Source of the DNA: Flavonifractor sp. An92 | GTDB taxonomy: Bacteria > Bacillota > Clostridia > Oscillospirales > Oscillospiraceae | Direction of reading: 5' to 3' | Length of the DNA stretch: 38,820 bases | Assembly: GCF_002159175.1 (NCBI RefSeq) | Contig: NZ_NFGZ01000027.1 | Location: 1-38,820 of the forward strand | Notes under the pieces: model-generated | The model's input: only the letters and a program-made list of their open reading frames with translations | Database searches by the model: none | Told to the model about the DNA's origin: nothing | Shown here: piece after piece, positions 1 through 38,820 of the stretch | Position numbering within the stretch: the first letter of the stretch is position 1 | Layout: every line of letters starts with the position of its first letter | Program-made: the position numbers and the translations under genes

Positions 1-108
<108 letters not shown>

Positions 109-138
109 AGAGCTGGACGATTTTCGTCCAGCTCTTTT
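109..138 (+). terminator. Intrinsic terminator after first 5S gene
   Basis: An 11-bp perfect stem (109-119 with 125-135), a loop of five bases and a short T-run close the first 5S gene. Confidence 0.85.
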
Positions 139-144
139 CACCAA

Positions 145-261
<117 letters not shown>

Positions 262-262
262 A

Positions 263-293
263 AACGCGGACAGAGCGATCTGTCCGCGTTTTG
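263..293 (+). terminator. Intrinsic terminator after second 5S gene
   Basis: A 12-bp perfect stem (263-274 with 279-290) with a GCGA tetraloop and a short T-rich tail. Its stem sequence is unrelated to that of the first terminator. Confidence 0.87.
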
Positions 294-320
294 TCTATCT
301 AGGAAAAAGGAGGACGTAAT

Positions 321-650
321 ATGATCCTGAACTTCGAGCAGATGGAAACCAAGGTGCTGGAGCACTTCAACGGCGGCGAGAAGGAATTAAAGGCCAAGAT
401 GCAGGTGGACGAGTACAACAAGATCCTGCACGGGACGCTGGCGCCTGGGGCGTCTATCGGCCTGCACACCCACGAGACCAGCAGCGAGATCATCTACATC
501 CTCCAAGGTAAGGGTACCGTGCTCTACGACGGCGCCTATGAGGACGTGGAGGCGGGCGTGTGCCACTACTGCCCCAAGGGCCACAGCCACAGCCTCATCA
601 ACAACAGCGACGCCGATCTGGTGTTCTTCGCCGTGGTGCCCAACCAGTAA
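321..650 (+). CDS. Small single-domain cupin protein
   Basis: A 109-residue protein made of one cupin barrel. Cupin motif 1 is visible as H49-T-H51 followed by E56, and motif 2 as the PKGHSHS segment (H88, H90), giving the usual His/Glu metal site. There is no signal peptide or membrane segment, so it is probably cytoplasmic. The ATG follows an AAGGAGG site (308-313) by about seven bases. It stands alone between the 5S terminator and a bidirectional terminator. Stand-alone cupins include isomerases, dioxygenases and sugar-binding proteins, and nothing here fixes the substrate. Confidence 0.88.
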   Translation: MILNFEQMETKVLEHFNGGEKELKAKMQVDEYNKILHGTLAPGASIGLHTHETSSEIIYILQGKGTVLYDGAYEDVEAGVCHYCPKGHSHSLINNSDADLVFFAVVPNQ

Positions 651-655
651 ATGAG

Positions 656-691
656 AAATCCCCTGCGGAATGATCCGCAGGGGATTTTTTT
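656..691. terminator. Bidirectional terminator between cupin and MATE genes
   Basis: A 14-bp perfect stem (656-669 with 674-687), ATGA loop, T-run to 690 on the plus strand and A-run on the other side. It serves both convergent genes. Confidence 0.9.
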
Positions 692-2054
692 ATGCTTCTT
701 CGGGCGGGAAGCTGTACTTGGCGATCTGCCGGCGCATCCAGTTGCCCCGGCGGTAGTAGATCAGGAACAGGAAGGAGGTGAGCGCCCAGGTGATGGGGTA
801 GCTCAGCAGCAGGGTGTCCAGTGTGTTGTGGAAGGGGAGTACCGTGAAGATCCACACCACACGGAGAACACACACGCCGCCGCAGGTGAGGAGCATGGGC
901 TTGATGGAGTCGCCCGTGCCACGGATGGTGGCCGAGAGGATCTCGATGAGGATAAAGGTGCAGTAGAAGGGAGCCATCATCCACACCATCCGGGAGCCGA
1001 TCTCCAGCACCTCCAGGTCGCTGGAGAAGATGCGCAGCAGCGGATGGGAGAACACACAGAACACTACGCTGCAGAGCAGCGTGATGACCAGCAGCATGCC
1101 CGCGCCCACCCAGGTGCCGCGGCGCACCCGCCGGTACTTCTGAGCGCCGAAGTTCTGTCCCACAAAGGTGGTGAGGGCCACGCCCATGGCGCCGGAGCCC
1201 AGCCAGTAGAAGGCATCCAGCTTGGACAGCGCCGTCCAGGCTGCCACGGTGTTGGTGCCGAAGGAGTTGATGCAGGCCTGGATGAGGATGTTGGACAGGG
1301 TGTACATGTCCGACTGGAGCCCGGTGGGGAGCCCGATGCGCACCACCGACTTGAGGATGTCCCCGTGGAAGCGGATCTCCCGCCACTTGAGGAAGAAGAT
1401 GGAGCCCGGGTGGCACAGCACGATCATCACCAGCACCGCGCTCACCACCTGGGAGAGCACTGTGGCCAGCGCCACACCGAATACCTCCAGCCCCAGCACC
1501 ACCACAAACAGCAGGTCCAGCACGATGTTGGTCAGGCACGCGGCGATGAGGAAGTAGAGAGGCCGCTTGCTGTCACCCACCGCCCGCAGGATGCTGGAGC
1601 CGATGTTATAGAGGAAGGACGCGATGGAGCCCAGGAAGTAAATGCGCAGATAGGTGACCGCGTAGTCCATGACCTCCGTGGGGGTGCCCATGGCGGCCAG
1701 CAGCGGCTGGGAGAGCAGCACGCCCAGCACCATCACCGCCACGCCGGCGGCCAGCGCCAGCGCCACCGAGGTGTGGACCGTCCGGCGGACCTCATCCACC
1801 CGCCCGGCGCCGTAGTACTGGGCCACGATCACCGTGGCGCCCGAGGAGAGTCCCACAAAGAGGTTCACCAGAAAGTTGATGAGCGCAGCGGTGGGGCCGC
1901 CCACCGCTGCCAGCGCGGCTTTTCCCACAAAGTTTCCCACAATGATGGCGTCCACCGTGTTGTACAGCTGCTGAAAAAAAGTCCCCAACAGAATGGGGAA
2001 AAAGAAGGTCAGCAGCGGGCGCAGAATGGAGCCCTCCGTGATGCGATTTTCCAC
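690..2054 (-). CDS. MATE-family multidrug/cation antiporter
   Basis: An inner-membrane exporter of about 454 residues with roughly twelve hydrophobic segments. The N-terminal ENRITEGSILRPLLTFFFP stretch and the LYNTVDAIIVGNFVG segment are typical of clostridial MATE proteins, which exchange drugs or metabolites for H+ or Na+. An ATG at 2060 abuts the GAGAGGGGG ribosome site with no spacer, whereas the in-frame GTG at 2054 sits six bases from it and gives the usual family N-terminus, so GTG is preferred. The gene is monocistronic and shares the terminator at 656-691 with the cupin gene. The substrate cannot be read from sequence. Confidence 0.92.
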   Translation of the reverse strand: MENRITEGSILRPLLTFFFPILLGTFFQQLYNTVDAIIVGNFVGKAALAAVGGPTAALINFLVNLFVGLSSGATVIVAQYYGAGRVDEVRRTVHTSVALALAAGVAVMVLGVLLSQPLLAAMGTPTEVMDYAVTYLRIYFLGSIASFLYNIGSSILRAVGDSKRPLYFLIAACLTNIVLDLLFVVVLGLEVFGVALATVLSQVVSAVLVMIVLCHPGSIFFLKWREIRFHGDILKSVVRIGLPTGLQSDMYTLSNILIQACINSFGTNTVAAWTALSKLDAFYWLGSGAMGVALTTFVGQNFGAQKYRRVRRGTWVGAGMLLVITLLCSVVFCVFSHPLLRIFSSDLEVLEIGSRMVWMMAPFYCTFILIEILSATIRGTGDSIKPMLLTCGGVCVLRVVWIFTVLPFHNTLDTLLLSYPITWALTSFLFLIYYRRGNWMRRQIAKYSFPPEEA

Positions 2055-2134
2055 GACCATCCCCCTCTCAGCGACAAAAAAACTGCATCTGTCCTAAGTG
2101 GAAGGATACCCGAAAGTAGTACGGAAGTCAAGCG

Positions 2135-2163
2135 TTGACAGCGGAAAGCGGGGGGACTACAAT
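2135..2163 (+). promoter_or_regulatory. Sigma-A-type promoter for the DUF815 ATPase gene
   Basis: A consensus -35 TTGACA (2135-2140), a 17-base spacer and -10 TACAAT (2158-2163). Transcription would start near 2170, leaving a leader of about 50 bases before the GTG at 2223. Confidence 0.85.
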
Positions 2164-2222
2164 GAATTTCAACCGGCGAGGCGGCATCCGCCGCGGACCG
2201 GGCAGAAAGGAAGGACAAGACC

Positions 2223-3422
2223 GTGGATTGGATGGAACTGCGGTGCGCCCTGCGGGGCGTCTCCGCCTATAAGCATTTGATGGATGCGCCGGTGATGGCG
2301 CTGGTGCAGAAGCTGCTGGACGCATTGAGCGCCGGACGGGGCGAGGAGGCCCTGGAGAGCTATACCCGGCTGTTTTATACCTTGAAGGAGGAGGGCAGCC
2401 AGAGCCTGGGCTCCTGGCTCCACGACGCCCTGCGCTACCAGGAGTCGCCCTATGCCCGCATGGTAGAGAAGGGCCCCGAGGACCCTGTGCTCACCAGCGC
2501 CGCCCGGCGGGACATCGAGACCCTGTCCGCCCTGGCCCGGCTGGAGTGCCGCGGCCTCACCGAAGCCCTGGCGGCCTGCCTGCCCGAGGGCTTCCGGGGC
2601 GTGGTGGAGGGCCTGCCCCAGTGGGTCAGTGGGGAGGACTTCTCCTTTGAGGAGCTCACCGACTTCTACCGGGCCAACGGCTCCGGGCGCTTCGCCCAGT
2701 ATCACGCCTTCCTGTGGGAGAGCGGCCAGCTCTGGCCGGTGGCCGACCCGGACAGCCCCAAGCCCGAGGAGATGCTGGGCTATGAGCGGCAGCGGGACCA
2801 GGTCATCGCCAACACCCGGGCTATGCTGGAGGGGAAGCTGGTGAACAACGTGCTGCTCTACGGCGACAGCGGCACCGGCAAGTCCGCCACCGTGAAGTCC
2901 CTGCTGTCCCTGCCCGGGTTCGAGGATCTGCGGCTCATCGAGGTGCAGAAGGAGGAGCTGGGGGACCTGCCCGACCTGATCCGCACCCTGGCGGGCCGGC
3001 GGCGGAAGTTCATCCTCTTCATCGACGACCTGGCCTTCGACCAGGACGACCGGACCTATTCGGCCCTGAAAACCATCCTGGAGGGCGGCCTGGAGCGCCG
3101 CCCCGCCAACGTGGCCATCTACGCCACCTCCAACCGCCGCCACCTGGTGCGGCAGACCTTCTCCGACCGGGCAGGGGACGAGGTGGACGCCTTCGAGACC
3201 ATCCAGGAAAAAACCTCGCTGTCCGAGCGCTTCGGCCTGCGCATCCCCTATCTGGCCCTCAACAAGGCCGACTTCCTGGATATGGTGGAGCGCATGGCTG
3301 CCCTCTACGGCGTGGAGATGGACCGGGAGGAGCTGCGCGCCGGCGCCGTGCGCTGGGAGATGCACCACCCCGGCCGGACCCCCCGTGTGGCCCGGCAGTT
3401 CATCGCCAGCCTGGCCCTGTAA
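2223..3422 (+). CDS. DUF815-family AAA+ ATPase
   Basis: A 399-residue cytoplasmic P-loop protein. The N-terminal half (1-185) is helical and poorly conserved. The C-terminal half is an AAA+ domain with Walker A GDSGTGKS (214-221), Walker B FILFIDDL (263-270), a sensor-like YATSNRR segment and an Arg-rich lid. This architecture matches DUF815 ATPases, whose cellular role is not established. The GTG start follows a GGAAGG site. The gene is monocistronic between its own consensus promoter and a strong terminator, so it is probably expressed constitutively. Confidence 0.88.
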   Translation: MDWMELRCALRGVSAYKHLMDAPVMALVQKLLDALSAGRGEEALESYTRLFYTLKEEGSQSLGSWLHDALRYQESPYARMVEKGPEDPVLTSAARRDIETLSALARLECRGLTEALAACLPEGFRGVVEGLPQWVSGEDFSFEELTDFYRANGSGRFAQYHAFLWESGQLWPVADPDSPKPEEMLGYERQRDQVIANTRAMLEGKLVNNVLLYGDSGTGKSATVKSLLSLPGFEDLRLIEVQKEELGDLPDLIRTLAGRRRKFILFIDDLAFDQDDRTYSALKTILEGGLERRPANVAIYATSNRRHLVRQTFSDRAGDEVDAFETIQEKTSLSERFGLRIPYLALNKADFLDMVERMAALYGVEMDREELRAGAVRWEMHHPGRTPRVARQFIASLAL

Positions 3423-3427
3423 ACCGA

Positions 3428-3467
3428 AAAAACCGCCGGAGCGGGATTTCCCGCTCCGGCGGTTTTT
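3428..3467. terminator. Bidirectional terminator between DUF815 and DtxR genes
   Basis: A 19-bp perfect stem (3428-3446 with 3449-3467) with a two-base apex, flanked by A-run and T-run. The last base touches the stop codon of the convergent regulator gene. Confidence 0.9.
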
Positions 3468-3832
3468 CAGTTGCCGGAAATATGGGCCTTGAGCTTCTGA
3501 AAGGTCTCGTCGCTGACGTCGTGCTCGATGCGGCAGGCGTCGGCGGCGGCGGTCTCGGGGGAGACGCCCAGGCGGATCAGCCACTGGGTAAAGAGCTGAT
3601 GGCGCTCATAAATGCGGGAGGCGATCTCATGGCCGGCTTCAGTCAGCTCGATATAGCCCTCCTTGTCCATGGTGATGTAGCCGTTTTCCCGCAGGAGGCT
3701 CATGGCCCGGCTGACGCTGGGCTTGGAGAATTCCAGGTGGTGCACGATGTCGATGGAGCGGACCGCGCCCTTCTCCTCCTTCAGAGCCAGAATGCTTTCC
3801 AGATAGTTTTCGGCGGATTCCTGTATCTTCAT
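3467..3832 (-). CDS. DtxR/IdeR-family metal-dependent repressor, short form
   Basis: A 121-residue regulator with an N-terminal winged helix (about 5-65) and a metal-binding dimerisation domain (66-121). It lacks the C-terminal SH3-like domain, as in MntR. Aligned by eye to the family ligands, it has N9, E12, H78, C100, E103 and H104. Cys at the position equivalent to DtxR C102 (MntR E99) points to iron rather than manganese sensing. It is divergent from feoAAB, and half-sites lie between the genes, so it probably represses Feo when iron is plentiful. The start follows an AAGGAG site with a seven-base spacer. Confidence 0.9.
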   Translation of the reverse strand: MKIQESAENYLESILALKEEKGAVRSIDIVHHLEFSKPSVSRAMSLLRENGYITMDKEGYIELTEAGHEIASRIYERHQLFTQWLIRLGVSPETAAADACRIEHDVSDETFQKLKAHISGN

Positions 3833-3885
3833 CCAGCTGCTCCTTCTGTCCGATGCGACATGTCTTATCAGAGTATACTATTTCT

Positions 3886-3914
3886 ATTTTAGCATAAAGG
3901 GACAAGTGAGACAA
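3886..3914 (-). promoter_or_regulatory. Promoter of the DtxR-type regulator
   Basis: On the minus strand: -35 TTGTCT (3914-3909), a 17-base spacer and an extended -10 TGC-TAAAAT (-10 at 3891-3886). It points away from the feo promoter, which starts 27 bases further on. Confidence 0.65.
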
Positions 3915-3940
3915 GACAAAGAAATTTTTCCAGTTAGCCA

Positions 3941-3969
3941 TTGACAACTAAGGTTAGCTGTGGTAAACT
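3941..3969 (+). promoter_or_regulatory. feo operon promoter
   Basis: -35 TTGACA (3941-3946), a 17-base spacer and -10 TAAACT (3964-3969). Half-sites of the presumed iron operator overlap both elements. Confidence 0.8.
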
Positions 3970-3985
3970 AACGCCGTTCCAAGAG

Positions 3986-4003
3986 AGTTAGATAGAACTA
4001 ACT
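3986..4003 (+). promoter_or_regulatory. Presumed DtxR-type operator at feo promoter
   Basis: A perfect inverted repeat AGTTAG-N6-CTAACT lies just downstream of the transcription start. Further half-sites GTTAG occur at 3933-3937 and 3953-3957, and CTAAC at 3968-3972 over the -10. Repeated half-sites around a promoter fit a metal-dependent repressor. That the neighbouring DtxR protein binds here is inferred from position. Confidence 0.6.
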
Positions 4004-4028
4004 TCATGACCTGAAGGATGGGAGTGTT

Positions 4029-4244
4029 ATGGCAATGCCGCTGACGATGGTATCGGCCGGGGTGGAGACCACGGTGAAAAAGGTGGGCGGAAAGGATGAG
4101 ATCCGCCGCTTTCTGGGCAATCTGGGCTTCGTGGAGGGGACGCCGGTGACGGTGATCTCCCAGATGGGGGGCAACCTCATCGTCCATGTGAAGGACACCC
4201 GGGTGGCGCTGAGCATGGGCATGGCCAACCGGATCCTGGTCTGA
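4029..4244 (+). CDS. feoA: FeoA-domain protein, first copy
   Basis: A 71-residue SH3-like FeoA domain, small and soluble. It carries the typical 'RRFLGNLGFVEGTPVTVI' turn and the closing RVALSMGMANRILV strand. FeoA proteins associate with FeoB and influence ferrous iron uptake. It is the first gene of the feo transcript, 46 bases upstream of a second, clearly different FeoA, an arrangement common in clostridia. Which copy acts on FeoB cannot be told from sequence. Confidence 0.9.
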   Translation: MAMPLTMVSAGVETTVKKVGGKDEIRRFLGNLGFVEGTPVTVISQMGGNLIVHVKDTRVALSMGMANRILV

Positions 4245-4289
4245 GCACGTCCGAAGGACGTGTTTTGGTGTGTGGAAGGAGATGCAACG

Positions 4290-4511
4290 ATGGGAACGCT
4301 GAGAGATGTCAAGTGCGGCCAGACCGTGACCGTGCGGAAGCTGACCGGGGAGGGCGCGCTGCGCCGCCGGATCATGGACATGGGCCTGACGAAGGGGACT
4401 TCCGTCTATGTGCGCAAGGTGGCCCCGCTGGGAGACCCGGTGGAGATCACCGTCCGCGGCTATGAGTTGTCGATCCGCAAGGGGGATGCCGAAAACATCC
4501 TGGTGGATTGA
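4290..4511 (+). CDS. feoA: FeoA-domain protein, second copy
   Basis: A 73-residue FeoA domain with the canonical RRRIMDMGLTKGTSVYV and GDPVEITVRGYELSIRK segments. The ATG at 4290 is preferred over a longer frame opening at 4260 because an AAGGAG site (4276-4281) precedes it and the product then has normal FeoA length. It lies 66 bases before feoB and is closer to textbook FeoA than the first copy. Confidence 0.93.
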   Translation: MGTLRDVKCGQTVTVRKLTGEGALRRRIMDMGLTKGTSVYVRKVAPLGDPVEITVRGYELSIRKGDAENILVD

Positions 4512-4577
4512 CGCTCTTTTTTGCCCTGGAGTTAGCGTACAACAACCGCGAAGGCGGTGGAAGAGGAGGAACATAAC

Positions 4578-6758
4578 ATGATCACAATTGCCCTTGCCGG
4601 CAATCCCAACTGTGGTAAGACCACCATGTTCAATGCCCTGACCGGCTCCAATCAATTCGTAGGCAACTGGCCGGGCGTGACGGTAGAGAAGAAAGAGGGC
4701 CGCCTGAAGGGCCGGAAGGATGTCACCATCACCGACCTGCCCGGCATCTACTCCCTCTCGCCCTACACCCTGGAGGAAGTGGTGGCCCGCAATTACCTCA
4801 TCCAGGAGAAGCCGGACGTCATCCTGAACCTGGTGGACGCGTCCAACATCGAGCGGAACCTGTACCTCACCACCCAGCTCATGGAGCTGGGCATCCCAGT
4901 GGTGATCGCACTGAATATGATGGATGTGGTCCGCCGCCAGGGGGACTCCATCGACGTGAAAAAGCTCTCCGCCGCCCTGGGCTGTCCGGTGGTGGAGACC
5001 TCCGCCATCAAGAACGAGGGCTGCCTGGAGGCCGCGGGCGAGGCCGCCAAGTCCGCCGCCCTGGGGAAGCACTTCGCCCGGCAGCACACCTTTGGCGATG
5101 AGGTGGAGGGGGTCCTCACCAAAATCGAGGAGCTGGTGTCCGGCCAGGTGCCGGAGGAAAACGCCCGGTGGTTTGCCGTCAAGCTCTTCGAGCGGGACGA
5201 GAAGGTGCTGGAATCCCTGGACCTGGGCCAGACCCAGCGCCTGCGTCTGGAGGAGCTCATCAAGGGCTGCGAGGATGCCATGGACGACGACAGCGAGTCC
5301 ATCATCACCAACGAGCGCTACACCTACATCGCCCAGCTGGTCTCCCGCTGCGTGAAAAAGACCCAGCGGGGCCTCTCCACCTCCGACAAGATCGACCGCA
5401 TCGTCACCAACCGGGTGCTGGCCCTGCCCATTTTCGCGGGGGTCATGTTCCTGGTCTACGCCATCGCCATGGGCGGCTGGGATATTTCCATCGGCCGTGT
5501 GGCCACCGACTGGGCCAACGATGTGCTCTTCGGCGTGTGGGTCCCCGGCTTCTTTGACCGCTTCCTCCTGAACGCCGCCGGCGACCCCATCGTGGCCGAC
5601 TGGCTCTACGGCCTCATCCAGAACGGCATCGTGGCCGGTGTGGGCGCGGTGCTGGGCTTCGTGCCCCAGCTGCTGGTGCTGTCCCTCCTGCTGTGCATCC
5701 TGGAGGACATCGGCTACATGGCCCGCGTGGCCTTCATCATGGACCGGATCTTCCGCCGCTTCGGCCTGTCCGGCAAGTCCTTCATCCCCATGCTGGTGGC
5801 CACCGGCTGCGGCGTGCCCGGCATCATGGCCTCCCGCACCATTGAGCAGGACCGGGACCGCAAGATGACCATCATGACCACCGGCTTCATCCCCTGCGGC
5901 GCAAAAATGCCTATCATCGGCATGTTCGCCGGCGCCATCTTCGGCGGCTCCGCCCTGGTGGCCGTGTCCGCCTTCTTCATCGGCATCGGCGCCGTCATCC
6001 TCTCGGGCATCATGCTCAAGAAGTTCAAGATGTTCGCCGGGGAGCCCGCTCCCTTTGTCATGGAGCTGCCCCCCTACCACGTCCCCAACCCCGGTAATGT
6101 CCTCCGGGGCACCTGGGAGCGGGGCTGGTCCTTCATCAAGCGGGCCGGCACCGTGATTCTCCTCTCCTCCATCGTCCTCTGGTTCCTCCAGGGCTACGGT
6201 TTCGTGGACGGCGTGTTCCAGGCCGTGGAGGACAACAACCACTCCCTGCTGGCCGCCATCGGCAGCGGCGTGGCGGTGATTTTCCAGCCCCTGGGCTTCG
6301 GCCACTGGCAGGCCGCCGTGGCCACCCTCACCGGCCTCATCGCCAAGGAGGAAGTGGTCAACACCTACGGCGTGGTGTACAACTTCGCCGGGGAGCTCAG
6401 CGAGACCGGCGACGAGATCTGGAGCATGCTGGCGCTGGACTTCACCGCCCTGTCGGCCTACTCCTTCATGATCTTCAACCTCCTGTGCGCCCCCTGCTTC
6501 GCCGCCATGGGCGCCATCAAGCGGGAGATGAACAACACCAAGTGGACCCTGGGCGCCATCGGCTACATGTGTCTGCTGGCCTATGTGATCTCCCTCATCG
6601 TCTACCAGCTGGGCGGCCTCATCACCGGCGAGGTGGCTTTCAACCCCTTCACCGTGGTGGCCTTCCTGCTGCTGGCCGGGATCGTGTATCTCCTGTTCCG
6701 CAAGGGCTACCAGGGCGAGAGCTGCCGCCTGCGGGCCGTGGAGGCCGTCCGGGCCTGA
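4578..6758 (+). CDS. feoB: Ferrous iron transport protein B
   Basis: A 726-residue inner-membrane Fe(II) importer. The N-terminal G domain shows G1 GNPNCGKT (8-15), G3 DLPG (53-56) and G4 NMMD (113-116), then a helical linker and a membrane domain with two Gate motifs around VATGCGVPGIMAS and the later IAKEEVVNTYG segment. ATG 4578 is chosen because GAGGAGG (4563-4569) lies at the right distance; an ATG at 4557 in frame has no such site. It follows two feoA genes and precedes a Cys-rich partner. It is probably iron-repressed through the upstream half-sites. Confidence 0.97.
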   Translation: MITIALAGNPNCGKTTMFNALTGSNQFVGNWPGVTVEKKEGRLKGRKDVTITDLPGIYSLSPYTLEEVVARNYLIQEKPDVILNLVDASNIERNLYLTTQLMELGIPVVIALNMMDVVRRQGDSIDVKKLSAALGCPVVETSAIKNEGCLEAAGEAAKSAALGKHFARQHTFGDEVEGVLTKIEELVSGQVPEENARWFAVKLFERDEKVLESLDLGQTQRLRLEELIKGCEDAMDDDSESIITNERYTYIAQLVSRCVKKTQRGLSTSDKIDRIVTNRVLALPIFAGVMFLVYAIAMGGWDISIGRVATDWANDVLFGVWVPGFFDRFLLNAAGDPIVADWLYGLIQNGIVAGVGAVLGFVPQLLVLSLLLCILEDIGYMARVAFIMDRIFRRFGLSGKSFIPMLVATGCGVPGIMASRTIEQDRDRKMTIMTTGFIPCGAKMPIIGMFAGAIFGGSALVAVSAFFIGIGAVILSGIMLKKFKMFAGEPAPFVMELPPYHVPNPGNVLRGTWERGWSFIKRAGTVILLSSIVLWFLQGYGFVDGVFQAVEDNNHSLLAAIGSGVAVIFQPLGFGHWQAAVATLTGLIAKEEVVNTYGVVYNFAGELSETGDEIWSMLALDFTALSAYSFMIFNLLCAPCFAAMGAIKREMNNTKWTLGAIGYMCLLAYVISLIVYQLGGLITGEVAFNPFTVVAFLLLAGIVYLLFRKGYQGESCRLRAVEAVRA

Positions 6759-6791
6759 TCCCCTGACATCGTAAGGAAAGGAGGGCATACC

Positions 6792-6953
6792 ATGCCCGAA
6801 AGTTTGATTCCCACCGTCATCGTCTCTCTTCTGCTGCTGGGCGTGGTGGCCCTGGCCATCCGCCACCTGTGGAAAGAGCACAAAAAGGGCGGCTGTTCCG
6901 GCTGCAGCGGGAGCTGCTCCGGCTGCTGCCACTGCCACGAACACACCCACTGA
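6792..6953 (+). CDS. FeoB-associated Cys-rich membrane peptide
   Basis: A 53-residue single-pass peptide. Residues 5-23 form one hydrophobic helix, followed by a basic stretch and a tail of six Cys (CSGCSGSCSGCC) ending in HCHEHTH. This matches the FeoB-associated Cys-rich family found directly after feoB in Firmicutes. The Cys/His tail could bind or hand over Fe(II), but its role is not established. An AAAGGAGG site at 6777-6784 supports the start. Confidence 0.9.
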   Translation: MPESLIPTVIVSLLLLGVVALAIRHLWKEHKKGGCSGCSGSCSGCCHCHEHTH

Positions 6954-6957
6954 GCAC

Positions 6958-6994
6958 AGCCCCTCTCCCGGAACTGGGAGGGGGGCTGATTTTT
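6958..6994 (+). terminator. Terminator of the feo operon
   Basis: A 12-bp stem with one G-T wobble (6958-6969 with 6976-6987), a six-base loop and a T-run at 6990-6994. Confidence 0.82.
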
Positions 6995-7004
6995 CGGTTA
7001 CACA

Positions 7005-7033
7005 TTGACAAATGCAAATCTATCAGTTAATAT
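7005..7033 (+). promoter_or_regulatory. Promoter of the ArsR-GTPase fusion gene
   Basis: -35 TTGACA (7005-7010), a 17-base spacer and -10 TAATAT (7028-7033), about 40 bases upstream of the ATG. No clear metal operator was seen. Confidence 0.8.
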
Positions 7034-7075
7034 AGGGCTGAACAAAACCCGCAAGGGAGGAGAGGGGGAGCGGAT

Positions 7076-8290
7076 ATGGCCCAACAGGAGGCGCTCTTTG
7101 CAGCGCTGGGGGACGAGGTCCGCCTGCAGGTGCTGGAGGCCCTGGACCGGGGCCCCTGGGCGCTGGAGGCTCTGGCGGAGAGCCTGGGGCTGGCGGCAGA
7201 GGCGGTCCAGGCCCATCTGGAGGTGCTGGCGGGCTGCGGCCTGGCGGCCAGAGGGCCCGCGGGCTGGGCGCTGGCCGACGGAGGGCGCAGCGCGGTGAAG
7301 GGCCTGGCCCAGACCCTGCGGCCCAGACGATACACGCCCCCCGCGGAAGGAGAATCTGTCTTGGAGAAAAAGAAACTCTATGTGCTCACCGGGTTCCTGG
7401 GCTCGGGTAAGACCACCGTGCTCCTGCATCTGCTGCGGGGGATGGAGGGCAAGCGCATCGGTATCATCCAGAACGAGTTCGGCAAGCTGAGCATCGACGG
7501 CGAGATTTTGCGCCGCGACGGCATCACCATGACCGAGATCAGCCGGGGCTCCATCTTCTGCTCCTGTCTGAAGCTCAACTTCGTCCAGGCCCTGGCCGAG
7601 ATGGGCCAGCAGGACCTGGAGTACGTCTTTGTGGAGAGCTCCGGTCTGGCCGACCCCTCCAACATCGAGGAGATCCTGGAGGCCGTGAAGGTGCTGGCCG
7701 GGGACGTGTACGAGCTCAAGGGGGTGCTGTGCCTCATCGACGGCGAGCAGTTCCTGGAGCAGCTCTCCGACGTGGCCACGGTGGACCGGCAGCTGGCCCA
7801 CTGCCACCTGGCCATCGTGAACAAGGCCGATCTCATCGACGAGGAGCAGCTGGGCCGGGTGCTGGAGGCCATTCGCGGGGTGAACCCCCGCTGCGCCGTG
7901 CAGGTGTGCGCCAACGGCGCGGTGGATTTTTCCTTCCTGGAGGAGGACCTGATGGCCCTCCAGTGGGCCGGGTGCGAGGACAGCCTCAACAGCCCCGACA
8001 ACAAGCCCAAGACCCTCTCCCTCACCGCCCCTGGCGTGGTGCCCAAGGAGAAGCTGGAGGACTTCCTGCAGGCGGTCCTCCCCCAGTGCTACCGCATCAA
8101 GGGCTTTTTCCTCCTGGAGGACGGCTGGAACCAGGTGGACGTGGTGGGCAAGCGCATCGACTACAAGCCCGCCCCCGAAAAGGAGGAGTCCCATCTGGTG
8201 TTCCTCTCCAAGGTGGGCATTCAGGTCATCCGCACCATCGACCAGGCCTGGCGCGAGCGGGTGGGCCTGCCCATGAAACTGCACAACTGA
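7076..8290 (+). CDS. ArsR-type winged helix fused to COG0523 (CobW-like) GTPase
   Basis: A 404-residue two-domain protein. Residues 1-85 form an ArsR-like winged helix, with no Cys pair typical of arsenic sensors apart from C54. A linker at 86-98 leads to a G3E GTPase: Walker A GFLGSGKT (106-113), VESSGLADP (186-194), NKAD (249-252) and a CobW C-terminal domain (about 300-404). The usual GCxCC metal motif is altered to GSIFCSC (158-164). COG0523 proteins act as metal chaperones. A DNA-binding domain on one suggests metal- or GTP-dependent control of transcription, which is inference. An internal TTG start may also release the GTPase alone. Confidence 0.88.
   Translation: MAQQEALFAALGDEVRLQVLEALDRGPWALEALAESLGLAAEAVQAHLEVLAGCGLAARGPAGWALADGGRSAVKGLAQTLRPRRYTPPAEGESVLEKKKLYVLTGFLGSGKTTVLLHLLRGMEGKRIGIIQNEFGKLSIDGEILRRDGITMTEISRGSIFCSCLKLNFVQALAEMGQQDLEYVFVESSGLADPSNIEEILEAVKVLAGDVYELKGVLCLIDGEQFLEQLSDVATVDRQLAHCHLAIVNKADLIDEEQLGRVLEAIRGVNPRCAVQVCANGAVDFSFLEEDLMALQWAGCEDSLNSPDNKPKTLSLTAPGVVPKEKLEDFLQAVLPQCYRIKGFFLLEDGWNQVDVVGKRIDYKPAPEKEESHLVFLSKVGIQVIRTIDQAWRERVGLPMKLHN
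7347..7363 (+). promoter_or_regulatory. Internal ribosome site and in-frame TTG start
   Basis: AAGGAG (7347-7352) lies eight bases before an in-frame TTG (7361-7363), which is Leu96 of the fusion. Initiation here would yield a 309-residue stand-alone GTPase beginning MEKKKLYVLTG, the normal start of this family. Confidence 0.6.
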
Positions 8291-8300
8291 GGTGAGAACG

Positions 8301-8531
8301 GTGGAAATCAAAGTCATCGGCGCGGGCTGCGACAGCTGCGGCGCCCTCTACGACCACACCCTGGAGGCGGTGAAGCGCCTGGGGCTGGACGTCAAGGTGG
8401 AAAAGGTGGACGATCTGGTGGAGATCGTGAAGCTGGGGGTCATGCAGGTCCCCGCCCTCATGGTGGACGGGAAGGTCGTCGCCGCCGGACAGGTCCTCTC
8501 GGTGGATAAAGTCTGTAAGCTTCTGAAGTAA
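8301..8531 (+). CDS. Thioredoxin-like small redox protein
   Basis: A 76-residue protein with the small thioredoxin fold of the TM0996/MTH895 'redox-active disulfide' family. The active-site C10-D-S-C13 lies after the first strand, and VMQVPALMVDGK carries the cis-Pro. The GTG at 8301 is chosen over GTG 8292 because GAGGTG then sits six bases upstream and the product begins MEIKVIGAGC, as in the family. Eleven bases separate it from the GTPase gene, so the two are co-transcribed. It may reduce or load thiols for a metal-handling step. The partner is unknown. Confidence 0.87.
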   Translation: MEIKVIGAGCDSCGALYDHTLEAVKRLGLDVKVEKVDDLVEIVKLGVMQVPALMVDGKVVAAGQVLSVDKVCKLLK

Positions 8532-8538
8532 CAAACAA

Positions 8539-8577
8539 GCCCGCCGCGCTGCTGAACGCAGTGCGGCGGGCGCTGTT
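8539..8577 (+). terminator. Terminator after the thioredoxin-like gene
   Basis: A 14-bp stem with one wobble (8539-8552 with 8558-8571), a five-base loop and a T-run at 8576-8579. It probably also stops the convergent kinase operon. Confidence 0.82.
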
Positions 8578-8580
8578 TTC

Positions 8581-10068
8581 TTACGCGGCGGGGTGGTTCT
8601 GGTCCTTGCTGGGGCGGCTGGCGGCGTGGTCCAGCGGGAGCACCACCGTCATGCGGGTGCCCACCCCCACCCAGGAGGCTACCTCGAACCAGCCCCCGTG
8701 CCGCTCCACGATCCACTTGGCGATGGCCAGCCCCAGGCCGGTGCCGCCGGTCTGGCGGGTGCGGCTCTCGTCGGTGCGGTAGAAGCGGTCGAAGATGTGG
8801 GGGAGGGAGGCGGCGTCGATGCCCTGGCCCTCGTCCTGCACGGACAGGCGGGCGGTGTCCCCCCGGCGGCGCACCGACAGGGTGATGCGTCCCCCGGCGG
8901 GGGTGTACTTGATGGCGTTGTCCACCAGGATGCGCAGGGCCTGCTTGGTGAGTCCCACGTCGGCCTGTACCGGCACCGCCTCCTGCCAGTCGGCGGAGAA
9001 GCGGTGGGTCTGGTCGATCATCTCGGTCTCCTTGAATACCTCAGCGGCCACGGCGGTGAGGTCGAAGGTCTCCATCTCAATGTGCATGGAGTCGTTGTCT
9101 CCCCGGGCCAGGAAGAGAAGCTGTTCCACCAGCTCCTTCATGGAGTCGGCCTCGCCCCGGATGGCGTCAATGGCCTCCTGCCGGGTCTCCGGGTCGTCCT
9201 TGCCCCAGCGGTTGAGGAGGTTGGCATAGCCCTGGATGACGGCGATGGGGGTGCGCAGCTCATGGCTGGCGTCAGAGACGAAGCGCATCTGGGAGCGGTA
9301 GGCGGCGTTGATGCGGTCCAGCATGGCGTTGATGGCGGCGGCCAGGGTCTGGAGCTCCTTCTGGGTGCCGGGCACCGAGATGCGCCGGTCCAAGTGGGTG
9401 GCGTTGATCTGGTCCAGCTTGCCCGCCAGGGCTTGTAACTCCTCCGGGGACATGGCGCTGCCGCTGCCCAGGGTCCGGGCGGCGGCGGCCAGCTCCTGGA
9501 TGGGCTTGAGGGTTTTGCGGATGGTGCCGGCGTTTTTGAAGAGGTTGCACAGGAGCGACAGGGCCTGACACACCAGCAGAATCCGCAGCGCCAGGCTCAT
9601 CACCCCCACCGGACCCTGGATGTCCAGCGTGATGGCGTAGGGCTCCCCGGCGGCAGTGGTCAGCTCCACGGTGTACACCGCCCGGGTGACCTGGGGACCG
9701 CTGCCGGTGGCGAAGCCTCCGTGGAAGTCCAGGGTGTGCCGGGCGTCCTCCAGGCCCTCCAGCGGGGAGAAGAAGGGATAGACATAGCCCTCCGGGTCCC
9801 GATCCAGGGCGGTGATGGTGTAGTCCCCGGCGGCCATCCAGGCGGAGGTCTCGGCGGAGGGGATGCCCCGCTCATCTACGAGAGCGGCCAGGTCGGCGCA
9901 CTGGTGCTCCGCCCAGAAGAGAAGCCCGCCCAGACTCAGGGCGATAAGCAGCAGGTCCATCCCCAGGTAGATGCCCAAAAGGCGGAAGAAGAGCCGGGTG
10001 TTGAGCCGCAGCACGATGGAGGACTTCAGACGCCCGGCCGAGCGTTGGGATGTATTGGACATGGGCAT
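8581..10068 (-). CDS. Membrane sensor histidine kinase
   Basis: A 495-residue kinase. One membrane helix at about 28-52 and another near 178-200 flank an extracytoplasmic sensor of about 125 residues with no recognisable domain. A HAMP-like linker, a HisKA domain with the phospho-acceptor in SHELRTPIAV, and an HATPase with DNAIKY, DEGQGI and GTGLGLA follow. It is the last gene of a four-gene minus-strand operon with its response regulator two genes upstream. An AGGAAGG site precedes the ATG. The signal sensed is unknown. Confidence 0.94.
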   Translation of the reverse strand: MPMSNTSQRSAGRLKSSIVLRLNTRLFFRLLGIYLGMDLLLIALSLGGLLFWAEHQCADLAALVDERGIPSAETSAWMAAGDYTITALDRDPEGYVYPFFSPLEGLEDARHTLDFHGGFATGSGPQVTRAVYTVELTTAAGEPYAITLDIQGPVGVMSLALRILLVCQALSLLCNLFKNAGTIRKTLKPIQELAAAARTLGSGSAMSPEELQALAGKLDQINATHLDRRISVPGTQKELQTLAAAINAMLDRINAAYRSQMRFVSDASHELRTPIAVIQGYANLLNRWGKDDPETRQEAIDAIRGEADSMKELVEQLLFLARGDNDSMHIEMETFDLTAVAAEVFKETEMIDQTHRFSADWQEAVPVQADVGLTKQALRILVDNAIKYTPAGGRITLSVRRRGDTARLSVQDEGQGIDAASLPHIFDRFYRTDESRTRQTGGTGLGLAIAKWIVERHGGWFEVASWVGVGTRMTVVLPLDHAASRPSKDQNHPAA

Positions 10069-10084
10069 TGCCCCTTCCTGTTCG

Positions 10085-10579
10085 TCATTGTGCCCGGAGC
10101 CAGTTCAGCACCGGCTCCAGCTGCTGGGGCTCCACCCAGTCGGCCCCGTGGAGGAGAGCCTCCTGAGCGGCCAGGTCGGCCTCGGTCGCCGGGGCCTTCC
10201 GGGTGAGAAGGGCTTTCATGGGGGTCATCATCACCTTGGACAGGCCCCGCAGTTTTTCCGGCGCGTAGCCGCCCCGGAGGTAGAAATGGGGGGTGTTCTC
10301 CAGGTGGTTGGAGGCGGTCACCTTGGCCAGACCTGCGGCGTCTCCCTCCATCATGCCCACCGGACACACCGCCGCCACCCGGTAGCGGCTCCGGGCCCGG
10401 CGCAGACCCACGATGGAGCCGGCCCGCAGCCAGCCCAGATAGAGCACCGCGCTGCCTGAGGGCGGCCCCTCCGGCTCCCGCAGGTCGTAGGCGGGCAGGT
10501 CGGCGGCCTGGGAGAGCAGCGCGGCGTACCGGGCAGTGAAGCCGGTGCCGCTGGTGTAGACGATGGCGCTGGGGCGCAT
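10085..10579 (-). CDS. Flavodoxin-like protein
   Basis: A 164-residue soluble protein with an N-terminal flavodoxin-like phosphate loop, YTSGTGFTARYA (about 8-19), that would hold FMN phosphate. The fold resembles the flavodoxins that act as small electron carriers or HemG-type quinone/protoporphyrinogen enzymes. The ATG at 10579 follows an AAGGAGG site. It sits between the response regulator and kinase genes (13 and 16 bases apart), an unusual place that suggests a redox input or output for the two-component system. That link is inference. Confidence 0.85.
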   Translation of the reverse strand: MRPSAIVYTSGTGFTARYAALLSQAADLPAYDLREPEGPPSGSAVLYLGWLRAGSIVGLRRARSRYRVAAVCPVGMMEGDAAGLAKVTASNHLENTPHFYLRGGYAPEKLRGLSKVMMTPMKALLTRKAPATEADLAAQEALLHGADWVEPQQLEPVLNWLRAQ

Positions 10580-10592
10580 GGCAGTCTCCTCC

Positions 10593-11279
10593 TTAGGCCT
10601 GTTCCCGGATGACGTAGCCGACACCCCGGACGGTGTGGATGAATTTCTCCCCAAAGGGCTCCTCCAGCTTGGCCCGGAGGAAGCGGATATACACATCCAC
10701 GGCATTGGTCTCACCGGCGTAGTCAAAGCCCCACACATGGTCCAGCAGAGACTCCCGAGAGATCACCTTCTCCTTGTTTTCCAGCAGATAGTGCAGCAGG
10801 TCGAACTCCCGCCGGGTCAGTTCCACCCCGGTGCCCTGGACGGTGACGGCGTGGCGGTCCACATCCATCACCAGCCCGGCCACCCGCAGGGTGTTGGAGG
10901 GCTGGGCGGCGGCGGTGCGCTTGCGCAGGGCGGCCCGGATGCGGGCCAGCAGCTCCTCAATGGCGAAGGGCTTGGTGATGTAGTCGTCCGCCCCCGAGTC
11001 CAGGCCGGACACCTTGTCCACCACCGTGTCCCGGGCGGTGAGCATGATGACGGGGAGGGCGTCGTTCTCCCGGCGCAGGCGGCGCAGCACCTCCATGCCC
11101 GAGAGGGCCGGGAGCATGATGTCCAGCAGCACCAGGTCGAACTGCCCGCTCAGGGCCTGTTCCAGCCCGGTGCGGCCATCAAAGGCCTTCTCCACCTCGT
11201 AGCCCTCATAGCGCAGCTCCAGCTCCACCATGCGGGCCAGCTTTTCCTCGTCCTCCACCAGCAGGATCCGCTCTGCCAT
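10593..11279 (-). CDS. OmpR/PhoB-family response regulator
   Basis: A 228-residue regulator with a receiver domain (phospho-acceptor D53, acidic E9/D10, T81, K103) and a C-terminal winged helix ending in HTVRGVGYVIR. It is transcribed 21 bases after the membrane-protein gene and ahead of the flavodoxin-like gene and the cognate kinase. The long inverted repeat at 11909-11944 upstream of the operon could be its target, but this is a guess. Confidence 0.96.
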   Translation of the reverse strand: MAERILLVEDEEKLARMVELELRYEGYEVEKAFDGRTGLEQALSGQFDLVLLDIMLPALSGMEVLRRLRRENDALPVIMLTARDTVVDKVSGLDSGADDYITKPFAIEELLARIRAALRKRTAAAQPSNTLRVAGLVMDVDRHAVTVQGTGVELTRREFDLLHYLLENKEKVISRESLLDHVWGFDYAGETNAVDVYIRFLRAKLEEPFGEKFIHTVRGVGYVIREQA

Positions 11280-11300
11280 GTTCCCATTCCTCCAAGCTGT

Positions 11301-11846
11301 TCAAGATCGTTTTTTGCGCCCTGTTTTCAGGTCCTCGATGGCGTCGGCCACCGCGCCCAGTACATCGTTGACCGCCTTGCGGTCCAGATCCGGCCCGGCG
11401 CAGCGGTACCGGCACCCCAGCAGCAGCCCCAGAATCAGAAGCGGGGCCACGATGCGGAACACCGCCGCCACCGCGATGACCAGGATCAGAAGGGGCACGG
11501 CGGTGAGGAGCTGGCCCTTGCGCCAGATCTCCACCTGGTTGCCCACCCGCGGGTCCAAGATATGCAGGATGGCCCGCACGCCCTCCCGCAGGCGCCTGGC
11601 ATAGCCCGGCTCGCCGTGTTCCGGCTCGGGCTCAGGTGCCTGGGCGTCGCCGGAGGGGGGAGGGGCCTGCCCCGGGCGGGTGGAGTAGGTGCCGCCCCGG
11701 CCGGAGGAGATCCGCCCCTGCCGCTCCAGATCCAGCAGCGTGTCCAGCAGGCTCCCGTCATGGGCGGCCAGCAGCCGGGCGGCCTCCTCCCGGGACAGGT
11801 CCGCCTCCTGGCGCAGCCGCGCCGCGCGCTCCTGTGTGGCATCCAT
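11301..11846 (-). CDS. DUF4342-like membrane protein with UBA-like N-terminus
   Basis: A 181-residue protein of unknown function. Residues 1-45 resemble a three-helix UBA-like domain (EEAARLLAAHDGSLLDTLLDL), followed by a Pro/Glu-rich spacer (55-80), an amphipathic stretch and one or two membrane helices (about 115-150), then a short charged tail. This layout recalls DUF4342 proteins often placed beside two-component genes in clostridia. The ATG at 11846 has GGAGGGAT upstream; a longer frame to 11897 has no such site. It heads the regulator operon, so it may be its target or an accessory sensor. Confidence 0.78.
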   Translation of the reverse strand: MDATQERAARLRQEADLSREEAARLLAAHDGSLLDTLLDLERQGRISSGRGGTYSTRPGQAPPPSGDAQAPEPEPEHGEPGYARRLREGVRAILHILDPRVGNQVEIWRKGQLLTAVPLLILVIAVAAVFRIVAPLLILGLLLGCRYRCAGPDLDRKAVNDVLGAVADAIEDLKTGRKKRS

Positions 11847-11908
11847 GGTGATCCCTCCTCTCCCATTGGTAGCTCCAGTATATCCGCTTCCGGCCAAAGG
11901 GGCCTTTA

Positions 11909-11944
11909 GTGCGGGTTAAAATATCATTAAAAATCCTCCCGCAC
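11909..11944. promoter_or_regulatory. Inverted repeat in promoter region of the two-component operon
   Basis: Perfect 7-bp arms GTGCGGG (11909-11915) and CCCGCAC (11938-11944) enclose a 22-base AT-rich centre, 60-100 bases upstream of the first gene. The AT-rich core stands out in GC-rich DNA and probably contains the promoter. No single -10/-35 pair is convincing. Confidence 0.45.
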
Positions 11945-12030
11945 ATTGTACAACACAACCCGCCGCGGTGCAAGCTGAGCGGGCTCGGCCCGGGCGGAGC
12001 GGCGTGTGAAAAAAATTTTTCAAGAAAAGC

Positions 12031-12059
12031 TTGACAAGGGGTATCAGATATGGTATTCT
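12031..12059 (+). promoter_or_regulatory. tRNA operon promoter
   Basis: -35 TTGACA (12031-12036), a 17-base spacer and -10 TATTCT (12054-12059). An A/T-rich tract just upstream (12009-12020) resembles an UP element, fitting strong stable-RNA expression. Confidence 0.85.
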
Positions 12060-12097
12060 ATTCTAGCACTCAGCGAGATGCATGTGAAACCGGATAT

Positions 12098-12186
12098 GCC
12101 GGAGTGGCGGAATTGGTAGACGCCCGGGACTTAAAATCCTGTGGGACTCAAATCCCGTGCCGGTTCGACCCCGGTCTCCGGCACCA
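12098..12186 (+). tRNA. tRNA-Leu (anticodon UAA)
   Basis: The acceptor arm GCCGGAG pairs with CTCCGGC, and the anticodon loop CTTAAAA gives anticodon TAA. A long variable arm marks it as class II, and the T arm carries GGTTCGA. CCA is encoded (12184-12186). Confidence 0.96.
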
Positions 12187-12189
12187 TAT

Positions 12190-12266
<77 letters not shown>

Positions 12267-12267
12267 G

Positions 12268-12306
12268 AAAAAGTACCGCAATCCAAAGGATTGCGGTACT
12301 TTTTTG
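12268..12306 (+). terminator. tRNA operon terminator, copy 1 of a dispersed repeat
   Basis: A 17-bp perfect stem (12268-12284 with 12288-12304) with an AAA loop and a T-run. Almost the same 40-base sequence recurs at 22571-22612 with only a few changes, mainly in the loop. Confidence 0.9.
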
Positions 12307-12354
12307 CCTTGACCGTATTGTGTGTCATTCGAAAAGAGAGAAAGGGGCCCACAC

Positions 12355-13194
12355 ATGCTGTTCCTGTTACTGGCCATCCTGTTCAGCTCCATGCTGTCCA
12401 TCGTCCTGAAATATCTGAACTCCGACCGCCCGTATGGAGTCTTTTTGGTCAACTACATCGTCTGCGGGCTGCTGGCCTTTGCCGCCATGGAGCCGAAAGT
12501 GCTCTGCAGCGGTGATCTCACCCCATGCTGGCTGGGAGCGATCACTGGCCTGATCTACCTGGCGGCCCTGGCCGCCAACGGCTACAGCATCCATAAAAAC
12601 GGCGCCATCCTCTCCTCGGTGTTCACCCGCCTGGGGGTGCTGGTGCCCATTCTGGTGTCCGTGACCCTGTTTGGCGAGCGTCCCACCATTCTGCAGGGAC
12701 TGGGCGTGGCGCTGGCCGTGGCGGCGGCCGTACTGATGAACGGCCGCCCCGGGAGCGGGAAGAAAACGTCCGAAGAACACAAGGTGTACCTGCTGCCGCT
12801 GATCCTGGCCCTGCTGCTCAACGGAAGCAGCGACACCATGTCCAAGGTATTTACCCAGCTGGGCCGCCGGCAGGACGATGGGCTCTTTATGTTCTACATC
12901 TTCGTGTTCGCCGGACTGGCCACGCTGGTGCTGCTGGTCAAGAGACGCCAGGCACTGACGAGAAAGGATGTTTTTTGGGGCGTTCTGGTGGGCATTCCCA
13001 ACTTCGTCTCCTCCCGGCTCCTTCTGGCCGCCCTGACCAAGCTGCCCGCCTTCCTGGTCTACCCGTGCTACAGCGTGGGGGTGATTTTGGTCATCAGCGT
13101 GGCCAGCTTCTTCCTGTTCCGGGAGCGGCTGAACCGCTGCCAGATGGGAGCGGCCGGGATGATCCTGGGGGCCCTGGTGCTGCTCAACCTGTGA
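12355..13194 (+). CDS. DMT/EamA-like membrane transporter
   Basis: A 279-residue integral membrane protein with about ten hydrophobic segments in two halves, as in EamA (drug/metabolite) transporters. The ATG at 12355 follows GAAAGGGG and begins directly with a membrane helix. A short polar stretch (about 135-148, GSGKKTSEEHK) links the two halves. It lies between the tRNA terminator and the ROK regulator gene. No terminator was found behind it, but the regulator has its own promoters. The cargo is unknown. Confidence 0.85.
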   Translation: MLFLLLAILFSSMLSIVLKYLNSDRPYGVFLVNYIVCGLLAFAAMEPKVLCSGDLTPCWLGAITGLIYLAALAANGYSIHKNGAILSSVFTRLGVLVPILVSVTLFGERPTILQGLGVALAVAAAVLMNGRPGSGKKTSEEHKVYLLPLILALLLNGSSDTMSKVFTQLGRRQDDGLFMFYIFVFAGLATLVLLVKRRQALTRKDVFWGVLVGIPNFVSSRLLLAALTKLPAFLVYPCYSVGVILVISVASFFLFRERLNRCQMGAAGMILGALVLLNL

Positions 13195-13263
13195 GCGATG
13201 CCGGACGATACCCGGCTGAGGCGGCTGTTTCGGGGCGGTAGCGTGAAAAAAGTGCCGTGGCAG

Positions 13264-13303
13264 GCGGACACTTCTTGCCGGAAAGAGGTGTCCGCAGTAT
13301 AAT
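13264..13303 (+). promoter_or_regulatory. Upstream promoter of the ROK gene with flanking inverted repeat
   Basis: -35 TTGCCG (13275-13280), a 17-base spacer and perfect -10 TATAAT (13298-13303). Arms GCGGACAC (13264-13271) and GTGTCCGC (13288-13295) form a perfect inverted repeat around the -35, without a T-run, so it looks like an operator rather than a terminator. Confidence 0.55.
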
Positions 13304-13355
13304 AGAACAAACCTGTGGCGCCGAGAGATTCCTGATAAGATATAGTGACCTTTTG

Positions 13356-13384
13356 TTGTATTCGAGCCACGGATATGGTATATT
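13356..13384 (+). promoter_or_regulatory. Downstream promoter of the ROK gene
   Basis: -35 TTGTAT (13356-13361), a 17-base spacer and -10 TATATT (13379-13384). The start point would fall at about 13391, directly at the palindrome 13393-13408. Confidence 0.65.
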
Positions 13385-13392
13385 ATATTAAG

Positions 13393-13408
13393 AACTTTTA
13401 TAAAAGTT
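13393..13408. promoter_or_regulatory. Perfect 16-bp palindrome, presumed ROK operator
   Basis: AACTTTTATAAAAGTT is fully self-complementary and lies at the transcription start, 15 bases before the ROK start codon. A closely similar site is found at 14772-14786 in front of the sugar operon. Binding by the ROK protein is inferred. Confidence 0.65.
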
Positions 13409-13422
13409 AGGTGTGAAAGTAA

Positions 13423-14556
13423 GTGAGTAAACCGGCTACGCTTTCTACTGTGGAGGTACGCAAGCAGAATCGGAACCGGGTCTACCGGCATCTGATTGCT
13501 CTGCCTGAACCCATCACCAAGCAGGATCTGGCGTATCAGTTGTCCATGAGCTTGCCGACTCTTACGCAGAATATGAGGGAATTGGCCCAGGCCGGGCTGA
13601 TCGGCAGCACCGGCACCACGGATTCCACCGGTGGGAGACGGCCGAAGCTGATCGCGGCCATTCCGGACGCCCGCTATGCCGTTGGGATCGAGCTGACCAG
13701 CGGACATATCCGCATGGTGGCGGTGGACATTCAGCAGAATGAGCTGGCCTTCCAGGTCCTGAACCAGAGCTTTGAGAATACCGAGGAGTATGGCCGCCGC
13801 CTGCTGTCGCTGCTGGAGCACTTCCTGAGCGAGCACGAGCTGAAGGCGGACAAGCTCCTGGGGGTGGGGCTGACCCTGCCCGGGATCATCAGCGCCGACC
13901 AGAGCACCATTGAATATGCCCCCACCATGGGGATCCGGGAACCTACCGAGAACCGGATCACTGCGCCCTTTTCCTACCCGCACCGGCTGGACAACGACGC
14001 CACCTGCGGCGGTTTTGGCGAGTGGTGGAACAAGCCGAACCGGGAGAATATGGCCTATCTCTCCCTGGGCCGCGGCGTGGGCGGAGCCATTTTGATGGGC
14101 GGGAGGCTGTATGCGGGGGAAAACCACCGCTCGGCGGAATTCGGCCATATGTGCATCCATCCCGGCGGGCGGCTGTGCGACTGTGGGCGGCGGGGGTGTC
14201 TGGAGGCCTACTGCTCCTCGGCGCGGCTCTCCACCGACCTGGACCTGACGCTGGATGAGTTTTTTGCGGAATTGCAGAACGGGAACGAGAGCTACCAGCA
14301 CCGCTGGGAGGAATATCTGAACGACCTGGCGGCGGCACTGAGCAACATCCATATCATGCTGGACTGTGATGTGGTCATCGGCGGTTCGGTCTCTCAGTAT
14401 CTGCCGGCGTATGAGGAGCGGCTCCGCGCGAAAATCCGGGCGCAGGACCCGATGACAAGCCAGGGCGAGTATTTCCACTTCTGCCGCAACCACAGCAAGA
14501 CCAACTGCGTAGGCGCAGCGGTCCGATTCATCAGCGACTTTATTGAAACAGTTTGA
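13423..14556 (+). CDS. ROK-family sugar-responsive transcriptional regulator
   Basis: A 377-residue NagC/XylR-like protein. An N-terminal winged helix (about 15-72) with KQDLAYQLSMSLPTLTQ as recognition region is followed by a ROK domain with the glycine-rich GRGVGGAIL loop and the zinc motif CDCGRRGCLEAY. Such proteins usually repress sugar genes until the sugar binds. The GTG start has only a weak AGGTG site, and a low expression level would suit a repressor. It lies upstream of the ABC sugar operon and shares a presumed operator with it, so it is probably its local regulator. Confidence 0.92.
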   Translation: MSKPATLSTVEVRKQNRNRVYRHLIALPEPITKQDLAYQLSMSLPTLTQNMRELAQAGLIGSTGTTDSTGGRRPKLIAAIPDARYAVGIELTSGHIRMVAVDIQQNELAFQVLNQSFENTEEYGRRLLSLLEHFLSEHELKADKLLGVGLTLPGIISADQSTIEYAPTMGIREPTENRITAPFSYPHRLDNDATCGGFGEWWNKPNRENMAYLSLGRGVGGAILMGGRLYAGENHRSAEFGHMCIHPGGRLCDCGRRGCLEAYCSSARLSTDLDLTLDEFFAELQNGNESYQHRWEEYLNDLAAALSNIHIMLDCDVVIGGSVSQYLPAYEERLRAKIRAQDPMTSQGEYFHFCRNHSKTNCVGAAVRFISDFIETV

Positions 14557-14567
14557 CCCGAGTGATT

Positions 14568-14605
14568 GCGCGGCCCCATGGAAATCATGGGGCCGCGCTT
14601 TTTTT
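14568..14605 (+). terminator. Terminator of the ROK gene
   Basis: A 13-bp perfect stem (14568-14580 with 14586-14598), a GAAAT loop and seven T. Confidence 0.92.
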
Positions 14606-14722
14606 ATGCCCAGACAGAGGAGAGACGGAAAAGTATACCGAAAAGTTTAGAGTCAAAATAGCAAAAAAATGAGGAGCGGTTTTGTTGCACCTGCTGAATG
14701 TGAAAAATGTATGAAGGGACCA

Positions 14723-14751
14723 TTGACAAATAAAGTTATTTTGGCTAATAT
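14723..14751 (+). promoter_or_regulatory. Sugar operon promoter
   Basis: -35 TTGACA (14723-14728), a 17-base spacer and -10 TAATAT (14746-14751). The AT-rich 120 bases before it hold no gene. Confidence 0.85.
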
Positions 14752-14771
14752 AGCAGTAAGTTAAGAGAAGT

Positions 14772-14786
14772 AATTTTACAAAAGTT
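14772..14786. promoter_or_regulatory. Imperfect copy of the ROK palindrome
   Basis: AATTTTACAAAAGTT, about 15 bases after the expected transcription start, matches the ROK-promoter palindrome except for one missing C and one T-to-C change. Its position suits a roadblock or repression site. Confidence 0.55.
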
Positions 14787-14846
14787 ATTTCTCATAGTGA
14801 GGCACATGGGCACAACCCAGACCGCCGGTTTACGGCGGGAGGGTAA

Positions 14847-16013
14847 ATGAAAAAACGAGTTCTTGCACTGGCTCTCTCCGCGACCATGGCTCTGTCTCTG
14901 ACCGCCTGCGGCGGCGGCACCAGCACCAGCAGCAACCCTCCCGCTGACGGCAGCACCGCGCCCGAGGGCGGCGGCACCCAGAAGATCGGCATTTCCATGC
15001 CCACCCAGTCTCTGGAGCGCTGGAACCGCGACGGTTCCTACCTGGACCAGCAGTTCAAGGACGCGGGCTATGAGACCATCCTCACCTACTCCGACAACGA
15101 CACCAACCGCCAGGTCAACGACATCCAGAACATGATCGCCGAGGATGTGGACCTTCTGGTGGTGGCCGCCATCGACGGCGAGGCGCTGAACACCGTCATG
15201 AACGAGGCCGGCGAGGCGGGCATCCCCATCATCGACTATGACCGTCTGATCATGAACGACAACGTCTCCTACTATGTGTCCTTCGACAACTACACCGTGG
15301 GCACCCTCCAGGGCCAGTATGTGGTGGACACCCTGGATCTGGACAACGCCGCCGGCCCCTTCAACATGGAGTTCACCGCCGGTGACCCCGCCGACAACAA
15401 CGCCGGCTACTTCTTCCAGGGCGCGGTGGACGTGCTCCAGCCCTACATCGACTCCGGCAAGCTGAACGTGGTCTCCGGTCAGACCGACTTTGACACCGTG
15501 GCCACCGACAAGTGGGACACCCAGACCGCTCTGGAGCGCGCCCAGAACGTGCTGGCCTCCTACTACGCTGACGGCACTCAGGTGGACGTGTGGCTCTGCT
15601 CCAACGACTCCACCGCTCTGGGCGTGACCCAGGCCATCCAGTCCGACTACGCCGGCTCCAACCAGCCCATCATCACCGGCCAGGACGGCGACGAGGCCAA
15701 CCTGAAGAACATCGTGGACAGCCTGCAGTCCATGACCGTCTATAAGGCCGTGGCCAACGAGGCCGTGGTCACCCTGGATCTGGGCAAGGCCATCTTGAAC
15801 GGCGACACCATCGACGAGAGCCTGATCAGCGCCTCCGGCTGGGAGTTTGACTGCTCCTTCGACACCGAGTCCTACTCCACCTCCGACGGCCACAACTGCC
15901 CCTCCTTCCTGCTGGTGCCCGACGTGGTCACCAAGGACAACATGATGGAGAAGCTGGTGGACACCGGTTACTACACCCAGGACGCCGACGGTTACCTCCA
16001 TCCCGCGGCCTGA
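14847..16013 (+). CDS. chvE: Sugar ABC transporter substrate-binding lipoprotein (CUT2, ChvE-like)
   Basis: A 388-residue exported lipoprotein with signal peptide and lipobox SLTAC (lipid-bearing C21), a Gly/Ser/Thr linker and a type-1 periplasmic-binding fold of the multiple-monosaccharide group (KIGISMPTQSLERWNRDG, then DNDTNRQVNDIQ). A small hairpin (CCGCCG/CGGCGG, 14822-14838) touches the GGGAGGG ribosome site and might tune translation. It is the first gene of the operon, followed by ATPase and permease. The family takes up aldoses such as xylose, arabinose, galactose or glucose, and the cargo here is not determined. Confidence 0.92.
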   Translation: MKKRVLALALSATMALSLTACGGGTSTSSNPPADGSTAPEGGGTQKIGISMPTQSLERWNRDGSYLDQQFKDAGYETILTYSDNDTNRQVNDIQNMIAEDVDLLVVAAIDGEALNTVMNEAGEAGIPIIDYDRLIMNDNVSYYVSFDNYTVGTLQGQYVVDTLDLDNAAGPFNMEFTAGDPADNNAGYFFQGAVDVLQPYIDSGKLNVVSGQTDFDTVATDKWDTQTALERAQNVLASYYADGTQVDVWLCSNDSTALGVTQAIQSDYAGSNQPIITGQDGDEANLKNIVDSLQSMTVYKAVANEAVVTLDLGKAILNGDTIDESLISASGWEFDCSFDTESYSTSDGHNCPSFLLVPDVVTKDNMMEKLVDTGYYTQDADGYLHPAA

Positions 16014-16043
16014 TCCAAAGCAAAATTTCCGTTTAGTTCAGCC

Positions 16044-16072
16044 AATGGGCGGGGCACTCTGCCCCGCCCATT
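16044..16072 (+). promoter_or_regulatory. Intercistronic hairpin after the binding-protein gene
   Basis: A 13-bp perfect stem (16044-16056 with 16060-16072) with a CTC loop and no T-run. Such hairpins often stabilise the binding-protein message or dampen read-through so that binding protein exceeds the membrane parts. Confidence 0.7.
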
Positions 16073-16109
16073 CTGCTGAGCGGCAGAGGTCGAAAGGAGG
16101 AACAACTCT

Positions 16110-17651
16110 TTGTCAAAGTATATTCTGGAGATGAAAAACATCACCAAGGAGTTCCCGGGCGTGAAGGCGCTGGACAACGTGAACCTCCAGGTGGAGCCGG
16201 GCGAGATCCACGCGCTGATCGGCGAGAACGGCGCGGGCAAGTCCACCCTGATGAACGTGCTCTCGGGCACCTATCCCGTCGGGTCCTACTCGGGTGAGAT
16301 CTACTACGAGGGCAAGCTCTGCCAGTTCAAGACCCAGAAGGACAGCGAGGCGGTGGGCATCGTCATCATCCACCAGGAGCTGGCCCTCATCCCGCTGCTC
16401 TCCATTGGTGAGAACATGTTCCTGGGCAATGAGATCCGCACCAAGGCGGGCTTCATCGACTGGAACAAGACCTATTATGAGGCCGAGCGCCACATGAAGC
16501 AGGTGGGCCTCAACGAGTCGGCCCAGACCCTGGTCAAGGACATCGGCACCGGCAAGCAGCAGCTGGTGGAGATCGCCAAGGCGTTTTCCAAGAAGGTGAA
16601 GCTCCTCATTCTGGACGAGCCCACCTCGTCCCTCAACGATGAGGACGCCAAGATGCTGCTGGACCTGCTCATAGAGTTCAAAAAGCAGGGCCTGACCTCC
16701 ATCATCATCACCCACAAGCTCAACGAGATCATCTACTGCGCCGACAAGGCCACCATCATCCGGGACGGCTCCACCATCGAGACCCTGGTCAAGGGCGTGG
16801 ACGAGTTCAGCGAGGACCGCATCATCAAGGGCATGGTGGGCCGGCCCATCGAGGACCGCTATCCCAAGCGGGAGCACAATGTCCAGGAGGAGGTCAGCTT
16901 CGAGGTGCGCAACTGGACCGTGCACCATCCCCTGTACCCCGAGCGGGTGGTGGACGACCACGTCTCCTTCCACGTCCACAAGGGCGAGGTGGTGGGCTTC
17001 TCCGGCCTCCAGGGCGCCGGGCGGACCGAGCTGGCCATGTCCATCTTCGGCCGCAGCTACGGGACGGACATCTCCGGCGAGGTCTACCTCAACGGGGAGC
17101 GGGTCCAGCTGAAGAACACCGAGGACGCCATCCGCCACAAGCTGGCCTATGTCACCGAGGACCGCAAGACCAACGGCCTCATCCTGGGAGAGTCCATCCG
17201 CTTCAACACCACCTTGGCCCGGCTGGACAAGGTCTGCGACCGGGGCGTCATCGACCGGGACCGGGAGGTCAAGGTGGCCGAGGACATCAAGGAGGAGATG
17301 GGCACCAAGACTCCCACCATCGAGCAGCACATCGGCAACCTCTCCGGCGGCAATCAGCAGAAGGCGCTGCTGGGCAAGTGGATGTTCACCGAGCCCGATG
17401 TGCTCATCCTGGATGAGCCCACCCGCGGCATCGACGTGGGCGCCAAATACGACATCTACTGTCTCATCAACGATATGGTCAGCCGGGGCAAGTCGGTGGT
17501 CATGATCTCCTCGGAGCTGCCGGAGCTGCTGGGCATGTGCGACCGGATCTACGTCATGAACGAGGGCCGGCTGCTGGCCGAGGTCAACGCGGCGGAGGCC
17601 ACCCAGGAGAGCATCATGGGTTACATCATCCGGGATACGGCGAAGTCTTGA
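16110..17651 (+). CDS. mmsA: Multiple-monosaccharide ABC transporter ATPase, double domain
   Basis: A 513-residue CUT2-type ATPase with two ABC domains. Domain 1 has Walker [10 protein letters not shown] (38-46) and a degenerate signature IGTGKQQL. Domain 2 has a degenerate Walker A (GLQGAGRTE) and signature LSGGNQQKA with Walker [12 protein letters not shown]. One weakened site per domain is normal for MmsA/GguA, XylG and RbsA. The TTG start follows a perfect AAAGGAGG (16093-16100) by nine bases. It is co-transcribed with the binding protein and permease. Confidence 0.95.
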
Positions 17652-17673
17652 TAAGGAAGGAGCAGGTACAGCC

Positions 17674-18873
17674 ATGAATGGTACCGTAATCAGAAATTCT
17701 CATAAGCGGACCTCGCGGGGGGTCGTCAATTTCCTGACCAAATATGCCATGGTCATCGCCCTTGTGGTGGTGTTCATCCTCTTTGCCTTTCTCACCGACT
17801 GGCGTCTGCTGTACGCCCAGAACATGTCCAACCTGATGCTGCAAAACGGCTATGTGCTGGTCATGGCCTGCGGTATGCTGCTGTGTATCCTCACCGGCGG
17901 CAACATCGACCTGTCCATCGGCTCGGTGATCTGTCTGGTGGGCGGCCTGGCCGCGGTGATGATCACCAACGCCTCCATGAATCCCATTCTGACCATCGTG
18001 ATCTGCCTGGCCGTGGGCTTGCTGGTGGGCGTGTGGCAGGGCTACTGGATCGGCTACGTGCGCATCCCGCCCTTCATCACCACCCTGGGCGGCATGTTCG
18101 TGTTCCGCGGCATCGGTCGTCTGGTGCTGGACAACAAGACCGTGGCCATTCAGGATTCTACCTTCCTGAACATCTTCACCGCCTACATCAAGATCCCCGG
18201 CCTGGACGACGGGGAGACGGTCTGGTCGGCCCTCATCGTGGGCGTGGTGGCCGCGCTCCTGGTGATCCTTAACACCGTGAAAAACCGCCGCGAGCGGGCC
18301 AAGAACGGCTATCGCCAGAACAAGGCGGTGTGGGACTACCTGAAGTCCGGCCTCATCGCCGCGCTGATCCTCTACTACTGCTACCTGCTCAGCCAGTACC
18401 GGGGCATCTCGGTCATGCTGGTGTGGGTGCTGGCCATCTGCCTCATCTACAACTTCATCACCGCCAAGACCGCCTTTGGCCGGTACTTCTACGCGGTGGG
18501 CGGCAACGAGAAGGCCACCAAGCTCTCCGGCATCAACACCGACAAGATCTACTTCATTGCCTACGCCAACATGGGCCTGCTGGCCGGCCTGTGCGGCCTG
18601 CTGAATGCCGCCCGGGTGGGCTCGGTCAACGGCTCCACCGGCACCTCCTTTGAGATGGACGCCATCGGCGCCTGCTTCATCGGCGGCGCGTCCGCCTACG
18701 GCGGCAGCGGCACCGTGGGCGGCGTGGTCATCGGCGCGCTGCTGCTGGGCGTCATCAATATGGGCATGTCCATCATGGGCATCGGCGACTCCTGGCAGTA
18801 TGTGGTCAAGGGCGGCGTGCTGCTGGTGGCGGTCATCTTCGACGTGGTGACCAGCCGCAAGTCCGGCAAGTAA
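17674..18873 (+). CDS. mmsB: Multiple-monosaccharide ABC transporter permease
   Basis: A 399-residue CUT2 permease (MmsB/GguB, XylH-like), with about ten membrane segments. Conserved signs are GGNIDLSIGSVICL, IPPFITTLGGMFVFRGIG and the C-terminal GGASAYGGSGTVGGVVIGA. The long form has an extra cytoplasmic loop near residues 190-215, typical of the MmsB group. It lies 22 bases after the ATPase gene with a GGAAGGAG site. Confidence 0.95.
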   Translation: MNGTVIRNSHKRTSRGVVNFLTKYAMVIALVVVFILFAFLTDWRLLYAQNMSNLMLQNGYVLVMACGMLLCILTGGNIDLSIGSVICLVGGLAAVMITNASMNPILTIVICLAVGLLVGVWQGYWIGYVRIPPFITTLGGMFVFRGIGRLVLDNKTVAIQDSTFLNIFTAYIKIPGLDDGETVWSALIVGVVAALLVILNTVKNRRERAKNGYRQNKAVWDYLKSGLIAALILYYCYLLSQYRGISVMLVWVLAICLIYNFITAKTAFGRYFYAVGGNEKATKLSGINTDKIYFIAYANMGLLAGLCGLLNAARVGSVNGSTGTSFEMDAIGACFIGGASAYGGSGTVGGVVIGALLLGVINMGMSIMGIGDSWQYVVKGGVLLVAVIFDVVTSRKSGK

Positions 18874-18891
18874 CGGCATCGGGAGGAAGCT

Positions 18892-20367
18892 ATGCTGTAC
18901 ATTGGAATCGATCTGGGTACCTCCGCCGTCAAGCTCCTGCTGATGGACGGGGAGGGGACCATCTGCAATCAGATCTCGCGGGAATACCCCCTGGAATTCC
19001 CCCGGCCCGGCTGGAGCCAGCAGGACCCGGAGGACTGGAAACGCGCAGTGCTGGAGGGCATTGGCACCCTGCTGGAGGGCTTTGACAAGTCCCAGGTGGC
19101 GGGCATCGGCGCCGGCGGGCAGATGCACGGGCTGGTGGTGCTGGACGAGCACGACCAGGTGATCCGCCCGGCCATCCTGTGGAACGACGGCCGCACCGCC
19201 GAGGAGGTGGAGTACCTCAACGGCGTGGTGGGGAAGGAGAAGCTCTCTGCCCTCACCGCCAACATCGCCTTCGCCGGCTTCACCGCCCCAAAACTTCTGT
19301 GGATGAAGAAGCACGAGCCGGAGCACTTCGCCCGCATCCGTAAGATCATGCTCCCCAAGGATTACATCAATTACATCCTCACCGGGGTCCACTGCACCGA
19401 CTGCTCCGACGCCAGCGGTATGCTGCTGCTGGATGTGGAGCACCGGTGCTGGAGCCGGGAGATGCTGGAGATTTGCGGCATCACCGAGGACCAGATGCCC
19501 CGGCTCTTTGAGAGCTATGAGCCGGTGGGGACCCTCCGTCCGGAGCTGGCCCAGCAGCTGGGCCTCCCCGGGAATGTGGTGGTCTGCGCCGGGGCGGGGG
19601 ACAACGCCGCCGCCGCCGTGGGCACCGGCACCGTGGGGGAGGGGGCCTGCAACCTGTCCATGGGCACCTCGGGCACCCTCTTCATCTCCAGCCAGCACTT
19701 TGGCGTGGACCCCAACAATGCCCTCCACGCCTTCGCCCACGCCGACGGGCACTACCACCTGATGGGGTGCATGCTCTCGGCGGCCAGCTGCAACCAGTGG
19801 TGGATGGACCGCATTCTGGGCTCCTCCGACTACGCCGGGGCCCAGGCGGCCATTGACCGGGAAAAGCTGGGGGAGAACCACGTCTATTTCCTGCCCTATC
19901 TGATGGGGGAGCGCTCCCCCATCAACGACACCAACGCCCGGGGCGCCTTTGTGGGCATGACCATGGACACCACCCGGGCCGACCTCACCCAGGCGGTGCT
20001 GGAGGGCGTGGCCTTTGCCATCCGGGACAGCCTGGAGGTGGCCCGCTCCCTGGGGCTGGACATCCGGCGCAGCAAGCTCTGCGGCGGCGGCGCCAAGAGC
20101 CCCCTGTGGCGGGAGATCCTGGCCAACGTGCTCAACGTGACGCTGGAGCTCCCCGCCTCGGAGCAGGGGCCCGGCATGGGCGGGGCCATGCTGGCCATGG
20201 TGGCCTGCGGGGCCTACCCCTCGGTGGAGGCGGTGTGCGACCACCTGGTGCGGGTGTCCGAGACCGTGGAGCCCGATCCGGAGCGGTCGGCCCGGTATGA
20301 GGCCCGCTATCAGCAGTTCCGCCAGATCTATCCCGCGCTGAAAAATGTCTACCCGCAGCTGCTGTAA
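18892..20367 (+). CDS. xylB: Xylulokinase-like FGGY carbohydrate kinase
   Basis: A 491-residue FGGY kinase, closest by motif to xylulokinase: DLGTSAVK (7-14) for ATP phosphate, GGQMHGLVVLD (75-85) with the MH pair that contacts the ketose, and catalytic D237 in GAGDNAA. It would phosphorylate the ketose made by the isomerase two genes downstream. Family members can prefer D-xylulose, D- or L-ribulose or fuculose, so the symbol is a best guess. It lies 18 bases after the permease gene. Confidence 0.88.
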   Translation: MLYIGIDLGTSAVKLLLMDGEGTICNQISREYPLEFPRPGWSQQDPEDWKRAVLEGIGTLLEGFDKSQVAGIGAGGQMHGLVVLDEHDQVIRPAILWNDGRTAEEVEYLNGVVGKEKLSALTANIAFAGFTAPKLLWMKKHEPEHFARIRKIMLPKDYINYILTGVHCTDCSDASGMLLLDVEHRCWSREMLEICGITEDQMPRLFESYEPVGTLRPELAQQLGLPGNVVVCAGAGDNAAAAVGTGTVGEGACNLSMGTSGTLFISSQHFGVDPNNALHAFAHADGHYHLMGCMLSAASCNQWWMDRILGSSDYAGAQAAIDREKLGENHVYFLPYLMGERSPINDTNARGAFVGMTMDTTRADLTQAVLEGVAFAIRDSLEVARSLGLDIRRSKLCGGGAKSPLWREILANVLNVTLELPASEQGPGMGGAMLAMVACGAYPSVEAVCDHLVRVSETVEPDPERSARYEARYQQFRQIYPALKNVYPQLL

Positions 20368-20392
20368 TGTGGAAAGGGAGAGGTGACAAACC

Positions 20393-21028
20393 ATGCTGAT
20401 CCATTCTGTCTTTGATCCCGACTTTGCCCCCTATGGCAAGGTGCTGGAGGGCTATGACACCGCCGCTCTGACGGACACCTTAACGGCCGTGACCCCCCTG
20501 CCCGAGGGAGTGGACTATGTGCCCTCCCAGCCGGAGCTGGAGGCCCTGCCCATCGCCGGGCAGTTTGCCTCCAACGCCTACGGCGGCATGCCCATCCAGC
20601 TGGGGTGGTGCAATGGCCACAATACCAAACTCAACTGCCTGGAGTACCACCGGGACAGCGAGCTGAACATCGGCTCGGAGGACTTTATCCTCCTGGTGGC
20701 CCGGGAGGACGATATCATCGACGGCCGCCTGAACACCGCCCGGGTAAAGGCCTTCCGGGCCCCCGCCGGAGCGGTGGTGGAGGTGTACGCCACCACGCTG
20801 CACTACGCCCCCTGCTCCGCTTCCAAGGGCGCCGGGTTCCGGGTGGTCATCGTGCTGCCCCGTGGCACCAACGGCCCCAAGCCCGCCATGACGCCCCTCA
20901 ACGGGGAGGACGAGACCCTGTGGGCCTGCAACAAGTGGCTGCTGGCCCACGCCGAGAGCAGCGAGGCCGCCCAGGGCGCGCCCGTACGTCTGGACGGTGT
21001 GAATGTGGATCTTGCCGCTGAACTGTAA
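20393..21028 (+). CDS. DUF4867-family protein in sugar operon
   Basis: A 211-residue soluble protein of the DUF4867 group, with the marks NAYGGMPIQLGWCNGHN and a C-terminal region like the cupin fold of ureidoglycolate lyases (CLEYHRDSELNIGSEDFILLVA). Function is not established. It lies between the kinase and isomerase genes with 25- and 32-base gaps, so it probably acts on the same sugar, perhaps as an epimerase or anomer-converting enzyme. That suggestion rests on position and fold only. Confidence 0.82.
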   Translation: MLIHSVFDPDFAPYGKVLEGYDTAALTDTLTAVTPLPEGVDYVPSQPELEALPIAGQFASNAYGGMPIQLGWCNGHNTKLNCLEYHRDSELNIGSEDFILLVAREDDIIDGRLNTARVKAFRAPAGAVVEVYATTLHYAPCSASKGAGFRVVIVLPRGTNGPKPAMTPLNGEDETLWACNKWLLAHAESSEAAQGAPVRLDGVNVDLAAEL

Positions 21029-21060
21029 GCGATACATTCTTGAAAAGAGAGGTTTTTGCT

Positions 21061-22533
21061 ATGTTTACCAATCTTCCTGAGGTCAAACTGGGCATCATTG
21101 CCGTGTCCCGCGACTGTTTCCCCATCGCCCTGTCCACCCAGCGCCGTCAGAACATCGTGGCCGCCTACGGCGAGGGCCTTTACGAGTGCCCCGTCACCGT
21201 GGAGAATGAGGCCGACGCCCTGAAGGCCCTGGACGACGTGAAGGCCCACGGGGTCAACGCCCTGGTGGTGTTCCTGGGCAACTTCGGACCCGAGACCCCC
21301 GAGACCCTCCTGTGCCAGAAGTTTGACGGCCCCACCATGTACGTGGCCGCCGCCGAGGGTGACGGCGACCTCATCAACGGCCGGGGCGACGCCTACTGCG
21401 GCGTACTCAACTGCTCCTACAATCTGGGCATGCGCCACCTGAAGGCCTACCTGCCCGAGTACCCGGTGGGCACTGCGGAGGAGTGCGCCGACATGATCCG
21501 GGAGTTCGTCCCCGTCGCCCGTGCCATTCTCGGCGTCAAGAATCTGAAGATCATCACCTTCGGGCCCCGTCCCCAGGACTTCTTCGCCTGCAACGCCCCC
21601 ATTAAGGGCCTCTATGAGCTGGGCGTCGAGGTGGAGGAGAACTCCGAGCTGGACCTGCTGGTGGCCTACAAGGCCCACGCCGGGGACCCGCGCATCCCCG
21701 AGGTGGTGGCCGACATGAAGGCGGAGATGGGCGAGCGGACCTATCCGGACCTGCTGGAGCGGATGGCGCAGTTTGAGCTGACCCTGCTGGACTGGGCCGA
21801 GCAGCACAAGGGCGCCCGGCAGTATGTGGCCTTCGCCGACAAGTGCTGGCCCGCCTTCCCCGAGCAGTTCGGCTTTGAGCCCTGCTATGTGAACTCCCGT
21901 CTGGCCGCCCGGGGTATCCCCGTGGCCTGCGAGGTGGACATTTACGGCGCGCTGAGCGAGTACATCGGCGCCTGCATCACCGGCGACGCAGTTACCCTGC
22001 TGGACATCAACAACTCCGTGCCCAAGTACATCTACGACGTGGACATCGCCGGCAAGTTCGACTACGACATTAAGGACACCTTCATGGGCTTCCACTGCGG
22101 CAACACCCCCAGCTGCAAGATGTGCGCTGGCTGCGCGGTGAAGTATCAGCTCATCCAGAACCGCCTGCTGGAGAACGGCGGTACCCCCGACTTTACCCGC
22201 GGCACCCTGGAGGGCGACATCGCCCCCGGCGCCATCACCTTCTACCGCCTGCAGTGCGACAGCGAGGGCAACCTGCGCTCCTACATCGCCCAGGGCGAGG
22301 TGCTGCCGGTGGCCACCCGCTCCTTCGGCGGCATCGGCATCTTCGCCATCCCCGAGATGGGCCGCTTCTACCGCCACGTCCTCATCCAGAAGCGCTATCC
22401 CCACCACGGCGCGGTGGCCTTCGCCCACTGCGGCAAGGCGCTCTTTGAGGTGTTCAAGTACTTCGGCATCGCCGATATCGCCTACAACCAGCCCAAGAGC
22501 CTGCCCTATCCCACTGAAAACCCCTTCGCGTAA
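21061..22533 (+). CDS. L-fucose/L-arabinose isomerase-family protein
   Basis: A 490-residue protein of the fucose/arabinose isomerase fold, with the N-terminal sugar-isomerase signature (KLGIIAVSRDCFPI) and a C-terminal FucI/AraA-like domain holding VACEVDIYGALSEY and FHCGNTPSCKMC. The ATG at 21061 follows AAGAGAGGT; a frame start at 21040 lacks such a site. Members convert an aldose to its ketose with Mn or related metals. It ends the operon and would feed the FGGY kinase. Its exact sugar is unknown, because it differs from both textbook FucI and AraA. Confidence 0.85.
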   Translation: MFTNLPEVKLGIIAVSRDCFPIALSTQRRQNIVAAYGEGLYECPVTVENEADALKALDDVKAHGVNALVVFLGNFGPETPETLLCQKFDGPTMYVAAAEGDGDLINGRGDAYCGVLNCSYNLGMRHLKAYLPEYPVGTAEECADMIREFVPVARAILGVKNLKIITFGPRPQDFFACNAPIKGLYELGVEVEENSELDLLVAYKAHAGDPRIPEVVADMKAEMGERTYPDLLERMAQFELTLLDWAEQHKGARQYVAFADKCWPAFPEQFGFEPCYVNSRLAARGIPVACEVDIYGALSEYIGACITGDAVTLLDINNSVPKYIYDVDIAGKFDYDIKDTFMGFHCGNTPSCKMCAGCAVKYQLIQNRLLENGGTPDFTRGTLEGDIAPGAITFYRLQCDSEGNLRSYIAQGEVLPVATRSFGGIGIFAIPEMGRFYRHVLIQKRYPHHGAVAFAHCGKALFEVFKYFGIADIAYNQPKSLPYPTENPFA

Positions 22534-22570
22534 GGAGATCGTCTGCGTCCAGACGGAAGACACTGTAAGC

Positions 22571-22612
22571 AGAAAAAGTACCGCGATCCATTGGATTGCG
22601 GTACTTTTTTGC
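22571..22612 (+). terminator. Sugar operon terminator, copy 2 of a dispersed repeat
   Basis: A 17-bp stem with one wobble (22573-22589 with 22593-22609), ATT loop and T-run. Nearly identical to the tRNA terminator at 12268-12306, including the flanking AG and GC bases. Confidence 0.88.
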
Positions 22613-22668
22613 GTTGCCGGCGGAAATGACTGAAATGAAAATTAAATTACATTTTACAAAGCGGTGCA

Positions 22669-22677
22669 TGCTATATT
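22669..22677 (+). promoter_or_regulatory. Likely extended -10 promoter of the ECF operon
   Basis: TGC-TATATT forms an extended -10 (TATATT 22672-22677). The best -35 candidate, TTACAT at 22647-22652, is 19 bases away and weak. A leader of about 58 bases follows before the first gene. Confidence 0.5.
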
Positions 22678-22741
22678 TACATTCCGGTGTTACACTGTGC
22701 TTGTGTTGTGAGAGACACCAAACATCGGGAGGAATCAAGTT

Positions 22742-23584
22742 ATGCGTACCATCCAAAAAACGTCTGCCACCCAATCGCAGAAGCTGATGATCTTTGTCCT
22801 GTCCATGTCCCTGTACGGACTGGCCACCCTGTTCACCGAACTGATCCCCAAATTCCAGGTGGGTCTGGTGGAATTCTCGGTGGAATTTTTCCTGTTCATC
22901 CCGCTGACCCTGGCCATGCTCTTTGATCCCCTGTCCGCCGCCCTGGGCGCGGCCACCGGCGAGCTGGTGTTCAGCGAGATCATGCTGGGCCAGTTCGGCG
23001 GCCTGGGCGAGCTGGAGAAGTTCCTGACGGTCACCATCGGCGTGTACCTGGCCGGCCGTCTGGTGAAGGACCCCCGGAACCGGACCATGGTGGGTCTGGC
23101 CGCCATCACCGGCACCGCCGCCCAGCTCTTCATGGGCATGGTGGTGGACGTCGTCAAGGTCCAGCTGGCCGTGGAGGACTTTGAGGCGGTGGAGGGCCTG
23201 CCCGAGAGCGTCTTTGCCACCGAGGGCTTCGCCTTCCTCAACGACCTGCTCTTCTCCGGCATTCTCTTCTGCCTGCTGCCCACCCTCTACCTGGTGCCCC
23301 GGCTGTACGGCAAGATCGAGCCCCTGCTGGGCATGGCCCCCCGCACCGCCGAGAGCCCCGTGGCCGGCCTGAGCCCCAAGATCCTGGCAGGGTGCGCCGT
23401 GGCCTTCCTCTGCGCCGTCGCGGCGGAGCTGGCCGCCACCGCCGGCATGTCCCTCATCGACTGGGAGGCCGAGTGGGCCGAGAGCGGTACCGCCCTGGCG
23501 ATCGGCATGGTGTGCGCCGCCGCTCTGGCGGTGGCCGCGCTGCTGGTCATCCGGAAGAACAGCGAAAGGAACGTGGCCTGCTGA
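22742..23584 (+). CDS. Presumed ECF transporter substrate-binding (S) component
   Basis: A 280-residue membrane protein with about eight hydrophobic segments. The first part (DPLSAALGAATGELVFSEI) resembles ECF S-components, and the gene directly precedes the ECF ATPase and T-protein, two bases from the ATPase start. No known substrate signature (biotin, thiamine, riboflavin, folate or cobalamin type) was recognised. At about 280 residues it is larger than most S-components (about 180-220), with two extra C-terminal helices. Assignment rests mainly on context. Confidence 0.72.
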   Translation: MRTIQKTSATQSQKLMIFVLSMSLYGLATLFTELIPKFQVGLVEFSVEFFLFIPLTLAMLFDPLSAALGAATGELVFSEIMLGQFGGLGELEKFLTVTIGVYLAGRLVKDPRNRTMVGLAAITGTAAQLFMGMVVDVVKVQLAVEDFEAVEGLPESVFATEGFAFLNDLLFSGILFCLLPTLYLVPRLYGKIEPLLGMAPRTAESPVAGLSPKILAGCAVAFLCAVAAELAATAGMSLIDWEAEWAESGTALAIGMVCAAALAVAALLVIRKNSERNVAC

Positions 23585-23585
23585 T

Positions 23586-25277
23586 ATGAACGCGGTTGAG
23601 ATCGACAGCCTGACCTACACCTATCCAGGCGCCTCTCAGCCCACCCTGAACGGCATTTCGCTCCGGATCGAGCAAGGGGACTTCCTGGCGGTCGTTGGAA
23701 ACAACGGCTGCGGGAAGTCCACTTTGTGTAAGGTCCTCAACGGTCTGATCCCCCATTTCATCACGGGGCAGTTCGAGGGAGCGGTTCGGGTGGAGGGGCA
23801 GGACACCCTGGAGAGCGACGTGGGCGCTCTGGCCCGGAAGGTGGGCTATGTCTACCAGGACTTTGAAAACCAGATCGTCCGCCCCACGGTGCTGGACGAC
23901 GCCTCCTATGCCTGCCTGAACTACGCCCTGCCGGACTACCGGGAGCGGGGGCGGGAGGCCCTGAGGCAGTGCGGCCTGGAGGGCCGGGAGGAGGAGTATG
24001 TCTGGCAGCTCTCCGGCGGCCAGACCCATCTGCTGGCCCTGGCGGGGGCGGTGTCCCTGCGGCCGGACGTGCTCATTCTGGACGAGCCCATTGCCCAGCT
24101 GGACCCCATGCACGCCGACCGCATCTATGAGGTGCTGCGCGCCCTTAACGAGGAGCAGGGCAAGACCATCATCGTCATCGAGCACCACACCGAGTACATC
24201 GCCGACTACTGCAAGCACGTCCTTCTGATGAAGGACGGCCAGGTGCAGTGGCTCCTGCCCACCCGGGAGGCGCTCCAGCGGGTGGAGGAGCTGGAGGCGT
24301 GCAACATTTTCCCGCCCCAGGTCACCCAGGCGGCCCACCGCCTGCGCGCCATGGGGGTCCTGCCCGCCGGGGCGCCTCTGCCCACCACGGTGGAGGAGGG
24401 AAAACGGGCCTTTGCCGCGCTGAAGCTTCACCCCCAGGGCGCCGCTCCGGCGGCGGAGCGGGCGGGGGAGACGGCGGTCTCCCTGAAGCAGGTCTCCCTG
24501 TCCTACCGCTCGGTAAAGGGGGAGCCCCGCACCATCTTCGACGGCCTGGACCTGGACATCCGCCGGGGCGAGCGGGTGGCCCTCATCGGCTCCAACGGGG
24601 CGGGCAAATCCACCCTGATGAAGCTGATGGTGGGACTGTTGAAGCCCAAGAGCGGCACGGTGTCCCTCTTCGGGGCGAACATCGGCGAGAAGCGGGCGGA
24701 GGACCTGTCCCGCCAGATCTCCCTGGTCTACCAGAACCCGGAGGAGATGTTCATCAAGGACTCGGTCCGCGCCGACATCGCCTACGCCATGCAGGTGCGG
24801 GGCGTGCCGGACTGGGAGACGCGCACCGACGCCCTGCTGGAGCGCTTCCGCCTCACCGGGCTCCAAGACCGGGACGGACGGCTCCTGTCCGGCGGACAGA
24901 TGCGCCGGGGGAGCCTGGCCATCGGCGTGGCCCTGGAGCCGGGCATCCTCCTCCTGGATGAGCCCACCGCCAACCTGGACATTGCCACCCGCCGGGAGAT
25001 CCTGGGGGTGCTGGAGGACATGCAGGACCTCATTCAGACCGCCGTCATCGCCACCCACGACATGCAGCTGGTGTGCCAGTGGGCCCAGCGGATCATCGTG
25101 CTCTGCGGCGGCAAGGTGGTGGCCGACGGCAGCCGGGACGAGATCTTCGCCCGCCCGGAGCTGGCCGGGCAGGTGGGCATCCGGCCCCCGGAGATCTTCA
25201 CCATGGCCCGGGCCCTAAACCCGGATGCGCGCTGTTATACCATCGACGCGTTTACGCGCTGTTTTGGGGAGGCATAG
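23586..25277 (+). CDS. ECF transporter ATPase, two fused ABC domains
   Basis: A 563-residue protein with two complete ABC domains, equivalent to EcfA and EcfA' in one chain (YkoD-like). Domain 1: Walker A GNNGCGKS (38-45), signature LSGGQTHLLALA, Walker B LILDEPIAQLD. Domain 2: Walker A GSNGAGKS (about 335-342), signature LSGGQMRRGSLA, Walker B LLLDEPTANLD. Both Q-loops carry VYQ (VYQDFENQI, VYQNPEEM), as usual in ECF modules. It drives uptake with the S- and T-proteins on either side. Confidence 0.93.
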   Translation: MNAVEIDSLTYTYPGASQPTLNGISLRIEQGDFLAVVGNNGCGKSTLCKVLNGLIPHFITGQFEGAVRVEGQDTLESDVGALARKVGYVYQDFENQIVRPTVLDDASYACLNYALPDYRERGREALRQCGLEGREEEYVWQLSGGQTHLLALAGAVSLRPDVLILDEPIAQLDPMHADRIYEVLRALNEEQGKTIIVIEHHTEYIADYCKHVLLMKDGQVQWLLPTREALQRVEELEACNIFPPQVTQAAHRLRAMGVLPAGAPLPTTVEEGKRAFAALKLHPQGAAPAAERAGETAVSLKQVSLSYRSVKGEPRTIFDGLDLDIRRGERVALIGSNGAGKSTLMKLMVGLLKPKSGTVSLFGANIGEKRAEDLSRQISLVYQNPEEMFIKDSVRADIAYAMQVRGVPDWETRTDALLERFRLTGLQDRDGRLLSGGQMRRGSLAIGVALEPGILLLDEPTANLDIATRREILGVLEDMQDLIQTAVIATHDMQLVCQWAQRIIVLCGGKVVADGSRDEIFARPELAGQVGIRPPEIFTMARALNPDARCYTIDAFTRCFGEA

Positions 25278-25279
25278 AG

Positions 25280-26116
25280 GTGGAAAAGGTCATGAATAAA
25301 CTCTCGGAGAACCTGTTGGACAAATTCTCCATGGATTTTCTCCGCAATCAGGTGCTGAAAAACGCCTACGGCAACGACGACACCGTCATCGCCGGCCTGG
25401 ACCCCCGGGTCCTCATCGCCTGGTATCTCTTCTTCGGCGTGGTGCCCTGGTTCGTCCAGGACCTCCCCTTTCTGTTGGGGTGCTTCCTGCTGGTGATGGT
25501 CACCACCCTGCTGGCCCGGGTGGCCGGACTGGTGCTCTTCCTTTTTGCCGTGGGCGTCTTTTCCCAGACCGGCTATCTCTTCCTGGCCACCCTGCTCTTC
25601 GGCGGGGACGCCTCGGCGGTGGCTCCGCTGCTGGTCCTCACCCTGAAGGTGGCCACCATCTCCTTGGCCTCGGTGACCGTGTTCTCCGGACTGGACCCGG
25701 ACCGGCTCAGCAACGGCCTGATGTGGTACGGCTGTCCCGAGCGGCTGAGCTTTTCCATCTCCTACGCCTACCGGATGCTGCCCATGCTGATGGAGGAGTT
25801 TCAGAACGTGCTCCTCTCCTACCGCCTGCGGGGCAATCCCCCGGCCCATGACACCCTTTTGGGCAAGGTGCGCTATCTCATCTACCAGGTGCGGATCGTG
25901 GTGGAGTCCTTTTATCCCCTGATGCTCAACACCGCCAAGCGCTCCCGCACCACGGTGGAGGCGCTGGAGCTGCGGGGCTACCGCTACGCCGCCGCCGACA
26001 AGGCGGTGAAGAAGATCCGCCTCTCGGCGCTGAAGGTGACCTGGAACGACCTGCTCTTCCTGGCCCTGTCCGCCCTGTGGACGGCTCTGGCGGCCCTGTG
26101 CGCCGCCCTGCTGTGA
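25280..26116 (+). CDS. ECF transporter transmembrane (T) component
   Basis: A 278-residue EcfT/CbiQ-like membrane coupling protein. About five hydrophobic segments are followed by the cytoplasmic helices that touch the ATPase, with SYRLRG and ALELRGYRYA as the two coupling motifs. The GTG at 25280 follows GGGGAGG by seven bases; an ATG at 25292 is a fair alternative. It begins three bases after the ATPase stop. Confidence 0.9.
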   Translation: MEKVMNKLSENLLDKFSMDFLRNQVLKNAYGNDDTVIAGLDPRVLIAWYLFFGVVPWFVQDLPFLLGCFLLVMVTTLLARVAGLVLFLFAVGVFSQTGYLFLATLLFGGDASAVAPLLVLTLKVATISLASVTVFSGLDPDRLSNGLMWYGCPERLSFSISYAYRMLPMLMEEFQNVLLSYRLRGNPPAHDTLLGKVRYLIYQVRIVVESFYPLMLNTAKRSRTTVEALELRGYRYAAADKAVKKIRLSALKVTWNDLLFLALSALWTALAALCAALL

Positions 26117-26135
26117 TCGAAAGAAGGTTTTTGCA

Positions 26136-26933
26136 TTGAAGCTCGATTTTCACACCCATGGCAAGCTGGCCAAAAAGCTGCCCTTTTCCACCGCCTACAC
26201 CGACTGGCTCTTCGGTGAGGCCCGCCGGGCCGGGCTGGACGCCCTGTGCCTCACGGAGCATTTCAACACCCTCCAGTTCGAGGAGCTCTACCGCTATCTT
26301 ACCTCGGTGAGCCGCCGGACCGGGGACACCCTGGAGCTCTCCAACGGCCTGCGGGTGTTCCCCGGCATGGAGACCGACGTGGCCGAGGGGGGACACATTC
26401 TGTCCATCGGGCCGCTGGAGGCCATTCTGGAGCTCAACCGCCGGCTGGAGCCCTACAAGGAGAAGGAGCACTTTCTGCCCTTTGCCCGGCTGATGGACCT
26501 GTTTGCGGAATATCCGGTGCTGGTGGGCTGCGGACACCCCTACCGCGCCGGAGGCCATGTGCCGGAGCTCCCGGAGGAGCAGCTCCGGCGCCTCGCCTTC
26601 CTGGACCTGAACGGCAAGGACCTGGCCCTGGACCGTACGCGCACCCAGCGGCTGACCCGCGCGCTGGGGGAGCGGCTGGGCATTCCGGTGGTCTCGGGCA
26701 GCGACACCCACCAGGCGGTGCAGTACGGCTGTGTCACCACCGTCTTTGAGCAGACCTGCACCACCCTCTCCGAGCTGACCCGGGAGATGGCGGCGGGGCG
26801 CTATGAGATCCGGCTGTCCGACAGCGCCGCCTTCCAGGTGCGCACCGCCTGCCTCCTCAAGCGCTCCCTCAAGGAGATCCACGCCCTGGGCGGGGACTAT
26901 GTCTCCATCCTCACCAAGGAGGCCATCGCATGA
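26136..26933 (+). CDS. PHP-domain metal-dependent phosphoesterase
   Basis: A 265-residue PHP-fold hydrolase. Metal ligands visible in order are H6-T-H8, E41-H42, E79, H87, H134 and D190-T-H192, the full set for a trinuclear site. Stand-alone PHP proteins include histidinol-phosphate phosphatase and nucleotide phosphatases such as those acting on adenosine 3',5'-bisphosphate. The TTG start follows AAGAAGG. It overlaps the next gene by four bases (ATGA), indicating tight translational coupling. In this ECF operon it probably processes the imported compound. Confidence 0.88.
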   Translation: MKLDFHTHGKLAKKLPFSTAYTDWLFGEARRAGLDALCLTEHFNTLQFEELYRYLTSVSRRTGDTLELSNGLRVFPGMETDVAEGGHILSIGPLEAILELNRRLEPYKEKEHFLPFARLMDLFAEYPVLVGCGHPYRAGGHVPELPEEQLRRLAFLDLNGKDLALDRTRTQRLTRALGERLGIPVVSGSDTHQAVQYGCVTTVFEQTCTTLSELTREMAAGRYEIRLSDSAAFQVRTACLLKRSLKEIHALGGDYVSILTKEAIA

Positions 26934-27712
26934 GCCTCCTCACCGAGGCTCTGGCCGGGCAGGTGGTGGAGGCAGTCCGGCAGGCGGGCGCGCTGCTGGC
27001 CGACCCTCACGCCGTCCGCAGCATCCGCGCCAAGAGCGAGACGGATTTTGTCACCAATGTGGACCTGGCTGTGCAGGAGACCCTCCGGGACCGGCTTCGG
27101 GCGCTGGCCCCGGAGGCGCAGTTTCTGGGGGAGGAGGGGGCGCGGGAGGCGATCGACCCCAGCCGCCCCTTCTGGATCCTGGACCCGGTGGACGGCACCA
27201 CCAACCTGATCCACCGGTTTGTACACAGCGCCGTCTCCCTGGCGCTGGCGGAGGGTGGACAAATCGTCTTTGGTGTGGTATATCATCCTTACCGGAAGGA
27301 GTGCTTTACCGCGCGGCGGGGCGGCGGCGCGTTCTGCAACGGCCATCCCATTCAGGTGAGCACCGCGGCGCGGCTGGCCGACAGCCTGCTGGCGGTGGGC
27401 ACGGTCCCCGGCCGGCGGGAGCTGGCCGACGCCGCCTTTGCCCAGATGCGGGCTCTCTACGATCAATGCCAGGATGTGCGCCGCACCGGCTGCGCCTCCC
27501 TGGACCTGTGCTGGGTGGCCTGCGGGCGGCTGGAGGGCTATGTGGAGCTCTTCCTCCAGCCCTGGGACTACGCCGCCGGCTGGCTGCTGGTGGAGGAGGC
27601 CGGGGGACGGGTGACCGCCCCGGACGGCGCGCCGCTCTCGCTGACCTGCGTTGGAGGCGTGCTCGCCTCCAACGGGCGGCTCCATCCGGCGCTGATTACA
27701 CAACAGACATGA
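26930..27712 (+). CDS. Inositol-monophosphatase-family enzyme
   Basis: A 260-residue Mg-dependent phosphatase with E68-E69, the DPVDGTTN motif (D85, D88) and the C-terminal WDYAAGW motif (D213), plus D45, so the active site is intact. The family covers inositol monophosphatase, fructose-1,6-bisphosphatase and CysQ-type adenosine 3',5'-bisphosphate phosphatase; sequence alone does not choose. The start overlaps the PHP gene. Two unrelated phosphatases in tandem suggest stepwise removal of two phosphates, which is inference. Confidence 0.9.
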   Translation: MSLLTEALAGQVVEAVRQAGALLADPHAVRSIRAKSETDFVTNVDLAVQETLRDRLRALAPEAQFLGEEGAREAIDPSRPFWILDPVDGTTNLIHRFVHSAVSLALAEGGQIVFGVVYHPYRKECFTARRGGGAFCNGHPIQVSTAARLADSLLAVGTVPGRRELADAAFAQMRALYDQCQDVRRTGCASLDLCWVACGRLEGYVELFLQPWDYAAGWLLVEEAGGRVTAPDGAPLSLTCVGGVLASNGRLHPALITQQT

Positions 27713-27722
27713 GGTCGAGCCC

Positions 27723-28547
27723 ATGGAATTGCAGCTGCCTGTCTCGCCGGGGGAACTGACCCGGGCGGAGCAAAAGATCCTGGATTTCATCAACACCAAT
27801 ACGGACGCCTTTCTCTTCCTGCCCATCGGCCAGCTGGCCCAGCAGCTGGAGCTGTCCGACGCCACCCTCTCCCGCTTTGCCCGCCATGTGGGCTGCCGGG
27901 ATTTCAAGGCCCTGAAGAGCCTGGTCATGGAGCAGGCCTCCGGACCGGCGGCCAAGCTGGCGGGGACCTTGTCCCAGGAGGAGCCCTTCACCCCGGCGGC
28001 GTGGCTGGAACGGCAGCGGCTCTATCTCCAAAAGACGGCGGAGCAGCTGGACAGCGCTGCCTTTGACCAGGCGGCGGAGGCCCTCATCACGGCGCGGCGG
28101 GTGTTTCTGCACGGCAAAAACGCCTCGGCGGCCCTGGCCCAGATGCTGCATTTCCGCCTGCGGCGGCTGGGGCTCCCTGTGACGCTGCTCCCCACCGGCG
28201 GCTCCGAACTGCTGGAGGGCCTGGTCCAGGCGGGGCGGGAGGACCTGGTGGTCCTGTTCAGCTTCTCCAAGCTCTCCCGGGAGGGGAGAATTTTGCTGGA
28301 GCAGAGCCGCCGGGCGGGGTACCGCACCCTGGCGTTTGTGGGGCGGACCTGTCTGGCGGAGGGAGAGCGGGCGGACATCCAGCTCTTCGCCTACCGGGGC
28401 GGAGAGCGGGAATACCACTCCATGGCGGCCCCCACCGCCCTGCTGGATGCGCTGGTGGTGGAGGTGACCGGGCGGCTGGGGACCCGGGGCGCCCGGAAGC
28501 TCAAGGAGCTGCACGAGCTGAAAACCCAGTATTTTTCCGACCCCTGA
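27723..28547 (+). CDS. MurR/RpiR-family transcriptional regulator
   Basis: A 274-residue regulator with an N-terminal HTH-6 domain (1-75, recognition region LSDATLSRFARHVG) and a C-terminal SIS domain (about 105-240, with FLHGKNASAALA and VVLFSFSKLSREG). SIS domains bind sugar phosphates, so the ligand of this operon may be a phosphorylated sugar or polyol. It is the last gene of the ECF operon, ten bases after the phosphatase gene, and probably controls it. Confidence 0.92.
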   Translation: MELQLPVSPGELTRAEQKILDFINTNTDAFLFLPIGQLAQQLELSDATLSRFARHVGCRDFKALKSLVMEQASGPAAKLAGTLSQEEPFTPAAWLERQRLYLQKTAEQLDSAAFDQAAEALITARRVFLHGKNASAALAQMLHFRLRRLGLPVTLLPTGGSELLEGLVQAGREDLVVLFSFSKLSREGRILLEQSRRAGYRTLAFVGRTCLAEGERADIQLFAYRGGEREYHSMAAPTALLDALVVEVTGRLGTRGARKLKELHELKTQYFSDP

Positions 28548-28575
28548 GTGTACGCGTTCCGTCAGGAGCGATGAG

Positions 28576-28622
28576 AAAAGCCGCGGAGCACAGCCCTTTG
28601 GGCTGTGCTCCGCGGCTTTTTC
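28576..28622. terminator. Bidirectional terminator between ECF and beta-glucoside operons
   Basis: A 21-bp perfect stem (28576-28596 with 28600-28620), TTT loop, A-run on the left and T-run on the right. Confidence 0.92.
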
Positions 28623-28628
28623 CAATAT

Positions 28629-31944
<3,316 letters not shown>

Positions 31945-32027
31945 ATCTGTTCAGCCTTTCTGTTCTCTTGCTCACATAAAGTATCAAAGAAAGGTCCGCA
32001 CTCCTGCGCGCCGGCGCGCGGCCTCTT

Positions 32028-32864
32028 TCAATGCTTGGTGACCCGTGCGATGTGCACGGTGAGATAGAGCTCCTCTTCGCTGCCCAGGCGGTAGCCCCGT
32101 TTTTGCTCGATCAGGTCGGTGATCTCCCGGGTGCAGGCATAGGCGTCGGGGTGCTTGGCTCGGATGGCGTCCAGCAGTTCGCTGTCGTCCTCCTCGTAAT
32201 AGGAACCCAGCATCAGGCGCTGGGCGAAGAATTTCACATGGGTGATGAAGCGGTAGTAGGCCATGGAAGTGGGGTCGAACTCCATGGAGAAGTGGCGGCG
32301 CACGATGTCACACACGCTCTGGATGAGCTCGGTGACCTCGTAGACCTGGTTGATCTCCACCCCCAGCTCGGCGTTGACGAAGTGGAGGGCCAGGAAAGCG
32401 GCCTCATCCTCGGCGAAGGGGAGATCGAGGGCCTCCCGCACCGTGGCCGCGGCCTCCAGACCGGCGGCGTACTCGTCGGGGTAGTAGCGCTGGATCTCCC
32501 AGAGCATGGTGTTCTTGATGACCAGCCCATCCCGGTAGCGCTGCGCCGCCGAGTAGATGTGGTCGGTGATGGTGATATAGATGCTCTCATTCAGGGGGCC
32601 CTTGAGCCGCTTTTCCGCCTGCTGAATGATCTTTTCGCTGAGCACTGCGTAGCTCATAGGAATGCGCGCCGCCAGCTCCTGGAACCGGCCGGAGTTCTCC
32701 TCCGACAGGCGAAAGACCTGCTCCGCCCGCTGCTGGGGCACCCGGTCTCCGCTGGTGTGCTGGAAGGCGATGCCCTTGCCCATGACCACGATCTCTTTGC
32801 CCTGCTCGTCGGTGGAAACAAAGGCGTTGTTATTCAGAATGCGCCGGATGATGTAAACTCCCAC
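32028..32864 (-). CDS. licT: BglG/LicT-family transcriptional antiterminator
   Basis: A 278-residue antiterminator with an N-terminal RNA-binding CAT domain (1-56), PRD1 with H102 and H161, and PRD2 with H209 and H271. All four phosphorylatable His are at the positions expected for LicT. The GTG at 32864 is preferred: GGGAGGGG lies upstream and the product then begins MGVYIIRRILNNN. A RAT site stands in its own leader, so it controls its own operon, released by substrate through BglP and boosted by HPr. Confidence 0.95.
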   Translation of the reverse strand: MGVYIIRRILNNNAFVSTDEQGKEIVVMGKGIAFQHTSGDRVPQQRAEQVFRLSEENSGRFQELAARIPMSYAVLSEKIIQQAEKRLKGPLNESIYITITDHIYSAAQRYRDGLVIKNTMLWEIQRYYPDEYAAGLEAAATVREALDLPFAEDEAAFLALHFVNAELGVEINQVYEVTELIQSVCDIVRRHFSMEFDPTSMAYYRFITHVKFFAQRLMLGSYYEEDDSELLDAIRAKHPDAYACTREITDLIEQKRGYRLGSEEELYLTVHIARVTKH

Positions 32865-32900
32865 AGGAGCCCCTCCCTTTCCGTTTTGAAAAATGGGCGC

Positions 32901-32959
32901 AAAAAAAGCAGGCACCACAAAGAAACCTGCTCTCCAGGTTCTACTGTGGTCTTGCCTGC
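32901..32959 (-). terminator. Leader terminator overlapping the RAT
   Basis: On the minus strand GCAGGCA pairs with TGCCTGC, CCACA with TGTGG and ACCTG with CAGGT, ending in seven T (32907-32901). The first arm is shared with the RAT, so the two structures exclude each other. Confidence 0.9.
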
Positions 32960-32976
32960 ATTACCAGTGACAATCC
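32948..32976 (-). promoter_or_regulatory. RAT (ribonucleic antiterminator) site for LicT
   Basis: The minus strand carries GGATTGTCACTG, five bases, then GCAGGCAAGACC, which fits the LicT/SacY RAT consensus almost exactly. LicT binding here would block the overlapping terminator. Confidence 0.93.
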
Positions 32977-32999
32977 GTCCTCATTCAATTGCAGACCTA

Positions 33000-33028
33000 A
33001 GTATAGTCGCTTTTTCAGCGGCTGTCTA
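33000..33028 (-). promoter_or_regulatory. Promoter of the licT-bglP-bglA operon
   Basis: Minus strand -35 TAGACA (33028-33023), a 17-base spacer and -10 TATACT (33005-33000), about 24 bases upstream of the RAT. No convincing catabolite (cre) site was found. Confidence 0.78.
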
Positions 33029-33079
33029 TCCCTGTTCTATACTAAAAATAAGGTCTTTTTTTGTGCTTTTTGCCCATGC

Positions 33080-33118
33080 AAAAACGAACAGCAGCCCCCG
33101 AAGCCGGGGGCTGCTGTT
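33080..33118 (-). terminator. Terminator of the SLH-protein gene
   Basis: A 14-bp perfect stem (33087-33100 with 33105-33118) with T-run on the minus strand at 33084-33080, just past the stop of the SLH gene. Confidence 0.87.
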
Positions 33119-33143
33119 GGTTTTCCAGCGGAAGGGGGGCGCG

Positions 33144-34268
33144 TTAGCCCTCCAGCTGCTCCATGAACTGGGCCAGGATGGCGGAGCCCTCCTCGACCGT
33201 CACCGTGTCGCGGGGGGCCAGGCGGCCGTCGCCCACGTCGCCCAGGATCTCGTGCATGGTCATCCAGCACATGGCCTCATAGGCGTATTCGCTGACCTGA
33301 TCGGCATCGGTGTAGTCCAGGGGGAAGGCCCAGGCGCCGGTGAAGCCCTGGTCCTGGCTCTGGGCATAGCGGTACAGGATCACGGCCAGTTGCTCCCGGG
33401 TGATGGGGTCCTCGGGGCCGAAGGAGCCGTTGTCATAGCCGCTGACCAGCTTTTCGCTGGTGGCCCAGCGGACCGCCTCGGCGTAGTCGGCGCTCTGGTC
33501 CACATCGGGGTACTGCATGGCGTAGTTCACCACGGGAGCGCCAGCCTGCTCGTGGAGCATGGAGACCAGACCGGCCCGGGTGAGGACCTGGTCGCTCTCG
33601 GTGTCGCCCTCTTCCTCGCCGGGCAGGAGCATCAGGTGAGCGGCGTAGGCCGTGCCGGCCTCCTGCTCCGTCGACATGCCGTGCCAGGCCATGACCCGGT
33701 CGCCGGCCTGGAGCTGGGACAGGGTGAAGGTGCCGCCCTCATAGGTGGAGCAGCCGGTCTCGCCGTCGGCGGTCAGGCGCAGAGTCCCCGCATCGGTGGT
33801 GATGGTCAGGGTCTCGCCCTCCTGGGAGACGGCCTCGACCACATGGTACTGGGCGCATCCGGCGTCCATGGGGATGTTGCGCACCACGGCCAGAGCCGCG
33901 GACTGGGGCGGCAGAGACAGGGTGGCCGCCGCGCTGTGGAACACGTACACGCCCTCGCCCTCGGCCAGGTCAGCGGGGTCATCCTGGACGCGGTTGCCGC
34001 TGTCGATCCACACGGTCTCGGCGGAGAGGTGCATCACATACTCACCGTACCGCTCCGAGTCCAGCCGGAGCTGAGTGGGGACGCCATTTTCATCCCGGAT
34101 GATCTGCTGGATGGTGCCGTAGTACAGCACATAGCCGGGATTCGCCACCGTCTCCTCGGCAGAGACCGGGGCGGAGATGGGGACGGCCTGTTCGGCTGCC
34201 AAAGTGGGCAGCGCCATGGCGCAGGCCAGCGCGCCGCTGAGGATCAGGACAGGCAGTTGCTTTTTCAT
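33144..34268 (-). CDS. Exported protein with C-terminal SLH repeats
   Basis: A 374-residue secreted protein. A signal peptide (1-25, cleavage after TLAA) precedes a beta-rich region (about 40-225) containing WIDSGNRVQDDPADLAEG and no domain I recognise. The C-terminal 150 residues carry S-layer homology-type repeats (YPDVDQSADYAEAVRWA, GYDNGSFGPEDPITREQLA), which would anchor it to the cell wall. An AAGGAG site precedes the ATG. It is divergent from the metal-type ABC operon with 189 bases between. A role at the cell surface is likely; anything more specific is not supported. Confidence 0.87.
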   Translation of the reverse strand: MKKQLPVLILSGALACAMALPTLAAEQAVPISAPVSAEETVANPGYVLYYGTIQQIIRDENGVPTQLRLDSERYGEYVMHLSAETVWIDSGNRVQDDPADLAEGEGVYVFHSAAATLSLPPQSAALAVVRNIPMDAGCAQYHVVEAVSQEGETLTITTDAGTLRLTADGETGCSTYEGGTFTLSQLQAGDRVMAWHGMSTEQEAGTAYAAHLMLLPGEEEGDTESDQVLTRAGLVSMLHEQAGAPVVNYAMQYPDVDQSADYAEAVRWATSEKLVSGYDNGSFGPEDPITREQLAVILYRYAQSQDQGFTGAWAFPLDYTDADQVSEYAYEAMCWMTMHEILGDVGDGRLAPRDTVTVEEGSAILAQFMEQLEG

Positions 34269-34378
34269 ACGGATCGCTCCTTTTTAAACAGAGTGGGTTG
34301 GATGGGCTGCTTGCTCTGTCCTCTTAGACGGCGGGTCTGAGGAAAAGTTCCCCAAGAAAATCGACGCTTGGGCGCCTC

Positions 34379-34406
34379 TTGTCTTTTATGGGAAGTATGC
34401 TATAAT
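34379..34406 (+). promoter_or_regulatory. Promoter of the FecCD-type ABC operon
   Basis: -35 TTGTCT (34379-34384), a 16-base spacer and extended -10 TGC-TATAAT (34401-34406). Direct repeats GTCTAA at 34420-34425 and 34434-34439 follow, and an inverted copy TTAGAC lies at 34324-34329; these may be regulator half-sites. Confidence 0.72.
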
Positions 34407-34457
34407 TTTTACAGTTCTTGTCTAAACCGGTCCGTCTAACAGGGAGGTGGAGCAGTC

Positions 34458-35462
34458 GTGAAGCGGCGTGGTGGACGCGGTCTGCTGGGGGCGGCGCTGG
34501 TGCTGCTCCCTTTGGCGTGTATCGTCGGGAGCCTGTTCATCGGATTGTACGATCTGAGCGCGGGGGACGTGCTCACCATCCTTTTCCAGCCCCAGATGGC
34601 CCCCGCCGCCCAGGTCAGCGTGGTGTGGCAGCTGCGCCTCCCCCGCACCCTGGCCGCCGCCATGGTGGGGGGCGCGCTGTCGGTGAGCGGCGCGGCCTAC
34701 CAGGGAGTGTTCCGCAACCCGCTGGTGGACGCCGGAATGCTGGGTGTGTCCAACGGGGCGGGCTTCGGCGCGGCTTTGGCCATTGTGGCCCTGGGGGGTG
34801 GCGCGGCCATCTACCCCTGCGCCTTTCTCTTCGCCATCGGTGCGGTGCTGCTGAGCGTGCTGGCCGGGCGCATCGCCGGGTCGGCCACCAATCTGACTCT
34901 GATCCTGGGCGGTGTCATCATCTCCGCCTTTTTCAGCGCCTTTACCTCTATCTTAAAGTACATCGCCGACCCCTATTCCCAGCTGCCCGCCATCACCTTC
35001 TGGTTCATGGGCAGCTTCGCCGACGTCCACTACCGCCATTTTATCGCCTTCCTGCCCATGGGTCTGGGGATGCTGCTGGTGCTGCTGTGCCGGTGGCAGA
35101 TCAACGTGCTCTCCATGGGGGACCGGGAGGCAGCCGCCCTGGGAGTGGACCTGGGGCGGTACAAGCTCCTGCTGGTAGGGGGCGCCACCCTGGCCACCGC
35201 CTCGGCGGTGTGCATCAGCGGGGTCATCAGCTGGGTGGGGCTGGTGGTGCCCCACATCTGCCGGATGCTCTTCGGAAACGACAACCGCCGCCTCATCGCG
35301 GCCAGCCTCTCTCTGGGTGCCTCCTTCCTGGTGGTGATGGACGTGCTGGCCCGGACCCTCAGCACCGCCGAGATCCCGGTGGGCATCCTCACCGCCCTGG
35401 TGGGCACCCCCTTCTTTATCTTTCTTCTGAAGCGGACGAGAGGGGGCGGCTGGAGTGAGTGA
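34458..35462 (+). CDS. FecCD/BtuC-type ABC transporter permease
   Basis: A 334-residue inner-membrane protein with eight to ten membrane helices. Family marks are RLPRTLAAAMVGGALSVSGAAYQG, RNPLVDAGMLGVSNGAG and GVISWVGLVVPHICRML. Such permeases import iron-siderophores, haem, cobalamin or oxyanions such as molybdate. The GTG start follows GGGAGG. It overlaps the ATPase gene by eight bases. The operon carries unusual downstream genes, so the cargo may not be a standard siderophore. Confidence 0.94.
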   Translation: MKRRGGRGLLGAALVLLPLACIVGSLFIGLYDLSAGDVLTILFQPQMAPAAQVSVVWQLRLPRTLAAAMVGGALSVSGAAYQGVFRNPLVDAGMLGVSNGAGFGAALAIVALGGGAAIYPCAFLFAIGAVLLSVLAGRIAGSATNLTLILGGVIISAFFSAFTSILKYIADPYSQLPAITFWFMGSFADVHYRHFIAFLPMGLGMLLVLLCRWQINVLSMGDREAAALGVDLGRYKLLLVGGATLATASAVCISGVISWVGLVVPHICRMLFGNDNRRLIAASLSLGASFLVVMDVLARTLSTAEIPVGILTALVGTPFFIFLLKRTRGGGWSE

Positions 35463-36261
35463 GCTGCTGCGCCTGGAGGGGCTGAGCTGCGGCTACGGCG
35501 CGCCCCTCTTCCGGGACCTCTCCCTGGCGGTGGACCGCGGGAAGATCCTCTGCCTCATGGGCCCCAACGGCTGCGGAAAGAGCACTCTTTTGAACACGGT
35601 CCTGGGGCTCCAGCGCCCCCTGGCCGGGCGGGTGCTGCTGGAGGGACGGGACGTGAAAACGTGCTCCCGGCGGGAGATCGCCCGGGTGCTGGCCCTGGTG
35701 CCCCAGCGGCACCAGCCCATGTTCCCCTATACGGTGCGCCAGGTGGTGCTCATGGGCCGCACCGCCCACCTCTCCCTCTTTTCCGGCCCCACGGAGGCGG
35801 ACGAGGCTATGTGCGACGCCGCGCTGGAGCAGGTGGGGCTGCTGCACCTGGCCGAGGCCCCCTACCACCAGCTCTCCGGCGGGGAATTGCAGCTGGTGCT
35901 GCTGGCCCGGGCGGTGGGGCAGCAGACTCCGCTGTTGCTGCTGGACGAGCCCACCGCCCATCTGGACCTGCGCAACGAGCTGCTCTTTCTGGAGACGGTG
36001 TCCCGCCTGGTCCGGGAGCGGCACATCGGTGTCCTCATGGCCACCCACGACCCGGACCACGCCTTTTACCTGGAGGAAGAGGGGTTACCGGTCACCGCCG
36101 CCCTCATCGCCAACGGGGGGCTCTTTGCCGCCGGACCGCCGGCGGAGACCCTGACGCCCCCCACTCTGGCCCAGGTCTATGGGGTGGAGGCCGCAGTGCT
36201 GGAGGGGCGCGTCCCCGGACAGCCCACGCTGCGGCGCATCGCCCCCCGACACATTCTCTGA
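35455..36261 (+). CDS. FecE/BtuD-type ABC transporter ATPase
   Basis: A 268-residue ATPase with Walker A GPNGCGKS (36-43), Q-loop VPQRH, signature LSGGELQLV and Walker B LLLLDEPTAHLDL, followed by the switch His in MATHDPDH. It starts with GTG inside the permease gene and is followed 13 bases later by the binding-protein gene. It energises the importer. Confidence 0.94.
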   Translation: MSELLRLEGLSCGYGAPLFRDLSLAVDRGKILCLMGPNGCGKSTLLNTVLGLQRPLAGRVLLEGRDVKTCSRREIARVLALVPQRHQPMFPYTVRQVVLMGRTAHLSLFSGPTEADEAMCDAALEQVGLLHLAEAPYHQLSGGELQLVLLARAVGQQTPLLLLDEPTAHLDLRNELLFLETVSRLVRERHIGVLMATHDPDHAFYLEEEGLPVTAALIANGGLFAAGPPAETLTPPTLAQVYGVEAAVLEGRVPGQPTLRRIAPRHIL

Positions 36262-36274
36262 GGAGGAAACCGGC

Positions 36275-37366
36275 ATGAAACAGCTGCGCACGTCTGCCCT
36301 TTGCCTGCTGCTCTGTCTGACCCTGCTGTGCGCCTGTGCCCCCACGGGAAAGCAGCAGGGCCCCGGCACTACCGAGACCCAGTCGGTCACCGATCTGGTG
36401 GGCCGGACGGTGGAAATTCCCAAGGAGCCCGCCTGCATCTGCGCCTTGGACCCCTTCTGCGCCCCCTTTGTGGTGGCCTTCGGCTACGGGGAGCAGGTGA
36501 AGGCCACCATTCCCTCCATCCAGCGGGATGTGCTCATCCAGTCCATCTGCCCCTCCCTCAAGGAGGCGGAGGTGGTGAAGAGCGGCGGTGTGGTCAACGC
36601 CGAGGCCCTGCTGAGCCTGGGAGTGGACCTGATCCTGCTGGACCGGGAGAGCTACGACGACCCGGACAGCCGGGCTAAGCTGGACGCCACCGGCATTCCC
36701 TACCTGGTGGTGGGCAACGCCACCATCGACGAGGCGCTGGAGGCGGTAGCCCTGGTGGGGGAGGTGCTCCACGCCGACGAGGAGGCGGAGCAGTACATCA
36801 CCTGGTACCGGGACTGTCTGGACCGGGCCGAGACGGTCAGCGCCGCCATCCCGGAGGAGGAGCGGCCCCGCCTCTACCACTCGGTGAACGAGGCGGTGCG
36901 CACCGACTACGCCGGGAGCCTTCCCGCCCAGTGGATCGCCGCCACCGGCGCGGAGAATGTCTCGCTGGAGGGCGGCCTCACCATGGAGGGGGGCAGCGCC
37001 TACACCACCCTGGAGCAGATCTTCGTCTGGGACCCGGACCTCATCATCTGTAACGAGGTTGGAGTGGCCGACTACATCCTCACCGATGAGAAGTGGAAGG
37101 GCCTGGGGGCCGTGGAGCGGGGCGATGTGTACCAGATGCCCATCGGCCTGAGCCGCTGGGGCCACCCCAACAGCATCGAGACTCCCCTGGCGGTGCTGTG
37201 GCTCACCGAGCTTCTCTACCCGGAGGAGTCCGACATCGACCTGGAAAAGGAGACCCGGGACTTTTATCAGACCTATTTTGACTATACGATCAGCGACGAG
37301 GAACTGGATGCGGTCCTGTCCGGCGATGGGATGCGCACCCCTAAGACCGGCGGAAAGGTGGAATGA
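36275..37366 (+). CDS. ABC transporter substrate-binding lipoprotein, TroA/BtuF fold
   Basis: A 363-residue exported lipoprotein with lipobox LCAC (lipid-bearing C21). It has the helical-backbone fold of iron-chelate, cobalamin and molybdate-type binding proteins: VTDLVGRTVEIPKEP at the start and SGGVVNAEALLSLGVDLILLD in the first lobe. The ATG at 36275 is chosen for the GAGGAGGAAA site; the open frame runs further upstream. C-terminal residues after about 320 are acidic and unlike usual siderophore binders. The ligand is unknown. Confidence 0.9.
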   Translation: MKQLRTSALCLLLCLTLLCACAPTGKQQGPGTTETQSVTDLVGRTVEIPKEPACICALDPFCAPFVVAFGYGEQVKATIPSIQRDVLIQSICPSLKEAEVVKSGGVVNAEALLSLGVDLILLDRESYDDPDSRAKLDATGIPYLVVGNATIDEALEAVALVGEVLHADEEAEQYITWYRDCLDRAETVSAAIPEEERPRLYHSVNEAVRTDYAGSLPAQWIAATGAENVSLEGGLTMEGGSAYTTLEQIFVWDPDLIICNEVGVADYILTDEKWKGLGAVERGDVYQMPIGLSRWGHPNSIETPLAVLWLTELLYPEESDIDLEKETRDFYQTYFDYTISDEELDAVLSGDGMRTPKTGGKVE

Positions 37367-37369
37367 GCT

Positions 37370-38116
37370 GTGGAAGAGAAGCTGCTGCTTTGCATTGATG
37401 ACACCGACACTCTGGACTCTCCCGGCACCGGCGAGGTGCTGGACACGCTGCTGGCCGCCCTGGCGGAGGAGGGCCTGGGACAGGGCTCCTTCATCACCCG
37501 GCACCAGCTGCTGGTCCACCCCGACATCCCCTACACCTCCCACAACAGCTCCATGTGTACCCAGGTGTGCACCGGCGACGGGGTGGGCGTGATCGCCTTT
37601 GCCCGCGCTTTTCTGGAGCGGACCTGGGTCCCCGGCTCCGACCCGGGGCTGTGCGCGGTATTTCCGGAGCGTTTGGCGGACCCGGCGGGATTGCTGGCCT
37701 TCGGTCAGGCGGCCAAGGAGCGGGTCCTCACCAAGGACGACGCCCGGGCCCTGGCGGAACGGGAACCGGAGGGGATCTTCCTCTCGGAGCACGGCGGCAC
37801 CGGGCAGGGCATCATCGGCGCGCTGGCCGGGTGCGGCCTGCGCCTGAGCGGGACCGACGGCCGCTGCCGGGGCAAGCTCTACCCCAGCGCAGTGGGGGAG
37901 AGCCTCACCGCTGCGGAGCTCATCGCCCGGGGCGGCGTGGACTGTGTGGCCGACCCGGAGGGGAAGGTTCTCCCCGGCGACACCCCGCTGGTCTTTGCCC
38001 GGCCCTGCAAGGCGGTGTTCCGCCGCGGCCTGCGCCTGGCGGTGGCGAAGCCCCGGCCCGACGGGGCCTGGGAGCTGCTGGCCAAGCAGGACCTGCCGGA
38101 GGTGTTTCTGGTATGA
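37370..38116 (+). CDS. TiaS N-domain-like protein in ABC operon
   Basis: A 248-residue soluble protein. Its N-terminus (LLLCIDDTDTLDSPGTGEV, DDTD at 10-13) resembles the DDTD motif of the kinase domain of archaeal TiaS, which phosphorylates C34 of tRNA-Ile2 before agmatine transfer. The TiaS OB-fold and Zn-ribbon are absent, and bacteria normally use TilS for that tRNA, so a different, ATP-using role tied to the transported compound is more likely (inference). The GTG start lies three bases after the binding-protein stop, and the stop overlaps the next start. Confidence 0.7.
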   Translation: MEEKLLLCIDDTDTLDSPGTGEVLDTLLAALAEEGLGQGSFITRHQLLVHPDIPYTSHNSSMCTQVCTGDGVGVIAFARAFLERTWVPGSDPGLCAVFPERLADPAGLLAFGQAAKERVLTKDDARALAEREPEGIFLSEHGGTGQGIIGALAGCGLRLSGTDGRCRGKLYPSAVGESLTAAELIARGGVDCVADPEGKVLPGDTPLVFARPCKAVFRRGLRLAVAKPRPDGAWELLAKQDLPEVFLV

Positions 38117-38325
38117 GCGGCTCTTTTGAACATACCCCGGCGGGGCGGACCTTCCGCTTCGGCCGCCACGCCCCGGAGGAGGCCCGGGCGGCGGTGTGCG
38201 CCCAGTACCGTCGGGACGACGAGGAGGAGACGGAGGACGACACCGTCTCCTGCTACAACTGCCGCTACCGGCGCTGGACCGTGGAGTCCTTCGTCTGTAT
38301 GCGGAAAGGAGAGGAAGAGACATGA
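38113..38325 (+). CDS. Small Cys-motif protein of unknown function
   Basis: A 70-residue protein, not recognised. The first half is charged with C29. The second half holds C47-Y-N-C50 and C62 in the segment CYNCRYRRWT...FVC, which could bind a metal with C29 or join a partner. It has no signal peptide or membrane helix. It overlaps both neighbours by ATGA, so its translation is coupled to the TiaS-like gene and to the exported protein gene, arguing for a shared task. Confidence 0.7.
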   Translation: MSGSFEHTPAGRTFRFGRHAPEEARAAVCAQYRRDDEEETEDDTVSCYNCRYRRWTVESFVCMRKGEEET

Positions 38326-38820
38326 GACGTGCGCTTTTCGCCCTGCTGGCAGCGCTATGCCTGCTGACCACCGCCGCCTCGGCGGAGGACGGGGCGGGCA
38401 AGGCCCAGCCCCTGGCCCTCAGCAGCAGCAGCGTGGCCGACGGAGCCACCAATGTGGCGGCGGACACCGCCATTCGCCTGGATTTCACCAAGAACGTGGT
38501 GAATCTGACGGTGAAGGACAACAATAAGACCTGCTTCTCGGTCACCGACTCCACCGGCGCGGCGGTGCCCATCGTGGTGAGCATGGGGGACGACCAGGTG
38601 GACCGGGACGTGCGCAATACCATCTACGTCTCACCGGCCCAGGCGTGGCCGGCGGGGGAGACCCTGACCCTCACCATCTCAGGGGATCTGATGGCCAAGA
38701 ACGGCACCTCTATGGGCACCGCCGCGCCGGTGGAGTCGGTGACCGAGAAGCAGGTCTTATTGTTGTCCTTCACCGTCAGATTCACCACGTTCTTGGTGAA
38801 ATCCAGGCGAATGGCGGTGT
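38322..38820 (+). CDS. Exported Ig-like (Big_5-type) protein, 3' part disrupted
   Basis: Begins with a signal peptide (1-21, cleavage near ASA) and continues with an Ig-like domain of the SbsA type (SSSVADGATNVAADTAIRLDF, then the LTISGDLMAKNG segment near 120-132). From about 38712 the reading frame runs through an inverted copy of its own upstream sequence, so the residues after about 130 (EKQVLLLSFTVR) are antisense-derived and not a real domain. The gene has no stop inside the window. Either an assembly fold-back or a true inversion explains this. Confidence 0.65.
   Translation, partial: MRRALFALLAALCLLTTAASAEDGAGKAQPLALSSSSVADGATNVAADTAIRLDFTKNVVNLTVKDNNKTCFSVTDSTGAAVPIVVSMGDDQVDRDVRNTIYVSPAQAWPAGETLTLTISGDLMAKNGTSMGTAAPVESVTEKQVLLLSFTVRFTTFLVKSRRMAV
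38464..38572 (+). repeat. Left arm of perfect 109-bp inverted repeat
   Basis: Read base by base, 38464-38572 is the exact reverse complement of 38712-38820. The 139 bases between the arms are unique. The left arm lies in the reading frame of the Ig-like protein and is therefore the original. Confidence 0.93.
38712..38820 (-). repeat. Right arm of perfect 109-bp inverted repeat
   Basis: The exact inverse copy of 38464-38572, running to the last base of the window; the repeat may continue beyond it. Absence of any mismatch over 109 bases suggests a very recent event or a fold-back assembly artefact. Confidence 0.93.

Follow-up and report, generated by a model that had tools for sequence, protein, structure and literature searches.

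The stretch of DNA analyzed here (the window; 38,820 nucleotides from Flavonifractor sp. An92) comprises an entire contig, and ORF reading combined with Pfam searches identified six consecutive genes on the forward strand towards its end. These encode a FecCD-type permease whose nearest solved relative is MolB, HI1471 (34458-35462; Pfam FecCD, 3.9e-83, and profile A5), an importer ABC ATPase (35455-36261; ABC_tran, 2.6e-31), a MolA-related substrate-binding lipoprotein, or SBP (36275-37366; Peripla_BP_2, 4.2e-12, and profile A4), a 248-residue stand-alone relative of the kinase domain (TCKD) of TiaS, hereafter TiaSL (37370-38116; profile A3, AlphaFold2 and Foldseek), a 70-residue protein with four invariant cysteines, hereafter CysP (38113-38325; alignment A6 and fusions to TiaSL), and the 5' part of an exported, Ig-like Big_5 protein gene (38322-38704; Big_5, 4.8e-10, relatives and the contig fold-back). 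The ATPase frame overlaps that of the permease by 8 nt, TiaSL begins with a GTG start codon 3 nt past the SBP stop, and ATGA overlaps connect TiaSL to CysP and CysP to Big_5. The order FecCD-ATPase-SBP-TiaSL recurs in relatives and is therefore not due to chance. Together with the overlaps and near-contacts, this recurrence bears out the claim of an earlier note on this DNA that the genes belong together, and the operon of six genes is confirmed as real.

Upstream, a consensus scan found a promoter-like TTGTCT-N16-TATAAT with an extended -10 TG on the forward strand (34379-34406; 10 of 12 matches), which is no evidence of function; its position coincides with the start of the region singled out in the earlier note. 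At the other side, the contig ends in a 116-nt inverted repeat with 98% complementarity (38464-38579 and 38705-38820), which is most simply explained as an assembly fold-back. Sequence beyond about 38704 is thus unreliable, and the Big_5 gene is incomplete, cut by the contig end. Relatives of Big_5 were present in 34 of 80 TiaSL loci surveyed, and in some operons an exported Oxidored_molyb protein replaces it at the same position.

Searches with TiaSL as a single sequence were too weak, so that profiles were required: the window protein matched Pfam TiaS_TCKD with an E-value of only 0.15, below the cut-off, and in the PDB it matched 3l7v at 0.084, with no significant match to TiaS. A profile derived from 61 of 85 TiaSL reading frames plus the window protein (A3) matched four TiaS sequences with E-values of 1.9e-9 to 4.1e-9, and PF22641 (TiaS_TCKD) matched 35 of 62 family members at E 0.01. 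Residues 1-157 of TiaSL align with the TCKD, and the match stops there, so the architecture of full-length TiaS beyond the kinase domain is missing; the agmatine-binding and OB domains of TiaS lie outside the matched region. Likewise, when the AlphaFold2 model of TiaSL (pLDDT 94.6) was searched with Foldseek, TiaS was matched at E 4e-9 and accounted for all eight matches below 1e-3. Both profile alignment and structure comparison, the latter proposed in the earlier note, agree with its reading that the DDTD protein resembles the kinase part of TiaS alone. TiaSL is a stand-alone relative of that domain.

Several features link the two proteins beyond their fold. In an alignment of 62 TiaSL proteins, the DDTD motif (D10-D13) is invariant and T20 nearly so; the profile alignment places T20 opposite TiaS Thr18, which we take to be the autophosphorylated site, and a GxGxxGALA loop is conserved between TiaSL and TiaS. 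This fold and these motifs suggest a kinase or adenylyltransferase activity for TiaSL. Unlike TiaS, the archaeal tRNA-Ile2 agmatidine synthetase, TiaSL occurs in bacteria, often with Mo/W genes, and has invariant residues of its own (R44, Q46, Y55-S60, and H141). A total of 26 columns are invariant across the 62 proteins, R44, Q46, H58, and H141 among them, and may be read from the alignment as a dedicated small-substrate site. The homology across the kinase domain could be taken to mean that TiaSL modifies RNA as TiaS does, but we consider this extremely unlikely, as the other TiaS domains are unmatched and the neighbours observed are metal genes. Moreover, the host encodes its own TilS (192 bits), which makes agmatidine superfluous and agrees with the earlier expectation that a bacterium would not need TiaS activity.

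After TiaS, the pterin pyrophosphokinase HPPK provided the closest folds (E 6e-3 to 8e-3), and GlnK/PII was found among the distant fold neighbours (E ~1e-2). TiaSL might accordingly be a regulator rather than a biosynthetic enzyme, acting as a PII-like sensor or nucleotide-binding kinase and phosphorylating the importer, CysP, or a Moco/Tuco enzyme depending on tungsten status, a role that would also suit a protein keeping company with differing importers (see below). However, the GlnK matches are far weaker than those to TiaS, the 26 invariant columns read as a small-substrate site, and a Tuco-type riboswitch already acts as status sensor in some loci; we therefore regard a regulatory role as rather unlikely. 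The family also resembles methanogenesis marker protein 11 (TIGR03280), which to our knowledge is confined to methanogens. Sixty of the 62 TiaSL members match this model at E<=0.01 (best 1.6e-17), whereas the window TiaSL falls below the NCBIfam cut-off (27.8 versus 255.8 bits) and its match starts at profile position 133 of 292. TiaSL itself was detected in at least seven bacterial phyla and one haloarchaeon; a scan of viral contigs with a single TiaSL protein found no relative.

The cysteines of CysP (C29, C47, C50, and C62 in its own numbering) are invariant in alignment A6, which comprises 43 CysP frames and the window protein (n=44). In 52 of 80 loci, the distance between CysP and TiaSL is at most 300 nt, and loci L011 and L012 have the Cys motif fused to the TiaSL C-terminus. 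No Pfam family was assigned to the window CysP, and six Pfam families each weakly match one or two of the 44 members; the CysP profile had no relative in the PDB, and a comparison with plasmids yielded no match. A zinc-ribbon fold was considered and is not claimed, on account of the absence of a Pfam family for the window protein and of a PDB relative, and of a modest model (pLDDT 74).

The identity of the importer was addressed with profiles of its permease and its SBP. The permease profile A5, built from the window protein and 24 of the 39 FecCD frames, scored 320 bits to MolB (2nq2), followed by HmuU (216) and BtuC (172-174). The SBP profile A4, for which 35 of the 41 SBP frames were combined with the window protein, scored best against 4ovk (177 bits), which is not named as Mo/W-binding, and second against MolA (3psa; 162 bits), with BtuF at about 32. 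According to passages of PMC4031551, MolA binds both molybdate and tungstate. The importer thus resembles MolBCA (HI1470-1472), a type II molybdate/tungstate importer, and differs from it in that TiaSL, CysP, and Big_5 genes belong to the same operon and in that its substrate is a predicted one. We know of no TiaS-like gene in the H. influenzae MolBCA operon. TupABC, WtpABC, and ModABC are also ABC importers of Mo/W oxyanions, and some TiaSL loci have Tup-like genes nearby, but these systems use other permease and binding-protein families. They are the only W/Mo uptake systems named in excerpts of PMC11980592.

Since FecCD and Peripla_BP_2 are generic and the permease scores highest in NCBIfam against BtuC models, all far under their cut-off, the operon could encode an ordinary iron-siderophore, haem, or cobalamin importer whose link to tungsten reflects hitch-hiking. 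The MolB match argues against this, as do the riboswitch, the Mo/W neighbours, and the co-occurrence with AFOR described below, and no cobalamin riboswitch was detected at gathering score in the 37 TiaSL loci scanned, which leaves such an importer very unlikely. FecCD, ECF, and TonB-dependent systems often transport organic cofactors, and TonB-type receptors were found in 19 of 80 TiaSL loci. The importers might therefore carry an organic molecule (e.g., a pterin, a metal-pterin cofactor, or a tungsten chelate) that TiaSL, as a salvage kinase, would phosphorylate on entry; the proximity of HPPK in fold space and the Oxidored_molyb protein in place of Big_5 would be consistent with this. Nevertheless, MolB is the best permease match by about 100 bits, MolA is the second SBP match, and the HPPK match is weak, so that an organic cargo appears unlikely. 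Of the two kinds of cargo envisaged in the earlier note, the oxyanion has thus gained ground and can be named as Mo/W, with tungsten favoured, and the metal chelate has become the less favoured one.

Of 80 TiaSL loci, 22 had neighbouring genes of the Moa/Moe/Mob/MOSC/Tup/Mo-storage type, versus none of 80 random control regions. In this comparison, the eight Mo/W query families were picked after the loci had been seen, and the controls, sampled four per contig from 20 of the contigs that hold these loci, came from long contigs only and were longer on average (16.7 vs 13.3 kb). On those same 20 contigs, six of 20 TiaSL loci had Mo/W genes, and the overall count (22/80) was unchanged after omitting queries from the same locus. 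The other 58 loci showed no member of these eight families. A TupA-like gene was near TiaSL in 10 of 80 loci, and one AA-kinase neighbour that was tested proved to be a relative of the Mo storage protein (E ~1e-75). The importers themselves varied: FecCD in 40 of 80 loci, ECF without FecCD in 15, and neither type in 25, many contigs being short. The earlier note had named as a refuting case that homologues lie mostly away from FecCD-type genes; with FecCD seen in half of the loci, the tie it put forward withstands this check only by half, and it is not one to FecCD in particular. These labels changed 14 times on the TiaSL tree, with at least three or four changes per label on well-supported branches. 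TiaSL thus occurs beside FecCD or ECF importers or stands without either, which points to a probable role downstream of import. In nine further loci, from eight of the 11 other TiaSL-positive genomes of the class plus G028, MolB, ATPase, SBP, and TiaSL were present in 9/9; three genomes (G518, G578, and G633) with fragmentary or edge matches were left out of this set.

The Rfam scan covered the window together with 28 survey loci (of 80), the nine further loci (L179-L187), and eight of the 80 control regions. The Moco/Tuco riboswitch (RF01055) was present in 14 of 37 TiaSL loci (9/28 survey loci and 5/9 further loci) and in none of the eight control regions, which represent three of the genomes. 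The window and its close relatives L015 and L017 had no riboswitch, and 23 of the 37 loci were without a Moco/Tuco riboswitch. Among the 22 RF01055 elements, 11 from five loci were aligned, and stem P3 was deleted in all of them (11/11). The type lacking P3 was tied to the tungsten cofactor by Regulski et al. 2008 (PMC2408646), excerpts of which describe a Syntrophomonas wolfei operon with three such elements that includes other genes of unknown function. RF01055 is what some TiaSL loci have in common with the Moco/Tuco regulon. The paper does not contain the word TiaS, and its excerpts make no mention of a FecCD importer.

The distribution of tungstoenzymes pointed in the same direction. Across 381 genomes of the same class, the AFOR family was found in 12/12 TiaSL-positive versus 38/369 TiaSL-negative genomes, the 50 AFOR-positive genomes including one weak fragment (G564, E 1e-6). 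Within the same taxonomic family, AFOR was found in 9/12 versus 37/188 genomes, with no match in three TiaSL-positive genomes (G075, G130, and G191). The window's own genome is counted in both comparisons, the Fisher tests were one-sided and ignored relatedness, and TiaSL was called with a single protein at E 1e-3 in the family search and with profile A3 at E 1e-20 in the class search. MoaC alone was a weaker correlate (11/12 vs 100/188, p 0.008). Among the survey loci, AFOR was not matched in six of the 50 genomes searched (50 of 80 loci covered). The idea that the operon replaces TupABC was dropped, as TupA-like matches, none above the curated cut-off, occurred in 16/23 TiaSL-positive and 31/38 AFOR-positive, TiaSL-negative genomes; G118 and G182, both 99% complete and positive for AFOR and TiaSL, had no TupA-like match.

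Taken together, these results make a Mo/W role of the operon very likely. It is likely an assimilation operon, with TiaSL acting downstream of import, and tungsten is probably the metal rather than molybdenum. Judging from homology and context, the lipoprotein would bind tungstate or molybdate outside the cell, and the MolBC-like permease and ATPase would import it. TiaSL would then use ATP to act either on the metal once imported or on the pterin cofactor destined to carry it, and CysP would be its partner, probably a metal-holding one, so that together they would feed the tungsten cofactor (Tuco). The substrate identity, the use of ATP, the action in the cytoplasm, and the step catalysed are what we infer. 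A specific ATP-using, cofactor-feeding step by TiaSL is proposed tentatively. A further, more doubtful possibility is that TiaSL and CysP constitute an unrecognised ATP-dependent step of Tuco assembly, in which a nucleotidyl transferase or kinase would activate imported tungstate or its pterin carrier and set up a tungsten branch separate from Mo insertion by MogA/MoeA.

A word-based search of open-licence PMC papers returned, among the matches listed, no description of this system. Three recent papers on tungsten (PMC11980592, PMC13328260, and PMC9424855) do not use the word TiaS in their main text; as far as excerpts indicate, their topics include Tup, Wtp, or Mod importers, Tub storage, or WorX. 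No settled account exists of how cells prefer tungsten to molybdenum and load it into its cofactor. TiaSL, which shows a statistical association with tungsten genes across the loci and genomes sampled, may be a piece lacking from the present picture of tungsten use. Conserved and apparently unstudied, it combines a kinase fold of the nucleotide-using kind with a four-cysteine partner and is a clear candidate for testing. TiaSL also provides a clue to methanogenesis marker protein 11, which, if the proposed assembly step is real, would do the same job in methanogens, organisms that depend on W/Mo formylmethanofuran dehydrogenases. Finally, some FecCD operons labelled as iron transporters may be tungstate/molybdate importers.

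The window is the whole of contig C20, one of 60 in a genome of 3.49 Mb, and the operon begins at 34458 on the plus strand, downstream of a promoter-like site at 34379-34406. Its closely packed genes encode, in order, a FecCD permease, an ABC ATPase, a substrate-binding lipoprotein (SBP), a 248-aa protein resembling the TiaS kinase domain (TiaSL, 37370-38116), a 70-aa protein with four cysteines (CysP, 38113-38325) and a Big_5 protein, with overlaps of 8 and 4 nt and gaps of 3 and 13 nt at the intergenic joints. The Big_5 gene is incomplete because the contig closes in an inverted repeat of 116 nt, its arms (within 38464-38820) being 98% complementary, which is most simply an assembly fold-back. 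On the minus strand upstream (28629-34268), Pfam identified an SLH-domain exported protein (33144-34268) and a PRD antiterminator (32028-32918); between and beyond these genes, inspection by eye suggests a PTS transporter and a beta-glucosidase.

Searched alone, TiaSL matched the Pfam model of the TiaS kinase domain at 0.15, which is sub-threshold, and its match to methanogenesis marker protein 11 was weak (1.3e-6, far under that model's cut-off). A profile of the window protein and 61 aligned relatives matched four distinct TiaS sequences from the PDB with E values between 2e-9 and 4e-9, each match spanning residues 1-157. The AlphaFold2 model (pLDDT 94.6) retrieved only TiaS in its eight Foldseek matches below 1e-3, and the next fold was the pterin pyrophosphokinase HPPK (6e-3). 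Both proteins share the DDTD and GxGxxGALA motifs and, in the alignment, N59, and T20 of TiaSL aligns with Thr18 of TiaS. Apart from the shared N59, invariant residues specific to TiaSL among the 62 aligned proteins include R44, Q46, Y55-S60 and H141. Since only the kinase domain was matched, and not the region of TiaS beyond it, and since the host genome has TilS, we conclude from sequence and predicted structure that TiaSL is related to the TiaS kinase domain but is not itself a TiaS.

Within the window's family, TiaSL was found in 12 of 200 genomes, including the window's own. A scan of species genomes yielded at least 308 stretches encoding a relative; we retained the 80 best loci. The tree of 62 proteins spans Bacillota, Thermodesulfobacteriota, Myxococcota, Pseudomonadota, Chloroflexota, Actinomycetota and Kiritimatiellota. 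A haloarchaeal copy, unannotated, lies on a plasmid of Natribaculum luteum (L013:5827-6582). Next to it runs a divergent operon for an SBP, a permease and an ATPase, the first two of which match our SBP and permease profiles. A further relative, annotated as a hypothetical protein, occurs in a 3820-bp plasmid record of Pimelobacter simplex (L014:1441-2178), a small circle that may be an assembly product. Three TiaSL genes stand in tandem at L074:6181-8449 and L075:7995-10307, where the middle copy has an altered DDTD motif (IDDSLQLDGG), as if it were a non-catalytic subunit.

Matches to the molybdate/tungstate importer MolBCA, neighboring genes and riboswitches point to molybdenum/tungsten. 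The FecCD permease profile scored 320 bits with MolB (HI1471) versus 216 for the next match, and MolA was the second match of the SBP profile. MolB, ATPase, SBP and TiaSL were all present in nine of nine loci (L179-L187). Members of eight families of molybdenum/tungsten transport, storage or cofactor proteins occurred at 22 of the best 80 of at least 308 TiaSL loci versus 0 of 80 random regions; the count was still 22 with self-matches removed, and 6 of 20 when limited to contigs supplying controls. One strand of L053 carries, in order, Big_5, Big_5, FecCD, ATPase, SBP, TiaSL, TupA, TupB, ATPase, MoaA, MoaC, MOSC, MobB. One storage-protein neighbor was checked and is a genuine molybdenum storage protein relative; AA-kinase genes of the molybdenum-storage-protein cluster (L022:12409-13506, L051:4715-5830, L083:13052-14136) each adjoin a gene for an uncharacterised protein of ~80 aa, no more than a few kb from TiaSL.

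Rfam detected 22 Moco/Tuco riboswitch elements, spread over 9 of the 28 survey loci scanned and 5 of nine additional loci, against none in eight control regions. At 12 of these 14 loci a riboswitch lies shortly upstream of the gene that opens the TiaSL operon in our reading; that of L186 heads a longer same-strand run of frames leading into the operon, that of L184 sits between TiaSL-CysP and the importer genes, L029 has three in tandem downstream of the operon, and in L053 one precedes TupA. Stem P3 is missing from all 11 elements with a printed alignment (five loci), and the other 11 resemble them by eye (116-122 nt versus 135 in the model). Regulski et al. (PMC2408646) associate P3-lacking elements with use of the tungsten cofactor. 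Several observations fit this picture less well: Rfam found no riboswitch at the window's own operon or at the related loci L015 and L017, TupA-like proteins were present in 16 of 23 TiaSL-positive genomes, including the window's own, and some TiaSL-positive genomes lack the AFOR family, as counted below.

AFOR-family enzymes are mostly tungstoenzymes. By p-values that are inflated by genome relatedness, AFOR was associated with TiaSL in the class sample (12/12 TiaSL-positive versus 38/369 other genomes, one-sided Fisher 7e-12; 11/11 and 6e-11 without the window's own genome), in the family sample (9/12 versus 37/188, 1e-4, AFOR being absent from the other three) and, more weakly yet still, among MoaC-positive family genomes (8/11 versus 31/100, 0.009). 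The window's genome has AFOR; its two sampled congeners have MoaC and lack both AFOR and TiaSL. AFOR was present in 44 of 50 survey genomes, none being found in the other six, and it also turns up in genomes lacking TiaSL, the E. coli control among them. An AFOR gene lies ~5 kb or less from TiaSL in L179 (G028:C65) and G492:C42. The P3-lacking riboswitches and the co-occurrence with AFOR are why we prefer tungsten over molybdenum. A caution is that some AFOR-family enzymes may use molybdenum (PMC13328260).

Among the best 80 of at least 308 loci, many on contigs that end early, FecCD occurred at 40, SBP at 39, CysP as best match at 53 (within 300 nt of TiaSL at 52) and a Big_5 relative at 34. 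Another 15 loci lacked FecCD but had an ECF importer, and at the remaining 25 neither type of importer was seen. TiaSL and CysP form one fused protein in L011:1324-2253 and L012:1495-2364. Of the family loci L001-L012, all but L005, which ends too soon, have a relative of the SBP adjoining TiaSL (11 of 12). Importer labels (FecCD, ECF or neither) require 14 changes on the TiaSL tree, with well-supported branches forcing three or four changes per label, the "neither" label taking in loci with cut contigs. TiaSL is therefore not tied to a single transporter, which argues for a role after import.

We propose that the lipoprotein would catch tungstate (or molybdate), that the MolBC-like pair would import it, and that cytoplasmic TiaSL, with CysP as partner, would spend ATP on the metal or its pterin carrier, by which tungsten would enter the cofactor. 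Homology and context give good support to the predicted import by the window operon, whose importer appears to be a new one of the MolBCA type. The ATP-using step we infer from the modelled fold, the motifs and the frequent association with CysP; its main rival is that TiaSL would be a regulatory kinase or sensor. The proximity of HPPK in fold is a weak hint of a pterin substrate. As far as open-licence PMC papers were searched, TiaSL and CysP have not been described as regular companions of tungsten genes.

An ECF-type set with a TonB-type receptor adjoins TiaSL at L046:5220-7982, with similar sets in L021, L026, L028, L037, L050, L068 and L070. It comprises an ATPase (bearing two ABC domains in those checked), EcfT and a membrane protein of ~190 aa that had no Pfam or NCBIfam match in two examples, and is possibly an ECF importer for molybdenum, tungsten or their cofactor. 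Ahead of the permease, a small protein family replaces Big_5 at L063:99-665, L181:4394-4873 and L187:78-665; one member matches Oxidored_molyb, and a Moco/Tuco riboswitch precedes the gene in L033 and L181.
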